A stretch of DNA of 64,000 bases, from positions 744,001 to 808,000 of the forward strand of contig NZ_CAKZGO010000004.1 of assembly GCF_936916975.1 (NCBI RefSeq), in the 5' to 3' direction. The position numbers and the translations under genes are program-made. Under the pieces are notes generated by a model. The model was not told the origin of the DNA and did not search any database. It saw nothing but the letters and a program-made list of their open reading frames with translations. Every line of letters starts with the position of its first letter. Positions within the stretch are counted from its first letter, which is position 1. Shown piece after piece: positions 1 through 64,000 of the stretch. Origin of the DNA: an uncultured Dongia sp. (GTDB lineage Bacteria; Pseudomonadota; Alphaproteobacteria; Dongiales; Dongiaceae).

Positions 1-1469
1 TCCGCGCCGCAGGCCGGACAGGATGGCGGGACGGGCGCTTCGAAGCCGCAATGATGGCACATCAGTTTCTGATGGAAGCGATGCTCGACCAGCCAGGCGG
101 TGCAACGCGGGCATTGCAACCGGTGACCGCAGCCGCGGCACAAGGTGAGCGGCGCATAGCCACGGCGGTTGAGGAAGAGCAGTGCCTGTTCGCCGGCGGC
201 CAGCGTCTTTTCAATCTCAGCTTTCAGGCTGGGCGCGATCCAGGAATTCCGCTGCGGCTTATCCAGGCGCAGATCGATGGTGTCGATCACCGGCATGGTG
301 GCGCCGCCATGACGGTCCGGCATGTGGAGCGCGCGGTAGCGACCGGTTTCGACATTGACCATGGTTTCCAGCGAGGGTGTGGCCGAGGCCAGCACCACCG
401 GAATCTTGGCAAGATGCCCGCGCACCACCGCCATGTCGCGGGCCTGGTAGATGACGCCGTCTTCCTGCTTGAAGCCGCCTTCATGTTCTTCATCGACGAT
501 GATGAGACCGAGATCATGGAAAGGCAGGAACAACGCGGAGCGCGCACCCACCACCACCTGCGCCGAGCCGTCCAGCACCGCGCGCCAGGTGAGGCGCCGT
601 TCCAGGCCGGTCAGCTCCGAATGCCATTGCGCAGGCAGCGCGCCAAAGCGCGTGGCAAAACGCTTCAGCCATTCCGGCGTCAGCGCGATTTCAGGCACCA
701 TGACCAGCGCCTGCTTGCCGGCTCGCAAGGCCGCGGCGATGGCTTCGAAATAGACTTCGGTTTTGCCCGAGCCGGTGACACCATCGATCAAGGTGACGCC
801 GGGCTGCAATTGCGCGAGATCTTTCGCCGCTGCATCCTGTGCTGGCGATAGAACGGGGCCGACCGTCGCTGGATCGGGCCGACCGAAGGGCCGCCTCAAC
901 GCCAGCGGCACCGCGCGCAGCAAACCAACCTTGCCCATGTCACTGATGACACCGGCACTGACGCCAGCGAGACGCGCCAACTCGGTTGGCGGCAGCGGCG
1001 GCGATGCGGTCAGAACATCGATCACGCGCTGGCGTGTCGGTGTGAGTTTCGCACCTTCTGTGTCGCCAACGACCCAGGCCTTCAGTGTGCGTTCCGGTTC
1101 CAGCGCATCGGGCACACTCATCGCCATGCGCAACACGGCACCGACCGGCGCCATGGTGTATTGCGCCACCCAATCGATGAAAGCGCAGGAGGCAAGTGGC
1201 AGCGGCGGCAGGGCAAGTCGCGCCGTGACCGGTTTCAGTTTCGCCGGATCGACATCGCCGGCGCCGGCACCCCAGACGACGCCCGTGACGCTGCGCCGGC
1301 CGAGCGGCACAGTCACGAAATCGCCCCGGGCAAGGTCGAGCTCATCCGGGACCAGATAGTCATACGCCTGAAACAGCGCCAAGGGTACAAGGACCCCCAC
1401 CACCCGGTGCGGCGAAACCACAGGGCCTCCGAACGGGGTCGCCAAATCATTATCGGTTTCGGTTGGCAT
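1..1469 (-). CDS. priA: Primosomal protein N' (replication restart helicase PriA), 3' end off the window
   Basis: PriA is a superfamily II 3'-5' DNA helicase that reloads the replicative helicase at collapsed forks. 489 codons are visible; the C-terminus lies beyond the left edge. The N-terminal DNA-binding region shows [16 protein letters not shown]. The helicase core has a Walker A box GVTGSGKT and a DEEH box ([10 protein letters not shown]). Close to the edge the zinc-binding cysteines appear ([14 protein letters not shown], then MCHHCG), which separates PriA from other helicases. The ATG at 1469 is the only early start before the conserved region. It is transcribed away from the transaldolase gene, so the 152 bp between 1469 and 1622 should hold both promoters. 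The identification is from motifs and domain order. Confidence 0.93.
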
Positions 1470-1621
1470 TGCGGGGCTCGGGGGCTAGACTCGGGGTGAA
1501 TTGATTCGCCGCACAGCTGTTCATACTGGCTCTTGATCAGCCGATCTATATAGCCTAGTTGCTGGCGCATCGCCGATAAAGGCCTGGGGTTTTTCCGGGC
1601 GTTACTTTCAGGAACCAGGTC

Positions 1622-2278
1622 ATGAAGTTTTTTGTCGATACTGCAGACGTCAAGGAAATCCAGGAGCTTGCATCCACGGGCTTGCTTGATGGTGTAACAA
1701 CCAATCCGTCCTTGATCGCCAAATCCGGACGTCCGTTCCTGGACGTCATCAAGGAAATCTGCGCGATCGTCGACGGACCGGTCAGTGCCGAAGTGACGGC
1801 GACCGATCACAAGACCATGCTGGCCGAGGGCCATAAGCTCGCCAAGCTTGCCGCCAATGTCTGCGTCAAGGTGCCGCTCACCGTCGACGGCTTGAAGACC
1901 TGCAAGGTTTTGTCGTCGGAAGGCACCAAGGTCAATGTGACCCTGTGCTTCTCGGCCGCGCAAGCACTGCTCGCGGCGAAGGCCGGGGCGACGTTCATTT
2001 CGCCCTTCGTCGGCCGCCTCGACGATATCGGCCAGGACGGCATGGAACTCATCGCCGACATCATCCAGATCTATTCATCTTACTCTGCGCTGAAGACCGA
2101 GGTGCTGGTCGCCTCCGTGCGTCATCCGGTGCATGTCATCGCCGCTGCCAAGATGGGCGCCGATGTCGCCACCTTGCCGCCGGCGATCCTCAAGCAGATG
2201 TACAACCACCCGCTGACCGATAAGGGCCTCTCTGCGTTTCTCGCGGATTGGGCCAAGACCGGTCAGTCGATTCTCTAA
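1622..2278 (+). CDS. tal: Transaldolase / fructose-6-phosphate aldolase family protein
   Basis: Cytosolic TIM-barrel enzyme of the small (about 215-220 aa) transaldolase subfamily, 218 aa. It transfers dihydroxyacetone units between sugar phosphates in the non-oxidative pentose phosphate pathway, or acts as a fructose-6-phosphate aldolase. Visible hallmarks are the N-terminus [10 protein letters not shown], the TTNPS loop (residues 26-30) and the Schiff-base lysine K83 in CVKVPLT. The full family length is present. Transaldolase and aldolase members cannot be told apart reliably by eye. It stands alone, divergent from priA and followed 37 bp later by the DUF484-xerC pair. Confidence 0.93.
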
Positions 2279-2315
2279 GATCGTTTGAGAACGTAACGGC
2301 TGATCACGAGTAGCG

Positions 2316-3038
2316 ATGTCGGAACCGGTCGAAGACGTCAAAGCTAAACCGAATGCGGGCGTCAGCGCCGCGCAGGTTGCTGCTTACCTTAAGCGCAACC
2401 CGGATTTCCTGTCGCGCCATCCTGAATTGCTGGACGCCCAGGTCAGCCCGAAGCGTCACAAGGGCGATGGCGTCGTTGATCTGCAGCAGTTCATGATGGA
2501 ACGGCTGAAGACGGATGTGGCGCGGCTGCGTGCCGACCAGGACGAGATCATCGCCAACAGCCGCGACAATCTCAACACCACCGAACGGATCCACAATGCG
2601 GTGATCGCCCTCCTCGAGGCCGAGAGCTTCGAGCAGTTCATCGAGATCGTGACCGGGGATCTCGCCTTCCTGCTGGAAGTCGACGTGGTGTGCCTGTGCC
2701 TGGAACTGACCGACGTCACCTCGCGCCGGCCCAAGCATGACGGTATCCAGTTCCTGGACCGCGGCGCCGTCGATCGGCTGATGGGCAAGAACCGCAAGGT
2801 CTGGCTGCGCGACGAGGTCGAGGGCGATCCGGAAATCTATGGCGGTGCCGCCGATCTGGTGCGTTCCGATGCCGTCCTGCGGCTTGCCATCAGCAAGGTG
2901 GCGCCGGCCGGCCTTATCGCCTTCGGCACGCGCCATCCCGGCTATTTCCACGCCGGGCAAGGGACCGAGTTGATGAGCTTCCTGGGACGCATCATCGAAT
3001 TCGGCGTGCGTTCATGGCTGGACCTGCCAAAGCCCTGA
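2316..3038 (+). CDS. DUF484 family protein
   Basis: 240 aa soluble protein of the DUF484 family, which has a GAF-like fold and no established biochemical role. The start region contains the family signature of a short helical segment ending in NPDFLSRHPELL (residues about 29-40), followed by a coiled stretch with several Arg/Glu residues and then the GAF-like part. The gene overlaps the start of xerC by 25 bp. DUF484 next to a XerC recombinase is a recurrent arrangement in proteobacteria, so a role linked to chromosome dimer resolution or septum placement is often supposed, but nothing in this sequence shows it. Confidence 0.88.
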   Translation: MSEPVEDVKAKPNAGVSAAQVAAYLKRNPDFLSRHPELLDAQVSPKRHKGDGVVDLQQFMMERLKTDVARLRADQDEIIANSRDNLNTTERIHNAVIALLEAESFEQFIEIVTGDLAFLLEVDVVCLCLELTDVTSRRPKHDGIQFLDRGAVDRLMGKNRKVWLRDEVEGDPEIYGGAADLVRSDAVLRLAISKVAPAGLIAFGTRHPGYFHAGQGTELMSFLGRIIEFGVRSWLDLPKP

Positions 3039-4024
3039 CGGCGGCATCCCCAACCGGCTCGGCCGATGCGGCGGCCGTGCTCGCCACCAATCCGCTGCTC
3101 TTTGCCAAGGCCGACCTGGTTGCTGCCCTCAAGCATTGGCTGAGCTATCTCGCCCAGGAACGCCGCGCCTCGGCCCATACCATCAGCGCCTATCAGACCG
3201 ATGTCGGCGACTTCCTGCGCTTCCTCAGCTTCTATGACGGCGATGCGCCCAATGTGGCACGCCTCGGGTCCCTCACCCGCAGCGATATCCGCGCCTGGCT
3301 GTCGCAGCGGGGCGGCCGTGGTCTTGTGGCCGCCAGCAATGCGCGCGCCCTCTCGGCGGTGAAAAGCCTCGCCCGCCGCCTGGTGCGCGCTGGCCAGATC
3401 GAGATCGGTGTGCTGGGGACACAGCGTGGGCCACGCCTGCCGCGCTCGGTGCCCAAGCCCCTCAATGCCGCCGAGGCGGAAGCGGCGCTCGACAATATCG
3501 ACACGCTCCATGACGAGCCCTGGCTGCAGAAGCGCGACCTAGCCGTGCTGTTGCTGCTCTATGGCTGCGGGTTGCGCATTTCCGAAGCGCTTGGCCTTGC
3601 GCGCAAGGATGCACCGCAGGCGGGCGGCGTGTTGCGCATCACCGGCAAGGGCAATAAGACACGGATGGTGCCGGTCCTGCCCGTGGTCGCCGACGCCATC
3701 GCCGATTATCTGGCGATCTGTCCTTGGCCCCTGCCCAAGGATGGCGCTCTCTTCGTGGGCGCCAAAGGCGGGCCGCTCAATCCGCGCCTCATTCAGCGGT
3801 CCTTACAGACACTGCGCGCGCAGCTTGGTCTCCCGGAAACGGCGACACCGCATGCTCTGCGCCATTCCTTCGCCACGCATCTCTTGGCCGGCGGTGGCGA
3901 TCTGCGTGCGATCCAGGAATTGCTGGGACATGCATCGCTCTCCACCACCCAGCGCTATACCGAGATCGACGCGGCACAATTGATGAGCGTCTATCAGGCG
4001 GCGCATCCACGGGCCAAAGGATAG
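3014..4024 (+). CDS. xerC: Site-specific tyrosine recombinase XerC
   Basis: 336 aa tyrosine recombinase that, with XerD, resolves chromosome dimers at dif. An N-terminal SAM-like core-binding domain (about residues 35-130) precedes the catalytic domain. All catalytic residues can be placed: R188 (CGLRISEAL), K212 (TGKGNK), H280 and R283 (PHALRHSFATHLL), H306 (LLGHASLS) and the nucleophile Y315 (TTQRYTEI). It starts inside the end of the DUF484 gene, which suggests coupled translation. The XerC rather than XerD assignment rests on this DUF484 neighbourhood and on general likeness; XerD remains possible but less likely. No phage integrase features or att-like repeats are seen. Confidence 0.9.
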   Translation: MAGPAKALTAASPTGSADAAAVLATNPLLFAKADLVAALKHWLSYLAQERRASAHTISAYQTDVGDFLRFLSFYDGDAPNVARLGSLTRSDIRAWLSQRGGRGLVAASNARALSAVKSLARRLVRAGQIEIGVLGTQRGPRLPRSVPKPLNAAEAEAALDNIDTLHDEPWLQKRDLAVLLLLYGCGLRISEALGLARKDAPQAGGVLRITGKGNKTRMVPVLPVVADAIADYLAICPWPLPKDGALFVGAKGGPLNPRLIQRSLQTLRAQLGLPETATPHALRHSFATHLLAGGGDLRAIQELLGHASLSTTQRYTEIDAAQLMSVYQAAHPRAKG

Positions 4025-4076
4025 ATGCGCCGCAGCCATCGGTTCAAGCCAGCGGTGCCATGACGAAAGGTAGACG

Positions 4077-5492
4077 ATGACGTTCTTTGTTCGAGACCGC
4101 CTGATGGCAGTTCCGGCCGCCGCGACTGTTGCCTTGGCAGCGACGCCGGCCGAGGCGCATGTCAAATGGTTCGCACCCTATATCGTCGGTGCGGCGCCGC
4201 AGCCTATTGGCCTGACACTCGCCAATCCCTGGTTCTGGGCCGGCATCGTCCTGGTCAGCGTCTTCTTTTTCGCCACCCGCATCCTGGAGAAATCTTCCCT
4301 GGGCGAGGTCGTGCTGGGTCGCCTGGACCGCATCACCGATCCGCTCTGGCAACGGATCGACACGTTCGTGCGTGCGGTCATCGCGGCCTTCTTCATTGCC
4401 ATTTTTGCCGTCGGCGGGGTGTACCTCACGCCGGATCTGCAGACGCCGGCGGAATGGGTGTCCTGGACGCAGCTCCTCATCGCCGTGCTGATCTTCATCC
4501 GGCCGCTGCAGCCGCTGGCCGCCGCCGGCATCATCGGCCTGTGGCTGGTGGCGCTGCGCGACTACGACATCTTTCATCTGCTCGACTATCTGGCACTCGG
4601 CATCGGTGTCGCCGGCTATCTGGTGCTCGAAGCCTCCAGCAAACCGACCTGGCGCGCCTATCGCTTCGACTGGCTACGCTGGGGTGTCGCCATTGCCCTC
4701 ATGTGGTCGAGCCTGGAGAAATTCGCCTATCCCGAATGGTTCACGCCGCTGGTCGTCGAGCGGCCGTTTCTGACCTTCGGAATGCCGGAAAGCGTCTTCA
4801 TCCCGATGGCGGGTGTCGCGGAATTCACCATGGGCTTCGGCCTGTTCTGGACACCGCTCATCCGCCGCCTGTCGGCTGCAGCACTCTTCATCATCTTCAC
4901 CTCGGCCGTCTATCCTTTCGGGCGCGTCGAACTTATCGGCCATGCCCTCATCATGATGATTATCGTCGCGATCGTCGCCGAGCATTCGCGTGAGGTCAGG
5001 TTCATGCCGGCATTAAAGCGCTCGCTGGGCGGTATTCCCGTGGGTCTTGCGGGTACGCTCATTCTGTTCGTCGCCGGCTATTGGGGCCTGCATCTGGCGC
5101 TCTATGGCGCAGGCGGCGCGCCCGACGCGCAGATAGCCATGGCGGACAAATCGACCCACTCGCCCAACCCTGAAGCACCCCACATATCCGAACATCAACA
5201 TGACGAGGCTGGCGTGCCGATGGCGAATACGGCTGACGAAGCCTATCGGCAAACCATGGAACGCATGCATGGCCCGATGATGGATGGCATGGCCAATCCC
5301 GACCCGGACATGGCCTTTGTGCTCGGCATGATTCCGCACCATCAAGGCGCCATCGACATGGCCAAGGTCGTGCTGCGCTTCGGCAAGGATATGGAAAATC
5401 ACGAACTGGCCAAAAAGATCATCGCCGCGCAGGAACACGAGATCGCGGAGATGCGCACATGGCTGGCAAAGAGGAATCTGGTGGCGCCTTAA
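4077..5492 (+). CDS. Polytopic membrane protein with C-terminal DUF305 domain
   Basis: 471 aa. A signal-like N-terminus ends in AEA and is followed directly by HVKWF. About eight to ten hydrophobic segments then fill residues 50-345, a DoxX-like membrane region. A His-rich linker (PHISEHQHDE) leads to a C-terminal DUF305 domain (about 385-466) with the signature MIPHHQGAIDMAK and a Met/His cluster (MERMHGPMMDGM). DUF305/CopM-type domains are periplasmic or extracytoplasmic and implicated in copper handling; the His/Met content fits metal binding, but no copper-resistance gene is adjacent. It is convergent with, and overlaps by 4 bp, the LysR gene that follows. Metal transport or sequestration is an inference. 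Confidence 0.75.
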   Translation: MTFFVRDRLMAVPAAATVALAATPAEAHVKWFAPYIVGAAPQPIGLTLANPWFWAGIVLVSVFFFATRILEKSSLGEVVLGRLDRITDPLWQRIDTFVRAVIAAFFIAIFAVGGVYLTPDLQTPAEWVSWTQLLIAVLIFIRPLQPLAAAGIIGLWLVALRDYDIFHLLDYLALGIGVAGYLVLEASSKPTWRAYRFDWLRWGVAIALMWSSLEKFAYPEWFTPLVVERPFLTFGMPESVFIPMAGVAEFTMGFGLFWTPLIRRLSAAALFIIFTSAVYPFGRVELIGHALIMMIIVAIVAEHSREVRFMPALKRSLGGIPVGLAGTLILFVAGYWGLHLALYGAGGAPDAQIAMADKSTHSPNPEAPHISEHQHDEAGVPMANTADEAYRQTMERMHGPMMDGMANPDPDMAFVLGMIPHHQGAIDMAKVVLRFGKDMENHELAKKIIAAQEHEIAEMRTWLAKRNLVAP

Positions 5493-6349
5493 CGGCCAAG
5501 AGTGGTCTCGATCCAGCCGAGAACTGCGCCGATCCTTGCCAGGGGCCGCAGATCCGCGTGTGTGAGGAGCCAGATCTCCCGTTCCGGCAGGGGCGGTCCA
5601 TCGATTGCGACGCGGCCGATGCCTTTGACTGAATCACCGACGATGCACGGCAGCAAGGAACGACCGAGTCCCGCCGCCACGGCGTGAAGCAGTGAATCGG
5701 CATCGTTGAGTGCCACTGCTGCAAGGCCGCCATCTTTTGCCATGACCTTGGCGATCCACCGCGCCGGCGGCAGATGCGCCATGCCATCTTCATAGGTCAG
5801 CCACGGCAGCGCATCTGCTTTCCTGCGCGCTGCTTTTGCGGCATAGGCCGCGTAGTGGAGCGTGCCGATCCGCTTGGCAACCACACGGGCGCCGATATCC
5901 GGTTCGGGCCTCGCCAAGCGCAGGGCGATATCGGCTTCGCGGCGCGTGAGATTGAGCCCGCGCGTATCTGCCACCAGTTCGATCCGCAGACCCGGATGCT
6001 GTGCGGTGAGCCGCGGGATCGCTGGAATCAGCACGCGGTTGATCAGGACCGGGACGGCCGTCATCCGGACGGTGCCGCTGACGATCATATCGGCACCCCG
6101 CACCGCCGCACTCAGACCGCCCACTTCGGCTTCGATCGCTTCAGCGCGCCGGATGGCGATGTCGCCGGCCTGGGTCGGCCGCATCTCGCCGGCGGCACCA
6201 CGCTCGAACAGGCGCACCTTGAGAACCGCTTCCGTGGCGCGCAGGCGTCTTGCCACCGTCGTTGGGTCGATCCCAAGTGCCCGCCCGGCAGCGGCAAAGG
6301 ACCCTTTGCGCGCAAGCAGCAGCAGATAGCGCAGATCGTTCCAATCCAT
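5489..6349 (-). CDS. LysR-family transcriptional regulator
   Basis: 286 aa from the ATG at 6349 (MDWNDLRYLLLLARKGSF), which places the helix-turn-helix at the family's usual distance; upstream ATGs at 6358 and 6379 would add only 3 or 10 residues. The DNA-binding part reads SFAAAGRALGIDPTTVARRL, a typical LysR HTH, followed by a periplasmic-binding-fold effector domain. It is divergently transcribed from the TauE/SafE exporter gene at 6456, so it probably controls that gene and itself from the shared 106-bp intergenic region. The ligand cannot be read from the sequence. Confidence 0.88.
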   Translation of the reverse strand: MDWNDLRYLLLLARKGSFAAAGRALGIDPTTVARRLRATEAVLKVRLFERGAAGEMRPTQAGDIAIRRAEAIEAEVGGLSAAVRGADMIVSGTVRMTAVPVLINRVLIPAIPRLTAQHPGLRIELVADTRGLNLTRREADIALRLARPEPDIGARVVAKRIGTLHYAAYAAKAARRKADALPWLTYEDGMAHLPPARWIAKVMAKDGGLAAVALNDADSLLHAVAAGLGRSLLPCIVGDSVKGIGRVAIDGPPLPEREIWLLTHADLRPLARIGAVLGWIETTLGR

Positions 6350-6455
6350 ATCGTGCATTTTTGCAGGATACCTCGGCAAATATACGGCTCACACCTGTGA
6401 TAATGCCGCCCTATGCTGAGCGCGTCCATACGCCGACAGCTTAGGGGAAAAATAG

Positions 6456-7223
6456 ATGCTCGCCGGGTCCCTTTGGGGCGATTTCGCGCCGGGAACGATT
6501 CTGCTTCTGCTGGTGACCGCCGCGATTGCGAGCCTGGCACGCGGCTTTTCAGGTTTTGGTGCGGCCTTGATCTTTGTGCCGCTCGGCAGTGCGGCCATTG
6601 GCCCGCAGCTCGCCGTGCCCCTCATCCTGCTGATCGATGCCGTGATGGCGCTGGGCCTGATCCCTGCGGCCTGGCGGCAGGCCGACCGAGCCTGTGTCGG
6701 CATGATGTCGATTGGCGCGGTCATCGGAATTCCGCTGGGCACCTTGGCCCTGGCCTGGCTCGATCCGCTTATCGTCCGGTGGGCCATCGTGGCGCTGGTC
6801 GTGGCGCTCCTCATCCTGCTGATATCGGGCTGGCGCTATCATGGCCAGCCGAAGACTTTGCTCACGATCGGCGTTGGCGGCGTGTCCGGTCTGTTCAGCG
6901 GGGCTGCCCAGGTTGGCGGTCCGCCGGTCGTCGCCTATTGGCTGGGCGGCGCCATTCCGATCGTCGGCGTGCGGGCAAACATCGTGCTCTATTTTGCCAT
7001 CTCAAGCGTGCTTACGATCGCAAGCTATCTGGTGGGCGGCCTTTTCACCTGGCCGGTGATCGTCCTGGCGCTGGTGACCGGTCCTTGCTACGGCGCCGGA
7101 CTCTATGTCGGATCGCGCTTGTTCGATCGTACCAATGAAACGGCGTTCCGCCGGCTCTCCTACATCCTCATCGCCATGGCGGCGATCCTCGGCCTGCCGA
7201 TTCTCGATCCGATCCTGCGCTGA
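6456..7223 (+). CDS. TauE/SafE family sulfite/anion exporter (permease)
   Basis: 255 aa integral membrane protein with about eight predicted membrane segments and two half-repeats, as in the TauE/SafE family. Conserved family glycines are visible in RGFSGFGAALIFVPL near residue 29 and in the second-half equivalent GVSGLFSGAAQVGGPPVV near residue 138. Members export sulfite, sulfoacetate or other organosulfur anions. It is divergent from a LysR gene, the usual layout for a regulated exporter, and is followed by a bidirectional hairpin before the convergent pstS. The substrate is unknown; no sulfonate catabolic gene lies next to it. Confidence 0.85.
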   Translation: MLAGSLWGDFAPGTILLLLVTAAIASLARGFSGFGAALIFVPLGSAAIGPQLAVPLILLIDAVMALGLIPAAWRQADRACVGMMSIGAVIGIPLGTLALAWLDPLIVRWAIVALVVALLILLISGWRYHGQPKTLLTIGVGGVSGLFSGAAQVGGPPVVAYWLGGAIPIVGVRANIVLYFAISSVLTIASYLVGGLFTWPVIVLALVTGPCYGAGLYVGSRLFDRTNETAFRRLSYILIAMAAILGLPILDPILR

Positions 7224-7230
7224 TAAACAA

Positions 7231-7262
7231 AAACCCTCCCCCGTTGCCGGGAGAGGGCTTTT
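7231..7262. terminator. Bidirectional intrinsic terminator between tauE-like gene and pstS
   Basis: A run of A (7229-7233), a C-rich arm CCCTCCC (7234-7240), a loop, then GAGAGGG (7251-7257) and CTTTT form an A-tract/stem/T-tract unit with one mismatch. It sits 7 bp after the exporter stop and 28 bp from the pstS stop, so it can serve both converging genes. The arms resemble the CTCTCCC/GGGAGAGG palindromes found between cmk and aroA. Confidence 0.65.
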
Positions 7263-7289
7263 AGTCTGAGGCTTTCGTCGAAGGTCGAC

Positions 7290-8312
7290 TTACATCATCG
7301 GGGTCAGCGCACCGGCCGAACCCTGCACCTTCTTCAGCATGTCCGCCGGGAAGGGGATCATGCCCTTGTCGGCGAGATAGCCTTCTTCACCGGCAGCCTT
7401 GTCGCTGGTGAATTCGGTGACGAATTCGCGGATGCCCGGAACCTGGCCTTCATGCTGGTTCTTCACGTAGAAGTACAGCGTGCGCGAGATTTCGTACTTG
7501 CCGTCGACGATGTTCTCGAAGGTCGGCTCGACGCCGTCCATGATGCTGCCCTGCAGCTTGTCTTCGTTCTGCTCCAGGAAGGAGTAGCCGAAGATGCCGA
7601 GAGCCTTGGGGTTGGCTTCGAGCTTCTGGACGATGAGGTTGTCGTTCTCGCCGGCATCGATATAGGCGCCGTCTTCGCGGATCGAGGCGCAGGCACCGGC
7701 CTTGGCCTTCTTGTCTTCGATCGCTTCGATTTCAGCAACGCCCTTGCAGCCCTTGTCCATGACGAGTTCGATGAACGCGTCGCGCGTGCCGGAGGTCGGC
7801 GGCGGGCCCAGGACTTCGATCTTCTCGGCCGGGAGGGCCGGGTTGATCTCGTTCCACATCTTGTAGGGATTGGCGGCGAGCGCGCCATTGACGGGGACTT
7901 CCTTGGCGAGCGCCAACCAGACGTCCTTCACGGTGAGTTCCATGCGGCCGCTGGCCTTGGAGTTCGACAGCACGATGCCGTCATAGCCGATCGGCACTTC
8001 GGTGATCGCGGTGACGCCGTTCTTCTTGCAGTCTTCGACTTCGCTGTCCTTGATCTTGCGGCTGGCATTGGCGATGTCCGGGCTGTCTTCGCCCACGCCG
8101 GCGCAGAACAGTTTCAGACCACCACCGGTGCCGGTCGATTCGACGATCGGCGTCTTGAACTTGCCGGCCTTGCCGAATTCCTCGGCGACCGCGGTCGAGA
8201 ACGGATAGACAGTCGACGAACCGACGATGTGCAGCTGGTCGCGGGCCTCAGCGGCGCCGGCGGTCAGGATGACGATACCGGTGGCAGCGAGGGCGAGAGA
8301 GATTCGTTTCAT
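7290..8312 (-). CDS. pstS: Phosphate ABC transporter substrate-binding protein PstS
   Basis: 340 aa from the ATG at 8312; earlier in-frame codons extend into non-conserved sequence and lack the signal peptide position. Residues 1-23 are a Sec signal (MKRISLALAATGIVILTAGA, then AEA). The mature protein opens with LHIVGSSTVYPFSTAVAEEF, with the phosphate-binding S/T residues, and later has TGTGGGLKLFC and PPTSGTRDAF, all characteristic of PstS. It binds periplasmic phosphate for the PstCAB importer. The rest of the pst operon is not here: the gene is followed by a terminator and a convergent exporter gene. A Pho box lies 54 bp or more upstream, so PhoB control during phosphate starvation is expected. 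Confidence 0.93.
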   Translation of the reverse strand: MKRISLALAATGIVILTAGAAEARDQLHIVGSSTVYPFSTAVAEEFGKAGKFKTPIVESTGTGGGLKLFCAGVGEDSPDIANASRKIKDSEVEDCKKNGVTAITEVPIGYDGIVLSNSKASGRMELTVKDVWLALAKEVPVNGALAANPYKMWNEINPALPAEKIEVLGPPPTSGTRDAFIELVMDKGCKGVAEIEAIEDKKAKAGACASIREDGAYIDAGENDNLIVQKLEANPKALGIFGYSFLEQNEDKLQGSIMDGVEPTFENIVDGKYEISRTLYFYVKNQHEGQVPGIREFVTEFTSDKAAGEEGYLADKGMIPFPADMLKKVQGSAGALTPMM

Positions 8313-8365
8313 GGCGGAAACCTTTTTTGGGTGAAACCAAGCAGCGCCGTTATTAGGTCGCTTCC

Positions 8366-8405
8366 ATGACAGCCGGTTTTCGTTTTTGTGACAGTTCGAT
8401 GACGG
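8366..8405 (-). promoter_or_regulatory. Pho box (PhoB operator) upstream of pstS, three phased half-sites
   Basis: Read on the minus strand, CCGTCAT (8405-8399), four bases, then CTGTCAC (8394-8388) form a classical 7-4-7 Pho box. A third half-site, CTGTCAT (8372-8366), starts exactly 33 bp from the first, i.e. on the same 11-bp helical phase. The array sits 54-93 bp before the pstS start codon. PhoB binds such 11-bp direct repeats; with phoR less than 4 kb away, regulation by the phosphate-starvation system is a strong inference. Confidence 0.82.
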
Positions 8406-8482
8406 TACCTCCGCAAACTCGCGGTCCGCCTGAGCTTTTAGCCCTATCCTGTCGCATCCCAATGAAAAGTTTAGCTTTGTTA

Positions 8483-8512
8483 GGGACCGTGACCCTTTGG
8501 TGTCACGGTCCC
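8483..8512 (-). terminator. Strong hairpin downstream of tmpB
   Basis: Perfect 11-bp inverted repeat, GGGACCGTGAC (8483-8493) and GTCACGGTCCC (8502-8512), with an 8-nt loop, 13 bp beyond the tmpB stop. It separates the tmpAB operon from the pstS promoter. No good T-tract follows on the minus strand, so it may end transcription inefficiently or act as an mRNA 3' stabiliser. Confidence 0.6.
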
Positions 8513-8525
8513 GTCTTGACCTATT

Positions 8526-9104
8526 TTACGCGGCCGCCTTCACATAACGCGGGTCGTGGGCCTTGCGGCCGAAGATTTCCCGCACCAGTGGCTCCCAATA
8601 CTGCAGTGGTTTTGTGGCGTAGTCGGGGTCGAACGAGGCCTGATCCCAGCTTTCGCAGAAGCGGTCGCAGGCGCCATACCAGGCATGGCCGCGGAATTCG
8701 TCCCGGGCGTTGCGGTTCCCGCCCAGATGATGGGCGTAATAGTACATCTGGAAGATGCCGTGCTTCTCGATCACCCAGGTCACCTCCGCCCGGACATAGG
8801 GACGGATGAGGCCGGCGGCGATTTCGGCATGGTTATAGGGGGCAAGCTCATCGCCGATGTCGTGAATGAGGGCGGCCGCCACCATTTCCGGATCCGCCCC
8901 ATCGGCTTCGGCGCGGGTCGCAGATTGCAATGAATGCTCGAGCCGGCTGACCTTGTAGCCTTCCAGCGAATGGTCGAGCCGCGCCAGCGATTCCATGACA
9001 CGGCCGGGCAGGCCCACCGCGAAATCCCGCTCCGACTTGTCCAGCATCAGATAGTCGTCGCGGGTGCCGTCTTTCATCTGCAGAAAACTGACTGTCTTAC
9101 CCAT
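8526..9104 (-). CDS. tmpB: HD-domain diiron oxygenase, TmpB/PhnZ-like (phosphonate C-P cleavage)
   Basis: 192 aa HD-fold protein resembling PhnZ and TmpB, mixed-valent diiron oxygenases that oxidatively cleave alpha-hydroxyphosphonates to a carboxylate plus phosphate. Metal-ligand candidates are all present: H57 (RLEHSLQSA), H81-D82 (ALIHDIGDE), H92 (YNHAEIA), H115 (IEKHGIF) and D154 (ESWDQASF). Y50 (LEGYKVS) sits where PhnZ has its iron-binding, substrate-displaced tyrosine. The preceding gene, 18 bp away, is a BBOX-like 2-oxoglutarate oxygenase. That partner makes TmpB, acting on (R)-1-hydroxy-2-(trimethylammonio)ethylphosphonate to give glycine betaine and phosphate, the best fit rather than PhnZ, whose partner is a PhyH-type enzyme. 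A generic HD phosphohydrolase is the alternative. Confidence 0.78.
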   Translation of the reverse strand: MGKTVSFLQMKDGTRDDYLMLDKSERDFAVGLPGRVMESLARLDHSLEGYKVSRLEHSLQSATRAEADGADPEMVAAALIHDIGDELAPYNHAEIAAGLIRPYVRAEVTWVIEKHGIFQMYYYAHHLGGNRNARDEFRGHAWYGACDRFCESWDQASFDPDYATKPLQYWEPLVREIFGRKAHDPRYVKAAA

Positions 9105-9122
9105 GATCTTCGCTCCTGATGG

Positions 9123-10271
9123 CTATTCGGCGGCCAGCATCTGCTGGGCCCCTTGGCGGTTGAGGACACGGTAGAGGCTGCGCGGTCCATCGCTGTCGAT
9201 GTAGCAGCCCTGCAGATGGCGGACGCCTTCCCGCGTATCGAACGAGGTGCGGCCATGCAGCAGACGGCGATTGTCGAACATGACCAGATCGCCATCGTCG
9301 AGGCGGAAGCGGATCTCGAATTCCGCCGCCTTCAGCAGGCTATCGAGATGGCGCCGCGCATCGTAGAAGGCCTGCAATTGCGCTGCCGGCAACATCGGGG
9401 AGAAGTCCAGGCGCGGGCTGAAATGCACCGCCTGGAACACGCCGTTCTCGTCGAGCTTCAAATGCGGCTGCCACGCAATGTGCTCGGCATCGACATCCTG
9501 AAAGCGGAAGCGGCTCTGCACCTGGGTGAGCAGGCGATAGGCTTCGGGATCGCGCTGGCGCAATGCTTGGGCACAGGCATAACCATCGACCAGGGTTGAG
9601 AGACCGCCGGTGGTCTGGTTGGTCAGGCAATGCAGCAGCTGGATGCCCGGTGCCGGCTCCCGATACGGGTTGTCCGTATGGGGATCGAGGGCCAGCGAGC
9701 TGTAGGCGAGGTCATTGGCATCGGGAATCGAGCGCACGTTGAACAGCCGCCCGAAATTGGTGTCGCGCACGAAGCCGAAGGTCTCGGCCACCTGGAACAG
9801 CGCCTGATCGACCTGCGGCACGCCATGCAGGATGACGAAGCCGTAGCGCAGGAACTTGGTGACGATATCGCGCTGCAGGTCGGCCGAGGGCCGCTCCTGC
9901 CACGTCGCCTCGGGCATCGGGTTGAGGCTGGCATTCCAGGCAGTCAGTTCCGGCAGGCCATCGTGCCCCGGCTGCATCAGCGCCTCGCGGATCAGGTCCT
10001 GCTCAGTGAAATGGCTTTCGACCCCGTCGCTGAAGCCCACCAGGATCTGATCCGACGCTCCTCGCTGGACGCTGGTGATCGCCAGGGCGGGGTCGAGGTC
10101 GGAAGGGTTGTAGAGGCGCTGGCCGGTCCGCTGGTCGACGCTGTTGGCCGAGCGGCAGCGCTCGCGCAGCCAGAGGGGGTGGAAATCCACCGGGTCCTGG
10201 CCCGGCACCGCGAGGCGGAGGACGGGGGTCGGGTGGGTGCTGATCTCGATCTGCGGCAGGCTCGTCGGCAT
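9123..10271 (-). CDS. tmpA: BBOX/TauD-like 2-oxoglutarate oxygenase, probable 2-trimethylaminoethylphosphonate dioxygenase TmpA
   Basis: 382 aa Fe(II)/2-oxoglutarate oxygenase with the two-domain layout of gamma-butyrobetaine hydroxylase: an N-terminal DUF971-like domain (about 10-95) and a TauD/TfdA catalytic domain. The iron triad is H198 and D200 (LDPHTDNPYR) and H339 (NRRLLHGRTSF); R348 or R351 likely binds 2-oxoglutarate. Of the N-terminal zinc cysteines known in BBOX only C39 remains; the next two positions are Ser. On similarity alone this could be called gamma-butyrobetaine hydroxylase, but the 18-bp linkage to an HD-type diiron oxygenase reproduces the TmpA-TmpB pair, in which TmpA hydroxylates the carbon next to phosphorus. 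It shares a 101-bp divergent promoter region with a LysR gene. Confidence 0.72.
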   Translation of the reverse strand: MPTSLPQIEISTHPTPVLRLAVPGQDPVDFHPLWLRERCRSANSVDQRTGQRLYNPSDLDPALAITSVQRGASDQILVGFSDGVESHFTEQDLIREALMQPGHDGLPELTAWNASLNPMPEATWQERPSADLQRDIVTKFLRYGFVILHGVPQVDQALFQVAETFGFVRDTNFGRLFNVRSIPDANDLAYSSLALDPHTDNPYREPAPGIQLLHCLTNQTTGGLSTLVDGYACAQALRQRDPEAYRLLTQVQSRFRFQDVDAEHIAWQPHLKLDENGVFQAVHFSPRLDFSPMLPAAQLQAFYDARRHLDSLLKAAEFEIRFRLDDGDLVMFDNRRLLHGRTSFDTREGVRHLQGCYIDSDGPRSLYRVLNRQGAQQMLAAE

Positions 10272-10302
10272 TCTGTGGCAATTCCCTCAAATATCAGGAT
10301 TT

Positions 10303-10344
10303 GTGCATTTTCGCACTTGCCGTAAGATGCTGAATAGCTGTCAT
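10303..10344. promoter_or_regulatory. Candidate operators in the tmpA-lysR divergent promoter
   Basis: The 101-bp intergenic region (10272-10372) holds an inverted repeat, GTGC-6-GCAC (10303-10316), of the dyad type used by LysR regulators. It also holds a single Pho half-site, CTGTCAT (10338-10344), without a matching partner 11 bp to either side. The region is visibly A/T-rich compared with its surroundings, as expected for promoters. Both sites are suggestions from pattern only. Confidence 0.4.
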
Positions 10345-10372
10345 AAACTTTGATCTGATATAAACTGAGGTT

Positions 10373-11287
10373 ATGTCTAATCGCCGGTTTCCGCCAATTG
10401 GCTGCCTGATCCCGTTCGAAGCTGCCGCAAGGTTGGGCAGCATGTCGGCGGCTGCCCGGGAATTAGGCGTCAGCCAACCGGCGATCAGCCGGCAGCTGCA
10501 GCTCCTCGAGGCCGATCTGGGGCAGGTGCTGTTCCACCGCAACCGCCGCGGCCTGACGCTCACCACCGCCGGCAATGCCTATCGCCATGCCGTGGCGCTG
10601 GGCCTCGATCACATCGCCGCCGCCACGGCGACGCTGCGCGCTCAGACCAACGACCAGACCATCCGCATCGCCACCAATTTCGGCTTTGCCCAGCAATGGC
10701 TGATGCCGCGGCTGGCGAAATTGCGCGAGGCCTTTCCTGCCCTCGTCTTCCGTCTGATGACCAGCGATGACGATGACGGGCTCGACATGGCGGAATGCGA
10801 TCTCGCCATCCGATTCGGCATCGGCCAATGGAGCGGCGTCCATGTGAGCGACCTCTTTGCCGAAGAAGTGTTTCCGGTCTGCAGCCCGGCCTATCTCATG
10901 CGGTGGCCCGATCTCACTTCGGCACAGTTGCGCCCAGCGGATCTGCTGCGCGAACATCTGCTGCATCTCGACAGCAGCAATGCCGATTGGCTCGATTGGG
11001 CGGATTGGCTGCGGCTGCACGGCGTCAACAATGCCGCGCCGAAGCCGCAACTGCTCTACAGCACCTATCCGCTGGTGCTGCAGGCGATCCTGAGTGGCGA
11101 GGGCGTCGGGTTAGGCTGGCGCGGTCTGGTCGATGGTTTGCTGCAAGCAGGCACGCTGGTGCAGCTGCTGCCGGGCTTACGGCGCGAGCAGCACGGCTAT
11201 TTCATCACCTATCGCCGCAATCATCCAACCGATCGGTTGCTGCGCAAGATCGCCGATTGGCTGATTGCCGAAACGCACAACAACTGA
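10373..11287 (+). CDS. LysR-family regulator divergent from tmpAB (GcvA-like)
   Basis: 304 aa regulator with an N-terminal winged helix (SMSAAARELGVSQPAISRQL, residues about 24-43) and the GcvA-type effector domain (IRIATNFGFAQQWLMPRL, then CDLAIRFGIGQW). It is transcribed divergently from tmpA with 101 bp between them, the standard arrangement for a LysR protein that activates the neighbouring catabolic operon. The effector may be the phosphonate substrate or glycine betaine; this is inferred from context only. Its stop is adjacent to the stop of the convergent phoR, leaving no separate terminator between them. Confidence 0.88.
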   Translation: MSNRRFPPIGCLIPFEAAARLGSMSAAARELGVSQPAISRQLQLLEADLGQVLFHRNRRGLTLTTAGNAYRHAVALGLDHIAAATATLRAQTNDQTIRIATNFGFAQQWLMPRLAKLREAFPALVFRLMTSDDDDGLDMAECDLAIRFGIGQWSGVHVSDLFAEEVFPVCSPAYLMRWPDLTSAQLRPADLLREHLLHLDSSNADWLDWADWLRLHGVNNAAPKPQLLYSTYPLVLQAILSGEGVGLGWRGLVDGLLQAGTLVQLLPGLRREQHGYFITYRRNHPTDRLLRKIADWLIAETHNN

Positions 11288-12622
11288 TCAGACCTGTTCA
11301 GGCAGCGTGTCCAGCGGCAGATAGATGGTGAAGGTGCTGCCTTCGCCGAGCACGGACTGGATCTCCAATTTGCCGCGATGGCGGTTGACGATGTGCTTGA
11401 CGATGGCAAGGCCGAGGCCCGTGCCGCCGAGATCGCGCGAGCGCGCGGTATCGACGCGGTAGAAGCGTTCGGTGAGGCGCGGTAGATGTTCCCGCGCGAT
11501 GCCCTGCCCCTGATCGCGGATGCTCAACGCGACCGCGCCCGCAACGCCCTTGGGATGCGGCAGATGCAGGCGCAGGAGGGCAGGATCGGTGAGGATCTCG
11601 GCCCTGATCGTCACCATCGCCTGATCGCGGCAATATTTGAGGGCGTTGTCGACCAGGTTCTGAATCACCTGGGTCAGTTCATCGGCATCGCCCGGCACGA
11701 CCGGTAGCGATTTGGCGTCGGGCCGCTGGATGACGATGCCGCGTTGCTCCGCCTTCAGAGCCAAGCCATCCAGCACGGAACCCACCAGGCGCTTGAGATC
11801 GGCCCGGCCTTCCGGCGATTGATGCTCGTTGAGTTCGATGCGCGAGAGCGAGAGGAGATCGGCGACGATCCGGCTCATGCGCTGCGCCTCGGTCAGCATG
11901 ATGTCGAGGAAACGCGCGCGCGCCTGCTCGTCATTGCGCGCCGGGCCTTTCAGCGTTTCCAGGAAACCGATCAGACTGGCGAGTGGCGTCTTCAGCTCGT
12001 GGCTGACATTGGCGACAAAATCGCTGCGTAATGATTCAGCGCGGCGCAGATTCGACACGTCGTGAAAGACGATGAGCGTCTGCCCGATATCGGCAGCCGC
12101 TTCATCGATCAGCGACAGTTCCGCGACCAGGGAATGGCCGGCGATTTCCGGCAGCTCCATGGCGTCAGGCGATTCGCCACGCGCCAGAGCATCAAGTGCT
12201 GTGAGCAAGGCGGGCTGACGCAGCACGGAGAGCAGGCTGCGCGCCTCGATCTCCGCCCCCAGCAAGGTTCGGGCAGCCGCATTGGCCAGGCGAATCTGGC
12301 GCTGGGCGTCCAGTACCAGGACCGGGTCCGGCAAGGCATCGAGAACTGCCCGGTAGCTCTGCAGGGAGGCATCGCCACCTGGGCCTAGCCCCCCACCCAG
12401 CGCGCCGCCAGCAAGCGGTACCGCACCCGGCTGTCCGGCCTGGGGCTGATCCGGTTGGGGCGCATGGTGCCGCAGCACGATGAAGGCCAAGGCCGACAGC
12501 GCAGCCGCGAGCAGCACCACCAGCAACGGCCAATCACTGCGCCCGGTGAAGCCGACCAGGGCCGCCATCGCCACAACGACCACCGCCAGGTCACGAAAAA
12601 GTGTCGCGAAGCCCTTCCGCAC
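11288..12622 (-). CDS. phoR: Phosphate regulon sensor histidine kinase PhoR
   Basis: 444 aa, GTG start. Two closely spaced N-terminal membrane helices (about 10-26 and 31-50) are followed by a Pro/Gly-rich linker, a PAS domain (about 88-195), HisKA with phospho-acceptor H208 (FVANVSHELKTPLASLIGFL) and a HATPase domain (NLVDNALKYC, GQGIAREHLPRLTERFYRVD, GGTGLGLAI). The short membrane hairpin without a periplasmic sensor and the HELKTPLAS/ERFYRVD signatures are those of PhoR, which with PhoB reads phosphate status through PstSCAB-PhoU. phoB, phoU and pstCAB are not in the window. In many alphaproteobacteria phoR directly precedes pst genes; here the tmp module and its regulator lie between phoR and pstS. 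Confidence 0.85.
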   Translation of the reverse strand: MRKGFATLFRDLAVVVVAMAALVGFTGRSDWPLLVVLLAAALSALAFIVLRHHAPQPDQPQAGQPGAVPLAGGALGGGLGPGGDASLQSYRAVLDALPDPVLVLDAQRQIRLANAAARTLLGAEIEARSLLSVLRQPALLTALDALARGESPDAMELPEIAGHSLVAELSLIDEAAADIGQTLIVFHDVSNLRRAESLRSDFVANVSHELKTPLASLIGFLETLKGPARNDEQARARFLDIMLTEAQRMSRIVADLLSLSRIELNEHQSPEGRADLKRLVGSVLDGLALKAEQRGIVIQRPDAKSLPVVPGDADELTQVIQNLVDNALKYCRDQAMVTIRAEILTDPALLRLHLPHPKGVAGAVALSIRDQGQGIAREHLPRLTERFYRVDTARSRDLGGTGLGLAIVKHIVNRHRGKLEIQSVLGEGSTFTIYLPLDTLPEQV

Positions 12623-12783
12623 GAAACCTATCTCACCCCATAATGGGATCGATTCTTGGTTGCAGTTGTTGGATCAGTATATCTGCAAAAATGAATTCGA
12701 TCTGCCTGCTTGGCTGTCAGGACAACTAACCCAGCCGAATCGGGCAACAGTAAAGAAACTTTCCGAAGAGAGGAAACCCTGTC

Positions 12784-13698
12784 ATGGATAATTCACGCCG
12801 CCACCCAGTATCGCTGAAAGCGCTCGCCCTCACTTTAGGAGCCAGCCTCGCGGTCGCCAGCGCGTTCGCAGTTGCACCGGCATTGGCCGACAATGCGGTC
12901 CCCACCTATCAGCCCTGGACCGGCACAACGCAGGGCAAAGCGACGCAGAAGCTGCTCACCGATCTCAAAGCCAAGGTGGCGCAGGCCGAGAAGGACCAGG
13001 CGGCCTCGCCGGATTTCCTCGACGATCTCAAGAAGCTGATCGCCGATTACGAAGCCGCCACCATCGTCTCGCAGGCAGCGCCCTTCCTCGACACGTTCAG
13101 CGACGGTGAGTTCGCGACCAACCCGGTCTGGAAAGTGACCGCCGGCGCCTGGCAGGTCGACAAATCGGGCAGCAACCGCGGCCTGGTGAGCAAGATACGC
13201 CAGCAGGCCAATCTCAACTCGCTGCTGGGCAATCTTCTCAACCCGCAAGGCACACAATCGCAGTCGGCCAACGCACAATATGCCGCGATCTATACCAAGG
13301 CCAAGCTGCCGGCGAGCTTCACCGCCAGCACCAAATTCACCTCGAAGGATCGCTATGGCGGCCTGCAGATCAGCCTCTATCAAGGTGCATCCGCACAGAA
13401 CCAGTACCGGCTCGCCTATCAGCCGGGCAACCAACAGGGGCTGGTGCTGCAGCGCGTGGCAGCCAGTGGCGCCACGGTGCTGGGCAGCTATAACGGCGCG
13501 ATCAATCTGGAAGACGGCAACGCACATGACCTGTCGTTCAGCCGCAATGCGGCGGGCAAGATGACCGTGCTGCTTGATGGGCAGACCGCGATCAGCGCCA
13601 CCGACACCAGCCTCAGCGGTGATTTCGACGGCATCCTGCTCACCAATGTCGGTGGCAGCTATTGGATTCGCGAAGTCTCGGTGAAGCCGCTGCAGTAA
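12784..13698 (+). CDS. Secreted protein with LamG/DUF1080-like beta-sandwich, unknown function
   Basis: 304 aa with a Sec signal (residues about 1-36, ending PALA). A charged helical stretch (about 55-90) precedes a domain (about 100-303) with the pattern of concanavalin-like folds: DTFSDGEFATNPVWKV, GAWQVD, DRYGGLQISLY, LDGQTAISATD and a final WIREVSVKPL. Such domains bind or hydrolyse carbohydrates, but no catalytic residues can be named. A good Shine-Dalgarno (GAGAGGA) lies 8-9 bp before the ATG. The gene is divergent from phoR across 161 bp and convergent with a methyltransferase gene. Exported, carbohydrate-binding function is an inference from the fold-like pattern. Confidence 0.6.
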   Translation: MDNSRRHPVSLKALALTLGASLAVASAFAVAPALADNAVPTYQPWTGTTQGKATQKLLTDLKAKVAQAEKDQAASPDFLDDLKKLIADYEAATIVSQAAPFLDTFSDGEFATNPVWKVTAGAWQVDKSGSNRGLVSKIRQQANLNSLLGNLLNPQGTQSQSANAQYAAIYTKAKLPASFTASTKFTSKDRYGGLQISLYQGASAQNQYRLAYQPGNQQGLVLQRVAASGATVLGSYNGAINLEDGNAHDLSFSRNAAGKMTVLLDGQTAISATDTSLSGDFDGILLTNVGGSYWIREVSVKPLQ

Positions 13699-13705
13699 CC
13701 GCCGC

Positions 13706-14542
13706 TCAGCGCTTCTCCAGCCACAGGGATGTGGCGAGGTTATCGGACATTGGCAGCGTCGCCACCAGCGACGCTGCCAATTCCTTTTTCAGCCGTGTCT
13801 GCGCAAAGCGACTGGCAAAGAGCGGGCGATACGCGCCGCTGGTCAACATCGGCAGAATTACCAGCTGTTCGTTGTATCCGCGCCAGGTCCATTCCGCGGG
13901 GTAGTCATCGGGCAGGAAGATGTCATGGATATGGATCAGCACGCCGCTGGGCAGCCGCGGCAGGATGCGGTTGAAGAGCTGGTCGACATCGGAACCAGGC
14001 ATCAGGATATGGCTGGAATCGATGAACAGGATGTCGCCGGGGCCGAGCGCGCCGAAGTCGGCGGGATCGGCTGCACCCAGCAGGCAGCGCTGCAGCTCCA
14101 CGCGCAGTTTGCTGCAATCGGCCCGGGGTGCCGGATCGATGGCACAGTGGCGCGTCGTAAGATTGCTATCGGCAATCGCGCGCGCGGCGAAGCGGGTGGA
14201 ATGGCCCGAGCCGATTTCCAGGAGCAGGCGCGGCGCATGCGTGCGGATCATCGCATAGAACATCGCCGCGTCGAGTGTGGCAAACCAATCCTGGTTCCAG
14301 CGCGGCGCAGGCGCTGCCGCATCGGCGCTGATACGCAACAGATCATCGCGGTAGCGGTCCAGCATCGCGAGCGCGGCGACAAAATCGCCGCGGGCCGCCA
14401 TGAACAGATCATGCGCCACATCATAAGTGGAGGGCGCGTCGATTTGATCCGCATAGCGATAGGGGATGAAGAAGCCGCGCGGTCGCGTGCCGATCAAGGT
14501 GGGGAGGCCCAGGGCCAGTTTTCGCCAGAAGCCGGTCGGCAT
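13706..14542 (-). CDS. Class I SAM-dependent methyltransferase
   Basis: 278 aa from the ATG at 14542, chosen because upstream codons encode low-complexity, non-conserved sequence. The Rossmann motif I is LLLEIGSGHSTRFAARAI, motif II ends in the acidic HCAIDPAP, and the post-motif strand reads DILFIDSSHIL, as in the Methyltransf_24 group. Later it has GVLIHIHDIFLPDDYP and WRGYNEQ. Proteins of this type methylate small molecules or glycans, often near polysaccharide genes; the substrate is not deducible. It is the last gene of a minus-strand stretch starting with ribA, though 111 bp separates it from its upstream neighbour. Confidence 0.78.
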   Translation of the reverse strand: MPTGFWRKLALGLPTLIGTRPRGFFIPYRYADQIDAPSTYDVAHDLFMAARGDFVAALAMLDRYRDDLLRISADAAAPAPRWNQDWFATLDAAMFYAMIRTHAPRLLLEIGSGHSTRFAARAIADSNLTTRHCAIDPAPRADCSKLRVELQRCLLGAADPADFGALGPGDILFIDSSHILMPGSDVDQLFNRILPRLPSGVLIHIHDIFLPDDYPAEWTWRGYNEQLVILPMLTSGAYRPLFASRFAQTRLKKELAASLVATLPMSDNLATSLWLEKR

Positions 14543-14653
14543 GAAACGCTGCCTTGGTGGGATGCGAGATGTGGACGAATCAGTGCGGCGAAGATGACCG
14601 GTAGCGGCCGTGGAAGCAAGTGATCCGGGCCACACTTGGGACCCCGGGATTCA

Positions 14654-15763
14654 CTAGCCGCGGCCACCACTCATGTCGCGCGTCCAGGAGGTCGCGGGCT
14701 GCTGGTATTGGGCGATGGCGGCATCGGCCGTCTGCGTGGTGCTGCCGGACTCAGCCGAGGCCAGCTGACCACCATCGGTTCTGCCGAGATTGAGATCGGC
14801 TTCTTCGGGCGTCCGGTTATCGATACCGAAGATGCGGGCGGCGAGATCCGTGCCGGCATCGCGGCCGGTCTGGGACCGGACCATCGTGTCCACCACAGCG
14901 CTGGCGACCGAGATCGGACCAAACGGCAAGGCGCCGACAAAGGCCGAGAGGCCATAGGCCTGGTCGCCGGTCACTGCCCGGTAGATCTGCGCCACGACGG
15001 GGATATGCTGCAGCGGGTTGATGATATCCACGAAATCATCCCAGCCGAATTTGCCGTCCGGCCCCAGGAACAGTTCGCGGGCGCCGGGGGTTTCCTTCAT
15101 GTGCCAGGTCTTGCCTTGGGCGCTCAGACTGCGCTGCTCTTCCCGGTCGGGATAGTGGTCGAGCATGACCACTCGAGGATCGGTGGGCTGGGCGTCAGCA
15201 GATTCCGTTGGCTCCGACTCGACCGGCACGCCATCGGTCAGTTCCGCCACCTGCGGTGCTTTAGCGGGTTCTTCCGGTTCGGCGACGGCCGGCATGCCGT
15301 CCGCCATCTCGGCAACCGGCTCCACCGTGCCGCTGGCCAGCTGGATGCCCCCCGGATTACCGGGTATCAACGGGTCGGCAGCAGGAACCGCAGCAGGAGC
15401 CTCGGGGGGTGAAATGCCGGTCAGCGCGGCAAATTGTGCCAAGGTCAGCGTGGGAACGCCGTCGCTGGGCGCTGCAGCCCGACTGGCGGCCACAGATGGC
15501 TGCGGAGCAGGTGCTGCAGGGGTTCCAATCGGTGCCGCACCGCCCGAGGAGCCAGCCAGTTTGCGATAATCGGCGAGCGTCAGCCCGGCGGGCGCCGCGG
15601 CAACCTTGCCTTGATTCTGTTGCTGATATTGGGCCTGGAGCAGCTGCTGGAACTGGCTCTGGTCGATCGAGCCCGGGCGCAGGACACCACCGCTGATGGC
15701 CCCATTCTGGCCACCCGCTGGATAAGGCGCTGTCACCCCTGCGATGCTCGGATATTCCGCCAC
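14654..15763 (-). CDS. Pro/Ala-rich hypothetical protein with conserved NPLQHIP module
   Basis: 369 aa, function unknown. The first 220 residues are low-complexity, rich in Ala, Pro, Gln and Glu, with two copies of a short TLADY/TLAQF-type motif (GLTLADYRKLAG at about 60 and TLTLAQFAALTG at about 104). A compact conserved-looking module follows at about 233-305: FGWDDFVDIINPLQHIPVV, AQIYRAVTGDQAYG, then a Gly-rich hydrophobic stretch that could be membrane-associated (FVGALPFGPISVASAVVDTM). No signal peptide is seen. Neighbours (methyltransferase, ribA) give no functional clue. Confidence 0.55.
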   Translation of the reverse strand: MAEYPSIAGVTAPYPAGGQNGAISGGVLRPGSIDQSQFQQLLQAQYQQQNQGKVAAAPAGLTLADYRKLAGSSGGAAPIGTPAAPAPQPSVAASRAAAPSDGVPTLTLAQFAALTGISPPEAPAAVPAADPLIPGNPGGIQLASGTVEPVAEMADGMPAVAEPEEPAKAPQVAELTDGVPVESEPTESADAQPTDPRVVMLDHYPDREEQRSLSAQGKTWHMKETPGARELFLGPDGKFGWDDFVDIINPLQHIPVVAQIYRAVTGDQAYGLSAFVGALPFGPISVASAVVDTMVRSQTGRDAGTDLAARIFGIDNRTPEEADLNLGRTDGGQLASAESGSTTQTADAAIAQYQQPATSWTRDMSGGRG

Positions 15764-15866
15764 AGCCTGCTATCCCTCGCCCCTCCCAGGCACCGGCCCG
15801 GGATACGTCACAGGGTTAATAAGCAATGCCCATGCCAGAAGCGCGGCCCATCTTCAGAAGCCGGCT

Positions 15867-17048
15867 TCAGAACATGTGGCCGAAGCGGATTGCCTTGGTC
15901 GAGAGATAGCGTTCGTTATGATCGTTGGACGGGAACACGTGCGGAACGCGCTCGGTGACGTTGATGCCGCATTGGACGAGCCCGGTGACCTTGTCCGGGT
16001 TATTGGTCAGCAACTGCACCGCGCCCACGCCCAGCTGCCGCAGCATTTCGGCCGCCGGCTGATAGAGCCGTTCGTCGGCGCCGAAGCCCAATTGCAGATT
16101 GGCATCCAAGGTATCGGCACCGGCATCCTGCAGGCGATAGGCCCGCAGCTTGTTGACGAGGCCGATGCCGCGGCCTTCCTGCGCCAGATAGAGCAGCACA
16201 CCGCTGCCTGTCCCATTGGGCTTCGATTGGGCGATGGCGGAGATGGCGCCGCGCAGCTGTTCGCCGCAATCACAGCGCAGCGAGCCCAGAAGATCGCCGG
16301 TGAAGCATTCCGAATGCAGACGTGTCAGCACCGGCTGGTTGGTGTCGAGCTTGCCGATGACGATGGCAAGATGCTCCTTGCCGCCGTCATGGGGGCGGAA
16401 GGCGATGATCTCGGCATCTTCCGCACCTTCCAGCGGCACGCGCGCGGAACTGACGCGGCGCAGATTGGCCGCGGCATTGCGCCGCCAATGCGACAGATCG
16501 CGCGCTTCCAGGCGGAACGCCGGGTCGACCCAGTGATCGAGGCCGGCGCGCGGCACCAGCACCAGGATCGCTGCCGGCAGCAGGCGCGCAGCCTTGGTCA
16601 GTTCAATCGAGCCCTGGCAGAAGGCCGGCGAAATGTCGGAAGCGAGGGTGACACCCAGCGCCTGTGCGTCGAACGCCGCCACGGTCGGGTCGGCCAATTG
16701 CCGGACGGCTTCGGCAGCGAGCGTGCCGGCGACAGCCAGCAGGCGATAATCCTGGTCCGGCGCATTGGCCGGCAGCGGGCCGAGGCCGCGCTTCTGGAGC
16801 GCCTGGGCGCGCTCGGCGGTCAGGACCAGGCGAACCTCGCCCTTCTTGCCAGCGGCACTGGCCGTCAACAGCGTCGCCAGGGCCGGCTGCTCGACTGTCT
16901 CGGCTGCCAGTACCAGCGCCGCCTTGTCGCCTTCCAGCAGCGCCACGACGCCGCCGCGGCGCAGTTCGGCCACAGCGCGTTCTACTTGGGCAAGGCAGGT
17001 GGCCGTCCAGACACTGGGGTCGAGGGCGGCCGGGTCGATTGGCGTCAT
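15867..17048 (-). CDS. ribA: GTP cyclohydrolase II with degenerate RibB-like N-terminal domain
   Basis: 393 aa from the ATG at 17048. The C-terminal half (about 205-393) is a complete GTP cyclohydrolase II, which opens GTP in the first step of riboflavin synthesis: zinc cysteines in RLHSECFTGDLLGSLRCDCG, the catalytic YLAQEGRGIGLVNKL, and LLTNNPDKVTGL. The N-terminal half aligns in pattern to DHBP synthase (RibB): AVAELRRGGVVALLEGDKAA. The acidic DDENREDEGDL-type catalytic motif is lost, so it is unlikely to make dihydroxybutanone phosphate; a separate ribB would be needed elsewhere. It is divergent from the response regulator gene across 259 bp. Confidence 0.88.
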   Translation of the reverse strand: MTPIDPAALDPSVWTATCLAQVERAVAELRRGGVVALLEGDKAALVLAAETVEQPALATLLTASAAGKKGEVRLVLTAERAQALQKRGLGPLPANAPDQDYRLLAVAGTLAAEAVRQLADPTVAAFDAQALGVTLASDISPAFCQGSIELTKAARLLPAAILVLVPRAGLDHWVDPAFRLEARDLSHWRRNAAANLRRVSSARVPLEGAEDAEIIAFRPHDGGKEHLAIVIGKLDTNQPVLTRLHSECFTGDLLGSLRCDCGEQLRGAISAIAQSKPNGTGSGVLLYLAQEGRGIGLVNKLRAYRLQDAGADTLDANLQLGFGADERLYQPAAEMLRQLGVGAVQLLTNNPDKVTGLVQCGINVTERVPHVFPSNDHNERYLSTKAIRFGHMF

Positions 17049-17307
17049 GGCAATCCCGGGTCGCAAGGCGGGCGGATAAGCCCAATCTGGCCGCAGGCTT
17101 TGTAGCCCTCGGCCGTGGAAGCTTCCTGCGCATATGGGGATTATTCGCTGATCCGGTCAAGCCCACCCCGGCGCCCCGCGCCGGGCCGGTTTTCGCTTAG
17201 TCAGCCCTAGCTAAGTCCGCGAAAACAGGCAATTTTTTTGCGAATCCCTTGTCAGGGGACAGGGTCGATGTTATCTCAACAAGAGAAATAGGGGAGTAGC
17301 CTAACTC

Positions 17308-18003
17308 ATGAGCTTGACCCACCAGCGCCGTATCCTGCTCGTCGACGACGACGAGGCATTGCGCAAGACCCTGGCCGAGCAGCTCGCCGTCGACGGTGAA
17401 TTCACCTGCGTCGAAGCCGGGACAGCCGCCGATGCCCTCACGACGGCGCAGCGTGAAAAGCCCGATGCCATCCTGCTCGATGTCGGCTTGCCCGATGGCG
17501 ACGGCCGCCAGGTCTGCCAGGCGCTGCGCAAGGCCGGCATCAGCGTCCCCATCATCATGGTGACCGCGTCGTCGGGTGAATCCGATACCATCCGCGGCCT
17601 CGACATGGGCGCCAATGATTATATCTCGAAGCCTTTTCGCCTCGGTGAATTGCTGGCGCGGCTGCGGGCGCATTTGCGCCAGCACGAGCACAGCGAAGAT
17701 GCGCTCATCCCCATCGGTCCCTATGTCTTCAAGCCCAATGTGAAGATGCTGGTCGATGAGAAGGCCAACAAGAAGATCCGCCTCACGGAGAAGGAAACCG
17801 CGATCCTCAAATATCTCTACCGCGCCGAACAGCGTGCGGTCGGGCGCGAGACCTTGCTGGGCGAGGTCTGGGGCTACAATGCCGGCGTCACCACGCACAC
17901 GCTGGAAACCCATGTCTATCGCCTGCGCCAGAAGATCGAAAAGGATCCCGCCAAGGCGCAGATCCTGATCACCGATGCCGGCGGCTACAAGCTGGTGCCT
18001 TAA
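17308..18003 (+). CDS. OmpR/PhoB-family two-component response regulator (orphan)
   Basis: 231 aa. The receiver domain has the acidic pair D13/D14 (LVDDDEALR), phospho-acceptor D58 (ILLDVGLPDGDG), T/S (MVTASS) and the conserved lysine (ISKPF). A C-terminal winged helix (about 140-230) shows LTEKETAILKYLYR and VTTHTLETHVYRLRQKIE. No histidine kinase is adjacent, so its partner is elsewhere. It is unlikely to be PhoB itself, because the receiver and linker lack the typical PhoB opening and phoR is 5 kb away on the other strand; this is a judgement only. A hairpin-rich 349-bp region follows. Confidence 0.87.
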   Translation: MSLTHQRRILLVDDDEALRKTLAEQLAVDGEFTCVEAGTAADALTTAQREKPDAILLDVGLPDGDGRQVCQALRKAGISVPIIMVTASSGESDTIRGLDMGANDYISKPFRLGELLARLRAHLRQHEHSEDALIPIGPYVFKPNVKMLVDEKANKKIRLTEKETAILKYLYRAEQRAVGRETLLGEVWGYNAGVTTHTLETHVYRLRQKIEKDPAKAQILITDAGGYKLVP

Positions 18004-18352
18004 CACACGCACACCAGAATGGGTGGAAGGTTGCGCCGGGGCCAGAGTTGGCACTTTGCCATCTTGCAACCATTGCGGAAAATTCATTTCTATATCAATA
18101 GCATGAAACGTTTCCGACTAAGCCTTTTCGCGCCTGAGCCGGCAGCGCGGCGATCCTGGCATTGTGTGATGCGCATCATTTTGGCAGCAAAGGCTGCCTG
18201 CCTTATGATAGCAGCAACGCCGTCGCGGTGAGCGCGACCTGCGCCCCGATCGGATCGCGGGGCCGGCCGACACGAAAGCATCATCGCGGCGCGGCACATT
18301 ACCGGAAGGCGACGGCAAGCGATTCCTGCCGGCGCCGATGAAGGGGTCTGTC
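18004..18352. other. 349-bp intergenic region with stem-loops, no gene seen
   Basis: No plausible coding sequence. A nested structure lies close to the regulator's stop: outer arms GGTTGC (18029-18034) and GCAACC (18066-18071) enclose a perfect TGGCA-3-TGCCA hairpin (18049-18061). A second hairpin is GGCAGC (18183-18188), AAAG, GCTGCC (18193-18198). The middle part (18075-18115) is A/T-rich and is the likeliest promoter region for the caspase-like gene. A GAAGGGG ribosome-binding site is at 18340-18346. Confidence 0.5.
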
Positions 18353-20452
18353 ATGAAGGGGTATCTCCACCGGCTCTTTGCCGGCGCATTTCTTGTAGCG
18401 GTCGCTTTGCTGCCGGCACCGGCCGACGCTGAATCGACGCGCGTGGCGCTGGTCATCGGCAACGGTGATTACGATGCATCGCTGGGCCGGCTGCGCAATC
18501 CAGCCAATGACGCCAAGCTGATGGCGCGTTCCCTGAAGAAGTTGGGCTTCGAGGTCTCGCTGGCCATCGATATCGATCAGAAGGAAATGAAGCGGCGCAT
18601 TCGCGATTTCGGTGAAGCGCTGAGCGGCGCCGGGCCGAATGCTGTCGGCTTGTTCTATTACGCGGGCCATGGCCTGCAGGTAGATGGCGAGAATTTCCTG
18701 TTGCCGGTCAGCGCCCAGATCGAAGCCGAGCGTGATGTTGAACTTGAGGCCGTTTCCGCCAATGCCGTGTTGGCGCAAATGCAGTACGGCAACAGCAATG
18801 GCGTCAACCTCGTCTTTCTCGATGCCTGTCGCAACAATCCTCTAAGCCGCGGCTTCCGCTCGGCCACGCGTGGCCTCGCGCGGGTCGATGCACCGCGGGG
18901 CAGCTTCGTCGGCTATTCAACGGCACCCGGCGAGGTATCGGTAGACGGCGAGGGCGACAACAGTCCTTACACTCTGGCGCTGACAGAGGAATTGCTGCGA
19001 CCCGGCGAAGCGATCGAGGAAGTGCATCGCGCGGTACGGCTCAAGGTTTTGGCCGCCACGAGTGAACAGCAGACGCCCTGGGATTCGTCCTCGCTCACTG
19101 CTACCGTCATCCTGGCCGGCGCCGCGCAACCAGCCATTGTCGCACAGACGCCTGCACCCGCACCGGCGGCTGTCGTCGCAGCACCTTCTTCGGGCAGTCA
19201 CGAGACCGAAAACCTCTATTGGCAATCCGTCCTCGCCAGCAACAACCCAGCGATGTTCCAGGCCTATCTGAAGAAATACCCGAACGGCCAATATGCGGAT
19301 CTCGCTGTTCTGAAACTCGAAGAATTGAGCGGCAAGATGCCGTCCAACACTGACTCTGCGATGGCCGCCGCAGCACCCGCACCTGCACCCGTACCGGCGG
19401 TCGTCACGCCAGCCGCACCTGCCGCAAAGGTGCACGATTTCGGCATCATCGAAATGAATGGTGCCTATATCGCCGACAAGAACGCCAATATCCGTGCCGA
19501 ACCCAACACCAAGGCCAAGATCGTCGGCAAATTGACGTCGCAGCAGAGTGTCATCGTGACCGGCCGGACCCAGGATGCGGCTTGGCTGCAAGTGGCAAGT
19601 GCCGCCGGTCCCGGCTATGTGAGTGCGCAACTCCTCAAGACGGATCCATCCGTCGCCCTGCGCACGCCTGCGCCGACGCCGGAACCCGAACCGATGGCGC
19701 CGGCGCCCAAGGCGAATGCGCTGCGCCTGTCCGATAAGCTGCGGCCGGAGATCGAGAAGTACCTGGCGAACTCCGCCAAGCAAAAAGGCAATTACCGTTT
19801 CCTCGCGGTCAACGCGGCCGGCGACAAGCTTGGCCTATCGATTGGCTGCAAAATCCAGAAAACCAGCTGGGGCGGTTGGGCGGCAGAAGGATGCGGTGAA
19901 GAAGCCGACGCAAGGCAATTGGCCATAGACACCTGCGGCAGTGATTGCCGCGTCATCTTCAAGGGCGCCGAGAAGGTCGGTGATTTCGAGATCGACTGGG
20001 TCAAGAACGATGGCAGCACGGAACCGGCCGACCTTGTCGCGGCGGCACCTGAGGGCGAAACACCGGAGAGCGTGAACCCAGGGAGCCAGCCTGAGGAGAG
20101 CGCGGAGCCCGCCGCGGTGGAGATACCCGTCAAGACAGCGAGCGCTGCGCCCGAGGATGATTCCGTCATGCGCATCTCCGAATCGCTGCGGCCGAAGATC
20201 GAGCAGTATCTTGCCAATTCCGAAAGTCAGACCGGCAACTACCGCTTCCTGGCGCTCAACCAGGCCGGAGACAAGCTCGGCCTGTCGATCGGCTGCAAGA
20301 TCAAGAAGACCAGCTGGGGTGGCTGGGCCTCCGAAGGCTGCGGCGACGAAGCCGCGGCAGCGCGACTGGCGGTCGATACTTGCGGCAGCGATTGCCGAAT
20401 CATCTTCAAAGGTGCTGAGAAGGTGGGGCGTTTCGAGATCGAGTGGTACTGA
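18353..20452 (+). CDS. Secreted caspase-like (peptidase C14) protein with SH3 domain and twin Cys-rich repeats
   Basis: 699 aa from the ATG at 18353, which follows GAAGGGG at proper spacing. A signal peptide (to about residue 27, PADA) leads into a caspase p20-like domain (RVALVIGNGDY, about 30-245) with catalytic dyad H106 (FYYAGHG) and C159 (FLDACRNNP). After an Ala/Pro linker come a short helical-repeat-like stretch (about 285-330), a bacterial SH3 domain (about 368-425: ANIRAEPNTKAKIVGKL) and two copies of a 93-residue domain (about 456-549 and 605-699), roughly 80 percent identical, each with four cysteines (SIGCKI, EGCG, DTCGSDC). Bacterial orthocaspases cleave after Arg/Lys; the role here is unknown. 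Two residues after its stop the convergent MFS gene ends. Confidence 0.8.
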   Translation: MKGYLHRLFAGAFLVAVALLPAPADAESTRVALVIGNGDYDASLGRLRNPANDAKLMARSLKKLGFEVSLAIDIDQKEMKRRIRDFGEALSGAGPNAVGLFYYAGHGLQVDGENFLLPVSAQIEAERDVELEAVSANAVLAQMQYGNSNGVNLVFLDACRNNPLSRGFRSATRGLARVDAPRGSFVGYSTAPGEVSVDGEGDNSPYTLALTEELLRPGEAIEEVHRAVRLKVLAATSEQQTPWDSSSLTATVILAGAAQPAIVAQTPAPAPAAVVAAPSSGSHETENLYWQSVLASNNPAMFQAYLKKYPNGQYADLAVLKLEELSGKMPSNTDSAMAAAAPAPAPVPAVVTPAAPAAKVHDFGIIEMNGAYIADKNANIRAEPNTKAKIVGKLTSQQSVIVTGRTQDAAWLQVASAAGPGYVSAQLLKTDPSVALRTPAPTPEPEPMAPAPKANALRLSDKLRPEIEKYLANSAKQKGNYRFLAVNAAGDKLGLSIGCKIQKTSWGGWAAEGCGEEADARQLAIDTCGSDCRVIFKGAEKVGDFEIDWVKNDGSTEPADLVAAAPEGETPESVNPGSQPEESAEPAAVEIPVKTASAAPEDDSVMRISESLRPKIEQYLANSESQTGNYRFLALNQAGDKLGLSIGCKIKKTSWGGWASEGCGDEAAAARLAVDTCGSDCRIIFKGAEKVGRFEIEWY

Positions 20453-20456
20453 GCGA

Positions 20457-21614
20457 TCAGCGCAGCCGTGGCGCCAGGGTCAGCGCCAGCAGAGCTGCCA
20501 GCGTCGTGATGCCGGCGACGACAAAGGCAGCGCCGGCCCAGCCGAGGCTGCCCTGAAACAGCCAGGCCATCACGATAGGCCCCAGAAACACGCCGGAATT
20601 GCGGCCGGTCATCAGCACGCCATAGGCCTTTGGCCCAGCCTGCACATGCGCGAGGTTGTGCGGCAGGTGAAAGAAGCAGGCGGGTGCCACGCCCGCACCA
20701 ATGCCAAACACGATCAGCATCAAGAGACCCGGGATGCCATCAAGCCACGGTGCTGACAGCCAGACCAGCGCCTGCAGCAGCAAGGCGGTCACCAGCGCCG
20801 GCAGCAGTTTCAAGCCACGCGCAAGCCACCAGCCGGTACCGATGTTGAACACCATCACCACGACCACCGGCAGGAGATAGGCAAGGACCGCCAGCGTGGC
20901 GCTGAGATGCAATTCGCCCGTGAGATATTTCGTAAGCCAGGTCATGAAGGCGAAGAATTGCAGTGACCAGAGCAGGAAGATGCCGGCGCCGATGATGAGG
21001 CCGCGATCGGTCTTCAACGATCGCGTAGCGCCGGTGGGAAGCTTGATCGGCCCCAGCCAGCGCCGCTGCAGCAGCGCAGCGAGACCCAGCGGAATCATCA
21101 ACCCCAGATTGATCAACCACAGTGCCTGCCAGTCGGCACCGGCCAGGGCAAGCAACCCTGCCAGCAACTGGCCGATCGGAATCCAGGCGGCGATCAGGCC
21201 GGTGACAAGGCCGAGATCGCGCCGCGCTGCAGCGGAATTGGCGATCACCGGGCCGATGAGGGCGAAGATCGCAAAGGTAAAGCCTTCGAAACCGCGTGCC
21301 AGCAGCATGAGGGGACCGGATTGCGGCGCGCCGAGGCCGAGCAGGATGCCCATGGCGGCAATGATGAGGCCGACCCCCAGCGCCCAGGCCAAGGCATGGC
21401 GTTCCAGCAACCGGCCGATCGGGGCGGAGGCGAGGAGACCGACCAGGGCGAAGACCGACATGAAACCTGCGGCCACATCGACACTGTGGGGATATTCGCC
21501 GAGGAAGGCGGGGAGGATCGGGGGCAGCTTGAACTGCAGGAAGGCGCCGAACGCGCTGATGCTGACCCCCAGCATCACCACCGGCCAGTAGGTTTCGTCC
21601 CTGTTAACCGTCAA
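20457..21614 (-). CDS. MFS transporter
   Basis: About 385 aa with twelve hydrophobic segments. The start is placed at the TTG at 21614, which is preceded by GGAG at good spacing and opens the protein just before the first membrane helix; the in-frame codons upstream encode polar, Cys-rich sequence untypical of the family. The A-like motif between helices 2 and 3 reads GLLASAPIGRLLERHA, and helix 4-5 has ARGFEGFTFAIFALIGP. It could be a cyanate/CynX-like or general drug transporter; no substrate can be named. It converges on the caspase-like gene with a gap of four bases. Confidence 0.8.
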   Translation of the reverse strand: MTVNRDETYWPVVMLGVSISAFGAFLQFKLPPILPAFLGEYPHSVDVAAGFMSVFALVGLLASAPIGRLLERHALAWALGVGLIIAAMGILLGLGAPQSGPLMLLARGFEGFTFAIFALIGPVIANSAAARRDLGLVTGLIAAWIPIGQLLAGLLALAGADWQALWLINLGLMIPLGLAALLQRRWLGPIKLPTGATRSLKTDRGLIIGAGIFLLWSLQFFAFMTWLTKYLTGELHLSATLAVLAYLLPVVVVMVFNIGTGWWLARGLKLLPALVTALLLQALVWLSAPWLDGIPGLLMLIVFGIGAGVAPACFFHLPHNLAHVQAGPKAYGVLMTGRNSGVFLGPIVMAWLFQGSLGWAGAAFVVAGITTLAALLALTLAPRLR

Positions 21615-21796
21615 TAACCATACTCCGTGATCTACGTCACACTTTCGGCAAACTGAACGCGCCCAAAAGCTTACCGCTTTACTTTGCAAGCGGCCCAAAC
21701 AATGCCATCATTCGGTCGGGCCGGGTAGAAGGGTGAAACCGGACGGCTAAGGATGGCGGTCGGCTAGACGGGGACGCCTAAAAAGGATTGAGTGTT

Positions 21797-22645
21797 TTGT
21801 CGCAATCACGTGGTGTCTCGACGGGTGGTTTTTCCGTTCGATTTTGGGGAGTACGTGGCTCCCTTTCGTGCTCCGGTCCAGAATATGTGCGCTATGGCGG
21901 GAACACCTCCTGCCTCGAAGTGCGCGCTGGCCCGCACGTGCTTGTGTTCGACGCCGGCACCGGCATCCGCCAGTTGGGGCGTGAGCTTGCCGCACAGGGC
22001 CCGGTCGACGCCGACCTGTTCTTCACCCACACCCATATCGATCACGTCGTCGGCCTGCCCTTCTTTGCACCGCTCTATGTGCCGGGCAGCCAGATCCGCA
22101 TCTGGGCCGGTCATCTGAAGCCGGATCGCACCTTGAAGGAATCGCTGGCCGGCCTGATGGCCGAACCCTTCTTTCCCGTGCCCCTCGAGATCTTCTCGGC
22201 TCAGCCCGATTATCATGACTTCATCGCCGGCGAGACGCTGGAGCCCTATCCGGGCCTCAAGGTTCAGACCTGCCCGCTCAACCATCCCAACGGCGCCACC
22301 GGCTACCGGGTCGATTGGGAAGGCAAGTCGATCTGCTATGTGACCGATTGCGAACACGACCCCAAGGCGCTCGATCCGGTGATCCTGACCTTGATCGAAG
22401 GTGCCGATGTCGTCGTCTATGACAGCACCTATACCGACGAAGAATACACGCGCTTCAAAGGCTGGGGCCATTCGACCTGGCAGGAGGCCGTGCGCCTCGC
22501 GGAGTCAGCGAATGTGAAGACGCTGGTGCTGTTCCACCACGATCCCAGCCATGACGACACCTTCATGGACAAGGTTGCGGCCGAAGCCGCAAAGCTGCGG
22601 CCCGGCACCATCGTCGCGCAAGAAGGCCTTGTGCTCACGCCCTGA
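21797..22645 (+). CDS. MBL-fold metallo-hydrolase
   Basis: 282 aa from the TTG at 21797, which lies 9 bp after AAAAGGA; another TTG at 21788 is too close to that site. The metallo-beta-lactamase signature is THTHIDHVVGL, with further metal ligands in LNHPNGATG, CYVTDCEHD and LFHHDPSHDD. The opening VRFWGVRGSLSCSG is typical of the PhnP/cyclic-phosphodiesterase-like subgroup with an extended N-terminal strand pair. The family includes phosphodiesterases and RNase Z relatives; the substrate is unknown. The next gene starts 9 bp downstream, so the two are probably co-transcribed. Confidence 0.82.
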   Translation: MSQSRGVSTGGFSVRFWGVRGSLSCSGPEYVRYGGNTSCLEVRAGPHVLVFDAGTGIRQLGRELAAQGPVDADLFFTHTHIDHVVGLPFFAPLYVPGSQIRIWAGHLKPDRTLKESLAGLMAEPFFPVPLEIFSAQPDYHDFIAGETLEPYPGLKVQTCPLNHPNGATGYRVDWEGKSICYVTDCEHDPKALDPVILTLIEGADVVVYDSTYTDEEYTRFKGWGHSTWQEAVRLAESANVKTLVLFHHDPSHDDTFMDKVAAEAAKLRPGTIVAQEGLVLTP

Positions 22646-22654
22646 GAGGCAACC

Positions 22655-23188
22655 ATGGACCTCATCGTCACCGCCGATTCACCGGATGCGAGACAAGGAT
22701 GGGCAGCCCAAGGTTGGGCGTCACTGGGAACCCAGCGCTTTCGCTGTGCGCTTGGGCGTGGCGGTATCATCGCTGACAAGCGCGAAGGCGATGGCGGGAC
22801 ACCTGTCGGCGCCTTTCCGTTGCGGCGTCTGCTGGTGCGCACCGACAAAGGCCCGATACCCAAGACCCAACTGCCGATCACCGTCATCGACGAAGACGAT
22901 GGCTGGTGCGATGCGCCGGACGACATGGCCTATAACCGCGCCGTGGCCCTGCCCTATGCCGCCAGCCATGAACGCCTGTGGCGCGACGATCACCTCTATG
23001 ACCTGGTGCTCGTCATCGGCCATAACGACGACCCGGTGGTGAAGGGCATGGGCAGTGCGGTCTTCGTCCACCTCGCCCATGACGATTACCGCCCGACCGA
23101 AGGCTGCATCGCGTTCGCGCGCGCAGATATGGAAAAGATTTTGGCTGCGATGGGGCCGGGTGATCGGGTCGTCGTAGAGCGGCCGTAA
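22655..23188 (+). CDS. L,D-transpeptidase (YkuD domain)
   Basis: 177 aa single-domain YkuD protein. The catalytic signature HxnC is clear: H139 in AVFVHLAHDD and nucleophile C151 in TEGCIAFAR, with the upstream GDGGTPVGAFPL strand. These enzymes form 3-3 crosslinks in peptidoglycan or attach proteins to it. No signal peptide or membrane anchor is visible at the N-terminus (MDLIVTADSP), unusual for an enzyme that works on the wall, although cytosolic-looking short members are widespread in this subfamily. It follows the MBL gene closely and ends just before a palindromic intergenic repeat. Confidence 0.88.
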   Translation: MDLIVTADSPDARQGWAAQGWASLGTQRFRCALGRGGIIADKREGDGGTPVGAFPLRRLLVRTDKGPIPKTQLPITVIDEDDGWCDAPDDMAYNRAVALPYAASHERLWRDDHLYDLVLVIGHNDDPVVKGMGSAVFVHLAHDDYRPTEGCIAFARADMEKILAAMGPGDRVVVERP

Positions 23189-23211
23189 CTTGTACCCGCC
23201 CACGACTTTTA

Positions 23212-23303
23212 TCGTCATGGTCCGCGAAGGCGGACCACCCACGAATTTTGCCCGCAACATAAGAAAGTAACTCGTGGGTCCTCCGCCTTCGCGGAGGATG
23301 ACG
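23212..23303. repeat. Palindromic intergenic repeat, copy A
   Basis: The left arm (23212-23244, 33 bp) is identical to the left arm of copy B at 59985-60017. Each arm is itself a hairpin, GGTCCGC-4-GCGGACC. The right arm (23271-23303) is an imperfect inverted copy, with CCTCCGC/GCGGAGG in place of the GGTCCGC core. The central spacer (23245-23270) is unrelated to that of copy B. It lies between an L,D-transpeptidase gene and the convergent leuC, and resembles REP/BIME elements. Confidence 0.85.
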
Positions 23304-23334
23304 AGTTACTCTGGGCCTCAGATCGCAGTCTGAA

Positions 23335-24735
23335 TCAGCGCAGCTCGCGCACGTCGGCCAAATGGCCGGTGATCGCAGCAGCCGTTGCCATCGCGGGGCT
23401 GACCAGATGCGTGCGACCGCCGCGGCCTTGGCGGCCTTCGAAGTTACGGTTCGAGGTCGAGGCGCAACGCTCGCCCGGCGCCAGCTTGTCCGGGTTCATG
23501 GCGAGGCACATGGAGCAGCCCGGCTCGCGCCAATCAAAGCCCGCTTCGATGAAGATCTTGTCCAAGCCTTCGGCTTCTGCCTGCGCCTTCACCAGACCGG
23601 AGCCCGGCACCACCATCGCGTTGACATGCGCTGCCACCTTGCGGCCGGCGGCGAGCTTGGCCACTTCGCGCAGATCCTCGATGCGGCCATTGGTGCAGGA
23701 GCCGATGAAGACGCGGTCGATCTTGACCTCGGTCAGCGGCGTGCCCGCGGTGAGGCCCATATAATCGAGGGCGCGCTGCATGGCGCGGCGCTTGTCCTCG
23801 TCGGCGATGTCGGCCGGGTTCGGCACCTTGGCCGTGATCGGCAGCACGTCTTCCGGGCTGGTGCCCCAGGTGACCTGCGGAATGATGTCGGCGGCCTTCA
23901 GTTCGATCTCAACGTCGAACTTGGCATCCGCGTCAGACGGCAAGGTTTTCCAGAACGCAACGGCCTGTTCCCAGGCAGCACCCTTGGGCGCCATCGGGCG
24001 GCCCTTGATGTACTCGAAAGTCGTCTCGTCCGGCGCGATCAGGCCAGCGCGGGCGCCGGCTTCGATCGTCATGTTACAGACGGTCATGCGGCCTTCCATG
24101 GAAAGGCCGCGAATGACGGAGCCGGCGAATTCGACGACATAGCCCGTGCCACCGGCCGTGCCGATCTTGCCGATGATGGCAAGCACCACGTCCTTCGCGG
24201 TGACGCCCGGCAGTAGCGTGCCTTCGACCGAGATGCGCATGTTCTTGGCCGGACGCTGGATCAGCGTCTGGGTCGCCAGCACATGTTCGACTTCCGACGT
24301 GCCGATACCGAACGCCAAGGCACCAAAGGCGCCATGGGTCGAGGTATGCGAATCGCCGCAGACGATGGTCATGCCCGGCTGGGTGAAGCCCTGCTCCGGC
24401 CCGATGATGTGGACGATGCCCTGGCGAATATCGTCCATGCCGAAATAGGGCACGCCGAAATCGCGGGTGTTCTGTTCGAGCGTCTCGACCTGGATCCGGC
24501 TCTCAACCTCGACGATGCCCTTGGAGCGATCCGAGGTCGGCACGTTGTGGTCGGCAACCGCAAGGGTCGCCTGCGGCCGGTGCACCTTGCGACCCGTCAT
24601 GCGCAGGCCTTCGAAAGCCTGCGGGGAGGTCACTTCATGCACCAGATGGCGATCGATATAGATGAGGCAGGTGCCGTCATCCTGGCGATGCACCAGATGA
24701 TTGTCCCAGATCTTGTCGAACAGCGTCTTCGCCAT
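23335..24735 (-). CDS. leuC: 3-isopropylmalate dehydratase large subunit
   Basis: 466 aa aconitase-family enzyme, full family length. With LeuD it isomerises 2-isopropylmalate to 3-isopropylmalate in leucine synthesis. The [4Fe-4S] cysteines are in FIGSCTNGR and [10 protein letters not shown]. Substrate loops [19 protein letters not shown] and the C-terminal [18 protein letters not shown] are intact. It ends the conserved alphaproteobacterial run ffh-rpsP-rimM-trmD-rplS-leuC, but a hairpin and 170 bp separate it from rplS, so it probably also has its own promoter. leuD is not in the window; it would be expected elsewhere. Confidence 0.96.
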
Positions 24736-24870
24736 TTTACGTCCTTGGGGCCCCTAAACATGAGAGCCGGTATTGCCGAAATCCTTCTCTCGGCCGGCGG
24801 CCGTCCCAATCAGGAACGGCCGCGAGCTAAGAAAGGACGAGGTAGATACTTTATCCCGAGTAGCTAAGCA

Positions 24871-24896
24871 TGCCCGCCGGCAAATTCCACCGGGCA
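24871..24896 (-). terminator. Hairpin after rplS
   Basis: TGCCCG (24891-24896 region, minus strand) and CGGGCA pair around a GTGG/GCCG extension, giving a stem of about nine pairs, starting 10 bp beyond the rplS stop. No clear T-tract follows. A second hairpin (CGGCCGT 24798-24804 with ACGGCCG 24816-24822) lies between it and leuC and could be part of a leader; no leucine-rich leader peptide was found. Confidence 0.5.
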
Positions 24897-24905
24897 GATA
24901 TGCGA

Positions 24906-25313
24906 TTACTCGCCAGCCTTGTCGCCAGCCTTATCGGTGGTCTTCTCAGCCTGGACCTGGGCGCGCTCGGTGATGCGCGCGGCCTTGCCGCGGAGACCGC
25001 GAAGGTAATAGAGCTTCGCACGACGCACGTCGCCGTGACGCACGACCTCGATGCTCACCAGACGCGGCGAGAACAGCGGGAAGACGCGTTCGACGCCTTC
25101 GCCATAGGAGATCTTGCGCAGCGTGAAGGAGGAGTTCACGCCGGCATTCTTGCGGCCGATGCAAACGCCTTCGAAGGCCTGCACGCGCTCGCGCTCGCCT
25201 TCGACGACCTTCACGTTCACCTTCACCGAATCACCGGGGCGAAAATCCGGCACCTTGGAGGCGCTCTGCAGCTTGGTGAGCTGGGCGGCTTCGAAATCAT
25301 GCAACATGGTCAT
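24906..25313 (-). CDS. rplS: 50S ribosomal protein L19
   Basis: 135 aa from the ATG at 25313 ([12 protein letters not shown]), the conserved family start; the longer open frame upstream is not conserved. L19 lies at the 30S-50S interface. Hallmarks are [31 protein letters not shown] and [13 protein letters not shown], then [16 protein letters not shown] 20-residue charged tail rich in Lys/Asp/Glu follows, longer than in E. coli but common in alphaproteobacteria. It is fourth in the ffh-rpsP-rimM-trmD-rplS run, 68 bp after trmD. Confidence 0.97.
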
Positions 25314-25381
25314 GGTCTTGGTCCTTTCTTCTTTCAACTGTCGACATGCAACCGCACGTCGTTTTTCCTTCAACGGCACGC

Positions 25382-26098
25382 TTACGTGCCGCGTTTCCGA
25401 TAAGCGTCCCACAAATCGGGCCGCCGTGATCTCGTCGTCTCCTCGGCCTGGGTCTGACGCCAGGCCTTGATCTTCTCGTGATGCCCGGACATCAGCACCT
25501 CGGGCACCGCTCGTTCGTTCCATACCGCCGGCCTGGTGTAATGCGGGTACTCCAGCAAGCCGGCCGTAAAACTCTCTTCGTCCAACGTCTCTTCTGCGCC
25601 CATCACACCGGGCAGCAGCCGCACGCACGCATCGATCAAGGCCAGGGCGGCCGGCTCACCACCCGAGAGCACGAAATCGCCGAGGCTCACCTCGATCAAT
25701 CCACGCGCCTCGATCACCCGTTCGTCCAACCCTTCGTAGCGGCCACACAAAACCACCACGCCGGGTCCCGTCGCCAACTGCCCCACCAGTTCCTGCGTCA
25801 GCAGGCGCCCGCGAGGCGTCAGATAGATCGCCGGCCCTAAACCATCAGCGCTTGCCGCAGCCAGCGCCGCATCAACCACGTCAGGCCGCATCACCATCCC
25901 GGCGCCACCGCCGAAGGGTGTATCGTCGACCGTGCGATGCTTGTCCGGGGCAAAGTCCCGGATCTGCATCGTCTCCAATCGCCAGATGCCCTTCTCCAAG
26001 GCCTTGCCGGCAAGACTCTGACCCAAGGGACCCGGAAACATTTCCGGAAACAGGGTCAGAATGCGCGCCGTCCAGGCTTTGCGGACGTCGGTCACCAC
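25382..26098 (-). CDS. trmD: tRNA (guanine-37-N1)-methyltransferase
   Basis: 238 aa SPOUT-fold enzyme that methylates G37 of tRNAs to prevent frameshifting. Starts with GTG. The core reads [30 protein letters not shown], the knot segment [16 protein letters not shown], and [16 protein letters not shown]-like sequence ([14 protein letters not shown]), then the C-terminal [20 protein letters not shown] and [11 protein letters not shown]. Two bases separate it from the rimM stop, so it is translationally coupled within the ribosomal/SRP run. Length and motifs are complete. Confidence 0.97.
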
Positions 26099-26100
26099 CG

Positions 26101-26676
26101 TCAGTTCGCAGCCGAGCGAACTGCTGGTTCATCACTTTCCGGCTCGCCTTCCGGACGGTCAAAGAAGCCGTCCGGCAGATCGAGACCGAGGCGGCCACCG
26201 GCCACATCGACCACCGGCACCAAGGCGCGGGTGAAGGCGACGTCAAAGGCGCCTTTCGGGCCGCCCTCGACACTCAGCACATCACCGGCGCCGTAATTCT
26301 CGACCGACGCGACACGGCCCAGGGCCGCATCATGCTGGTCGACAACCGCAAGACCGATCAAATCCGCCAGATAGAATTCCTCGTCGCCGGCAATCTGTGG
26401 CAGGCGATCGCGCGCCACATAAAGCTCGACGCCCTTGAGCGCCTCGGCTGCATTGCGATCGCCAACACCAGCGATGCGGGCGATGAGGGTATCTTTCCCG
26501 GCAGTTGCCTTGCCGACCAAAGCGAGATCGAAGGACCGGCCCTTGGCGTCCGACAAGGCACCATAGGTCGCGATGGCAGCAGGCGTGCCGGCGAAGGATT
26601 TCACCTTCACCTCGCCCTTGATGCCATGCGCACCGATGATCGCGCCCATCAGAACCATTGCCGGCTTCTCACTCAC
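26101..26676 (-). CDS. rimM: Ribosome maturation factor RimM
   Basis: 191 aa 30S assembly factor that binds ribosomal protein S19 and helps mature the 16S rRNA 3' domain. The N-terminal beta-barrel opens with [20 protein letters not shown], the family signature, and the PRC-barrel half has [16 protein letters not shown] and [20 protein letters not shown]. It sits between rpsP (11 bp upstream) and trmD (2 bp downstream). The C-terminal tail (about 175-191) is acidic and probably disordered. Confidence 0.95.
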
Positions 26677-26687
26677 TGAGAATCAGC

Positions 26688-27059
26688 TCAGGCTTCGGCG
26701 GCCGGGGCTTCAGCGGCCTTGGCGGCAGCTTCGGCATTGGTCTTGGCACGTTCCTGCGCCTTGGCCTTCGGCTTGTCCTGCTTGGTCTGGTCGTGACGCT
26801 TCGGCGCGTCCATGAGACCCAGCTTGGCGAAGAAATGCTGCACGCGCTCGGTCGGCAGGGCGCCCTTCGAGAGCCAATGCTTGGCGCGCTCGACTTCGAT
26901 GAGAACGCGGTTCGGGTCTTCCTTGGTCAGCATCGGGTTGTACGACCCGATACGTTCCACGAAGCGGCCATCGCGGGCGAAGCGGCTCTCGGCCACGACG
27001 ATGCGATAATACGGACGCTTCTTGGCGCCACCACGGGCGAGACGGATTTTCAACGACAT
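26688..27059 (-). CDS. rpsP: 30S ribosomal protein S16
   Basis: 123 aa. The conserved body is the first 80 residues: MSLKIRLARGGAKKRPYYRI, FVERIGSYNPML and LSKGALPTERVQHFFAKLG. The remaining 40 residues are an Ala/Lys/Glu tail, as in many alphaproteobacterial S16 proteins. It is separated from rimM by 11 bp and preceded by a VOC-family gene 42 bp upstream that is absent from the textbook order ffh-rpsP. Confidence 0.97.
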   Translation of the reverse strand: MSLKIRLARGGAKKRPYYRIVVAESRFARDGRFVERIGSYNPMLTKEDPNRVLIEVERAKHWLSKGALPTERVQHFFAKLGLMDAPKRHDQTKQDKPKAKAQERAKTNAEAAAKAAEAPAAEA

Positions 27060-27101
27060 GAGGGTAGTTCTCCTTTCAGATTCAAACTTTGTATTCGGTG
27101 T

Positions 27102-27506
27102 TTATTCGGGAAGATGGCAGCACGCTTCGATCTTGTTCCCGTCGGGATCAAAGGCGAAGGCGCCGTAGTAATTCGGGTGGTAGTGAGCGCGGATACCGGG
27201 CTGGCCGTTATCCTTGGCGCCGCCACGGATGGCAGCGAGATAGAACGCATCGACCTCGAGGCGCGACTTGGCCTGGAAGGCGAAATGATTGCCGCTGGTG
27301 CGGTTGTGATCGGCGTCGATCTTGTCGGGGACGCCGATCCAGAAGCGCGCCGAACTGCCGGCCTCGCCATAACCATGGGCAACGAGACCCACGCCCGGCA
27401 CCTCGACATCATGGACGCGCACATAAGAGAGCGCCAGGAACACGACGTCGTAGAATTCGCGCGCCTTTTTCAGGTCGCTGACGCCGATGGAAACGTGATC
27501 GATCAT
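27102..27506 (-). CDS. VOC (glyoxalase/bleomycin-resistance) family protein inserted after ffh
   Basis: 134 aa vicinal-oxygen-chelate protein. The pattern is clear: MIDHVSIGVSDLKKAREFYD at the start, HFAFQAKSRLEVDAFYLAA in the middle, and YYGAFAFDPDGNKIEACCH at the end, with metal-ligand candidates H4, H at about 65 and E at about 128. Members are dioxygenases, glyoxalases, isomerases or drug binders; no substrate can be assigned. Its ATG overlaps the ffh stop (ATGA, 27503-27506), so it is translationally coupled to the SRP GTPase, an odd partner. Confidence 0.85.
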   Translation of the reverse strand: MIDHVSIGVSDLKKAREFYDVVFLALSYVRVHDVEVPGVGLVAHGYGEAGSSARFWIGVPDKIDADHNRTSGNHFAFQAKSRLEVDAFYLAAIRGGAKDNGQPGIRAHYHPNYYGAFAFDPDGNKIEACCHLPE

Positions 27507-28903
27507 CGCATCCCCCCAAAGCCGCCGCCACCACCCATGCCACCCATACCGCCCTTCATGAGAGCGGCCATGCCGTGGCGCATCAGGCCTTTCTGGCCCA
27601 TCTTCGAGACCTGCTTCATCATGCGCGCCATTTCCTGGTGCTGCTTGAGAAGCTTGTTCACATCCTGCACCTGGACGCCGGCGCCCCTTGCGATGCGGGT
27701 CTTGCGCGACGCCTTGATGATGTCGGGGACACGGCGTTCCTTGGGCGTCATCGCCGAGATGATGGCCAGCGAGCGCTTCACCACCTTGTCGTCGACCTTG
27801 CCTTCGAGCTGCTTCTGCATCTTGCCGATGCCGGGCAGCATGCTCATGACACCGCCGAGGCCGCCCATCTTCTGCAGCTGCTTCATCTGCTGGGCGAGAT
27901 CATTGAGATCGAACTGGCCCTTCTGCATCTTGAGGGCGAGTTTTTCGGCTTCGGCCTGTTCCGTGGCCTCCATCGCCTTCTCGACGAGCGAGACGATGTC
28001 GCCCATGCCGAGAATGCGGCCGGCGACACGGTCGGCGTGGAAATCTTCGAGCTCATCGAGCTTTTCGCCGGTGCCCAGCAGCTTGATTGGCTTGCCGGTG
28101 ACGGCGCGCATCGAGAGTGCTGCACCACCGCGCGCATCACCGTCGATGCGGGTCAGCATGATGCCGGTGATGCCGACCTTGTCCTGGAAATGCTTGGCCG
28201 TGTTGACGGCGTCCTGGCCGGTCATCGCATCGGCGACCAGCAGGCTTTCATGCGGCTTCACGGCGTCGCGGATCGCGACGATCTCGGCCATCAGTTCTTC
28301 ATCGATCGCGAGACGGCCCGCGGTATCGAGCATGACGATGTCATAGCCCTCTAAGCGGCCGGTGTTCATGGCGCGCTTGGCAATCGCCACCGGTGGCTCG
28401 CCCGGCACGATGGGCAGCGTCTTCACACCGGTCTGCTCGCCGAGGATGGCGAGCTGCTGTTGCGCTGCCGGACGGCGCGTGTCCAGCGAGGCCATCAGCA
28501 CCTTTTTGCCCTGCTTCTCGGCAAAGCGGCGCGCGATCTTGGCAGTCGAGGTGGTCTTGCCGGAACCCTGCAGGCCCAGCATCAGGATGGGCACGGGCGA
28601 CGGGTGGTTGAGGTCGAGACCGGCGCCTTCACCCTCGGCGGGCTTCAGCACGTTCACCAGCTCGTCATGGACGATCTTGATGACCATCTGGCCGGGGCTG
28701 ATCGATTTGACGACCTTCTCGCCCACCGCCTCGACCCGGACGCGGGTGATGAAATCCTTCACCACCGGCAGAGCGACGTCGGCCTCGAGCAAGGCCACGC
28801 GCACTTCGCGCAGCGCCTCGTCGACATCGGCCTCGGACAACTGACCGCGCTTGGTCAGTTTCTCAAGTACCCCGCCTAACCGTTCACTCAGCTTCTCGAA
28901 CAT
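27503..28903 (-). CDS. ffh: Signal recognition particle protein Ffh
   Basis: 466 aa SRP GTPase that with 4.5S RNA targets membrane proteins to FtsY. N domain (about 1-90), then the G domain with the P-loop GLQGSGKTTSTAKIA, DTRRPAAQQQL, DTAGRLAID and TRIDGDARGGAAL, then the methionine-rich M domain (about 300-440: MKQLQKMGGLGGVMSMLPG, MTPKERR, RIARGAGVQVQDVNKLLKQ). The tail is Gly/Met-rich (GMGGMGGGGGFGGM). It heads the run ffh-VOC-rpsP-rimM-trmD-rplS on the minus strand, with its promoter in the 236 bp before 28903. Confidence 0.97.
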   Translation of the reverse strand: MFEKLSERLGGVLEKLTKRGQLSEADVDEALREVRVALLEADVALPVVKDFITRVRVEAVGEKVVKSISPGQMVIKIVHDELVNVLKPAEGEGAGLDLNHPSPVPILMLGLQGSGKTTSTAKIARRFAEKQGKKVLMASLDTRRPAAQQQLAILGEQTGVKTLPIVPGEPPVAIAKRAMNTGRLEGYDIVMLDTAGRLAIDEELMAEIVAIRDAVKPHESLLVADAMTGQDAVNTAKHFQDKVGITGIMLTRIDGDARGGAALSMRAVTGKPIKLLGTGEKLDELEDFHADRVAGRILGMGDIVSLVEKAMEATEQAEAEKLALKMQKGQFDLNDLAQQMKQLQKMGGLGGVMSMLPGIGKMQKQLEGKVDDKVVKRSLAIISAMTPKERRVPDIIKASRKTRIARGAGVQVQDVNKLLKQHQEMARMMKQVSKMGQKGLMRHGMAALMKGGMGGMGGGGGFGGMR

Positions 28904-28974
28904 GCGTGTTCCGTCAAATTTTCCTTATCTGTCAAAGCCTTACGCGCAGGATAAATACCCCAAAACACATTCGC

Positions 28975-29001
28975 GCCCGTGTGCGACACTCGCAGACGGG
29001 C
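28975..29001 (-). terminator. Hairpin between xylG and the ffh promoter
   Basis: GCCCGT-G-TGCGA (28975-28986), loop CAC, TCGCA-G-ACGGGC (28990-29001): an 11-bp stem with one internal mismatch, about 140 bp beyond the xylG stop. On the minus strand it is followed by a T/G-rich stretch ending TGTTTTGGGG. It probably insulates the xyl operon from the ffh operon. Confidence 0.5.
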
Positions 29002-29139
29002 GGGGCCCCTCGGGGCCAAAGGCTCTGCCAAATTCGGTAAAGCGGCCGGAAACTAGGCGTTTTGGGGGTGGGAGTCAATGTTTACGGCCGTTTGGCCGGA
29101 TGGCTCGTTTAGGATTGCTCGCCTAGGCACTCCCTGTGA

Positions 29140-29889
29140 CTACGCCGCCGCAGCTCCAGGCTGCTTGCCCAGGATGATCATCCCCAGGACATCGTCCTTG
29201 GTGACGTCCTGCGTGCGCACGGTGCCGACGAGTTTGCCGTTCTTCATCACCGACAGGCGATCGGAGAGATCGAACACATCGTGGAGGTCGTGGCTGATGA
29301 GGAAGATGCCGATGCCTTCGCGCTTCAGCTGCTGAATGAGCTCGGCCACCATCTTGGTTTCCTGAACGCCCAGCGCCGCGGTCGGCTCGTCCATGATGAG
29401 GATGCGGGCGTCGAAATGGACGGCACGCGCAATCGCCACCGACTGGCGCTGGCCGCCGGACAAGGCCGAGACCGGCGCATGGTATTTCTTGAAATTGGGA
29501 TTGAGCCTGCCGATGACCTTGCGGGCGGCGGCTTCCATCGCCGGTTCGTCGAGGAGACCCATGCTGGTCATCTCGCGCCCCAGGAACAGATTGGCGCAGG
29601 CGTCGAGATTGTCGGCCAAGGCGAGGTTTTGATAGATCGTCTCGATCCGGTGGTCGCGGGCGTCGCGCGAGGATTTGATGTCGGCGACCTTGCCGTCGAT
29701 CAGGATCTCGCCCTTATCGGCCTGATAGGCGCCGGACAGGATCTTGATGAGCGTCGATTTGCCGGCGCCGTTATGGCCCAAGAGGCCCACGACTTCGCCC
29801 GGCTGCAGATCGATGCTGACATCATCGACGGCGCGGACACCGCCGAAGCTGATCGAGATGTTGCGCATTTCAACGAGGGGTGCGGTCAT
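29140..29889 (-). CDS. xylG: Sugar ABC transporter ATP-binding protein, xylose type (single NBD)
   Basis: 249 aa ATPase of a carbohydrate-uptake (CUT2) importer. Walker [10 protein letters not shown], signature [16 protein letters not shown], Walker [12 protein letters not shown], and H-loop [10 protein letters not shown]. Unlike E. coli XylG or RbsA, which are double-length, this protein has one nucleotide-binding domain, as in FrcA-type and many alphaproteobacterial systems, so it must work as a homodimer. It is last in the operon xylF-xylH-xylG, 14 bp after the permease gene. Confidence 0.85.
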
Positions 29890-29903
29890 CTGCTATCTCC
29901 CCC

Positions 29904-31169
29904 TCAACCCGGCCGGCGCTGCTGATAGAGGCGGTCGATATAGACCGCCAGCACCAGGACCAAACCGGTGACGATGTTCTGCAGGCTGGCGTCATAGCCC
30001 AGCAAGGACATGCCGCTCTGCAGCGATTGAATGACGATGGCGCCGAGGATGGCACCCGATATCGTGCCGGCACCACCGGCCAAGGTGCAGCCGCCGATGA
30101 CCGCCGCGGCGATGACGCGAAGCTCATCCAGCTGGCCGATGGAATTGCCGGCCGATTGCAGGCGTGCCGAGGCCACGATGGCTGAGACACCGACCAGGGC
30201 GCCCATCAGGACAAACACCCAGACCGTCATGCGCTTCACATTGATGCCGGCGCGTTCCGCTGCCTCCAGATTGCCGCCCATGGCGAAGACATAGCGGCCG
30301 AAGCGCGTCTTGTTGAGGAGCAGCGAGACTCCGATGGCAAGCGCCACCAGGATGAGGACGGGGATGGGAATGCCCATGAAGATGTGGATGCCACCTTCGG
30401 GAATGTCCCAGCCCTTCGCCTCAGCGAGTTTCTGGGCGGCGACGGCCGGCATCTCATAGGCGTTCATGATCGCGGCAAAGCCCAAGGGCAGCGCGCATTG
30501 TGCGACGACCACGGCGATTTCCGCCCAGGCCGGACGCACCGGGAAGCCGAAGGAGATGTGGCGGCGACGGCGGCGATGGGCAGCAAAGGCAATCACAACG
30601 GCAGCGACGATGGCGCAGATCCAACTCGCTGTTTCGCCGATCGTGCCATAAACGCCACCACCCAGCAGCGTGAAATTTTCATCGAGTGGCGCCACGGTCT
30701 GGCCCTGCGTCACCCACCAGGCACAGCCGCGCCAGATGAGGAGGCCGCCCAACGTGACGACGAAGGACGGGACGCCGAGATAGCCGATCATCAGGCCGTT
30801 AAGACCGCCGAGTGCTGCACCGATGGTGATGCCGCAGACCACCGCGATCACCATGATCAACGGATGACCACCGCCCAGGATTTGCGGCAGCCAGAATGTC
30901 TGGATGACGCCGATGATCATGGCGGTGACGCCCAGCATCGAGCCTACGGAGAGATCGATCTGGCGAATGATGATGATCAGCACCATGCCGATCGCCATGA
31001 TGGCGACGGAGGCTGTCTGCAGCGACAGGTTATAGAGATTGCGCGGCGTGATGAAACGGCCGTCGGAGAGAAGATGGAAGCCGATCCAGATTCCCACCAG
31101 GCAGAGGATCATGCCGAGCAGGCGCTCGTCGATCTCCAGCCGTGAAAAGATGCTCCGGACGCTGTTCAT
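29904..31169 (-). CDS. xylH: Sugar ABC transporter permease, xylose type
   Basis: 421 aa from the ATG at 31169 (MNSVRSIFSRLEIDERLLGM); upstream in-frame sequence is Arg-rich and unlike the family. Ten or so membrane helices with CUT2 permease hallmarks: RQIDLSVGSMLGVTAM, IGYLGVPSFVVTLGGLLIWRG, and RVIAAAVIGGCTLAGGAGTI. A polar insert of about 60 residues lies between helices 6 and 8, as is usual for XylH compared with the shorter RbsC. A strong hairpin between xylF and this gene probably reduces permease relative to binding protein. Confidence 0.87.
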   Translation of the reverse strand: MNSVRSIFSRLEIDERLLGMILCLVGIWIGFHLLSDGRFITPRNLYNLSLQTASVAIMAIGMVLIIIIRQIDLSVGSMLGVTAMIIGVIQTFWLPQILGGGHPLIMVIAVVCGITIGAALGGLNGLMIGYLGVPSFVVTLGGLLIWRGCAWWVTQGQTVAPLDENFTLLGGGVYGTIGETASWICAIVAAVVIAFAAHRRRRRHISFGFPVRPAWAEIAVVVAQCALPLGFAAIMNAYEMPAVAAQKLAEAKGWDIPEGGIHIFMGIPIPVLILVALAIGVSLLLNKTRFGRYVFAMGGNLEAAERAGINVKRMTVWVFVLMGALVGVSAIVASARLQSAGNSIGQLDELRVIAAAVIGGCTLAGGAGTISGAILGAIVIQSLQSGMSLLGYDASLQNIVTGLVLVLAVYIDRLYQQRRPG

Positions 31170-31222
31170 GACGCTGCGTTCATTGTTGATGAGTCTTCGA
31201 ATTCTGATGGGTCGGAAAGAAA

Positions 31223-31256
31223 GAACCGTGGCTGCCGGTCCTGGCAACCACGGTTC
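31223..31256 (-). terminator. Attenuating stem-loop between xylF and xylH
   Basis: Perfect outer arms GAACCGTGG (31223-31231) and CCACGGTTC (31248-31256) enclose a nested TGCC/GGCA pair; on the minus strand the stem is followed by TTTCTTTCC. It lies 15 bp beyond the xylF stop. Such stem-loops after binding-protein genes usually protect the upstream message or partly terminate, raising binding-protein over permease levels. Confidence 0.7.
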
Positions 31257-31271
31257 CTTGTCACGTCGGTC

Positions 31272-32345
31272 TTATTTGCAGGCGGCGACTTTGGCTGCGT
31301 CGGCGCCCTGGCAGGCTTCATCCTTCGAGATCCAGCCGGCATTGATCACCACGTCCAGATTGTCCTTGGTGATGGCGACCGGCTTCAGGAAGGTGGCGTT
31401 CATCTCGACGCCTTTGGGGCTCTTCCACTTGATGGTGCCTGGCACATCGGCGAGCTTGGCGCCCTTGGCGAGATCGACGGCGATGGTGGCCGCCGATTTG
31501 CCGAGTTCGCGCGAGTCCTTCCAGACCGACACGGTCTGCGTGCCGAGCGCGATGCGGTTCAAGGCAGCCTTGTCGCCATCCTGGCCAGAGACCGGGATGC
31601 CGGCCAAGCCTTGCGCGGTGAGGGCCGCGATGGCGCCGCCGGCGGTGCCGTCATTGGAGGCAACGACCGCATCGACCTTGTTGTCGGCGGCGGTCAGGAT
31701 CTGCTCCATGTTGCGCTGGGCCACAGCGGGATCCCAGTTTTCGGTGTATTGCTCGCCAACCACTTTGATGTCGCCCGCATCGATCGCGGCCTTCAGCACT
31801 TCCAACTGGCCTTCATGCAGGAAGTCCGCATTGGGGTCGGCCTGGTTGCCCTTGATGAAGACGTAATTGCCCTTGGGCTGCGCCGCAAACACGCCGGCGG
31901 CCTGCAGGCGACCCACTTCCTTGTTGTCGAAGGTGAGGTAATAGGCAGCCGGATCTTCAATCAGGCGATCGTAGCCCACCACTGGAATACCGGCATTGGT
32001 GGCGGCCGTGATTGCCGGGCCGATCGAGGCCGAATCCTGCGCCAGCACGATCAGCGCATTGGCGCCGCCCGCGATCAGGCTTTCAATGTCAGAGAGCTGC
32101 TTCGACGGATTGCTCTGCGCATCGGCCGAAATGTATTTGACGCCGGCTGCTTCGAGCACGGCCTTGATCGCCGCTTCATCGGTCTTCCAACGTTCTTCCT
32201 GGAAGTTCGACCAGCTGACGCCGACCACGAGGTCCTCAGCCTTGGCAGGCTGCAGGCTCAACAGCGAGGTCCCGGCCAGCAAGCCGGCACCGAGGGCGGC
32301 CAGCGCAACACGCCGTCCCAACGGACGGCTGATAAAATTCTTCAT
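31272..32345 (-). CDS. xylF: D-xylose ABC transporter substrate-binding protein
   Basis: 357 aa periplasmic sugar-binding protein. The signal peptide (about residues 1-36) ends PAKA. The mature start [20 protein letters not shown] and [40 protein letters not shown] and [15 protein letters not shown] match XylF more than RbsB or ChvE. Xylose is therefore the likely ligand, though related pentoses cannot be excluded. It is the promoter-proximal gene of xylFHG and is divergent from the ROK regulator across 286 bp. No xylA/xylB catabolic genes are in the window. Confidence 0.86.
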
Positions 32346-32631
32346 CGTGTATCTCCTCCCAGAGCTAAAAATTTGAGCGATACGCTTGTGCGGACCGCAG
32401 GTCGCCGGGTTGCTCCCGATCTCTTGTTTTGTTAGTTATTATTTTCGTAAGGCGAAATTAATATCGCCTGCTGTTCGCATGAGCGTCAAGCGCTTTGTCC
32501 ATTTCGCACTCGCAACACGAATTATCGGACAAATTAACAAAGTCGATGCCGGAATTTTTCTCGATTTCATTCAATTCATGAAATAAAAGGGCCTATCGCT
32601 CAATCGACTGCGCAGCGGTGCGGATCAGCAT
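32346..32631. promoter_or_regulatory. Divergent xylF / ROK promoter region with candidate operators
   Basis: A/T-rich region of 286 bp between divergent genes. A dyad AGGCGA-8-TCGCCT (32450-32469) is centred on an AATTAATA spacer. A half-site TTTGTTAGTT (32427-32436) reappears inverted as AATTAACAAA about 100 bp away (32531-32540), a spacing that would allow a looped repressor. ROK repressors bind long, A/T-rich dyads, so either pair is a candidate operator. None of this is confirmed. Confidence 0.4.
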
Positions 32632-33822
32632 GTGATGGACAAAATCGACCTCGACCATACTCAGCCGCTCAACCGCCATCGCATTCTGCAGGCGGTGCGG
32701 CTGCATGGCCCGCTGGCGCGCGTCGATCTGGGTGGCATCATCGCCTTGAGCCCGGCCAGCATCTCCAGCATCACCGGCGAACTCATGCGCGACGGGCTCA
32801 TCCGCGAAGTGCCGGGCAATGATGCGGGTCGTGGTCGCGGCCGTCCCAAGGTGATGATCGAGCTCACCCCCACCGCCGCCTGCATGATTGCGGTCAAGCT
32901 GTCGATCAACCGCATCGAAGTGACGCTGGGTGATTTTGCCGGCGGCATCGGCCCCGTCCAGGCGCGGGCCCTCAACACGCTGGAACTGACCAGCCATGGC
33001 CTCATCGAGGCTTTGATCGAGATGATCGAGGGCTGCATCGCTGCCATCCCGGCGGATTTCGGCCCGCTCACCGGCATCGGTCTTGCTGTGCAAGGCTTGG
33101 TGCACAGCCATGAAACACTGGTCTGGTCGCCAGCGCTGGCCGTGCGCAACATCAATATTGCGGCCCCCGTAGCACGGCATTTCAACCTGCCGGTCATCGC
33201 CATGAACGATGCCGATTGCATCGCTCTCTCGATCCGTCACCGGCCTGAATTACAGGCGGTCGAGAATCTGGCCGTGGTCATGCTCGGCACCGGCATCGGC
33301 ATGGGGCTCATTCTCGGCGGCCGCCTGCATTCGGCAAGCTCCGGCGCCGGCGCCGAATTCGGCCATACGAAATACCAGATCGACGGGCCGCTCTGCCATT
33401 GCGGCCGGCGCGGCTGTATCGAGAGTTTTGTCGGCGATTACGCGCTTTATCGCGATGCCCGCTCGATGCTCGATCTGCCCAATACAGATGCGCTGCACCC
33501 GTCGGAAGAGCAGATGCAGGCGCTTGTCGACCTCGCTGAAAGCGGCCACCCGGTAGCCACCAGCCTGTTCCAGCAGGCAGGCCGCGCGCTGGGTTATGGC
33601 CTCTCCAATCTCATCGCACTCATCGGCCCCGATCTCGTGCTGATCACCGGCAGCGGTGTGCGCGGCTACCAGCAGATGGAAACCGAGATGCGCCGCAGCC
33701 TCGATGAGGCCCTGGTCGATACACTCCTCGCCCAGACCGAAATTAGGTCCTACCCATGGGATGAGGATTTGACGTTGCGCGGGATCGTGCTGCAGGTGTT
33801 GGCTGGCGGCAAGATCAGCTGA
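32632..33822 (+). CDS. ROK-family transcriptional repressor, likely regulator of xylFHG
   Basis: 396 aa. An N-terminal winged helix (NRHRILQAVRLHGPLARVDL, then LSPASISSITGELM) is followed by a sugar-kinase-like ROK domain: GTGIGMGLILGGRLHSASSGAG, the ROK zinc motif with HTKYQIDGPLCHCGRRGCIES (H-x10-CxCGxxGCxE) and VLITGSGVRGY. Such proteins (XylR/NagC type) bind sugar and repress uptake operons. A GTG at 32632 and an ATG three bases later are both possible starts. It is divergent from xylF, so control of that operon is a natural inference; a good terminator is not seen after it. Confidence 0.88.
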   Translation: MMDKIDLDHTQPLNRHRILQAVRLHGPLARVDLGGIIALSPASISSITGELMRDGLIREVPGNDAGRGRGRPKVMIELTPTAACMIAVKLSINRIEVTLGDFAGGIGPVQARALNTLELTSHGLIEALIEMIEGCIAAIPADFGPLTGIGLAVQGLVHSHETLVWSPALAVRNINIAAPVARHFNLPVIAMNDADCIALSIRHRPELQAVENLAVVMLGTGIGMGLILGGRLHSASSGAGAEFGHTKYQIDGPLCHCGRRGCIESFVGDYALYRDARSMLDLPNTDALHPSEEQMQALVDLAESGHPVATSLFQQAGRALGYGLSNLIALIGPDLVLITGSGVRGYQQMETEMRRSLDEALVDTLLAQTEIRSYPWDEDLTLRGIVLQVLAGGKIS

Positions 33823-33839
33823 CGATCAGTGACACTGCT

Positions 33840-35387
33840 TCAGCGCAAACGGTCGCTGATATCGATGAAGCGGTAGGGATGACCGCGATCCTGAAACAGG
33901 AAACTGCGATCTGGCAGCGGCGGCAGATCGAGACCGAAATAACGCGCGAAGATCTGACGGTAGAGATTGACCGGCGTCGCCGTCGCGCCCAGTTGCAGAT
34001 CATTCGCGGCAGCGCCCTTTATCGCCAATAGAATCAGCATCTTTTCGCGCAGCTGTCGGGTATCGGCCTTTGACCAGTCCACATTTGTCGTGTCGAGGCC
34101 AAGCGAGCGTTCGTCGCCGGCGAAGGCTTCCGGCCAGGGCCCCTCATCGGCCTGGACGATGATCACGGACGCGCGGCCACTTTCGGCAATACGATCAAGC
34201 AAGGCAACCAGGCGCGTATTCGCATAGCCGATTTGCGCGACATAATTCTGGCTGCGCGTCAATGACTGCACCTCAGCAAGACTTTTGCATCGCCCGGCGG
34301 CATCTACCACGAAAGGCGGATGGGGCAGTAGAAGATGGGCAAAGACATGTTTGCGTCCCGGCTCCTTGGACAAATGGTCGAGTTCGTCGAATTGATAGTG
34401 AATGCGCCGGCATTGGTCGGCGCGGCCATCGCCGGGGACCAGGCCCGTCAACGCCGCGACATGGCTGATAATCGAACGCTCCAGCGTAAAACGCAGGAAA
34501 TCCGGCATATCGAGGTAATTGATATGCTGGTCGGCCAGATCACTGTGCCGGGTTGGCTCCCACCATGGCCCGAAGTGATAGAGGCGGTAGCCTTGCGCGT
34601 GAAGGAAGCGCCCCGTGCGGTTGTTCTTGATGGTACGATAAAGCGGCAGCAAGTCGTCCTGCATGGTGGCCGCGTGCTCAGCAAAGACCGTCAGGAAATC
34701 GAGATTGAGAGTCGAGGCAAGCGAGTGTGCCGTGCGTTGGTAGTTGGCGGCAGCCCGCTCGGCGACCGTAAATCCGCGCGCGCGTAGCTCAGTCAGAAAG
34801 GGGCCATTGTCATAGCCATAGGCAGCCTTCAAGGTGTCCGCGCCAGCATACCGATCCAGCACGAAATGCCAGATATCCGGACCATCCGCCATCGCCGCGC
34901 CGCCAGACAGATCGGGGAACAACTCGCTTGGCGATGGCCGTGCACCGACCAAGTGATAGCCGCGCTGCGCGATGGAGATCGTTGGGACGACCAGAAGGCC
35001 GATCAACAGGCTGTTGAGAATGATGTTGGCGAACCGGTAGTCGTCGCTCGAGCGACGCGACTGTACGATCAGCCATACGACCAGCGCCATCGCAACCAAC
35101 AGGGTCGCCCAGCCCAGGAACCCAAGTTCGCCAGGTGTTGCCATCGCGGAAGGCAAAACGAACAGGACATAGATGGTGGCGGTGGCGCAGATTGCAGCCC
35201 GTTGCCAGGTACCGACGACATAGAACAGGATCGCGGTCAGAAGCCCGGCAAAGGTCAATAGAATGAGTGCGACCAAGCCGATTTCATAGGGCTCTAACTG
35301 GGTGATGTTGCCGGCTGTATAGGGCACGAAAAGATTGAGTGCCGCGAGAAACGGGCTAAGCGGGTAGCGGGCAAGAAAGTCCCTCAC
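33840..35387 (-). CDS. Membrane-anchored sulfatase/alkaline-phosphatase-fold protein, copy 1
   Basis: 515 aa. Four or five N-terminal membrane helices (about 1-155) precede an alkaline-phosphatase superfamily domain. It opens with IWHFVLDRYAGADTL, has a Thr/Ser candidate nucleophile in NYQRTAHSLASTLNLD, HLLLPHPPFVVD, and the late metal segment IIVQADEGPWP. The layout resembles LPS phosphoethanolamine-type transferases or arylsulfatases, but classical Cys/Ser-x-Pro-x-Arg sulfatase sequence is absent. It is a paralogue of the next gene upstream on the same strand (73 bp away), and both lie next to a small YLDPGT protein. Envelope polysaccharide modification is an inference. Confidence 0.7.
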   Translation of the reverse strand: MRDFLARYPLSPFLAALNLFVPYTAGNITQLEPYEIGLVALILLTFAGLLTAILFYVVGTWQRAAICATATIYVLFVLPSAMATPGELGFLGWATLLVAMALVVWLIVQSRRSSDDYRFANIILNSLLIGLLVVPTISIAQRGYHLVGARPSPSELFPDLSGGAAMADGPDIWHFVLDRYAGADTLKAAYGYDNGPFLTELRARGFTVAERAAANYQRTAHSLASTLNLDFLTVFAEHAATMQDDLLPLYRTIKNNRTGRFLHAQGYRLYHFGPWWEPTRHSDLADQHINYLDMPDFLRFTLERSIISHVAALTGLVPGDGRADQCRRIHYQFDELDHLSKEPGRKHVFAHLLLPHPPFVVDAAGRCKSLAEVQSLTRSQNYVAQIGYANTRLVALLDRIAESGRASVIIVQADEGPWPEAFAGDERSLGLDTTNVDWSKADTRQLREKMLILLAIKGAAANDLQLGATATPVNLYRQIFARYFGLDLPPLPDRSFLFQDRGHPYRFIDISDRLR

Positions 35388-35460
35388 GACGTTATCCTCT
35401 TGGTCTGTGCCGAGTGGCCGACTGGGGCGCGCAACATGGGTTACAGTCGCGTGATTCCTC

Positions 35461-37062
35461 TCACCGCGGCAACCGATCCGTCACGTCGACAAAATCATAA
35501 ATCGTCTCGTCGCTGCGATAGAGGAAATAGCGGTCTGGCAGAGGTGGCAGCGGCAGGTCGAAATAGCGGCGGAAGATCATGCGGAACACGTTGACGGGCG
35601 ATTGGGGAAAGGGATCGTCCCCTGATACCGATCCTGCATGATCCGGCGGCAGGTGGATTGCCATCAGAATTCCGGTCTTCCGGTCGAGCTGTTCCGCGTT
35701 CATCACCGCCCAATCGACCATTTCGCTGTTGGCAAAGCTGGCCGGGCTGAGCAGCTTCACATTGGGCGGCCAAGGGCCTTCATCCGACATCAGCACAATG
35801 ATCGCCGGGCGCGGCCCTTTGAGGATGGCATCGACCAGAATGCTGAAGCGTTCATTGGCATATTTGACGGCATCGACATAGCCCTGACCCTGCGACCTCG
35901 CCGCCGCCTGCAGGTGTGACAAGCAGCGGCCATCATCCGTCATCACGAAGGGTCGATGGGTCACCAGCAGATGGGCCAGGACATATTTGCGCTCGTTGCG
36001 CCCGGCAAGATCGACCAGATCGTCAAACTGACGCTGCAGCCTTTGGCAATGCGAGTACCAGCCGTCGATCGCGCCGAAGCCTGTCGCATAGGCGAGTTGC
36101 CCCAGGACGGTTACGGTCAGGAGACGGTGGCCGAATTCGGGTACATCGAAGACGTTGCGATGTTCGTCCGCATAGGGATCGTAGCGAGTCGGTTCCCAAT
36201 GCGAGCCGAAGCGGTAGATGCGGTAATCGGCCCGGTCAAGAAACCTGCTGACCCGGTTGTCTTCCAAGGCGCGGTAAAGCGGGCGCCAATCGCGACCATC
36301 GCTTTCAGGGAAGCGGCTGAAGCCATCGAGGTAATCGAGATTGAGGACCGATGTCATGGAGACGGCGGTACGCTGATAGTTCGAATGGGCGTTGTCGACA
36401 ATGGTGAAGCCCTTGGCGCGCAACATGGTCAGGAATGCGCTGTTGTCGAAACCCGAATACCTGCTGAGATTGGCGGCATTGGCATAGCGATCTGGCACGA
36501 TATACCAGATGTCCGGCCGCCGGGCGTCGTCATCGGCGGCTGCCGCCGGCGCCGGCAGGTCCGGAAAGATGTCGCTCGGCGTGGCTGCAATTGATTGATT
36601 GCCGGCGAACCAGGTCACGAGGACCCAGATATCCGGCAGCGGCACCACCAATACGATGACGTTAAGCGCCAAGGTCAAACCTGCGGCGGGCGTGCGGCTA
36701 CGCCATAAACGCAACAACAGGATCAGGAGCAGCAAGGTGGCTGCGGCGAATATCGCCAGGCTGAGGCCGTCACCGGGTTCCAGGGAAAACAGCAGGCTGG
36801 GCTCATAGAGCAGAAAGAAGGTGATGGCGCTGGCAGCGACGGCGGCGCGGCGCCAGGTCCGATACAGGGGACGCAGCAGAGCCACCAGCAGTGCGGCAGC
36901 CAGCACCATCACGATCATGACTTGAATCACGCCGCCGATTTCTGCTTCGAAGCGGTTCCGCGCAAAAACGCCGAGCGCAAAACACAGCGGCAAAATGAAC
37001 GGATGAAAGGGGACCCGGGAGAGAAACCCCTTGCTGTCGGCGCCGCCTGGACTGTCACTCAT
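35461..37062 (-). CDS. Membrane-anchored sulfatase/alkaline-phosphatase-fold protein, copy 2
   Basis: 533 aa paralogue of the adjacent gene, same architecture: N-terminal membrane helices (about 18-170), then DIWYIVPDRYANAANLSRY, NYQRTAVSMTSVLNLDYLDG, LAHLLVTHRPFVMTDDGRC and VLMSDEGPWPP. In place of LDRYAG the first acidic metal motif is PDRYAN, and it has a longer C-terminal part. Shared closing PLPPLPDRYFLYRSDE matches copy 1 (DLPPLPDRSFLFQD). The tandem pair most likely arose by duplication. Function is unknown; transfer of a substituent onto an extracytoplasmic glycan is a guess. Confidence 0.7.
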   Translation of the reverse strand: MSDSPGGADSKGFLSRVPFHPFILPLCFALGVFARNRFEAEIGGVIQVMIVMVLAAALLVALLRPLYRTWRRAAVAASAITFFLLYEPSLLFSLEPGDGLSLAIFAAATLLLLILLLRLWRSRTPAAGLTLALNVIVLVVPLPDIWVLVTWFAGNQSIAATPSDIFPDLPAPAAAADDDARRPDIWYIVPDRYANAANLSRYSGFDNSAFLTMLRAKGFTIVDNAHSNYQRTAVSMTSVLNLDYLDGFSRFPESDGRDWRPLYRALEDNRVSRFLDRADYRIYRFGSHWEPTRYDPYADEHRNVFDVPEFGHRLLTVTVLGQLAYATGFGAIDGWYSHCQRLQRQFDDLVDLAGRNERKYVLAHLLVTHRPFVMTDDGRCLSHLQAAARSQGQGYVDAVKYANERFSILVDAILKGPRPAIIVLMSDEGPWPPNVKLLSPASFANSEMVDWAVMNAEQLDRKTGILMAIHLPPDHAGSVSGDDPFPQSPVNVFRMIFRRYFDLPLPPLPDRYFLYRSDETIYDFVDVTDRLPR

Positions 37063-37220
37063 GAAGCAGTACTTTCATGCCGCCACGTTCGTACCAGGCA
37101 TGTTCGTACCGGGTGGGCGCACCGGTCGATCACGGTACGGCGGGTGGGCTTGTCAAAATCGGGGAAGATGTCTTCGCGTGGCGCCACGAACTGATCCGGG
37201 GTCACGCGCTGCTGATGTCA

Positions 37221-37460
37221 CTATTCATCCTTATCGGTGCCGCGCGCATCCGTCTTGGTGCCGACACGGCCTTTAAAGAAGCTGGTCAGCTTGTACCAAT
37301 AGAGTTTGATGACGACGAGCGCGCCTGCGACTGCGCCGATGACGGCTTGCAGGATCATGCTGCTGGTACCGGGGTCGAGATAAGCTTGCGCGTGGGTGAT
37401 TCCGAAAGCGAAGAAGCCAATCACCATCCACACGGCAAAGCCAAGGCTGCGCTCAATCAT
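37221..37460 (-). CDS. Small YLDPGT-motif membrane protein
   Basis: 79 aa from the ATG at 37460. N-terminal hydrophobic segment (about 6-24), then AYLDPGTSSMILQAVIGAVA, a second membrane segment, and WYKLTSFFKGRVG before a charged tail. This short family is recurrently found beside envelope-polysaccharide and sulfatase-fold genes in proteobacteria, but has no known biochemical role. It lies 158 bp upstream of sulfatase copy 2, on the same strand, so it probably belongs to the same cassette. The upstream in-frame codons do not look conserved. Confidence 0.6.
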   Translation of the reverse strand: MIERSLGFAVWMVIGFFAFGITHAQAYLDPGTSSMILQAVIGAVAGALVVIKLYWYKLTSFFKGRVGTKTDARGTDKDE

Positions 37461-37627
37461 GTTCGACCTACTACGAATTTGTGACGGCCCTGCAACGATA
37501 AGCGCATCGACCATGACGTGCAACACGCACCGCCTTTGCAGCCAATCGATCGAATGCACGACAAAAGCTATCTTTCATCAGACCAGGTTCAGCAGATCCG
37601 GGAAGCGCCACGCCAGCGATATCGAGA

Positions 37628-37990
37628 TCACGCCGCCGGCGGCAATGCCGGCGGGCGTTGATGGGCGATGACCTTGGCGTCCGGTTTCGATGGCACCGGC
37701 TGTGTTGGAGGCTGCTGTCGTTTGAGGAGCGCCAACTCATCCTGCGACTCGGCCAGCGCCCGGTTGGCGGCCCGCAGTTTCTGCCGTGTGTGGCCGCCTG
37801 AAATCCAGGCGCCCAGTGCACCGAACAGAAAACCGAAGACGATCGCACCCAGCGTGAAGAGGAACAGTGGCGCGGTGACGTCCCAGGGCAGTGGCCACAG
37901 GCTCAACACGACTTCCTGTCGGTTCATCAGCGCGAAAAGGATCACCAACAGGGCGATCGGCAGGGTAATAATCCAGGCAAGACGGTTCAT
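37628..37990 (-). CDS. lapA: LapA-domain (DUF1049) membrane protein
   Basis: 120 aa with two N-terminal membrane helices and a LapA signature: FALMNRQEVVLSLWPLPWDV, then PLFLFTLGAIVFGFLFGALG, and a coiled, charged segment (LRAANRALAESQDELALLKR). A Pro-rich tail of about 25 residues follows. In enterobacteria LapA works with LapB to control LPS synthesis through FtsH and LpxC. It sits 80 bp downstream of ihfB on the same strand, an order common to alphaproteobacteria. The tail is probably disordered. Confidence 0.8.
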   Translation of the reverse strand: MNRLAWIITLPIALLVILFALMNRQEVVLSLWPLPWDVTAPLFLFTLGAIVFGFLFGALGAWISGGHTRQKLRAANRALAESQDELALLKRQQPPTQPVPSKPDAKVIAHQRPPALPPAA

Positions 37991-38070
37991 GGGCTTCGCT
38001 TCTGTCTATCAGCCGAAATACAGACCCGTCTGGACCCGCCGATCGCCCCGAATGGTCTATTGGGCGCCGA

Positions 38071-38439
38071 TCAGTTGCCGGTCCCGGGGTCCTTCGCGGG
38101 CTGACCCATACTGGACTGCGTCGGGTCCGTGCTCGTCGGGGCCTTCTGCGTCGGTTCAGCGCGGCTGTTGAGACGGTCGCGCAGTTCCTTGCCGGTCTTG
38201 AAGAACGGCACCACTTTTTCTTCCACCGCAACGGTTTCGCCGGTGCGCGGATTGCGTCCCTTGCGGGCGTCGCGCTCCTTCACCGAGAACGCGCCAAAGC
38301 CGCGCAGTTCGACGCGATCCGACCGCGCCAAGGCGTTAGTGATTTCCTCAAAAATGGCCGTGACGATCCGCTCCACATCCCTGTGATAAAGATGCGGATT
38401 AAGCTCGCCAATGCGCAGAATCAATTCCGACTTGGTCAT
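38071..38439 (-). CDS. ihfB: Integration host factor subunit beta
   Basis: 122 aa DNA-bending protein from the ATG at 38439 ([20 protein letters not shown]). The body matches Ihf[41 protein letters not shown] and [20 protein letters not shown], including the intercalating proline region NPRTG. The C-terminal 30 residues are an extension rich in Thr, Pro and Ser. It lies between rpsA and lapA on the same strand, the usual alphaproteobacterial arrangement of rpsA-ihfB. Confidence 0.93.
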
Positions 38440-38614
38440 GTTTTCGGTCCCCATCCGCCCGCGGCCCCCAACGGTCATTTACCTTGATCGCCAAGACCTT
38501 GGGCGCATCCCCTGCCCATAATGTGCGCAAGCGTGCCGGGAAAAAGCGGCCTCGTCAAGGATAAGCCGCTCATTTCTCTATGTTTTTTGGCGGAAGGGGT
38601 GATCTGAAACGGCA

Positions 38615-38646
38615 ACGGGCCGGAAAGGTCGCCCTTCCCGGCCCGT
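38615..38646 (-). terminator. Hairpin downstream of rpsA
   Basis: ACGGGCCGG-A-AAGG (38615-38628) pairs with CCTT-C-CCGGCCCGT (38633-38646) with one mismatch and a 4-nt loop, 60 bp beyond the rpsA stop. The minus-strand tract after it is only weakly T-rich (TTGCCGTTT). It marks the boundary before the ihfB promoter. Confidence 0.55.
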
Positions 38647-38705
38647 CTTGACGTGTTTTGACGCTGTTACAGCGTCATGAACGCAACAAAATTACCCAAT
38701 CTGGG

Positions 38706-40448
38706 TTATTCGTCGTCGCCTTTCTTGGTGGTCTTCTTGGCCTTGTTGAGGGCCGCACCCAGGATGTCGCCCAGGCTGGCGCCCGAATCGGACGACCCGA
38801 ATTCGGCCATCGCCTGCTTGTCCTCTTCCATCTCGCGCGCCTTGATCGACAGCGTGAGCTTGCGGGTCTTGGCGTCGTTCTGGGTGACCTTGGCATCGAC
38901 CTTTTCGCCGACGGCGAAACGGTCCGGACGCTGCTCGCCACGTTCGCGGGCAATGTCGATCTTCTTGATGAAGCCGGAGATGCCGTCGCCGACCGTGACT
39001 TCGAGACCACCATCGGTGACCGCGGTAACGGTGCAGGTGACAACGTCGCCCTTCTTCAAGGTGCCGGCCGTCTCAGCGTAGTTATCTTTCTTGAGCTGCT
39101 TGATGCCGAGGCTGATGCGCTCTTTCTCGATATCGACATCGAGCAGCTTCACCTTGACCATCTGACCTTTCTTGAAATCCTGGACGGCTTCTTCGCCCGG
39201 ACGATCCCAATCGAGATCCGACAGATGGACCATGCCGTCGATCTCGCCGGGGAGGCCAACGAACAGACCGAATTCGGTGATGTTCTTGATCTCGCCTTCG
39301 AGCTCGGAGCCGGCCGGATGCTTGTCAATGAAGGACGACCACGGATTGTCCATGCACTGCTTGAGGCCGAGGCTGATACGACGCTTGGTCGGATCGACGT
39401 CGAGCACCATCACTTCGACTTCCTGGCTGGTCGAGACGATCTTGCCCGGATGCACGTTCTTCTTGGTCCAGCTCATTTCGGAGACGTGGACCAGGCCTTC
39501 GATGCCCGGCTCGAGTTCGACGAACGCGCCGTAATCGGTGATGTTGGTGACGCGGCCCTTCAGCTTCGCACCGACCGGGTACTTCGCGGCAACGCCTTCC
39601 CACGGATCAGCTTCCAACTGCTTCATGCCGAGGCTGATGCGCTGGGTTTCCGGGTTGAAGCGCACGACCTGAACATTGACGTTCTGGCCGATGTGGAGCG
39701 CTTCAGAGGGATGGTTGATGCGGCGCCACGCGATATCGGTGACGTGCAGCAGACCATCGACGCCGCCGAGGTCAACGAACGCACCGTAATCGGTGATGTT
39801 CTTCACGACGCCCTGCAGAACCTGGCCTTCCTTGAGGTTGGCCACGAGTTCGCTGCGGGCTTCCGCACGGCTCTCTTCGAGCACCGCGCGACGCGAGACG
39901 ACGATGTTGCCACGCGCACGGTCCATCTTGAGGATCTGGAACGGCTGCGGCGTGCCCATGAGCGGGCCCACGTCGCGCACCGGGCGGATGTCGACCTGGC
40001 TGCCGGGCAGGAAGGCGACGGCGCCGGAGAGGTCGACCGTAAAGCCACCCTTCACGCGACCGAAGATCACGCCGGTGACGCGCTGGTTGTCCTTGAACTG
40101 CTTTTCGAGGGCGGTCCACGCTTCTTCGCGCTTCGCCTTCTCGCGGCTCAGCATCGCTTCGCCGTTCTTGTCTTCCATGCGCTCGAGGAACACCTCGACC
40201 ACATCGCCGACTTTGATTTCTGCTTTGCCGCCCGGGCCGCCGAACTCACGCAAGGCCACGCGGCCTTCGGATTTCAAGCCGACATCGATAAGGGCAAACT
40301 CGCCGTCGATTCCGACAACGGTGCCGCTGAGCACCGAACCTTCGAGGCCCTGGGCAAAGCCCAACGATTCCTCGAGCAACGCGGCGAAGCTCTCTTTCGC
40401 AGCGGCAACTTCATGGGTGGCGACACGCGCCGTAGCTGATCTAGCCAT
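38706..40448 (-). CDS. rpsA: 30S ribosomal protein S1
   Basis: 580 aa with six S1 RNA-binding domains, full family length. Repeated S1 core strands are visible at each domain: GVVKNITDYGAFVDLGGVDG, GRVTNITDYGAFVELEPGIE, GEIKNITEFGLFVGLPGEID, and degenerate first, second and sixth copies (GTVVGIDGEFALIDVG, GVIFGRVKGGFTVDLSGA). S1 recruits mRNA to the 30S subunit. The N-terminus (MARSATARVATHEVAAAKES) is slightly extended. It follows cmk by 102 bp. Confidence 0.97.
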   Translation of the reverse strand: MARSATARVATHEVAAAKESFAALLEESLGFAQGLEGSVLSGTVVGIDGEFALIDVGLKSEGRVALREFGGPGGKAEIKVGDVVEVFLERMEDKNGEAMLSREKAKREEAWTALEKQFKDNQRVTGVIFGRVKGGFTVDLSGAVAFLPGSQVDIRPVRDVGPLMGTPQPFQILKMDRARGNIVVSRRAVLEESRAEARSELVANLKEGQVLQGVVKNITDYGAFVDLGGVDGLLHVTDIAWRRINHPSEALHIGQNVNVQVVRFNPETQRISLGMKQLEADPWEGVAAKYPVGAKLKGRVTNITDYGAFVELEPGIEGLVHVSEMSWTKKNVHPGKIVSTSQEVEVMVLDVDPTKRRISLGLKQCMDNPWSSFIDKHPAGSELEGEIKNITEFGLFVGLPGEIDGMVHLSDLDWDRPGEEAVQDFKKGQMVKVKLLDVDIEKERISLGIKQLKKDNYAETAGTLKKGDVVTCTVTAVTDGGLEVTVGDGISGFIKKIDIARERGEQRPDRFAVGEKVDAKVTQNDAKTRKLTLSIKAREMEEDKQAMAEFGSSDSGASLGDILGAALNKAKKTTKKGDDE

Positions 40449-40550
40449 TAGAGGTAGTTCCTTTCACAAACATTTTTTCCGGCCAGCCGGTTGTCTCCGG
40501 CGGTCTTGGGTACGCGTTGAAAAATCGAAACCCGCAATCAGCGCCAAGAC

Positions 40551-41219
40551 CTATGATGGCTTTAGGCGCTCATCAACGATCGCTTTTGCCTTGGCAAAGA
40601 CCTGATCGATGTCGAGATCCGAGGTGTCGAGGTGCACGGCATCTTCGGCCGCTTTCATCGGGGCATCGGCGCGCGCTGTGTCGCGGGCGTCGCGGGCCAC
40701 AATATCCTCTAAAACCCGGGCGTATATAGCCTTCTCGCCGCGCGCTTGCAACTCTTTGAGGCGCCGGTTGGCCCGGGCTTCGGGTGTTGCGGTGACGAAT
40801 ATCTTCACGTCGGCGTCGGGGCAGATGACCGTGCCGATGTCCCGGCCATCCAGAACAGACCCGGAACGCGGAGTTCCGTCCGCAAAGGGTTGTGGTTCGG
40901 CCGCGAATCGACGCTGCCAGTCGAAGAGTGCTGCCCGGACGCTGGGGATGGCTGCGACCTTCGAGGAGGCGTCCCCGGACGCCGCCGAGCGCAATTCGGG
41001 GTCCTGAAGCAAATCCGCCGGCAGATTTTTTGCAGCTTCCGTGGCCGCAATCGGGTCAGTCGGGTCTTTTCCCTGGCGCAGCACGCTGAGCCCCACCGCC
41101 CGGTAGAGCGCGCCGGTATCGAGGTAAGCCAGCCCAAAATGGGCGGCGAGGCGCTTGGCGAGCGTCCCCTTGCCGGCCGCGGCCGGCCCGTCGAGGGCGA
41201 TGACGAAGGGCCGAGTCAT
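40551..41219 (-). CDS. cmk: Cytidylate kinase
   Basis: 222 aa from the ATG at 41219 ([20 protein letters not shown]); a longer frame would run into the palindromic repeat upstream. P-loop [19 protein letters not shown]-binding [35 protein letters not shown], and the late [20 protein letters not shown]. The enzyme phosphorylates CMP and dCMP. It lies between aroA and rpsA on the same strand, a conserved order. An AGGGGGG tract serves as ribosome-binding site. Confidence 0.95.
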
Positions 41220-41224
41220 CAGTC

Positions 41225-41350
41225 GCCCCCCCTCACCCCGACCCTCTCCCGCGAGGGGAGAGGGAGTTTCGACCGAGTGCATTGGCAAACCTTGCCCAAT
41301 TTGCGCAAAGCCCCTCTCCCCTCGCGGGAGAGGGGTTGGGGTGAGGGGGT
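41225..41350. repeat. Pair of inverted palindromic repeats between aroA and cmk
   Basis: Unit 1 (41225-41260) contains the hairpin CCCTCTCCC-GCGA-GGGGAGAGGG preceded by CCTCACCCCGA; unit 2 (41310-41350) is the same about 38-bp element in inverse orientation, CCCCTCTCCCCTCGCGGGAG then a GTGAGGGGG tail. Together they could fold into a long stem between aroA and cmk. This type of intergenic element is widely seen in GC-rich proteobacteria. Confidence 0.8.
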
Positions 41351-41364
41351 GGTTGCCAACAAGC

Positions 41365-42714
41365 TCAATTCTTCACCGCCGAAATACTGGCACCGAGCCC
41401 ATTGAGCAGCGCCGCGAATCCGGGGAACGACGTGTCGATCGGGCTGCCATCGTCGATGCTGACCGGCTTCTCGGCCGCCAGGCCCAGCACCAGGAACGAC
41501 ATCGCCGGCCGGTGATCGAGATTGACGGCGATATGGGCACCACCCTTCGGCTTCTTGCCATTGCCTTTGACCGCCAGCCAATCAGGCCCCTCTTCCACGG
41601 TGACGCCGCAGGCAGCAAGCCCACGCGCCATGGCACCAAGTCGATCGCTTTCCTTCACGCGCAATTCGGCAAGACCCAACATCTTCGTCTCGCCTTCGGC
41701 AAACGCTGCAGCGACCGAGAGAATGGGATACTCGTCGATCATCGAAGGTGCCCGCGACGCCGGCACCGTGACGCCCTTGAGATGCGAATGCGTAACGTGC
41801 AAGTCGCCCACCTTCTCCCCCGCCTCAATACGCGCATTCTGGATGTCGATCGATGCGCCCATCTCAATGAGCGTGTCGATGAGACCGATGCGGTGCGGAT
41901 TGAGACCGACATTCTCGATGACGATGTCGGAGCCGGGCAGGATCAGCGCCGCCACGATCGGGAAGGCGGCGGAGCTGGGATCGCCCGGCACGATGATCTT
42001 GCGGCCGGTGAGTTCCATCTGGCCGGTGATCGAAGAAGCCCGCCCTTCGGGCGTTTCTTCGACCTTCACGTCGACGCCGAAGCCGCGCAGCATCAGCTCG
42101 GTATGATCGCGCGTCGCTTCCGGTTCGATCACCGTGGTGATACCGGGCGTGTTGAGGCCAGCGAGCAGAATGGCCGATTTCACCTGCGCCGAGGCCACCG
42201 GCAGCTTGTAGGTGATGGGCAGCGGCTGCGAGGTGCCGATGACGGCAAGCGGCGGCCGTCCTTTGCTGCGCGTGGCGAAGCGGGCGCCCATCAATTGCAG
42301 CGGCTCGCTCACCCGCGCCATCGGCCGCGAGCGCAACGACGCATCGCCGGTGAAGAACGTCGTCATCGGATAGGGCGCCACCAAACCCATCAGCAGCCGC
42401 GTGCCGGTGCCGGCATTGCCGAGGTCCAGCACGTCGGCAGCTTCGGCCAATCCACCATTCCCGCGGCCACGCGCGCGCCAGATGCCGTCAGCGCCCTTTT
42501 CAGTCTCGCCGCCCAGTTGGCGCATCGCTGCCGCGGTGCGCAGCACGTCCTCGCCTTCCAGCAGGCCATGAATTTCCGTTTCGCCCAGCGCCAATGCCCC
42601 CAGCATGAGGGCACGGTGCGAGACCGATTTGTCGCCCGGCACGCGCAAGGTGCCGCGCAATCCGGCGGCGGTCCCGGACGTCAGGGCGCGGGGGGTGGTC
42701 TCATGCGTGTTCAT
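41365..42714 (-). CDS. aroA: 3-phosphoshikimate 1-carboxyvinyltransferase (EPSP synthase), class II-like
   Basis: 449 aa from the ATG at 42714 ([13 protein letters not shown]), selected because the upstream open frame is not conserved. It joins PEP to shikimate-3-phosphate in aromatic amino acid synthesis. The sequence follows the class II (Agrobacterium CP4-like) form: [80 protein letters not shown] and LRVKESDRL. The glyphosate-determining segment reads [14 protein letters not shown], i.e. Gly where the tolerant CP4 enzyme has Ala100. It heads aroA-cmk-rpsA, and is divergent from the TIGR02300 gene across 251 bp. Confidence 0.95.
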
Positions 42715-42965
42715 GCCAATGCCGGCCTTTCGGGCAGATGGCCCCGACAGTCCGGGGCCGCGTTTCTCTAGCACAAGCGGGGCGCCCCACGTAAACCCCG
42801 ATTTTATGGCGATCCGCGCCACCGTCGCCGCATTGGCAAACAATGCTTTCCTGTGGACATGGGCGCGGAAGTAGGGACCGGTTTCGTAGGTGATTTGAGA
42901 GCGTTGACAGGCCGCGAGGGCTATGGCAATTGGCACCCCGAGATTGAATTTTGCGGAGAGATCAC

Positions 42966-43298
42966 GTGACCAAGCCTGAATGGGGCACCAAGCGCATCTG
43001 CGGCAGCTGTGCTGCGCATTTCTACGACATGCGCAAGGCAACGATCGTGTGCCCGAAATGCAAGACCGTCTATGATCCTGACGCCGTCATGAAAAGCCGT
43101 CGCCGCGTCGCCGAGAAGATGACGCCGGTGAAGGCCGCCGTGGTCGACGATCCCGTGGCCGATGTCGAGGCAGATGTCGAGGAAGAGGATATCGGCGATG
43201 AGGAGGATGTGGTCCTAGAGGACGCCTCCGAACTCGGTGAAGATGACGAAGATATCTCGGAAGCCATCGAGAAAGGCGAAGACGAGGGCGAGCGCTGA
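42966..43298 (+). CDS. TIGR02300 family protein (zinc-ribbon with acidic tail)
   Basis: 110 aa from the GTG at 42966 ([15 protein letters not shown]), which has GGAGAG at ideal distance. The first 45 residues carry two CxxC pairs, ICGSC and VCPKC, of a zinc ribbon ([20 protein letters not shown]); the rest is strongly acidic (about 60-110, Asp/Glu runs). This family is restricted to alphaproteobacteria and is of unknown function; it is characteristically located beside aroA and tRNA-Ala. Nothing indicates the partner, but zinc ribbon plus acidic tail suggests a nucleic-acid- or RNA-polymerase-related role. Confidence 0.9.
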
Positions 43299-43459
43299 GC
43301 GATCCGCGCCATTGCCTCAGCCATTGCCGTTGATATCGTTGCCCTTTTTTGTGCTTGAATTCCGGGCGTCGTCCACTTAGGTTCCAGCCCGTTCGATCGC
43401 CCACCCGGAGACGACCCCCAAGGATGATTTGGGCGCCGTCCGGCGATCACCCGATCTTC

Positions 43460-43535
43460 GGGCCCATAGCTCAGCTGGGAGAGCGCCACAATGGCATTGT
43501 GGAGGTCAGCGGTTCGATCCCGCTTGGGTCCACCA
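43460..43535 (+). tRNA. tRNA-Ala (GGC)
   Basis: 76 nt, including an encoded CCA. Acceptor arms GGGCCCA (43460-43466) and TGGGTCC pair with one G-T. D arm GCTC-GAGC, anticodon arm CCACA-ATGGCAT-TGTGG with anticodon GGC reading GCC, T arm AGCGG-TTCGATC-CCGCT. Directly followed by a terminator. It lies 161 bp after the TIGR02300 gene. Confidence 0.97.
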
Positions 43536-43540
43536 AATAG

Positions 43541-43574
43541 AAACCCCCGCCACGAGCGATCGTGCGGGGGTTTT
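43541..43574 (+). terminator. Intrinsic terminator of tRNA-Ala
   Basis: AAACCCCCGCCACGA (43541-43555), loop GCGA, then TCGTGCGGGGGTTTT (43560-43574): a 14-bp stem with one bulged C and a flanking T-run, 5 bp beyond the tRNA CCA. Confidence 0.9.
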
Positions 43575-43597
43575 GCTTTTGGAGCGGGAGGGCCGAC

Positions 43598-43648
43598 GCG
43601 GGATAGCCGCCAGGGCGGGATAGCCGTTAGGGCGGGATAGCCGTCAGG
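43598..43648. repeat. Three tandem 17-bp repeats
   Basis: Unit GCGGGATAGCCGYYAGG repeated at 43598-43614, 43615-43631 and 43632-43648; copies differ only at two bases (CC, TT, TC). Located between the tRNA-Ala terminator and a small convergent gene. Function unknown; such short arrays can be slippage products. Confidence 0.9.
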
Positions 43649-43660
43649 CCCCGCGCACGC

Positions 43661-43801
43661 TTACTTCTTTTTGCCGGAATAGCCCGAGGACGCCGGATTG
43701 GAGGTGGCCGACGCAAAGCCGGTGCCTGCGGGAGCCGACTTCACCTTGTCCTGCTTCGGCTTCTTCTTCTCGCGGTTGCTCTTCATTTGACCTTTAGCCA
43801 C
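43661..43801 (-). CDS. Small basic protein (46 aa), MAKGQ family
   Basis: A GTG start at 43801 with GGAG seven bases upstream opens a 46-codon gene: MAKGQMKSNREKKKPKQDKV, then a Ser/Ala/Thr/Gly-rich tail ending SGKKK. The MAKGQxxSNRExKKPK opening matches a small, lysine-rich conserved protein seen in many bacteria, of unknown function. Its high positive charge suggests nucleic acid binding. It is divergent to nothing and lies 209 bp from the chemoreceptor gene's end. No membrane or signal sequence. Confidence 0.7.
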   Translation of the reverse strand: MAKGQMKSNREKKKPKQDKVKSAPAGTGFASATSNPASSGYSGKKK

Positions 43802-44010
43802 GGCATGTCTCCCAAATTGATTGGTGCAAAGCGCTCAGCGCGGGAAAACGGAAATCCGGCGGGCGGAATGTTAGCAAAGGCTGGCCAAGTCTGATTGGCG
43901 GATGCCGACGCGGGCGCGCACGCATGATAGCGGAAAGCCCCCCGCCTGTAACCCACGCATATCAGCGCCCTTCATCGGCAACCGTGATCGGTGCCGGCGA
44001 TCAACTCTGC

Positions 44011-45702
44011 TCAGGCGATTCGGATGCGCTCCACGAAGCTGCTGATCTCGGTGCGCATGACATCTGCCTGGCGCGACAGGTCGGAGGCGGCGCCCAGCAG
44101 CCCTTCGGCAAGACGACCCGATTCCGACAATGCCTGGGACACACCGGCGATGTTCTGCGAGACATCGCGGGTGCCGTCCGCGGCCTGCTGGATGCTGCGC
44201 GAGATTTCGCGCGTGGCGGCACCCTGCTGCTCGACGGCGGCGGCAATGGCGGCAGCGATCTGGTCGATCTCCGTGATCGTGTTGGTGATGCCGCGAATGG
44301 CCGTGACCGCTTCGCCGGTTGCATTCTGGATGCTGCTGATCTGGCCGGTGATTTCCTCGGTCGCCTGCGCCGTCTGGTTGGCGAGATTCTTCACCTCGGA
44401 CGCCACCACGGCAAAGCCCTTGCCGGCATCGCCGGCGCGCGCTGCCTCGATCGTGGCATTGAGCGCCAGCAGATTGGTCTGGTTGGCAATGTCGCGGATG
44501 AGGTTGGCGACATCGCCGATCCGCTGGCTGGCCTGCGCCAGGCCGTTGATGGTCTGATCGGTCTGCCTCGCTTCAGCAACGGCCTTCGAGGCGATGTTGG
44601 TCGATTGTGCCACCTGCTGGGTGATCTCGGAAATGGACGCACTGAGTTCCTCGGTGGCGGCCGCCACCGATTGGACATTGCCGAAGGCCTGTTCCGAGGC
44701 GCTGGAAACGCGCGCTGCCTGATGGGTGGTCTGGTCGGTATTGCCCGCCATGGATTGCGCCGAGGATTGCAGTTCGACGGATGCGGCGGACACTTGCCCC
44801 ACCACATGCTGCACCGAGCTTTCGAAATTGTCGGCAAGATCGAGCATCGCCTGGCGCTTTTCGCTGCGCGCGCGCTCGTCCTGCGCGGTGCGATCCGCCG
44901 CCAGCCGGTCCATCGCCAAGGCATTGTCCTTGAACACCGCAAGGGCGCGGGCGAGCGCGCCCATCTCGGCCTTGTTCTCGGTGCCTTCGATGGAGATCGA
45001 TTTGTCGCCGTCAGCCAGGCGCATCATGCTGCTTGTGGTGCGCGCCAGCGGCCGCGAAATACTGCGCGCGATGAGCGCGCTGATGAGGGCCGTGACCAGC
45101 ATGATGCCGACGATGACCGCACCTAGCGTGAGCATCTGTTTCCAGAAGATGGCGTTGACGTCGTCGAGATAGATACCGGACCCGATGATCCAACCCCAGG
45201 GCGCGAAGCCTTTCACATAGGAGATCTTCGCGACCGGTTGCTCGGCGCCCGGCTGCGGCCACAGATAATCGACGAAGCCTGCCCCTTGCGCCTTTACGAC
45301 GTTCAGCATGTCGGTGAAGATCGGCTTACCGTTGGGATCCTTGAGGTCGGCCAAGGTCGGTTGATCGAGCAATTTCTTGGCGAAGGGATGCATCAGCATC
45401 CGCGGCGTCATATCGTTGATCCAGAAGTATTCCTTTTCGGCGTAGCGCAATTGCTCCAGCGCGACCATCGCCTGCGCCTTGGCTTGTTCCTCGGTGATCG
45501 TGCCGGCCTTGGCCTGCTCCGCGAAGTAATTCACGACGCCATAGGCGACTTCGACGACATGCTGGGTCTTCACCTTGCGGTCTTCGAGCAGCGTCGCCTT
45601 CAATGCGCCGCCGGCAATAGCGCCGATGGCGATCATGCCGATCATGGCGACGAGCACCACGAAAGCGAGGCGCGTGGCGATACGAAAATCCTGGAAGCGC
45701 AT
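44011..45702 (-). CDS. Methyl-accepting chemotaxis protein with single Cache domain
   Basis: 563 aa from the ATG at 45702, preceded by AGGGA; an upstream TTG is too close to that site. Two membrane helices (about 12-34 and 188-212) flank a periplasmic sCache_2 sensor with [49 protein letters not shown] and [18 protein letters not shown] domain then leads into the signalling hairpin, whose tip reads [20 protein letters not shown] and [17 protein letters not shown]. Such receptors often sense carboxylates; this ligand is unknown. No CheR/B/W genes are adjacent. Confidence 0.93.
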
Positions 45703-45860
45703 GGGCAATGTCCCTGCAAAATAGCTGTTGCGCGCGGCCGTCTGCGAGTTTGCAGCCCGGCTTTTGGCGCGCGTCTGCCTTGCACCTTAGAGCGCACCCT
45801 CTAAGGCTTGATTAACGGATACAGGACCAGGCTAGGCCCAAAGTCCTCAAAGGGGGAATT

Positions 45861-45882
45861 GCCGCGGCATTTCAGCCGCGGC
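45861..45882 (-). terminator. Hairpin downstream of ankyrin gene
   Basis: GCCGCGG (45861-45867), 8-nt loop, CCGCGGC (45876-45882), starting 9 bp beyond the ankyrin gene's stop; the minus-strand tract after it is AATTCCCCCTTTG. Confidence 0.5.
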
Positions 45883-45890
45883 CGAGCGGA

Positions 45891-46457
45891 TCACGGCACC
45901 AGCAACAGCGCCGCGTCGCGATGACCCTTATATTCCGCGATCTGCTGCGGGATGCCGCCGCGATACATCTTGGCGCGTTTGTTGGCGCCATGCTTCAGCA
46001 GCGTCTTGATGGCATCGATCGAGCCGCCTTCGGCGGCATGATGCAGCGGCGTGAAGCGCGTACGATTGAGTGATTCGATATTGGCGCCGGCTGCCAGCAG
46101 CGCCTCGATCACGGCGGCATGGTTGCTGAGCGCGGCATAGTTCAGGGCCCGGCGGCCGTTCTTGTTGTCGGAGAAATCGATGCCCTCGATATCGGCGCCG
46201 GCTGCCAGCGCCGCCTTCACCGCGGCTACATCGCCGCTTTGCGACGCCGCCCAAAGATCCTTGGTCGCTTGGGCGACGGGCTGCTCTGGTATGTCCAGTC
46301 GCCCCAGGCCGCTATCGGCGCCGGTTCCCCCACCAGGGCCGGCGCAGGCCGTCACCAGTCCCGCTGTCAGCCCCAGGGCGCCGGCAGCGGCGATCCGCGA
46401 CAGGAAACGACGGCGCCCAGAACGAGCAGCTGAATCAACGAACACGCCAACAAACAT
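45891..46457 (-). CDS. Ankyrin-repeat lipoprotein with Tat-like signal
   Basis: 188 aa from the ATG at 46457 (MFVGVFVDSAARSGRRRFLS) with GGGGGAA upstream. The signal RSGRRRFLSRIAAAGALGL has a twin-arginine pair and ends in a lipobox-like LVTAC, so a folded lipoprotein is likely. After a Gly-rich linker come about four ankyrin repeats (residues about 60-185: VAAVKAALAAGADIEGIDFS, RRALNYAALSNHAAVIEALL, TPLHHAAEGGSIDAIKTLLK). It is divergent from hsp20. Ankyrin lipoproteins bind other proteins at the envelope; the partner is unknown. Confidence 0.75.
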   Translation of the reverse strand: MFVGVFVDSAARSGRRRFLSRIAAAGALGLTAGLVTACAGPGGGTGADSGLGRLDIPEQPVAQATKDLWAASQSGDVAAVKAALAAGADIEGIDFSDNKNGRRALNYAALSNHAAVIEALLAAGANIESLNRTRFTPLHHAAEGGSIDAIKTLLKHGANKRAKMYRGGIPQQIAEYKGHRDAALLLVP

Positions 46458-46580
46458 GTGATTCCCCCGAATTTCTTGTCCCCTGAATAGTTTAGCGTGC
46501 CCAATGACACACGCAAGTGCGTTCGGACATGGCGAATGCCTTGATTTCTTAACGTAGGTTACTATTTCTTCCTCTAAGGT

Positions 46581-46703
46581 GCCCTCTGGGGTCGGAACAG
46601 GTCCTTCGGGGCCGTGTTCTCTCCGATGGGGCCGAAAATCCGGTGTGCCGCCCGCGGGCACCGGGAAGACCAAAGTCTTGGTGCTCGCTCGAAAGGAGGA
46701 GCC
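46581..46703 (+). promoter_or_regulatory. ROSE-like RNA thermosensor leader of hsp20
   Basis: The segment before the hsp20 ATG is predicted to fold as consecutive hairpins: CGGTG/CACCG (46641-46645 with 46659-46663), AAGAC-CAAA-GTCTT (46666-46679), and finally GCTC (46683-46686) with GAGC (46699-46702). The last encloses the ribosome-binding site AGGAGGA (46694-46700). Alphaproteobacterial small-heat-shock genes are commonly controlled by ROSE elements in which a weak last hairpin hides the Shine-Dalgarno until warming; the layout fits. Not tested by folding software. Confidence 0.5.
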
Positions 46704-47186
46704 ATGTCGCGTCTGTCACTCTTCAACAGCCCGCTCCTGCTGGGCTTCGACCATTTCGAGCGCACGCTCGACCGAGTCGCCAAGGCGGGTGCCGAAGGCT
46801 ATCCCCCCTACAATATCGAGCAGGTCAGCGATTATCGTCTGCGCATCACTTTAGCTGTCGCCGGCTTTGCCATTAACGATCTCGAAATTCAGTTGGAAGA
46901 TAATCAGCTGACGGTTCGTGGCAAGCAGAAGGACGACGCGACGCGCGTGTTTCTCTATCGCGGCATCGCCGCACGGCAGTTCCAGCGCAGCTTCGTGCTG
47001 GCCGAGGGAATCGAAGTTGCGGGTGCGACACTCGACAATGGCTTGCTGGCGATCGACCTCGACCGGCCGAAGATCGAAACACAGATCCGCACCGTACCTA
47101 TCAAGCGGGGAGACGACGAGAAGAGTGAAGGCCGTGTCGTCATCGACGGCAACAGTGCCGGCATCCGTGCGGCACGAGAGGAGTAA
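46704..47186 (+). CDS. Small heat-shock protein (Hsp20/alpha-crystallin)
   Basis: 160 aa from the ATG at 46704 (MSRLSLFNSPLLLGFDHFER), directly after AGGAGGA. The alpha-crystallin domain (about 38-130) shows YPPYNIEQVSDYRLRITLAV, GFAINDLEIQLEDNQLTVRG, YRGIAARQFQRSFVLAEGIE, and GLLAIDLDRP, with the IxI/V-type region RTVPIKR. These ATP-independent chaperones hold unfolding proteins. It is followed 5 bp later by DUF1150, a usual alphaproteobacterial pair, and preceded by a structured leader. Confidence 0.93.
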   Translation: MSRLSLFNSPLLLGFDHFERTLDRVAKAGAEGYPPYNIEQVSDYRLRITLAVAGFAINDLEIQLEDNQLTVRGKQKDDATRVFLYRGIAARQFQRSFVLAEGIEVAGATLDNGLLAIDLDRPKIETQIRTVPIKRGDDEKSEGRVVIDGNSAGIRAAREE

Positions 47187-47191
47187 AGACC

Positions 47192-47425
47192 ATGACCAAG
47201 ACTGAAACCAAGACCGACCTCGAAGCAGCGCGCGAGATCACGCGTCAGCAATTGCTGGCGCTGGGTCTCAACGATGTCGCCTATGTGCGCGATGTCGATG
47301 TCGATGGTGCGACGGCGTTCGGTATCTTCGCCGCCAACGGCCAACAGCTTGCCGTCATGCCGGACCGCGACGCCGCGATCGCCGCGGCCTGGGAAAACGG
47401 CCTGGCACCCGTGACGATTCACTGA
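47192..47425 (+). CDS. DUF1150 family protein
   Basis: 77 aa acidic soluble protein. The family core reads DVAYVRDVDVDGATAFGIFA, ANGQQLAVMPDRDAAIAAAW and ENGLAPVTIH. Start ATG five bp after the hsp20 stop, so it is co-translated with the small heat-shock gene, a fixed arrangement in alphaproteobacteria. Function unknown; association with heat-shock genes suggests a stress role. A GC-rich terminator follows within 20 bp. Confidence 0.9.
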   Translation: MTKTETKTDLEAAREITRQQLLALGLNDVAYVRDVDVDGATAFGIFAANGQQLAVMPDRDAAIAAAWENGLAPVTIH

Positions 47426-47443
47426 GACCTAACGTCAAACACC

Positions 47444-47467
47444 AACGCCCCGCATAAGCGGGGCGTT
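47444..47467. terminator. Bidirectional terminator between DUF1150 and ptsN
   Basis: Perfect 10-bp inverted repeat AACGCCCCGC (47444-47453), loop ATAA, GCGGGGCGTT (47458-47467), between two converging genes; T-tracts on both sides are short. Confidence 0.75.
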
Positions 47468-47495
47468 GTCTCGAAGACGATGATGTAAACGACGC

Positions 47496-47963
47496 TTACG
47501 CAGCGTGTGAATGCGCACCGTCGGTCAGCAGCGCATAGATCGCATCGGCCTGGTCGGTGCCGCGCAGCTTTTCGCAGATCGCCCGGTCGCGCAGCAGGCG
47601 TGAGACCCGCGCCAAGGCTTTAAGATGATCGGCGCCAGCACCTTCCGGCGCCAACAGCAGAAAAATCAGATCCACCGGCTGTTCGTCGATCGCGTCAAAA
47701 TCGATCGGCGTCTCAAGCCGGCCGAACAGGCCGAACATCTTCTTGGCTTCCGGCAGCTTGCCGTGCGGAATGGCGATGCCATTGCCGACACCCGTCGTGC
47801 CGAGGCGCTCTCGCTCCAGCAGCACATCGAAAATGGCACGCTCGTGCAGACCGGAAAGTTCGGCCGCACGACGCGCCATATCCTGCAGGGCTTGTTTCTT
47901 GTTGCTGGCCTTCAACCGCGCCAAAACATGCGCTGGGCTTCCGAGCAGATCTTCGATTTCCAT
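47496..47963 (-). CDS. ptsN: PTS IIA-like nitrogen regulatory protein PtsN
   Basis: 155 aa from the ATG at 47963, with GAGG just upstream. EIIA-Ntr domain with phospho-acceptor H67 (GNGIAIPHGKL), plus GLFGRLETPIDFDAIDEQPV and VDLIFLLLAPEGAGADHLKA. As the end point of the nitrogen PTS it regulates potassium and stress responses rather than sugar uptake. Placed downstream of rpoN and hpf, the classical rpoN operon order. rapZ is not in the window. Confidence 0.95.
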   Translation of the reverse strand: MEIEDLLGSPAHVLARLKASNKKQALQDMARRAAELSGLHERAIFDVLLERERLGTTGVGNGIAIPHGKLPEAKKMFGLFGRLETPIDFDAIDEQPVDLIFLLLAPEGAGADHLKALARVSRLLRDRAICEKLRGTDQADAIYALLTDGAHSHAA

Positions 47964-48023
47964 TCTTGCCTCGTACACGCCGCCCCGGAACGATCCAGCG
48001 GGCGTAAGAAAGATGACCCGGAC

Positions 48024-48626
48024 CTACTGCCGGGTCGTGCCGGCTTCCAGACCGGGATCGACCCAGCCGATATTGCCGTCGTTGCGCCGATAGACCATGT
48101 TGAGCCCGCCATGGGCCCTGTTCAGAAACATCATGGCCTGTTGATTGGCGAGATCGAGGCGCATGACTGCCTCGCCCACCGTGAGTGTCGGGATGGTGGT
48201 CTGCATTTCGGCCACCACGACCGGATGATGTGCATCGCCCGCACCGTTGACGGTTTCCGGTTCTTCGCTTTCATCGGATTCCTGCGCCAGGACGGTGTAT
48301 TGCGACACGCGGCGATCTTCCGTCTCAGCGCGATGATGATCGCGCAAGCGGCGCTTGTAGCGGCGCAGTCGCTTCGCCAGCGTTTCCGCAGCGAGATCAT
48401 AGGCCGAGTTGGCCTGTTCCGCTTCGCCTTCCGACTGCAGCAGGATACCGCGTCCGACATGGACCGAGATCTGCGCAGTGAACAGGTGCGCCTGCTTCGA
48501 CATCGTGACGTTGGCATCGATCGGATTCGAGAAGTACTTCCCGAAGATATGATCGAGGCTTTCCGAGGCGCGCGTCTTCAACGCATCGCCGACATCGATG
48601 TTCTTACCTTTGACGGTCAGGTTCAT
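48024..48626 (-). CDS. hpf: Long-form hibernation promoting factor
   Basis: 200 aa from the ATG at 48626 (MNLTVKGKNIDVGDALKTRA), chosen for family agreement. N-terminal S30AE domain (about 1-105) with TVKGKNIDVG and RLRRYKRRLRDHH, linked to the C-terminal dimerisation domain (about 140-195: VGEAVMRLDLANQQAMMFLN, NMVYRRNDGNIGWVDP). Long HPF dimerises 70S ribosomes into 100S particles in stationary phase. It follows rpoN after a 379-bp gap and precedes ptsN by 60 bp, so it probably has its own promoter. Confidence 0.95.
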   Translation of the reverse strand: MNLTVKGKNIDVGDALKTRASESLDHIFGKYFSNPIDANVTMSKQAHLFTAQISVHVGRGILLQSEGEAEQANSAYDLAAETLAKRLRRYKRRLRDHHRAETEDRRVSQYTVLAQESDESEEPETVNGAGDAHHPVVVAEMQTTIPTLTVGEAVMRLDLANQQAMMFLNRAHGGLNMVYRRNDGNIGWVDPGLEAGTTRQ

Positions 48627-49005
48627 GGGCGTTTTCCTGCAAACGTGGTGCGACCAAAGAAACATCTCATGGACAGATATTTCGCCGTCTCACCCAACGA
48701 CACTTCAGCTGGCCATTTCAGCGACCGGGCGTAACCGCGCGGGCACAATGCCAACCAACGGAAATCCGGGACCCCAGGATCACCCTCAGAAGCGTCACGC
48801 CGCCGGTCTCCAGGGAGGTCCGGCGGCGCGGCCGGGACCATAGCGACCTTCTTGGCGATGTCAACGTCCCACGGGACGGGGTCAAGGATCGGCAATCGAG
48901 CCTTATCCTTCTGGCGTTAACACCTCCTATACATCGCTGGGCGTTAAGGAATCGCTGCTGGCGCAGCGTGGTCGCGAAAACCCTGGAAGAATGATGTGGC
49001 TCCTC
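48627..49005. other. 379-bp intergenic region between rpoN and hpf, no gene seen
   Basis: No coding sequence of note. A hairpin CGCTGC-TGGC-GCAGCG (48953-48968) lies 37 bp beyond the rpoN stop on the minus strand and may terminate or pause transcription. A poor GG-N10-GC sequence on the minus strand (about 48750) is far from the sigma-54 consensus. The region ends at the hpf ribosome-binding site near 48640. Confidence 0.5.
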
Positions 49006-50598
49006 TCAGGCGGAACGCAAGGCTTTCTCGCGGCGGCGCTGCACCGAAGATGAAATTCTGAGTGATTCTCTATACTTAGCGACCGTTCGGCGGGCGATGT
49101 CGACGCCCTGCCCCTGCAGGATGGTGACCAGCCGGTCGTCGGACAGGATGTCGGCCGCCGCTTCTGCATCGATCAGCTCCTTGATCCGCTGCCGGACCGC
49201 TTCGGCGGAATGGGCCGCCTGGCCGTCGGCGCCCTGGATTGCCGCTGTGAAGAAATACCGCAGCTCGAACACGCCGCGCTGGGTCGCCATGAATTTGTTG
49301 GTGGTGACGCGACTCACCGTACTCTCATGCATGCCGATGGCGTCGGCGATATCGCGCCGGATGAGTGGCTTGAGATGCTGCACGCCATGAAGGAAGAACG
49401 CCTCCTGCTGGCGCACGATCTCGGATGCCACTTTGAGGATGGTGGTGGCGCGCTGGTGCAAGGTCTTCACCAGCCAGTTGGCGGTGGCAAGGCGTTCGTT
49501 GAGATAGTCCTTCTCAACCTTGTTCTGCGCCTTGGGCAGGATGCGTGCATGGTATTGCTGGTTGACCAGCAGGCGCGGCAATTGCTCCGCATTGAGCTCG
49601 ATCGACCACGACCCGTCCTGGCGCCGCCAGACCATGATGTCCGGCACCACGGCCTGTACGTCGGCCTGTTCAAAGCTGGCACCGGGCTTCGGGTTGAGGG
49701 CGCGGATCTCAGCGACCATGTCGGCGAGATCCTCGGCATCGATGCCGCAGAGTTTCATCAGTTGATGTCGGTCATGCTTGGCCAGCAGCTCAAGATTGTC
49801 GAGCAACGCCTGCATCGCGGGATCCAGCCGGTTGCGCTCTCTCAGCTGCAACGCGAGGCATTCGGCAAGGTTCCGCGCGAACACGCCGCAGGGATCGAAT
49901 TGCTGCACGCGCGCGAGGACAGCCTCCACTTGGGCCAGGCTGCAGCCCAGCCGCTCAGCGAGCTGTGAGAGATCACCGGTGACATAGCCGGCATCATCGA
50001 CCAGATCGATCAACTGCAGGCCGATGAGGCGCTCGGTCGGGTCCTGGATATCGAGATAGAGCTGGCGTTCCAGATGTTCGCGCAGGGTTTCGGGCCTGCT
50101 CAGCGTCTGCTCAAGGCCGAACTCGGAATCGGAAAAATCGCTGCGGCCGCCGCCGGACCCGGTGCCGGACCAGTTATCGGCAAAACCGGATTCCTGCGAG
50201 ACCGCCCCTTCGCCGACGCTGCGCTCCTGGCGGCCATCTTCGGCAGTATTGTAGAGATTGTCGTAATCGGCATCCTGCGCGGACCCGGGCGCACCATCCA
50301 TGGTCTCGCTCCGGACATACTCGCTGCTGTCCATGACGCGGTCCGGTGTCGGGACTTCCATGGGTTCGCTGGCCATTGCCTCTGCGCTGGCCAGGCGGCC
50401 GCTTTCTTGGCCCGTATCGCCCATGACGGCACGCTCGTCCTCGCCGCGTTCGAGGAGCGGATTCTGCTCGAGCTCCTGCTCGACATAGGCCGCGAGCTCC
50501 TGGTTGGAAAGCTCAAGGAGCTTGATCGCCTGTTGGAGCTGCGGCGTCATTACCAGGCTCTGGGCCTGGCGCAAATCCATGCGCTGCGTTATCGCCAT
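49006..50598 (-). CDS. rpoN: RNA polymerase sigma-54 factor
   Basis: 530 aa from the ATG at 50598 (MAITQRMDLRQAQSLVMTPQ). Region I is the Gln-rich start (QLQQAIKLLELSNQELAAYV), region II an acidic, variable linker (about 55-145), then the core-binding domain (LSRPETLREHLERQLYL, FDPCGVFARNLAECLALQL), the helix-turn-helix (IADAIGMHESTVSRVTTNKF) and the RpoN box ARRTVAKYRESLRI. It directs nitrogen, flagellar and other enhancer-dependent genes. It lies 13 bp after lptB, within the run kdsD-lptC-lptA-lptB-rpoN. Confidence 0.97.
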   Translation of the reverse strand: MAITQRMDLRQAQSLVMTPQLQQAIKLLELSNQELAAYVEQELEQNPLLERGEDERAVMGDTGQESGRLASAEAMASEPMEVPTPDRVMDSSEYVRSETMDGAPGSAQDADYDNLYNTAEDGRQERSVGEGAVSQESGFADNWSGTGSGGGRSDFSDSEFGLEQTLSRPETLREHLERQLYLDIQDPTERLIGLQLIDLVDDAGYVTGDLSQLAERLGCSLAQVEAVLARVQQFDPCGVFARNLAECLALQLRERNRLDPAMQALLDNLELLAKHDRHQLMKLCGIDAEDLADMVAEIRALNPKPGASFEQADVQAVVPDIMVWRRQDGSWSIELNAEQLPRLLVNQQYHARILPKAQNKVEKDYLNERLATANWLVKTLHQRATTILKVASEIVRQQEAFFLHGVQHLKPLIRRDIADAIGMHESTVSRVTTNKFMATQRGVFELRYFFTAAIQGADGQAAHSAEAVRQRIKELIDAEAAADILSDDRLVTILQGQGVDIARRTVAKYRESLRISSSVQRRREKALRSA

Positions 50599-50611
50599 AG
50601 CAAGAAGCGTA

Positions 50612-51490
50612 CTACAGGGAGAATCTTTCTCCAAGGTAAACGCGGCGGACGGCCTCGTCGGACACGATGTCGGCCGGGCTGCCTTCGCGCAAGACCTCGC
50701 CTTCGTGCAGGATATACGCCCGATCGACGATTTCCAGCGTATCGCGGACGTTATGATCCGTGATGAGGACGCCGATGCCGCGGTCCTTGAGGTGCGAAAT
50801 GATGTCGCGGATGTCGTTCACCGCAATGGGGTCAATACCGGCCAGCGGTTCGTCGAGCAGGATGTAGCTGGGCCGGGTCGCCAGCGCCCGGGCGATCTCG
50901 ACACGGCGCCGCTCACCGCCGGACAGCGCTATGGCCGGCACCTTGCGGAGATGCGCGATCGAGAAATCGCCGAGCAGCTGATCCAGCCGCGCCTCGCGCG
51001 AGGCAGCGACGTTGTCGACCACTTCAAGCACGGCCATGATGTTGTCTTCGACCGACATGCCGCGAAAGATCGAGGCTTCCTGCGGCAGGTAGCCGATGCC
51101 GCCGCGCGCGCGCTCGAACATCGGCTGGTCGGTAACCTCGCTGCCATCAAGAAAGATGGCACCAGCGTCGGCCTTGATCAGGCCGGTGATGATGTAGAAG
51201 CAGGTGGTCTTGCCGGCACCGTTGGGACCCAGCAGTCCGACCGCCTCGCCGCGCTGAACACCGACGGAAACATCGCGCAACACGGGCTTCTTCTTGTACT
51301 GCTTGCCAAGATGATAGGCGCACAGGCCCTGGACCACCGTCGGGTCGATGGCGACGCCATTGACGACGAACGCGGTATGGCCGTTCACCAGGCCATCCTT
51401 CCCGGCTTCTCCTTTTTTATCGGTCGAAGGTTTGGCGGCAGCAGCCGGCAAATCGTCCGCTTGCTGAGCGTTTTGGGCGCCGTCAATCAT
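50612..51490 (-). CDS. lptB: LPS export ABC transporter ATP-binding protein
   Basis: 292 aa ATPase that powers LPS extraction with LptFG. Walker A GPNGAGKTT, Q-loop YLPQEASIFRGMSV, signature LSGGERRRVEIARAL, Walker B YILLDEPLAGID, H-loop LITDHNVRD, and the LptB-typical end YILHEGEVLREGSPADIV. It has an N-terminal extension of about 55 residues (Ala/Lys-rich) before the NBD, not found in E. coli LptB. Its ATG overlaps the lptA stop (ATGA). Confidence 0.95.
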   Translation of the reverse strand: MIDGAQNAQQADDLPAAAAKPSTDKKGEAGKDGLVNGHTAFVVNGVAIDPTVVQGLCAYHLGKQYKKKPVLRDVSVGVQRGEAVGLLGPNGAGKTTCFYIITGLIKADAGAIFLDGSEVTDQPMFERARGGIGYLPQEASIFRGMSVEDNIMAVLEVVDNVAASREARLDQLLGDFSIAHLRKVPAIALSGGERRRVEIARALATRPSYILLDEPLAGIDPIAVNDIRDIISHLKDRGIGVLITDHNVRDTLEIVDRAYILHEGEVLREGSPADIVSDEAVRRVYLGERFSL

Positions 51491-52398
51491 TGTGTGGTGT
51501 TGCCAGATTTCGGTTTGATGAGCGTGTGGACGCGATTCGAACTGCCGCCACCCAGAATGCGGCTGATCTTGCGCTTGTTGTCGATCTCGGCGCGCTGGCC
51601 GGAATATTCGTTGCCGCCGTCGACGATCCGCACGTCGCCGGTCATGAGCGCGATATCGGTGTCGGGGTTATAGGCGAAGTGCTTGGAGTAGATGGTCTGG
51701 GTGCCATTGATGACCTTGACCTTGCCCTCGGCCTCGATCTGGCTGAGCTTGCTCTTGCCCTCGGCATCGTCGACGAAATAGAGCGTCGCCACATCGCCGT
51801 TGATGCGCGTGTCCTCGCGCAGCACCAAGGCATTGCCGCGGGCGGTGATGGCATTGCGACCGGTCCAGTATTCGATGCGGTCGCGCGCCGTCACGGTGTC
51901 GTTCTCGCTGATGATCTTGAGGTTGCCGCCGGTCAGCAGCAGCAGCTTGTCCGCGGCGGTATACTCGCCATTGTCGCCATAGCCGGTCGAATTGCCGGAG
52001 ATCACCTTGACATTGCCTGTGGCAACGATGCGATCGAACGAGCCTTCATCGGCGCTGGTATAAAATACCAGCGTGTCGGCGGCGATCGACGAATTGCCCT
52101 GCTTCGCCACGGCGTTGCCGCGGGCGGTGTAAGTCTTCTCGTTGCTGCGCCACTCGATGCCCTGATCGGCACCCAATTCGAACGGCTGCGTCGCATCGCC
52201 GAAATCCATGCCGGATCCGCCACTCGCAGCTGGCTCGGCGAGTGCTGCGTCCTGCGGCGCCTCCAGTGTCGTGTCCTGCGTTGTATCCTGGGCAAACGCC
52301 GGCAACGCGAGCATCAGCGGCAACGCGATCACGCCTCCCAAAAGCCAGTTCTTCTTGCGCCAGGCAGCAATACCGCCGGCATGAGCAAGCCACGTCAT
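51487..52398 (-). CDS. lptA: LPS transport protein LptA (OstA domain)
   Basis: 303 aa. A hydrophobic segment (about 15-36, ending PAFAQ) is a signal or anchor; a low-complexity stretch leads to the beta-jellyroll OstA domain (about 75-290) with IEWRSNEKTYTARGNAVAKQ, ADTLVFYTS and repeated GNxxxxxxG-type strands. LptA bridges LPS across the periplasm. Longer than E. coli LptA (185 aa), but normal for alphaproteobacteria. It overlaps lptC by ATGA at its start and lptB by ATGA at its end. Confidence 0.9.
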   Translation of the reverse strand: MTWLAHAGGIAAWRKKNWLLGGVIALPLMLALPAFAQDTTQDTTLEAPQDAALAEPAASGGSGMDFGDATQPFELGADQGIEWRSNEKTYTARGNAVAKQGNSSIAADTLVFYTSADEGSFDRIVATGNVKVISGNSTGYGDNGEYTAADKLLLLTGGNLKIISENDTVTARDRIEYWTGRNAITARGNALVLREDTRINGDVATLYFVDDAEGKSKLSQIEAEGKVKVINGTQTIYSKHFAYNPDTDIALMTGDVRIVDGGNEYSGQRAEIDNKRKISRILGGGSSNRVHTLIKPKSGNTTQ

Positions 52399-53075
52399 TC
52401 GCCGCTTCCCTTCCCCTTGGGCATGATCTTGAGATGCGCCCGGCCCTTGAACAGCACGGTGGCGCCATCGTCGAGCATTTCAAATCCTTCAGCCGACAAC
52501 TGGCGCCGGTCATCCGTGCCGGTCACCGGCTTCGATCCGGAAGCGGTGTTGGCCAGCAGATCCATCGCCGCCTGTTCGGTCGAGAAGACCAGGCCATTGT
52601 CGTGATAGACCGTGACGGCGCCATCAAGGTCGACCCGGTCGAGCTTGCGGTCATAGCGGCCATGCTCGGCCGTGACGGCGATCCAGGTCGCCGACGACAG
52701 TTCGATTTCGGCCTGTGGCTCTTCCAGATCAATGAGGTCCTTGTTGTCCTTGGCTTCGGTGGCGCTCAATGCGGTGACCGAGAAGGGCCGATCCGATTTG
52801 CTCATGCCTTCGAAGGCGATACCGCTCACCTTCATGCCCGCATCCAGCTTCGGCGCATCCTCGGCCACCGGGATGCTGACCCGCGTGTCGGACTGGCTGT
52901 AATAGGAGCGGTAGGTGAGATAGCCGACGATCGCCAAGGCCAGAACCGGCAGCGCGATCTTCAGCCCCAGCAGGCGGTCGCGCTTGCGGTTGAAGATGGC
53001 GCGCGGTCCCGCGATGGACGGCCCCGCCAGATCCTTTGGTGCCCGCAGTTTGTCGATGAAATCGCGCATTGCCAT
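52395..53075 (-). CDS. lptC: LPS export periplasmic protein LptC
   Basis: 226 aa from the ATG at 53075 (MAMRDFIDKLRAP). An N-terminal membrane anchor (about 30-52: LKIALPVLALAIVGYLTYRS) precedes the periplasmic jellyroll with GMSKSDRPFSVTALSATEAK, DLEEPQAEIELSSATWIAVT and LDRVDLDGAVTVYHDNG. LptC hands LPS from LptB2FG to LptA. Fits the operon position between kdsD and lptA; eight bp separate it from the kdsD stop. Confidence 0.9.
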   Translation of the reverse strand: MAMRDFIDKLRAPKDLAGPSIAGPRAIFNRKRDRLLGLKIALPVLALAIVGYLTYRSYYSQSDTRVSIPVAEDAPKLDAGMKVSGIAFEGMSKSDRPFSVTALSATEAKDNKDLIDLEEPQAEIELSSATWIAVTAEHGRYDRKLDRVDLDGAVTVYHDNGLVFSTEQAAMDLLANTASGSKPVTGTDDRRQLSAEGFEMLDDGATVLFKGRAHLKIMPKGKGSGE

Positions 53076-53083
53076 GATGTCGA

Positions 53084-54079
53084 CTATGCCACGCCGGCCC
53101 GAAGACAATCGTGCAACCGAATGATACCGACCGGCTTGTCGTCATCGACCACGAACAAGGTGGTGATCTGCCGTTCGTTCATGATGCGCACCGCTTCGGC
53201 GGCCAGTGCATTGCCAGCGATGGTGAGGGGCTTTGCCGTCATCACCGCGGCCACGGATTGCGACACCAGATCGGCGCCCATATGGCGGCGCAAATCGCCA
53301 TCGGTGACGATACCGACCAGCGCACCCTGCGCGTCGGTCGCGCCGACGCAACCAAACGTCTTGCTCGACATTTCAATGAGCGCCAGCGACATCGGTGCCG
53401 ATTTGTCGATCAGCGGCACTTCCGGGTCGCGGTGCATGAGGTCGGCGACACGCAGCAGGCGCTGGCCCAATTTGCCGCCCGGATGCAGCTGGTGAAAATC
53501 CTCGGCCGAGAACCCCTTGCGCTCAAGGAGGCCCAAGGCCAAGGCATCGCCCAGCGCCAGCATCATCGTGGTCGAAGAGGTGGGGGCGAGGCCCAGCGCG
53601 CCGGCTTCGCCCGTGGCCGGCAAAGCCAGCGTCACGTCGGCGGCATTGCCCAGCGTGCTGTTGCGCCGCGAGGTGATGGCAATGAGCGGAATGCGCCAGC
53701 GGCGCGAATAGGTGATGAGGTCGGCCAGTTCCGCCGTCTCGCCGGAATTGGACAGGGCCAGGACAGCATCGTTGGGCGTGATCATGCCCATGTCGCCGTG
53801 GCTCGCTTCCGCCGGATGGACGAAATGCGACGGTGTCCCCGTGGAAGCCATGGTGGCGGCGATCTTGCAGGCGACGTGGCCGGACTTGCCCATGCCGGTC
53901 ACGATGACCCGGCCGCTTGCCCCATGCAGGAGGTCTAGCGCCTTGTCCACCAGCGCGCGGCCATCCGCGTCATCGAAGGTCGCAAAGAGCTGCGAAAGCG
54001 CATCGGCTTCCTGGTGAAGGACGGCCAGCGCCGCCTTCAGGCCTTGCGCGGAGAGGTCTGCCCCCGAACGATCCGACAT
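53084..54079 (-). CDS. kdsD: Arabinose-5-phosphate isomerase KdsD
   Basis: 331 aa from the ATG at 54079 (MSDRSGADLSAQGLKAALAV); the longer frame upstream is non-conserved. An SIS domain (about 45-180) carries VIVTGMGKSGHVACKIAATM, PAEASHGDMGMI, NSGETAELADLI, and two CBS domains follow (DLMHRDPEVPLI and AVMTAKPLTIAG). KpsF/GutQ-type enzymes make arabinose 5-phosphate for Kdo, the inner-core LPS sugar, which matches the Lpt genes downstream. It heads the kdsD-lptC-lptA-lptB-rpoN run. Confidence 0.95.
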   Translation of the reverse strand: MSDRSGADLSAQGLKAALAVLHQEADALSQLFATFDDADGRALVDKALDLLHGASGRVIVTGMGKSGHVACKIAATMASTGTPSHFVHPAEASHGDMGMITPNDAVLALSNSGETAELADLITYSRRWRIPLIAITSRRNSTLGNAADVTLALPATGEAGALGLAPTSSTTMMLALGDALALGLLERKGFSAEDFHQLHPGGKLGQRLLRVADLMHRDPEVPLIDKSAPMSLALIEMSSKTFGCVGATDAQGALVGIVTDGDLRRHMGADLVSQSVAAVMTAKPLTIAGNALAAEAVRIMNERQITTLFVVDDDKPVGIIRLHDCLRAGVA

Positions 54080-54347
54080 CGCGGTTCCGCTGTCATGTGT
54101 GGGCGAGGATACGGCCGGCAGGATGCTCCCGCGCGACATTTCCCCAGCCTTCGTGGCGCTCGCTTGGCTCATTCTCGGCACCGAGGCAATCTCAAACGGT
54201 CAAATTAAATGGCAGGCCCTCAAACTAACGCCAAATGAAGGGCGAATCCACCAGCAGCGCCTGCCTCTCCCTAACTAGGGTGGGGCTATCGCCCTGTCAA
54301 GAAAAAGCCCCCATATTCACCAAGGGGTTAGCGGATTTCAGGCAGCC

Positions 54348-54971
54348 TCAATGGGCGAAGATGTCAGGCTCGTCATAACCGAGCAGATCGACCTTGGCGC
54401 GGGCCGGCAGGAAATCGAAACAGGCACGCGCCAGTTCGGTGCGGCCCTCGCGGGCCAGCAGTTCGTCGAACTTCTCCTTCAGGCGGTGCAGATGCAGCAC
54501 GTCGGAAGCGGCGTATTTCAGCTGCTCCTCGGTGAGTTGCGGCGCACCCCAATCGGAGCTTTGCTGCTGCTTGGAAAGCTCGACACCGAGCAATTCCTTG
54601 CACAGATCCTTCAATCCATGCCGGTCGGTGAAGGTACGGGTCATCTTGGCCGCGATCTTGGTGCAATAGACCGGGCGGCAGTCGATGCCGAGGTAATGCC
54701 ACAGCACGCCAAGGTCAAAGCGCGCGAAATGGAACAGCTTGAGGACTGCCGGGTCCTCCAGCAGCGCCTGCAGCCGGGGCGCCCGGTGCGGCTTGTCCGG
54801 CCGGCAGAGCGGGATCTGCACCAGATGGCAGATGCCGTTGCCCGACGACAATTGTACCAGGCAAAGCCGGTCGCGCTGGGCATTGAGGCCCATCGTTTCG
54901 GTGTCGATCGCCACGGAGGCCCCGAAATCGAGGCCTTCCGGCAGATCACCCTGATGCAGATGAATGCTCAT
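54348..54971 (-). CDS. rnd: Ribonuclease D-like 3'-5' exonuclease (short form)
   Basis: 207 aa from the ATG at 54971 (MSIHLHQGDLPEGLDF), preferred because upstream codons are encoded by the tRNA-Leu gene region. DEDD exonuclease domain: VAIDTETMGL (motif I), FHFARFDLGVL (motif II), YAASDVLHLHRLKEKF (motif III with Tyr). It ends at the end of the exonuclease domain; the HRDC domains of full-length RNase D are absent, as is common in alphaproteobacteria. Trims the 3' ends of tRNA and other stable RNAs. It lies next to a tRNA gene. Confidence 0.9.
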   Translation of the reverse strand: MSIHLHQGDLPEGLDFGASVAIDTETMGLNAQRDRLCLVQLSSGNGICHLVQIPLCRPDKPHRAPRLQALLEDPAVLKLFHFARFDLGVLWHYLGIDCRPVYCTKIAAKMTRTFTDRHGLKDLCKELLGVELSKQQQSSDWGAPQLTEEQLKYAASDVLHLHRLKEKFDELLAREGRTELARACFDFLPARAKVDLLGYDEPDIFAH

Positions 54972-55107
54972 ACGGCCTCCCAGCCTGATCAAGGCTTCGG
55001 CCGTTATCCCCAGCCGAAATACCAGGCCGATATCAGGGGGCTCTACGCCCCTCCCCATCAAAACGAGAGAGGGTGGGAGAGAAGCCCCCCAACATGAAGC
55101 TGGAGAA

Positions 55108-55192
55108 TGGTGCCCAGGAGAAGACTCGAACTTCCACGGGTTGCCCCACAGATACCTGAAACCTGCGCGTCTACCAATTCCGCCACCTGGGC
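55108..55192 (-). tRNA. tRNA-Leu (CAG)
   Basis: 85 nt with encoded CCA (55108-55110). Acceptor arm GCCCAGG/CCTGGGC; anticodon arm CAGGT-TTCAGGT-ATCTG with anticodon CAG reading CTG; a long class II variable arm (TGGGGCAACCCGT region) identifies Leu. T arm GAAG-TTCGAGT-CTTC. It is located 137 bp upstream of rnd on the same strand. Confidence 0.96.
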
Positions 55193-55377
55193 AGGGGGCC
55201 GAAAGCCCGCGCATTCTCGTCAGGCGCGACTGAAAGTCAACCCTGATTTGGGACTTTTTCCAAGTATTTACGATCCTTGGCACCAGATGCGAGATCGGCG
55301 CGACATCATTGCCAAATCACCATCGATATCCGTATTTTAAGCCGTGTTTTCGGGCGTGAACAAGTGAGGGTGAGATC

Positions 55378-56319
55378 ATGGCGCGCGGCTTGGTGACCGT
55401 GTTCGGCGGTTCGGGCTTCATCGGACGCTATGTCGTGCAGCGCCTGGCGCGCGCCGGCTGGCAGGTGCGGGTGGCGGTGCGCCGCCCGGACGAGGCGCTG
55501 TTCCTCAAGACCGCCGGGGATGTCGGTCAGGTGACGCCGGTTGCCGCTAACATCCGCGACGACCGCTCAGTGGCCGCCGCCGTCGCCGGCGCCGATGCCG
55601 TCGTCAATCTGGTCGGGATTCTGTATCAGTCCGGCCGTCAGAAATTCGATGATGTCCAGGCCAAGGGTGCGGGCCGTGTCGCCGCCGCGGCCAAGGCCGC
55701 CGGTGCCACGCGGTTCATCCAGATCTCCGCGATCGGCGCCGATGCCGGATCGGCCTCCGCTTACGCCAAATCGAAGGCAGGCGGCGAACAGGCGGTGAAG
55801 GCGGCGTTCCCCGGTGCCACCATTCTGCGCCCCTCGATCGTGTTCGGCCCGGAGGATGCGTTCTTCAATCGCTTCGCGGGCCTTGCCATGCTGTCGCCCG
55901 CCTTGCCGCTGATCGGCGGTGGCCACACCAAGTTCCAGCCGGTCTATGTGGCCGACATCGCCGCCGCCGTTGAAAAATCGCTGGCCGATGCCACGACCGC
56001 CGGCAAGACCTATGAACTGGGTGGTCCGCGCAGCTATTCCTTCCGCGAGTTGATGACTCTGCTGCTAAAGGAGATCGGCCGCTGCCGCCTGCTGGTGCCG
56101 TTGCCCTTCGCGCTGGCGACACTGCAGGGTGCCATCCTGCAATTGCTGCCGATGCCGCTCCTCACTGTCGATCAGGTACGCTTGCTGAAGAACGACAACG
56201 TCGTCGGTGCCAACGCGCTGGGTTTCAAGGAACTCTGTATTACGCCGACATCGGTCGAAGCCGTCGTGCCGACTTACCTCGATAAATACCGCCCGCTCGG
56301 CTATTACAACCGGGCCTGA
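55378..56319 (+). CDS. Complex I NDUFA9-family (NAD(P)-binding epimerase-like) protein
   Basis: 313 aa atypical short-chain dehydrogenase. The Rossmann start TVFGGSGFIGRYVVQRLARA, VVNLVGILYQSGRQKF, FIQISAIGADAGSASAYAKS and ILRPSIVFGPEDAFFNRFA are those of the NDUFA9-like group, found in alphaproteobacteria and mitochondria. The mitochondrial relative is an accessory subunit of NADH:ubiquinone oxidoreductase. The active-site Tyr-x3-Lys is kept as YAKSK. No nuo genes are present. It is followed 29 bp later by an amidotransferase gene. Confidence 0.87.
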   Translation: MARGLVTVFGGSGFIGRYVVQRLARAGWQVRVAVRRPDEALFLKTAGDVGQVTPVAANIRDDRSVAAAVAGADAVVNLVGILYQSGRQKFDDVQAKGAGRVAAAAKAAGATRFIQISAIGADAGSASAYAKSKAGGEQAVKAAFPGATILRPSIVFGPEDAFFNRFAGLAMLSPALPLIGGGHTKFQPVYVADIAAAVEKSLADATTAGKTYELGGPRSYSFRELMTLLLKEIGRCRLLVPLPFALATLQGAILQLLPMPLLTVDQVRLLKNDNVVGANALGFKELCITPTSVEAVVPTYLDKYRPLGYYNRA

Positions 56320-56348
56320 CTCCAGCAACATAAGGGAAGGGTGCCGCC

Positions 56349-57083
56349 ATGCGCGTTCTGGTGTTCCAACACATCGCCTGCGAGCATCCCGGTATCTTCC
56401 GCGATTTCCTGAAGGCCGATGGCATTCAATACGACGCCGTCGAACTGGACGAAGGCGACACCATTCCATCGCTCGATGGTTACGACGCGCTATGGGTCAT
56501 GGGTGGGCCGATGGATGTGTGGGAAGAGGACCAGCATCCCTGGCTGATCCGGGAAAAGGCCGCGATCCGCGAAGCCGTCATCCAACGCAAGCTGCCCTAT
56601 TTCGGCCTGTGCCTTGGCCACCAATTGCTGGCCTCTGCTTTAGGTGCCGAGGTCGGCAAGATGGCAACACCCGAGGTCGGCCTGCTCGGCATCGAGCTCA
56701 CCGAAGCCGGCCGCAAAGACCCTCTGATGGCCGGTTTGCCGGCGCAGCAGACCGCGTTGCAATGGCATGGGGCTGAGGTGAAGGTGCTGCCCGACGGTGC
56801 CGTGGCACTCGCTTCCTCGCCGCTTTGCGCCATACAGGCGATGCGTGTCGGGCCGCATGCCTATGGCCTGCAATATCATGTCGAACTCACCAGCCGCACC
56901 GTACCGGAATGGGGCGAGGTGCCGGCCTATGCCTGCGCGCTGGATGACACGCTGGGCAAGGGCGCATTGCCGCGCCTGCGCGATGACGCGGCCAGATTGA
57001 TGCCGGACTTCAACCGGACAGCCAGGCAGCTCTACGACAATTTCATGAATCTGAGCGGCGCAGCCGTCAAAGCCGCCCAATAG
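56349..57083 (+). CDS. Class I glutamine amidotransferase (GMP synthase-like)
   Basis: 244 aa. The triad is C88 in YFGLCLGHQLLA, a histidine in YGLQYHVELTS, and a likely Glu two positions on. The oxyanion region GGPMDVWEEDQHPWL is intact. The stand-alone domain resembles YfeJ/GuaA-like proteins of uncertain substrate, not the full GuaA. A ribosome-binding site is seen (GGGAAGG). It may share a transcript with the preceding gene, 29 bp away. A weak hairpin CCGGATC-TTGCG-GATCCGG (57114-57132) follows. Confidence 0.85.
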   Translation: MRVLVFQHIACEHPGIFRDFLKADGIQYDAVELDEGDTIPSLDGYDALWVMGGPMDVWEEDQHPWLIREKAAIREAVIQRKLPYFGLCLGHQLLASALGAEVGKMATPEVGLLGIELTEAGRKDPLMAGLPAQQTALQWHGAEVKVLPDGAVALASSPLCAIQAMRVGPHAYGLQYHVELTSRTVPEWGEVPAYACALDDTLGKGALPRLRDDAARLMPDFNRTARQLYDNFMNLSGAAVKAAQ

Positions 57084-57310
57084 ACAAGCACAATAGATAA
57101 TCGGACGCCGCCCCCGGATCTTGCGGATCCGGCTGCGACGCCCGAGGCAGCCGCCCTGGCACAGGGGACGGCCGGCCGGAATCGGCTGCCGGATGATCTG
57201 TCGTGATGGGGTGCGATTCGGTTCGAAAGATTTTTGGGTGCGCGCATGGTCGATGGAAGTCATCGGGCCGATCTGAGGTTGCAAACGGTCATCCGCGCGG
57301 CTAGAAAAGT

Positions 57311-57319
57311 TGCTATAAT
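57311..57319 (+). promoter_or_regulatory. Extended -10 promoter of the RhuM gene
   Basis: TGCTATAAT (57311-57319) is a perfect extended -10 (TGnTATAAT) about 30 bp before the RhuM start codon. No good -35 is seen at 17 bp, as is acceptable for extended -10 promoters. A housekeeping sigma-70 signal this perfect is rare in this GC-rich window. Confidence 0.5.
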
Positions 57320-57348
57320 GTTCTCCGGACAGCAGATCGAGCCGTAAC

Positions 57349-58404
57349 ATGGGCGACCGCGAAGAAAACGAGCCGGTACATCTGGTCGAGGATGCCGAGA
57401 GCGGGGACAGGTTCCTTGTCTACGGCACCGAAAAAGGCCTGCGGCTGGATATCCGCTATGAGGGCGAAACCCTGTGGATGACGCAGGCACAGATCAGCCA
57501 GCTTTTTGGGGTGGATCGCTCGGTTATCACTAAGCATATCGCCAATATTTATGCCGATGGCGAACTCGACGCAGAGGCAACATGTGCAAAAATTGCACAT
57601 GTTCGCCAAGAGGGGTCTCGTCAGGTGGAACGGCAGATCGAGCACTACAATCTCGACATGGTGATTTCCGTCGGCTATCGCGTCTCTTCCACGCAGGCGA
57701 CGCTCTTTCGCCGCTGGGCCACCTCAGTCCTCGTTCAGTTCGCAAAGAAGGGCTTCGTTGTCGACTCCCGGCGTCTCAAGCAGCCGGACAATGCGGACCG
57801 CGTTGCCGAACTTCGCGAGATCATCCGCGATATCCGGTCGGACGAAGCAAACATCTATCGTGAACTCAAGAAAATCTGTGCGATGTGCCAGGACTATGAC
57901 GGCACGCTCGAATCCGCCCGCGACTTCTATCAGCACACGCAGGCCAAACTGATTTACGCCGTCACATCTCACACGCCGTCAGAAATTATCGCTGCCAGAG
58001 CCGATCAGAACGCGGCAAATATGGGCTTGCAGACATGGCCTCATGACAACATTCGCAAAGCCGATGTTGCGGTCTCCAAAAACTACCTCGCGGCGGCAGA
58101 AATAAAAGAGCTCAACCGGCTTACCACAATCCTGCTCGATATCTTCGAAGATCAGCTTGATATGGGCCGGTTGGTTGTGATGAAGGATGCGCACAATCTC
58201 CTTGATCAGCAGCTGACCCAGCTCGGCCGTACGGTGCTCCGCACGGGCGGATCGGTGAAAGCATCAGATGCGAAGCGGCATGCGGAACGTCAGTACGACC
58301 AATTCGACGAGCAGAGAAAGCTTGAGCGCCAGCAAGAGGCAGACAAACATATCGCCGACTTGGCCAGAGAGGCAAAAAAGCTGCCTAAGAAGCCGCGCAG
58401 CTAA
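57349..58404 (+). CDS. RhuM family protein
   Basis: 351 aa of the RhuM family, first named in Salmonella pathogenicity island 3 and since seen widely in islands and phage-associated loci; function not established. An N-terminal helix-turn-helix-like element (LWMTQAQISQLFGVDRSVIT, about 47-66) is followed by the conserved VISVGYRVSSTQATLFRRWA and FVVDSRRLKQ, and a C-terminal helical, Lys/Gln-rich region (about 290-351). Base composition is lower in GC than its neighbours and it is a single gene, so lateral arrival is likely. A perfect extended -10 lies upstream. A toxin or DNA-related function is a guess only. Confidence 0.75.
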   Translation: MGDREENEPVHLVEDAESGDRFLVYGTEKGLRLDIRYEGETLWMTQAQISQLFGVDRSVITKHIANIYADGELDAEATCAKIAHVRQEGSRQVERQIEHYNLDMVISVGYRVSSTQATLFRRWATSVLVQFAKKGFVVDSRRLKQPDNADRVAELREIIRDIRSDEANIYRELKKICAMCQDYDGTLESARDFYQHTQAKLIYAVTSHTPSEIIAARADQNAANMGLQTWPHDNIRKADVAVSKNYLAAAEIKELNRLTTILLDIFEDQLDMGRLVVMKDAHNLLDQQLTQLGRTVLRTGGSVKASDAKRHAERQYDQFDEQRKLERQQEADKHIADLAREAKKLPKKPRS

Positions 58405-58423
58405 GGCTTGATTTCAAGGCACG

Positions 58424-58786
58424 TCACTTGCCCTTGCGAAACGCGCGGCTGGAGACCGAGATCGGGTTGCCGGCCGGATCCTTGGCATTGGCGAAGACAT
58501 AGCCGTCAGCTTTGTGAACGGCGCCGAACTTCAATCCTGCCTTGGCGGCCTTCGCGCAGAACGCCGGCACATCGGCGATGTCGAAGACCAGCTTCACCAG
58601 CACCTGGCCTGCCTTCTGCGCCTTGCCGGCGGGATGGATCATCAGGATGGCACCACCTTTGGGATCGACAAGCTCGACGATCCGATCCTCCGGGTCGCGC
58701 TGTGGCTGGAAGCCGAAATGCGCCTCATAGAAACGGATGATCTTCTCGACGTCATGGACATAAAGAAGAATGCGGTTCAATGGCAT
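58424..58786 (-). CDS. VOC (glyoxalase/bleomycin-resistance) family protein
   Basis: 120 aa vicinal-oxygen-chelate protein. LNRILLYVHDVEKIIRFYEA opens the first module, with FGFQPQRDPEDRIVELVDPK; the second has GLKFGAVHKADGYVFANAKD and PAGNPISVSSRAF. Metal ligand candidates include H9, E at about 40 and H at about 94. The family includes dioxygenases and small-molecule binding proteins; the substrate is unknown. It converges on the RhuM gene and is divergent from the APH-fold kinase gene. Confidence 0.8.
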   Translation of the reverse strand: MPLNRILLYVHDVEKIIRFYEAHFGFQPQRDPEDRIVELVDPKGGAILMIHPAGKAQKAGQVLVKLVFDIADVPAFCAKAAKAGLKFGAVHKADGYVFANAKDPAGNPISVSSRAFRKGK

Positions 58787-58863
58787 GACGGCTCCTCCGG
58801 GTCACAATGGCGGCGACCGTAGCGGCAACGGATTTTTTTGACTAGGCCCACCGAAGCCATTTC

Positions 58864-59970
58864 ATGCCGCGTGCTTGCAAGTTCGCGGCGACACCTTCTA
58901 TGACACTCACCAGTCCACTCACTTATGATCGCACGCCGCCAATGACCCTCCCGCTCAACCCCGGCCAAGGGGCCCCCGCCCAATTGGCCCCCACCCAACT
59001 CACCCCGATCATCGATGAGGTCGCCGCTGCGTCGCTCACCCGTTGGGGTCTCGAGGGCGCCGACCTCACGCTCATCAACCATTCGGAAAACTGGACCTAT
59101 CGCGTCCGGCCGAAGAACGGCGCACGGCCGGTGATCTTGCGCGTGCACCGTGCCGGCTATCACAGTCTCAACGGCATCCGTAGCGAGCTGGCCTGGATGC
59201 GCGCCTTGCAGGCCGAGGCGGGCGTGAAGACCCCGCAGGCGATCCCGGGCCGCGATGGCAGCGATATCCAGAGCGTGATGCACCCGGCCTTGAGCGAGCA
59301 GCGGCATTGCGTGCTGTTCGAACTCATCGACGGCATCGAACCGCCGCAACACGATCTCATGGCGCCCTTTCGCCAATTGGGCGAGGTCACCGCGCGCTGC
59401 CACAATCACAGCGAAAGCTGGACGCGCCCGGACTACTTCGAGCGCCTGTCCTGGGATTTCGAGCATTCCTTGGGGGCGGCACCCAATTGGGGCGATTGGC
59501 GCGACGGTCCCGATTGTTCACCGGACCGCGCCAGGCTGATCGCGCGCGCGGTGGATCTGATGGAGGTGCGGCTACAGCGCTTCGGCCAGGCGCGCAACCG
59601 CTACGGCCTCATCCACGCCGATTTCCGCCTCGCCAATCTGCTGCTGCATGAGGGCGATGTCCGCGTGATCGATTTCGATGATAGCGGGCTGGGCTGGTTC
59701 CTCTATGACGCCGCCACGGCGGTCAGCTTCTTCGAGGACCGCGCCGACGTGCCGGATCTCATGGAAGCCTGGAAGGATGGTTATCGCCGCATTCGCGCAT
59801 TGCCATCAGAAGATGAAAACGAGATCTGGACCTTCATCCTGCTGCGCCGCCTCACCCTCTTCGCCTGGATGGGTTCGCACAGCGAAACCGAGTTGGCGCG
59901 GACCGAAGGCCCCGGCTACAGCGTCGGTACGTGCGAATTGGCGGAGCGGTATCTGACGCAGTTTGGGTGA
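58864..59970 (+). CDS. APH-fold phosphotransferase (homoserine kinase II / choline kinase-like)
   Basis: 368 aa if the first ATG is used; ATGs at 58900 and 58942 are alternatives and none has a clear ribosome-binding site. The kinase fold shows the N-lobe SENWTYRVRPKNGARPVILR, catalytic HADFRLANLLLHEGDVRVID (D for phosphotransfer) and the metal FDDSGLGWFLYD. The first 40 residues are low-complexity. Homoserine kinase type II, choline kinase and aminoglycoside kinases share this pattern; the family match is to the protein-of-unknown-substrate group. Copy B of the palindromic repeat begins 11 bp after its stop. Confidence 0.8.
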   Translation: MPRACKFAATPSMTLTSPLTYDRTPPMTLPLNPGQGAPAQLAPTQLTPIIDEVAAASLTRWGLEGADLTLINHSENWTYRVRPKNGARPVILRVHRAGYHSLNGIRSELAWMRALQAEAGVKTPQAIPGRDGSDIQSVMHPALSEQRHCVLFELIDGIEPPQHDLMAPFRQLGEVTARCHNHSESWTRPDYFERLSWDFEHSLGAAPNWGDWRDGPDCSPDRARLIARAVDLMEVRLQRFGQARNRYGLIHADFRLANLLLHEGDVRVIDFDDSGLGWFLYDAATAVSFFEDRADVPDLMEAWKDGYRRIRALPSEDENEIWTFILLRRLTLFAWMGSHSETELARTEGPGYSVGTCELAERYLTQFG

Positions 59971-59980
59971 CGTCATCAAC

Positions 59981-60089
59981 CCAATCGTCATGGTCCGCGA
60001 AGGCGGACCACCCACGAGTTTCTAACCTTCACCTCAACTGTTGCAGGCAAATTCATGGGTGGTCCGCCTTCGCGGACCATGACGATTGG
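59981..60089. repeat. Palindromic intergenic repeat, copy B
   Basis: Left arm 59981-60014 and right arm 60056-60089 are perfect inverted copies of 34 bp; each arm is a hairpin of its own (GGTCCGC-4-GCGGACC). Positions 59985-60017 are identical to copy A at 23212-23244. The 41-bp spacer is unrelated to copy A. The rest of the 337-bp gap between kinase and hydrolase genes (60090-60307) shows no gene. Confidence 0.88.
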
Positions 60090-60307
60090 GAGCAACGCAC
60101 GCACCCGTCGAACCCACACCCTCAAGCGTCAAGTGCCATCCAGCCCATCGCACTAATCTCCATCATGTTGTCATGTCGGCAGCGAATGCGCTTGATATCG
60201 CATCTGCGAAAGCCCTAGCATTGCGCCGCACGCGCGCCGCTCTTCAAGAACGCGCGGCATGACAGGTTGGCCGTGACTGGCCGGGATGACGGGCGAGAGG
60301 GACGGGC

Positions 60308-61195
60308 ATGTGGCGCGAGATTGCCGCGGATGAGCGGCATGAGATCACCGTCGATGGCTTCAAGGTTGTGGCTTACAGCTTCGGCAAGGGGCCGGAAACG
60401 GTTCTCCTGCTCAATGGTGGCCCCGGCCTGCCCTGCGATTATCTGCGCGAGGCGCATTCCTGTCTCATCGATCAGGGTTACCGCGTGGTGGCCTTCGACC
60501 AGTTAGGCACCGGTTCCTCGGACCGCCCGACCGATGCGAAACTGTGGAACATCACACGCTATGTGGCCGAAGTCGAAACCATCCGCACGGCCCTGAACCT
60601 CGGCAAAGTGCATCTTCTCGGCCATTCCTGGGGCGGCTGGCTGTCGATCGAATATGCGGTGACCCATCCGCAGAATCTGAAAACGCTGATCCTTGAAGAC
60701 ACCAATGCCGACATGCCGCATCTCATCGGCGAGTTGATGCGGCTGCGGGATGCGCTGGGATCCGAGACCGTTGCCATGATGCAACGGCATGAAGCGCAGG
60801 GCACGCTGACCCATCCCGAATACCAGGCCGCGGTCACCATCCTCAATTACCGCCATGTCTGCAGGCTTCAGGAATGGCCGGCGCCGGTGAAGCGTTCGCT
60901 CGACGATTGGAACATGGGACCCTATGGCACCATGCAGGGGCCGAACGAGTTCCTCTATACTGGAAACCTGAAGGACTGGAATCGCGTGCCGGATCTCCAC
61001 ACCATTCCCTGCCCCGTCCTCATCACTACCGGCCAGCATGATGAATTGACCCCGGCCTGTTCGCTGCGCATGAAGCTGCATCTGAAAGACGCCGAGCTGC
61101 ACGTGTTTCCGAACAGCAGCCACATGCCGTTCTACGAGGAGCCGCACGCCTATTATCCGGTGCTGATCGATTTCCTGCAGCGTCATCGCAGTTAA
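60308..61195 (+). CDS. Alpha/beta hydrolase, proline iminopeptidase-like
   Basis: 295 aa. Oxyanion loop LLNGGPGLPCDYL, nucleophile S107 in LLGHSWGGWLSIEYA, acid D in TTGQHDELTPA and base H in PNSSHMPFYEEPH. The family (S33) cleaves N-terminal proline from peptides, or hydrolyses related amides. ATG follows GGGACGGGC. It is 20 bp before a peptide ABC permease gene, so imported peptides may be its substrate; the operon is inferred from spacing. Confidence 0.85.
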   Translation: MWREIAADERHEITVDGFKVVAYSFGKGPETVLLLNGGPGLPCDYLREAHSCLIDQGYRVVAFDQLGTGSSDRPTDAKLWNITRYVAEVETIRTALNLGKVHLLGHSWGGWLSIEYAVTHPQNLKTLILEDTNADMPHLIGELMRLRDALGSETVAMMQRHEAQGTLTHPEYQAAVTILNYRHVCRLQEWPAPVKRSLDDWNMGPYGTMQGPNEFLYTGNLKDWNRVPDLHTIPCPVLITTGQHDELTPACSLRMKLHLKDAELHVFPNSSHMPFYEEPHAYYPVLIDFLQRHRS

Positions 61196-61215
61196 GGCAA
61201 GGCTGACAGCCGCAG

Positions 61216-62160
61216 ATGTCCCTGCATCGCTATCGCTTCATCCTCTCCCGGCCGCTCCAGCTCGTCCCTGTGCTGTTCGGCATCAGCATCATCACCTTCG
61301 TGCTGGTGCGACTCATTCCGGGCGACCCCGCGCGCGTGTTGCTCGGCGCTAAGTCGACACCGGAGGCCATCGCCCGCATCCGCGCGCAGTTCGGCCTCGA
61401 TGAGCCGATCTGGCTGCAATATGTCTATTTCCTGAAGAATCTCGGCCTTGGCGATATGGGGAAGTCGATCCTCTACAAGGTGCCCGTGCTGCAACTGGTG
61501 ATCGACCGGGTCGGGCCCACTTTGGCACTCATCCTCGGCAGTGTGCTCATCGCCTTGGCGCTGGCCATTCCGCTGGCCTCGATCGCCGCCACGCAACGCG
61601 GCCGCTTTGCCGATCACGCCATCCGCATCTTCTCCACCGCCGGCCTCGGCTTCCCACCCTTCTGGCTTGCCATCATGCTGATCATCCTGTTCAGCGTGAA
61701 GCTCGACCTCTTTCCGGTTGCAGGCTGGGGCGACACCATCACGGATCAACTACATCATCTCGTGCTGCCGTGTTTCACCGTCGCGCTGGCCTTGTCCGCC
61801 GTCATCACGCGCAATCTGCGCGCCAGCATGATCGCGGAACTGGCCTCCGACCATGCGACAGCGGCACGGGCCCGTGGCCTATCGGAATCCCGCGTATTCT
61901 GGCGCCATGTGCTCCCCAATGCCGTGATACCTGCGATCAATCTGCTCGCCGTCAATATCGGCTGGCTGATCGGCGGCAGTGTCGTCATCGAAACCGTGTT
62001 CTCGATCCCCGGCATGGGCCAGCTCTTGGTACGCGGCATCTTCACCCGCGATTACATGGTGGTGCAGTCGGTCGCCATGATCTTTGCGGTTGCCACGGTG
62101 ATTGTGAATTTCCTGGCCGATGTGCTCACCGTCGCGATCGATCCCCGGGTTGAATTATGA
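61216..62160 (+). CDS. Dipeptide/oligopeptide ABC transporter permease (DppB-like)
   Basis: 314 aa with six membrane helices. The N-terminal helix and periplasmic loop (FVLVRLIPGDPARVLLGAKS, RAQFGLDEPIWLQYVYFLKN) and the BPD coupling segment ATAARARGLSESRVFWRHVL, NAVIPAINLLAVNIGWLIGG are DppB-type. It forms the channel with the next gene. A substrate-binding protein is not adjacent; it starts 20 bp after the peptidase-like gene. Confidence 0.92.
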   Translation: MSLHRYRFILSRPLQLVPVLFGISIITFVLVRLIPGDPARVLLGAKSTPEAIARIRAQFGLDEPIWLQYVYFLKNLGLGDMGKSILYKVPVLQLVIDRVGPTLALILGSVLIALALAIPLASIAATQRGRFADHAIRIFSTAGLGFPPFWLAIMLIILFSVKLDLFPVAGWGDTITDQLHHLVLPCFTVALALSAVITRNLRASMIAELASDHATAARARGLSESRVFWRHVLPNAVIPAINLLAVNIGWLIGGSVVIETVFSIPGMGQLLVRGIFTRDYMVVQSVAMIFAVATVIVNFLADVLTVAIDPRVEL

Positions 62161-62174
62161 GGGGGGGTGGAGCT

Positions 62175-63026
62175 ATGAGTGTCGCTGCGATCTCATCGCG
62201 CCCCGGCTGGCTGCCGCGTTTCGGCCGCTACCCATTGCCGCTTTATCTCGGCGGCGGGCTCATCGGCTTCATCATCCTCATGGCGATCTTGGCACCCTGG
62301 GTGGCGCCGTTCGATCCCATCGCGCAGAATCTCGATGTGAAGCTGCAGGGGCCGAGCTGGGCCTATCCCTTCGGCACCGACAATTTCGGCCGCGACATTC
62401 TCTCGCGCGTGATCTGGGGGGCGCGCATCGACCTGCAGATGGGTTTGATCGGCGTGGCCTTTCCCTTCCTCATCGGCACCACCATTGGCGCCATCGCAGG
62501 CTATGCCGGCCGCGCGGTGGATGCGGTCGCCATGCGTGTGGTCGATGTCGTGCTGGCCTTCCCGTTCCTCGTGCTGCTGATGGCGATCATCGCCATCCTG
62601 AAGCCGGGCCTCTCCAGCTTCTACATCGCCATGGCGTTGTGCGGCTGGGTTTCCTACGCACGGCTGATTCGCGCCCAGGTGCTGGTGTTGAAATCGGCGG
62701 ATTTCGTGCTGGCGGCGCGCAGCCTCGGCTACAGCCATTTCCGCATCCTCTTCCGCCACATCCTGCCCAATGTGCTGACCGGCTCGATCGTGTTCTCCAT
62801 GTCGGATGTGGTGCTGGTGGTCTTGAACGGTGCCGCCATCTCCTATCTCGGCCTCGGCGTCCAGCCGCCCACCGCGGAATGGGGCATCATGATTGCGGAG
62901 GGGCAGAATTTTATCACCACCGCCTGGTGGATCACCGCCTTCCCGGGGCTTGCTATCGTGGTCATGGCGCTGGGTTTCAGCCTGCTCGCGGACGGGCTTG
63001 GCGAGTGGTTGGGAGTGCGCGAATGA
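62175..63026 (+). CDS. Dipeptide/oligopeptide ABC transporter permease (DppC-like)
   Basis: 283 aa from the ATG at 62175, which follows GGGGGTGGAG closely; an ATG at 62157 overlapping the dppB stop (ATGA) is the alternative and adds six residues. Six membrane helices with NFGRDILSRVIWGARIDLQM, the coupling region AARSLGYSHFRILFRHILPN and YLGLGVQPPTAEWGIMI are DppC hallmarks. Its stop overlaps the next ATG (ATGA, 63023-63026). Confidence 0.92.
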   Translation: MSVAAISSRPGWLPRFGRYPLPLYLGGGLIGFIILMAILAPWVAPFDPIAQNLDVKLQGPSWAYPFGTDNFGRDILSRVIWGARIDLQMGLIGVAFPFLIGTTIGAIAGYAGRAVDAVAMRVVDVVLAFPFLVLLMAIIAILKPGLSSFYIAMALCGWVSYARLIRAQVLVLKSADFVLAARSLGYSHFRILFRHILPNVLTGSIVFSMSDVVLVVLNGAAISYLGLGVQPPTAEWGIMIAEGQNFITTAWWITAFPGLAIVVMALGFSLLADGLGEWLGVRE

Positions 63027-64000
63027 GAGGCATTCGCGCACTTTTAGAGGTCAAAAACCTGCGTGTCTCAGCCCGCCGGGACGGCCGGAAATTCGACATT
63101 GTCGAACAAGTGTCCTTCGCCGTCGCCGAGGGCGAGATCCTCGGATTGGTAGGGGAAAGCGGGTCGGGGAAGAGCGTCACCTGCCGGGCGATCCTGGGCC
63201 TGCTGCCCGGCGCCAACCTCCGTTTGACCGAGGGCGAGGTGATCTTCGACGGCCGCGACTTCGCGCGCATGTCGGATGCCGAGATCCGGACGGAGCGCGG
63301 GTCGTCGGTCGGCATGATCTTCCAGAACCCGGCCAGCCATCTCGATCCCGTCATGAGCATCGGCGATCAGGTGGCGGAGAGCATATTGGTCCATCGCGGC
63401 GTCAGCCGGGGCGAGGCGTGGGGGCAGGCGGTCGATCTGCTGCGCCAGGTGGGCATCCCGGACCCTGAGCGCCGCGCAGGAGGCCATGCCCATGAATTTT
63501 CCGGTGGTATGCGGCAGCGGGCGATGATCGCGGCGGCCTTGGCCTGCGATCCGCAACTGCTGATCGCTGACGAGCCGACCACGGCGCTCGATGTCACCGT
63601 GCAGGCACAGATCCTGCGATTGCTGCTCGATCTGCGCGACAAGCGGGGCTTGTCCATCATCCTAGTGACGCATGATCTGGGTGTCGTGGCACAAGCCTGC
63701 GACAGCATCGCAGTGATGTATGGCGGGCGATTGGTCGAGACGGGACCCAAGCGCGATGTGCTGAAGGCGCCGTTCCATCCCTATACGTCGCGGCTCATCG
63801 CTTGCCAGCCCGGACACAAGCTCGATGGAAGGCTGCTGCCAAGTATTCCCGGCCAGCCACCGAGTGCCGGTCAGATGCCGGCAGGATGCCGCTTCCATCC
63901 GCGTTGCGATCTCGTTCAGCCCAATTGCAAGACCATGGCGCCGCCGCTCACCCAGCGTGGCCCAGACCATCTGGCGGCCTGTCCCGTGACGGCGGGATTG
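63023..64000 (+). CDS. Dipeptide/oligopeptide ABC transporter ATP-binding protein (DppD-like), 3' end off the window
   Basis: 326 codons to the right edge, with no stop, so the C-terminus may be missing a few residues. Walker A GESGSGKSVT, Q-loop MIFQNPASHLDPVM, signature FSGGMRQRAMIAAALACDPQ, Walker B LLIADEPTTALDVTVQ, H-loop LVTHDLGVV, and the C-terminal oligo_HPY region with CRFHPRCDL and NCKTM, whose cysteines may bind an iron-sulfur cluster as in DppD. Coupled to the DppC gene by ATGA overlap. A second ATPase (DppF) is probably beyond the edge. Confidence 0.95.
   Translation, partial: MRGIRALLEVKNLRVSARRDGRKFDIVEQVSFAVAEGEILGLVGESGSGKSVTCRAILGLLPGANLRLTEGEVIFDGRDFARMSDAEIRTERGSSVGMIFQNPASHLDPVMSIGDQVAESILVHRGVSRGEAWGQAVDLLRQVGIPDPERRAGGHAHEFSGGMRQRAMIAAALACDPQLLIADEPTTALDVTVQAQILRLLLDLRDKRGLSIILVTHDLGVVAQACDSIAVMYGGRLVETGPKRDVLKAPFHPYTSRLIACQPGHKLDGRLLPSIPGQPPSAGQMPAGCRFHPRCDLVQPNCKTMAPPLTQRGPDHLAACPVTAGL

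Follow-up and report, generated by a model that had tools for sequence, protein, structure and literature searches.

A putatively exported paracaspase-like protein with a doubled four-cysteine unit in an uncultured Dongia species

Results

The caspase gene and its surroundings

We analysed a 64,000-nucleotide stretch of DNA (the window) from an uncultured Dongia sp. of the family Dongiaceae, whose genome assembly comprises 5.48 Mb on 47 contigs; genome G005 belongs to the same genus. The window encodes a caspase homologue that ends in two similar cysteine-rich units (Table 1). A second in-frame ATG lies 15 nt upstream of the start used here, which is favoured because of the Shine-Dalgarno-like motif preceding it. 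By eye, the N-terminus resembles a Sec-type signal peptide, with a basic start (MKGYLHR), a hydrophobic stretch and ADA, and the N-termini of four full-length unit-bearing relatives, which also look alike by eye, support this assignment. The protein is probably exported, in line with the original prediction, and the SH3 domain proposed for it exceeds the Pfam threshold (SH3_3, PF08239; 40.8 bits against a cut-off of 27, E 2.5e-10). A loose pattern of the short TPR-like motif occurs in 28 of 78 caspase relatives. PADLOC recognised nothing in the protein beyond the caspase domain, and among the 268 records of a plasmid collection that matched the caspase, none had a single place covering 80% of the query.

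Table 1. Features of the caspase gene and its flanks, in window positions
Feature	Position	Strand	Basis
Response regulator (Response_reg + Trans_reg_C)	17308..18003	+	Pfam; also upstream of the G001 caspase
Shine-Dalgarno-like AAGGGG, 6 nt before the ATG at 18353	18341..18346	+	Sequence inspection
Caspase ORF, 699 residues	18353-20452	+	Open reading frame
Sec-type signal peptide (putative), residues 1-26, cleavage inferred after ADA	18353..18430	+	By eye
Caspase domain (Peptidase_C14), residues 29-251	18437..19105	+	Pfam; modelled fold
Catalytic His106	18668..18670	+	Sequence; conserved in 78/78 relatives (set A4)
Catalytic Cys159	18827..18829	+	Sequence; invariant in 78/78 relatives
Three-helix TPR-like motif, short, residues 282-325	19196..19327	+	Helices in model
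Bacterial SH3 domain (SH3_3), residues 377-429	19481..19639	+	Pfam
Four-Cys unit 1, residues 456-549	19718..19999	+	Self-alignment, alignment of units, repeat finder
Linker between units, residues 550-604	20000..20164	+	pLDDT <50 over residues 562-603
Four-Cys unit 2, residues 605-698	20165..20446	+	Self-alignment, alignment of units, repeat finder; single-domain model
MFS transporter, converging on the caspase gene	20457..21698	-	Also in G001 and Dongia mobilis

Gene order around the caspase is conserved in genome G001, where each of the ten window genes compared has its counterpart; the set runs from the ORF at 13706 to that at 25628, which by eye is rplS. In Dongia mobilis, MFS, metallo-hydrolase and YkuD genes neighbour the caspase gene. 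The gene itself is cut there by two contig ends (L045 and L046); because these share 749 identical bases, we place the assembly break inside the gene, which was counted once. A 369-aa ORF at 14654-15763 on the reverse strand of the window is also syntenic in G001 (58% identity over 352 residues) and has no Pfam match.

The catalytic domain

Peptidase_C14 (PF00656) matches the protein with 135.6 bits (cut-off 21.4, E 2.9e-39). The predicted His/Cys dyad is intact: His106 lies within YYAGHG (from residue 102) and Cys159, the sole cysteine of the catalytic domain, within FLDACRNN (from residue 155). Both residues are invariant in the 78 relatives of set A4, a set drawn from the 80 top-ranking loci among 555 confirmed relatives and comprising 78 of the 91 references listed. 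All ten solved chains that match the caspase domain within E 0.001 are MALT1 (E 4.7e-11), and the modelled fold aligns with MALT1 at Z 25.6 (2.7 A over 210 residues) and with caspase-6 at Z 23.8. As judged by sequence and model, the catalytic domain is paracaspase-like, with MALT1 nearest. In MALT1, death and Ig-like domains flank the caspase domain; as regards a paracaspase in this MALT1 sense, a Pfam scan of the window protein up to E 1 found neither.

Asp53 and Asp157, again invariant in 78 of 78 relatives, align with two MALT1 residues which we take to be the acidic pair of its S1 pocket. Because both acidic positions are kept, cleavage after Arg or Lys is a fair prediction for the window caspase, with Asp53 and Asp157 as its sole support. 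It agrees with the specificity of orthocaspases as given in the available text of an earlier study (PMC6426788).

The four-cysteine repeat

The two C-terminal units comprise 94 residues each, with 72 identical positions (77%; 218 of 282 at the DNA level), and their cysteines are at 499/514/528/532 in unit 1 and 648/663/677/681 in unit 2. The duplication that had been described as about 80% identical over 93 residues is real, with these as its exact values. The pair was also recovered by a repeat finder (278 nt at 78%, spacing 447). Unit 2 as query in the host genome retrieved unit 1 at E 5.6e-47, which excludes a chance resemblance, and 40 of the 94 third codon positions differ between the copies, which rules out an assembly echo.

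The proposal that the duplication is recent was rejected as unsupported. The dS between the copies is 0.96, similar to the 0.92 for the caspase domain compared with its syntenic single-unit orthologue in G001; by this sequence measure, the duplication looks about as old as the split between host and G001. A tree groups the two window copies together with a modest support of 73. The dN/dS between the copies is 0.15 and all eight cysteines are kept, which suggests that both are under constraint. The exact pair on a caspase was seen in the host genome alone; as a feature of all orthologues it is ruled out by the syntenic genes of G001 and Dongia mobilis, which carry one unit each.

Modelled alone, unit 2 reaches a pLDDT of 83 with the topology strand-helix-strand-strand-strand-helix-strand-strand. 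All four cysteines are invariant in eight of eight related units of the same class (class A), and each unit is probably locked by two disulfides.

Candidate identities of the unit

DUF4189 (PF13827) had been named as a family that might account for the repeat. In HMM searches it matched neither window unit up to E 1, and among wider units it appeared in one of eight class-A units (E 0.11) and one of 13 wider members (E 0.1), all below the cut-off; another match, at E 0.062, amounts to 14.3 bits against a cut-off of 25. With these Pfam matches all below the cut-off, the unit was rejected as DUF4189 proper. The DUF4189 cut-off is exceeded by one three-unit protein of the family, whose third unit gives the best match. 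The WACN end motif, conserved in DUF4189 according to the available text of PMC10269737, is absent from the window units, which end in FEIDW and FEIEW with no cysteine there.

A remote link is nevertheless likely. Compared with four DUF4189 regions, the unit profiles scored 33.0 and 32.8 (class A), 22.5 (joint) and 17.6 (class B, see below), and none of 60 shuffles reached any score (maximum 18.3 for class A and 14.5 for class B), over short alignments of 21-27 columns that cover a helix-strand piece with AL..C...C. An earlier comparison had used hand-trimmed rows of set A7, in which row L040 kept an extra N-terminal helix; the later one used four untrimmed regions. From these profile alignments, the unit is likely to be distantly related to a single DUF4189 lobe, extended by an N-terminal helix and a further cysteine pair. 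The available description of Rv1813c presents DUF4189 as a fold not described before, in which two beta/beta/alpha/beta lobes face each other and two disulfides are present (PMC10269737). Even a DUF4189 identity would leave the function unsettled, because Pfam describes the family as of unknown function and its single studied member is a secreted mycobacterial protein with a reported action on host mitochondria (PMC10269737, in the text available).

As the original prediction had it, the unit lacks a convincing family model in Pfam or NCBIfam. Other Pfam hits were weak single-member matches, the best being DUF2748 (E 0.0083 in one of eight units) and the rest weaker; the best NCBIfam match had E 0.025. 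Against solved structures, the unit profile reached at best E 0.18, and Foldseek with the unit model E 1.6. Of seven rows listed in a structure search with the unit model, five were MPN or BRCC36 entries and two subunits of large complexes, none above Z 3.4; the MPN-like (JAB1/MPN) rows were too weak to build on. YARHG (PF13308) gave no Pfam match in the window caspase or its two units up to E 1.

Spread of the four-cysteine domain

A single unit as query found matches in 7 of 17 genomes of the family, and the class-A profile matched 4 of 385 class genomes, all of the host's genus. The C-terminal unit of a second caspase type in these bacteria, to which a host paralogue on contig C20 belongs, is related but has its cysteines spaced differently (class B). 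The two classes score 61.9 against each other with a 10-row class-A set and 44.5 with an 8-row set; no column shuffle (0 of 200 each) reached the real score, the maxima being 19.6 and 21.9, respectively. We used a joint 13-row profile as search model for the wider four-Cys domain, in which three of the four cysteine columns are invariant and the second cysteine shifts. With this profile, 12 of the 17 family genomes proved to contain the domain, at 6-13 copies each in two genera. Outside the genus it matched, more weakly, at least 8 of 380 other genomes of the class draw, and in the phylum draw at least 4 of 398 (the host, G001, G038 and one more); both draw counts are lower bounds, with at most 13 candidates per genome scored.

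The host genome holds 13 copies, three on caspases (two on the window caspase, one on the C20 paralogue) and ten on other ORFs; of the latter, eight have a lipobox-like motif and two a signal peptide by eye. Two or three units occur together in some proteins (frames of 222, 290, 302 and 422 aa). In MAG-103, a second caspase bears a pair of diverged units in its tail and is followed, on the same strand and 105 bases further on, by a 145-aa ORF for a free-standing unit; in the host, the nearest free-standing unit on the caspase's contig is more than 300 kb distant. Genomes G012 and G013 contain the domain (2 and 7 matches) and no caspase like the window caspase (P0001) at E 0.001, so that the domain has a role apart from such caspases. 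As delineated by these searches, the four-Cys domain is an unnamed family, expanded in the host's bacterial family mostly as small lipoprotein-like proteins.

Locus L198 (G000:C36:12290-12898) has, side by side, two ORFs for free-standing four-Cys lipoprotein-like proteins (122-aa frames), and neighbouring pairs of such ORFs are present in other family genomes too. At L205 (G662), what by eye looks like an exported alpha/beta-hydrolase ends in a unit with a weak relationship to the domain (E 2.7e-4), and the module may therefore extend beyond caspases.

Tails and cysteines of caspase relatives

Within set A4, the caspase core has exactly one cysteine in 77 of 78 proteins, and the tails contain an even non-zero number of cysteines in 62 cases, an odd number in two and none in 14 (62 of 64 cysteine-bearing tails are even). 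With random parity, two or fewer odd tails among 64 would be expected at about 1e-16 by our own arithmetic, a figure that overstates the weight of the pattern because the sequences are related and come from the best 80 of 555 loci. The set leaves out nine rows that were cut by a contig end or had a short tail (L046, L054, L066, L072, L077, L084, L089, L102 and L117), as well as four additional paralogues from L082 and L086; rows L063, L078 and L094 reach the locus end, and their tails may be partial. In a separate count of 111 ORFs, which includes duplicates and uses a different domain end, 12 of the 13 left-out references (all but L046, which is absent from that count) have even or zero tail cysteines, and the odd tails include L013 and L015 (three each, not in A4) and L087 and L103 (one each). 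The host genome encodes DsbB. The cysteine pattern is in keeping with proteins that are exported and have a single catalytic thiol besides cysteines paired in disulfides, and one core cysteine plus an even number in the tail is a possible signature of oxidising-compartment caspases.

The tails of the 78 relatives contain, among the 25 of 46 families listed, FGE-sulfatase (15), SH3_3 (11), PG_binding_1 (11), Sel1 (5), YARHG (3) and DUF4189 (2) domains. Tails need not be binding arms, since an FGE-sulfatase domain occurs in 15 of the 78. P0001 found four caspases in the host, with tails of the window type, TPR-like, FGE-sulfatase-like (both by eye) and class B. The SH3 part seems dispensable, because the Dongia mobilis orthologue has, by eye, no room for it. 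At L133 of a genome of the same genus (G004), a DUF4189 ORF on the reverse strand lies near a caspase ORF on the forward strand.

Discussion

We propose, with moderate confidence, that the window caspase is a periplasmic paracaspase-like Arg/Lys endopeptidase positioned by disulfide-locked binding modules. Our computations show the fold and catalytic residues of the protease, the repeat together with its relatives and its expansion, and constraint on both copies; export, disulfides, cleavage specificity and a binding role we infer. The exported protease would cut after Arg or Lys in the periplasm, as predicted from its S1 positions, and its C-terminal arm (TPR-like motif, SH3 domain and two four-Cys units) would bind an envelope ligand or partner and so place the protease on it. 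Each unit would be held by two disulfides, and the second would provide two-point (avidity) binding. In the full-length model (pTM 0.45), the position of the units is not predicted with confidence.

The units might instead bind their own kind: those on the caspase would dock to their counterparts on small exported lipoproteins, and these lipoproteins would tether, cluster or proximity-activate the protease, by analogy with the adaptor domains of animal caspases. The domain is indeed common to caspases and many lipoprotein-like proteins, MAG-103 has a free-standing unit after its two-unit caspase, and in Rv1813c two DUF4189 lobes face each other, as the available text describes (PMC10269737). 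However, G012 and G013 have the domain without such a caspase, and the distance to the nearest free-standing unit on the host contig also speaks against this arrangement, which, though attractive, we regard as unlikely. Its widest form, in which the domain would be an alphaproteobacterial periplasmic homotypic docking module and lipoproteins would recruit and activate exported caspases in a lineage-specific network, we consider very unlikely; if true, this network would be an extracytoplasmic counterpart of adaptor-caspase assembly.

There are two further readings. The second unit could be a lineage-specific copy of little effect, with one unit doing the work, and the one-unit genes of G001 and Dongia mobilis would suit this; but the low dN/dS, the eight retained cysteines and the tandem units on the second MAG-103 caspase and in free-standing proteins argue against a chance duplication, to which we give little credence. 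Alternatively, the tail could act as a propeptide with a regulatory function, holding the active site in check until the tail is cleaved off. The model has low-confidence, probably flexible linkers (pLDDT <50 at residues 270-280, 332-362, 431-448 and 562-603), and Lys and Arg are present in the tail by eye, yet the differing tail domain families of the relatives do not suit one shared inhibitory fit, and the low-confidence full-length model places the units neither way; such a role is quite unlikely. In likelihood, we rank both of these readings below the ligand-binding arm.

That exported caspases have varied tails, and that a secreted caspase can carry a tandem pair of small domains, is already known: bacterial caspase homologues with varied, often extracellular tails have been described (PMC3501461, in the text available), as has, in 2012, Bradyrhizobium A5ECX2, a secreted caspase with a tandem YARHG pair (PMC3355149, likewise). 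The view that the window protein has no standard architecture is borne out in that the exact pair was seen in one genome, and qualified by the diverged pair of MAG-103, the many tails of the relatives and the YARHG-pair caspase, as far as its description goes (PMC3355149). Literature searches on caspases with DUF4189 returned nothing beyond a paper on a mycobacterial protein, those on Dongia with caspase nothing related, judged by titles, and those under phrases for periplasmic, exported or secreted caspases nothing. New as far as searched are the four-Cys domain, its expansion in one family, its occurrence on caspase tails and lipoprotein-like proteins, and the cysteine pattern.

The window caspase is a concrete member of a large, little-studied group, the exported bacterial caspases, and its analysis defines an unnamed domain, of which the genomes of two genera in one alphaproteobacterial family encode 6-13 copies each. 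The cysteine pattern suggests a caspase branch adapted to an oxidising compartment and bears on roles of bacterial caspases beyond cell death.

With the known bacterial caspase homologues (PF00656; ortho- and metacaspases), the protein shares the His/Cys pair, the fold, a place among varied tails and, as in many of them, a likely signal peptide, as the available account has it (PMC3501461); it differs in its two four-Cys units without a convincing Pfam match. A5ECX2 has the same order of signal peptide, caspase domain and C-terminal tandem pair of one small extracellular domain, but YARHG is described as likely four helices in the text available (PMC3355149), whereas the window unit is modelled as alpha/beta with four cysteines. 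DUF4189, as portrayed for Rv1813c (PMC10269737, available text), has similar small exported beta/alpha lobes with disulfide-bonded cysteines. Its helix-strand segment aligns with the window unit above all column shuffles; in contrast, the window unit has an N-terminal helix and an extra cysteine pair, lacks the WAC motif and stays below the Pfam cut-off. MALT1 is an animal cytosolic, adaptor-regulated protein. Although the window caspase is without its Ig-like and death domains in Pfam, both appear to share the catalytic fold and the acidic residues of the S1 pocket.
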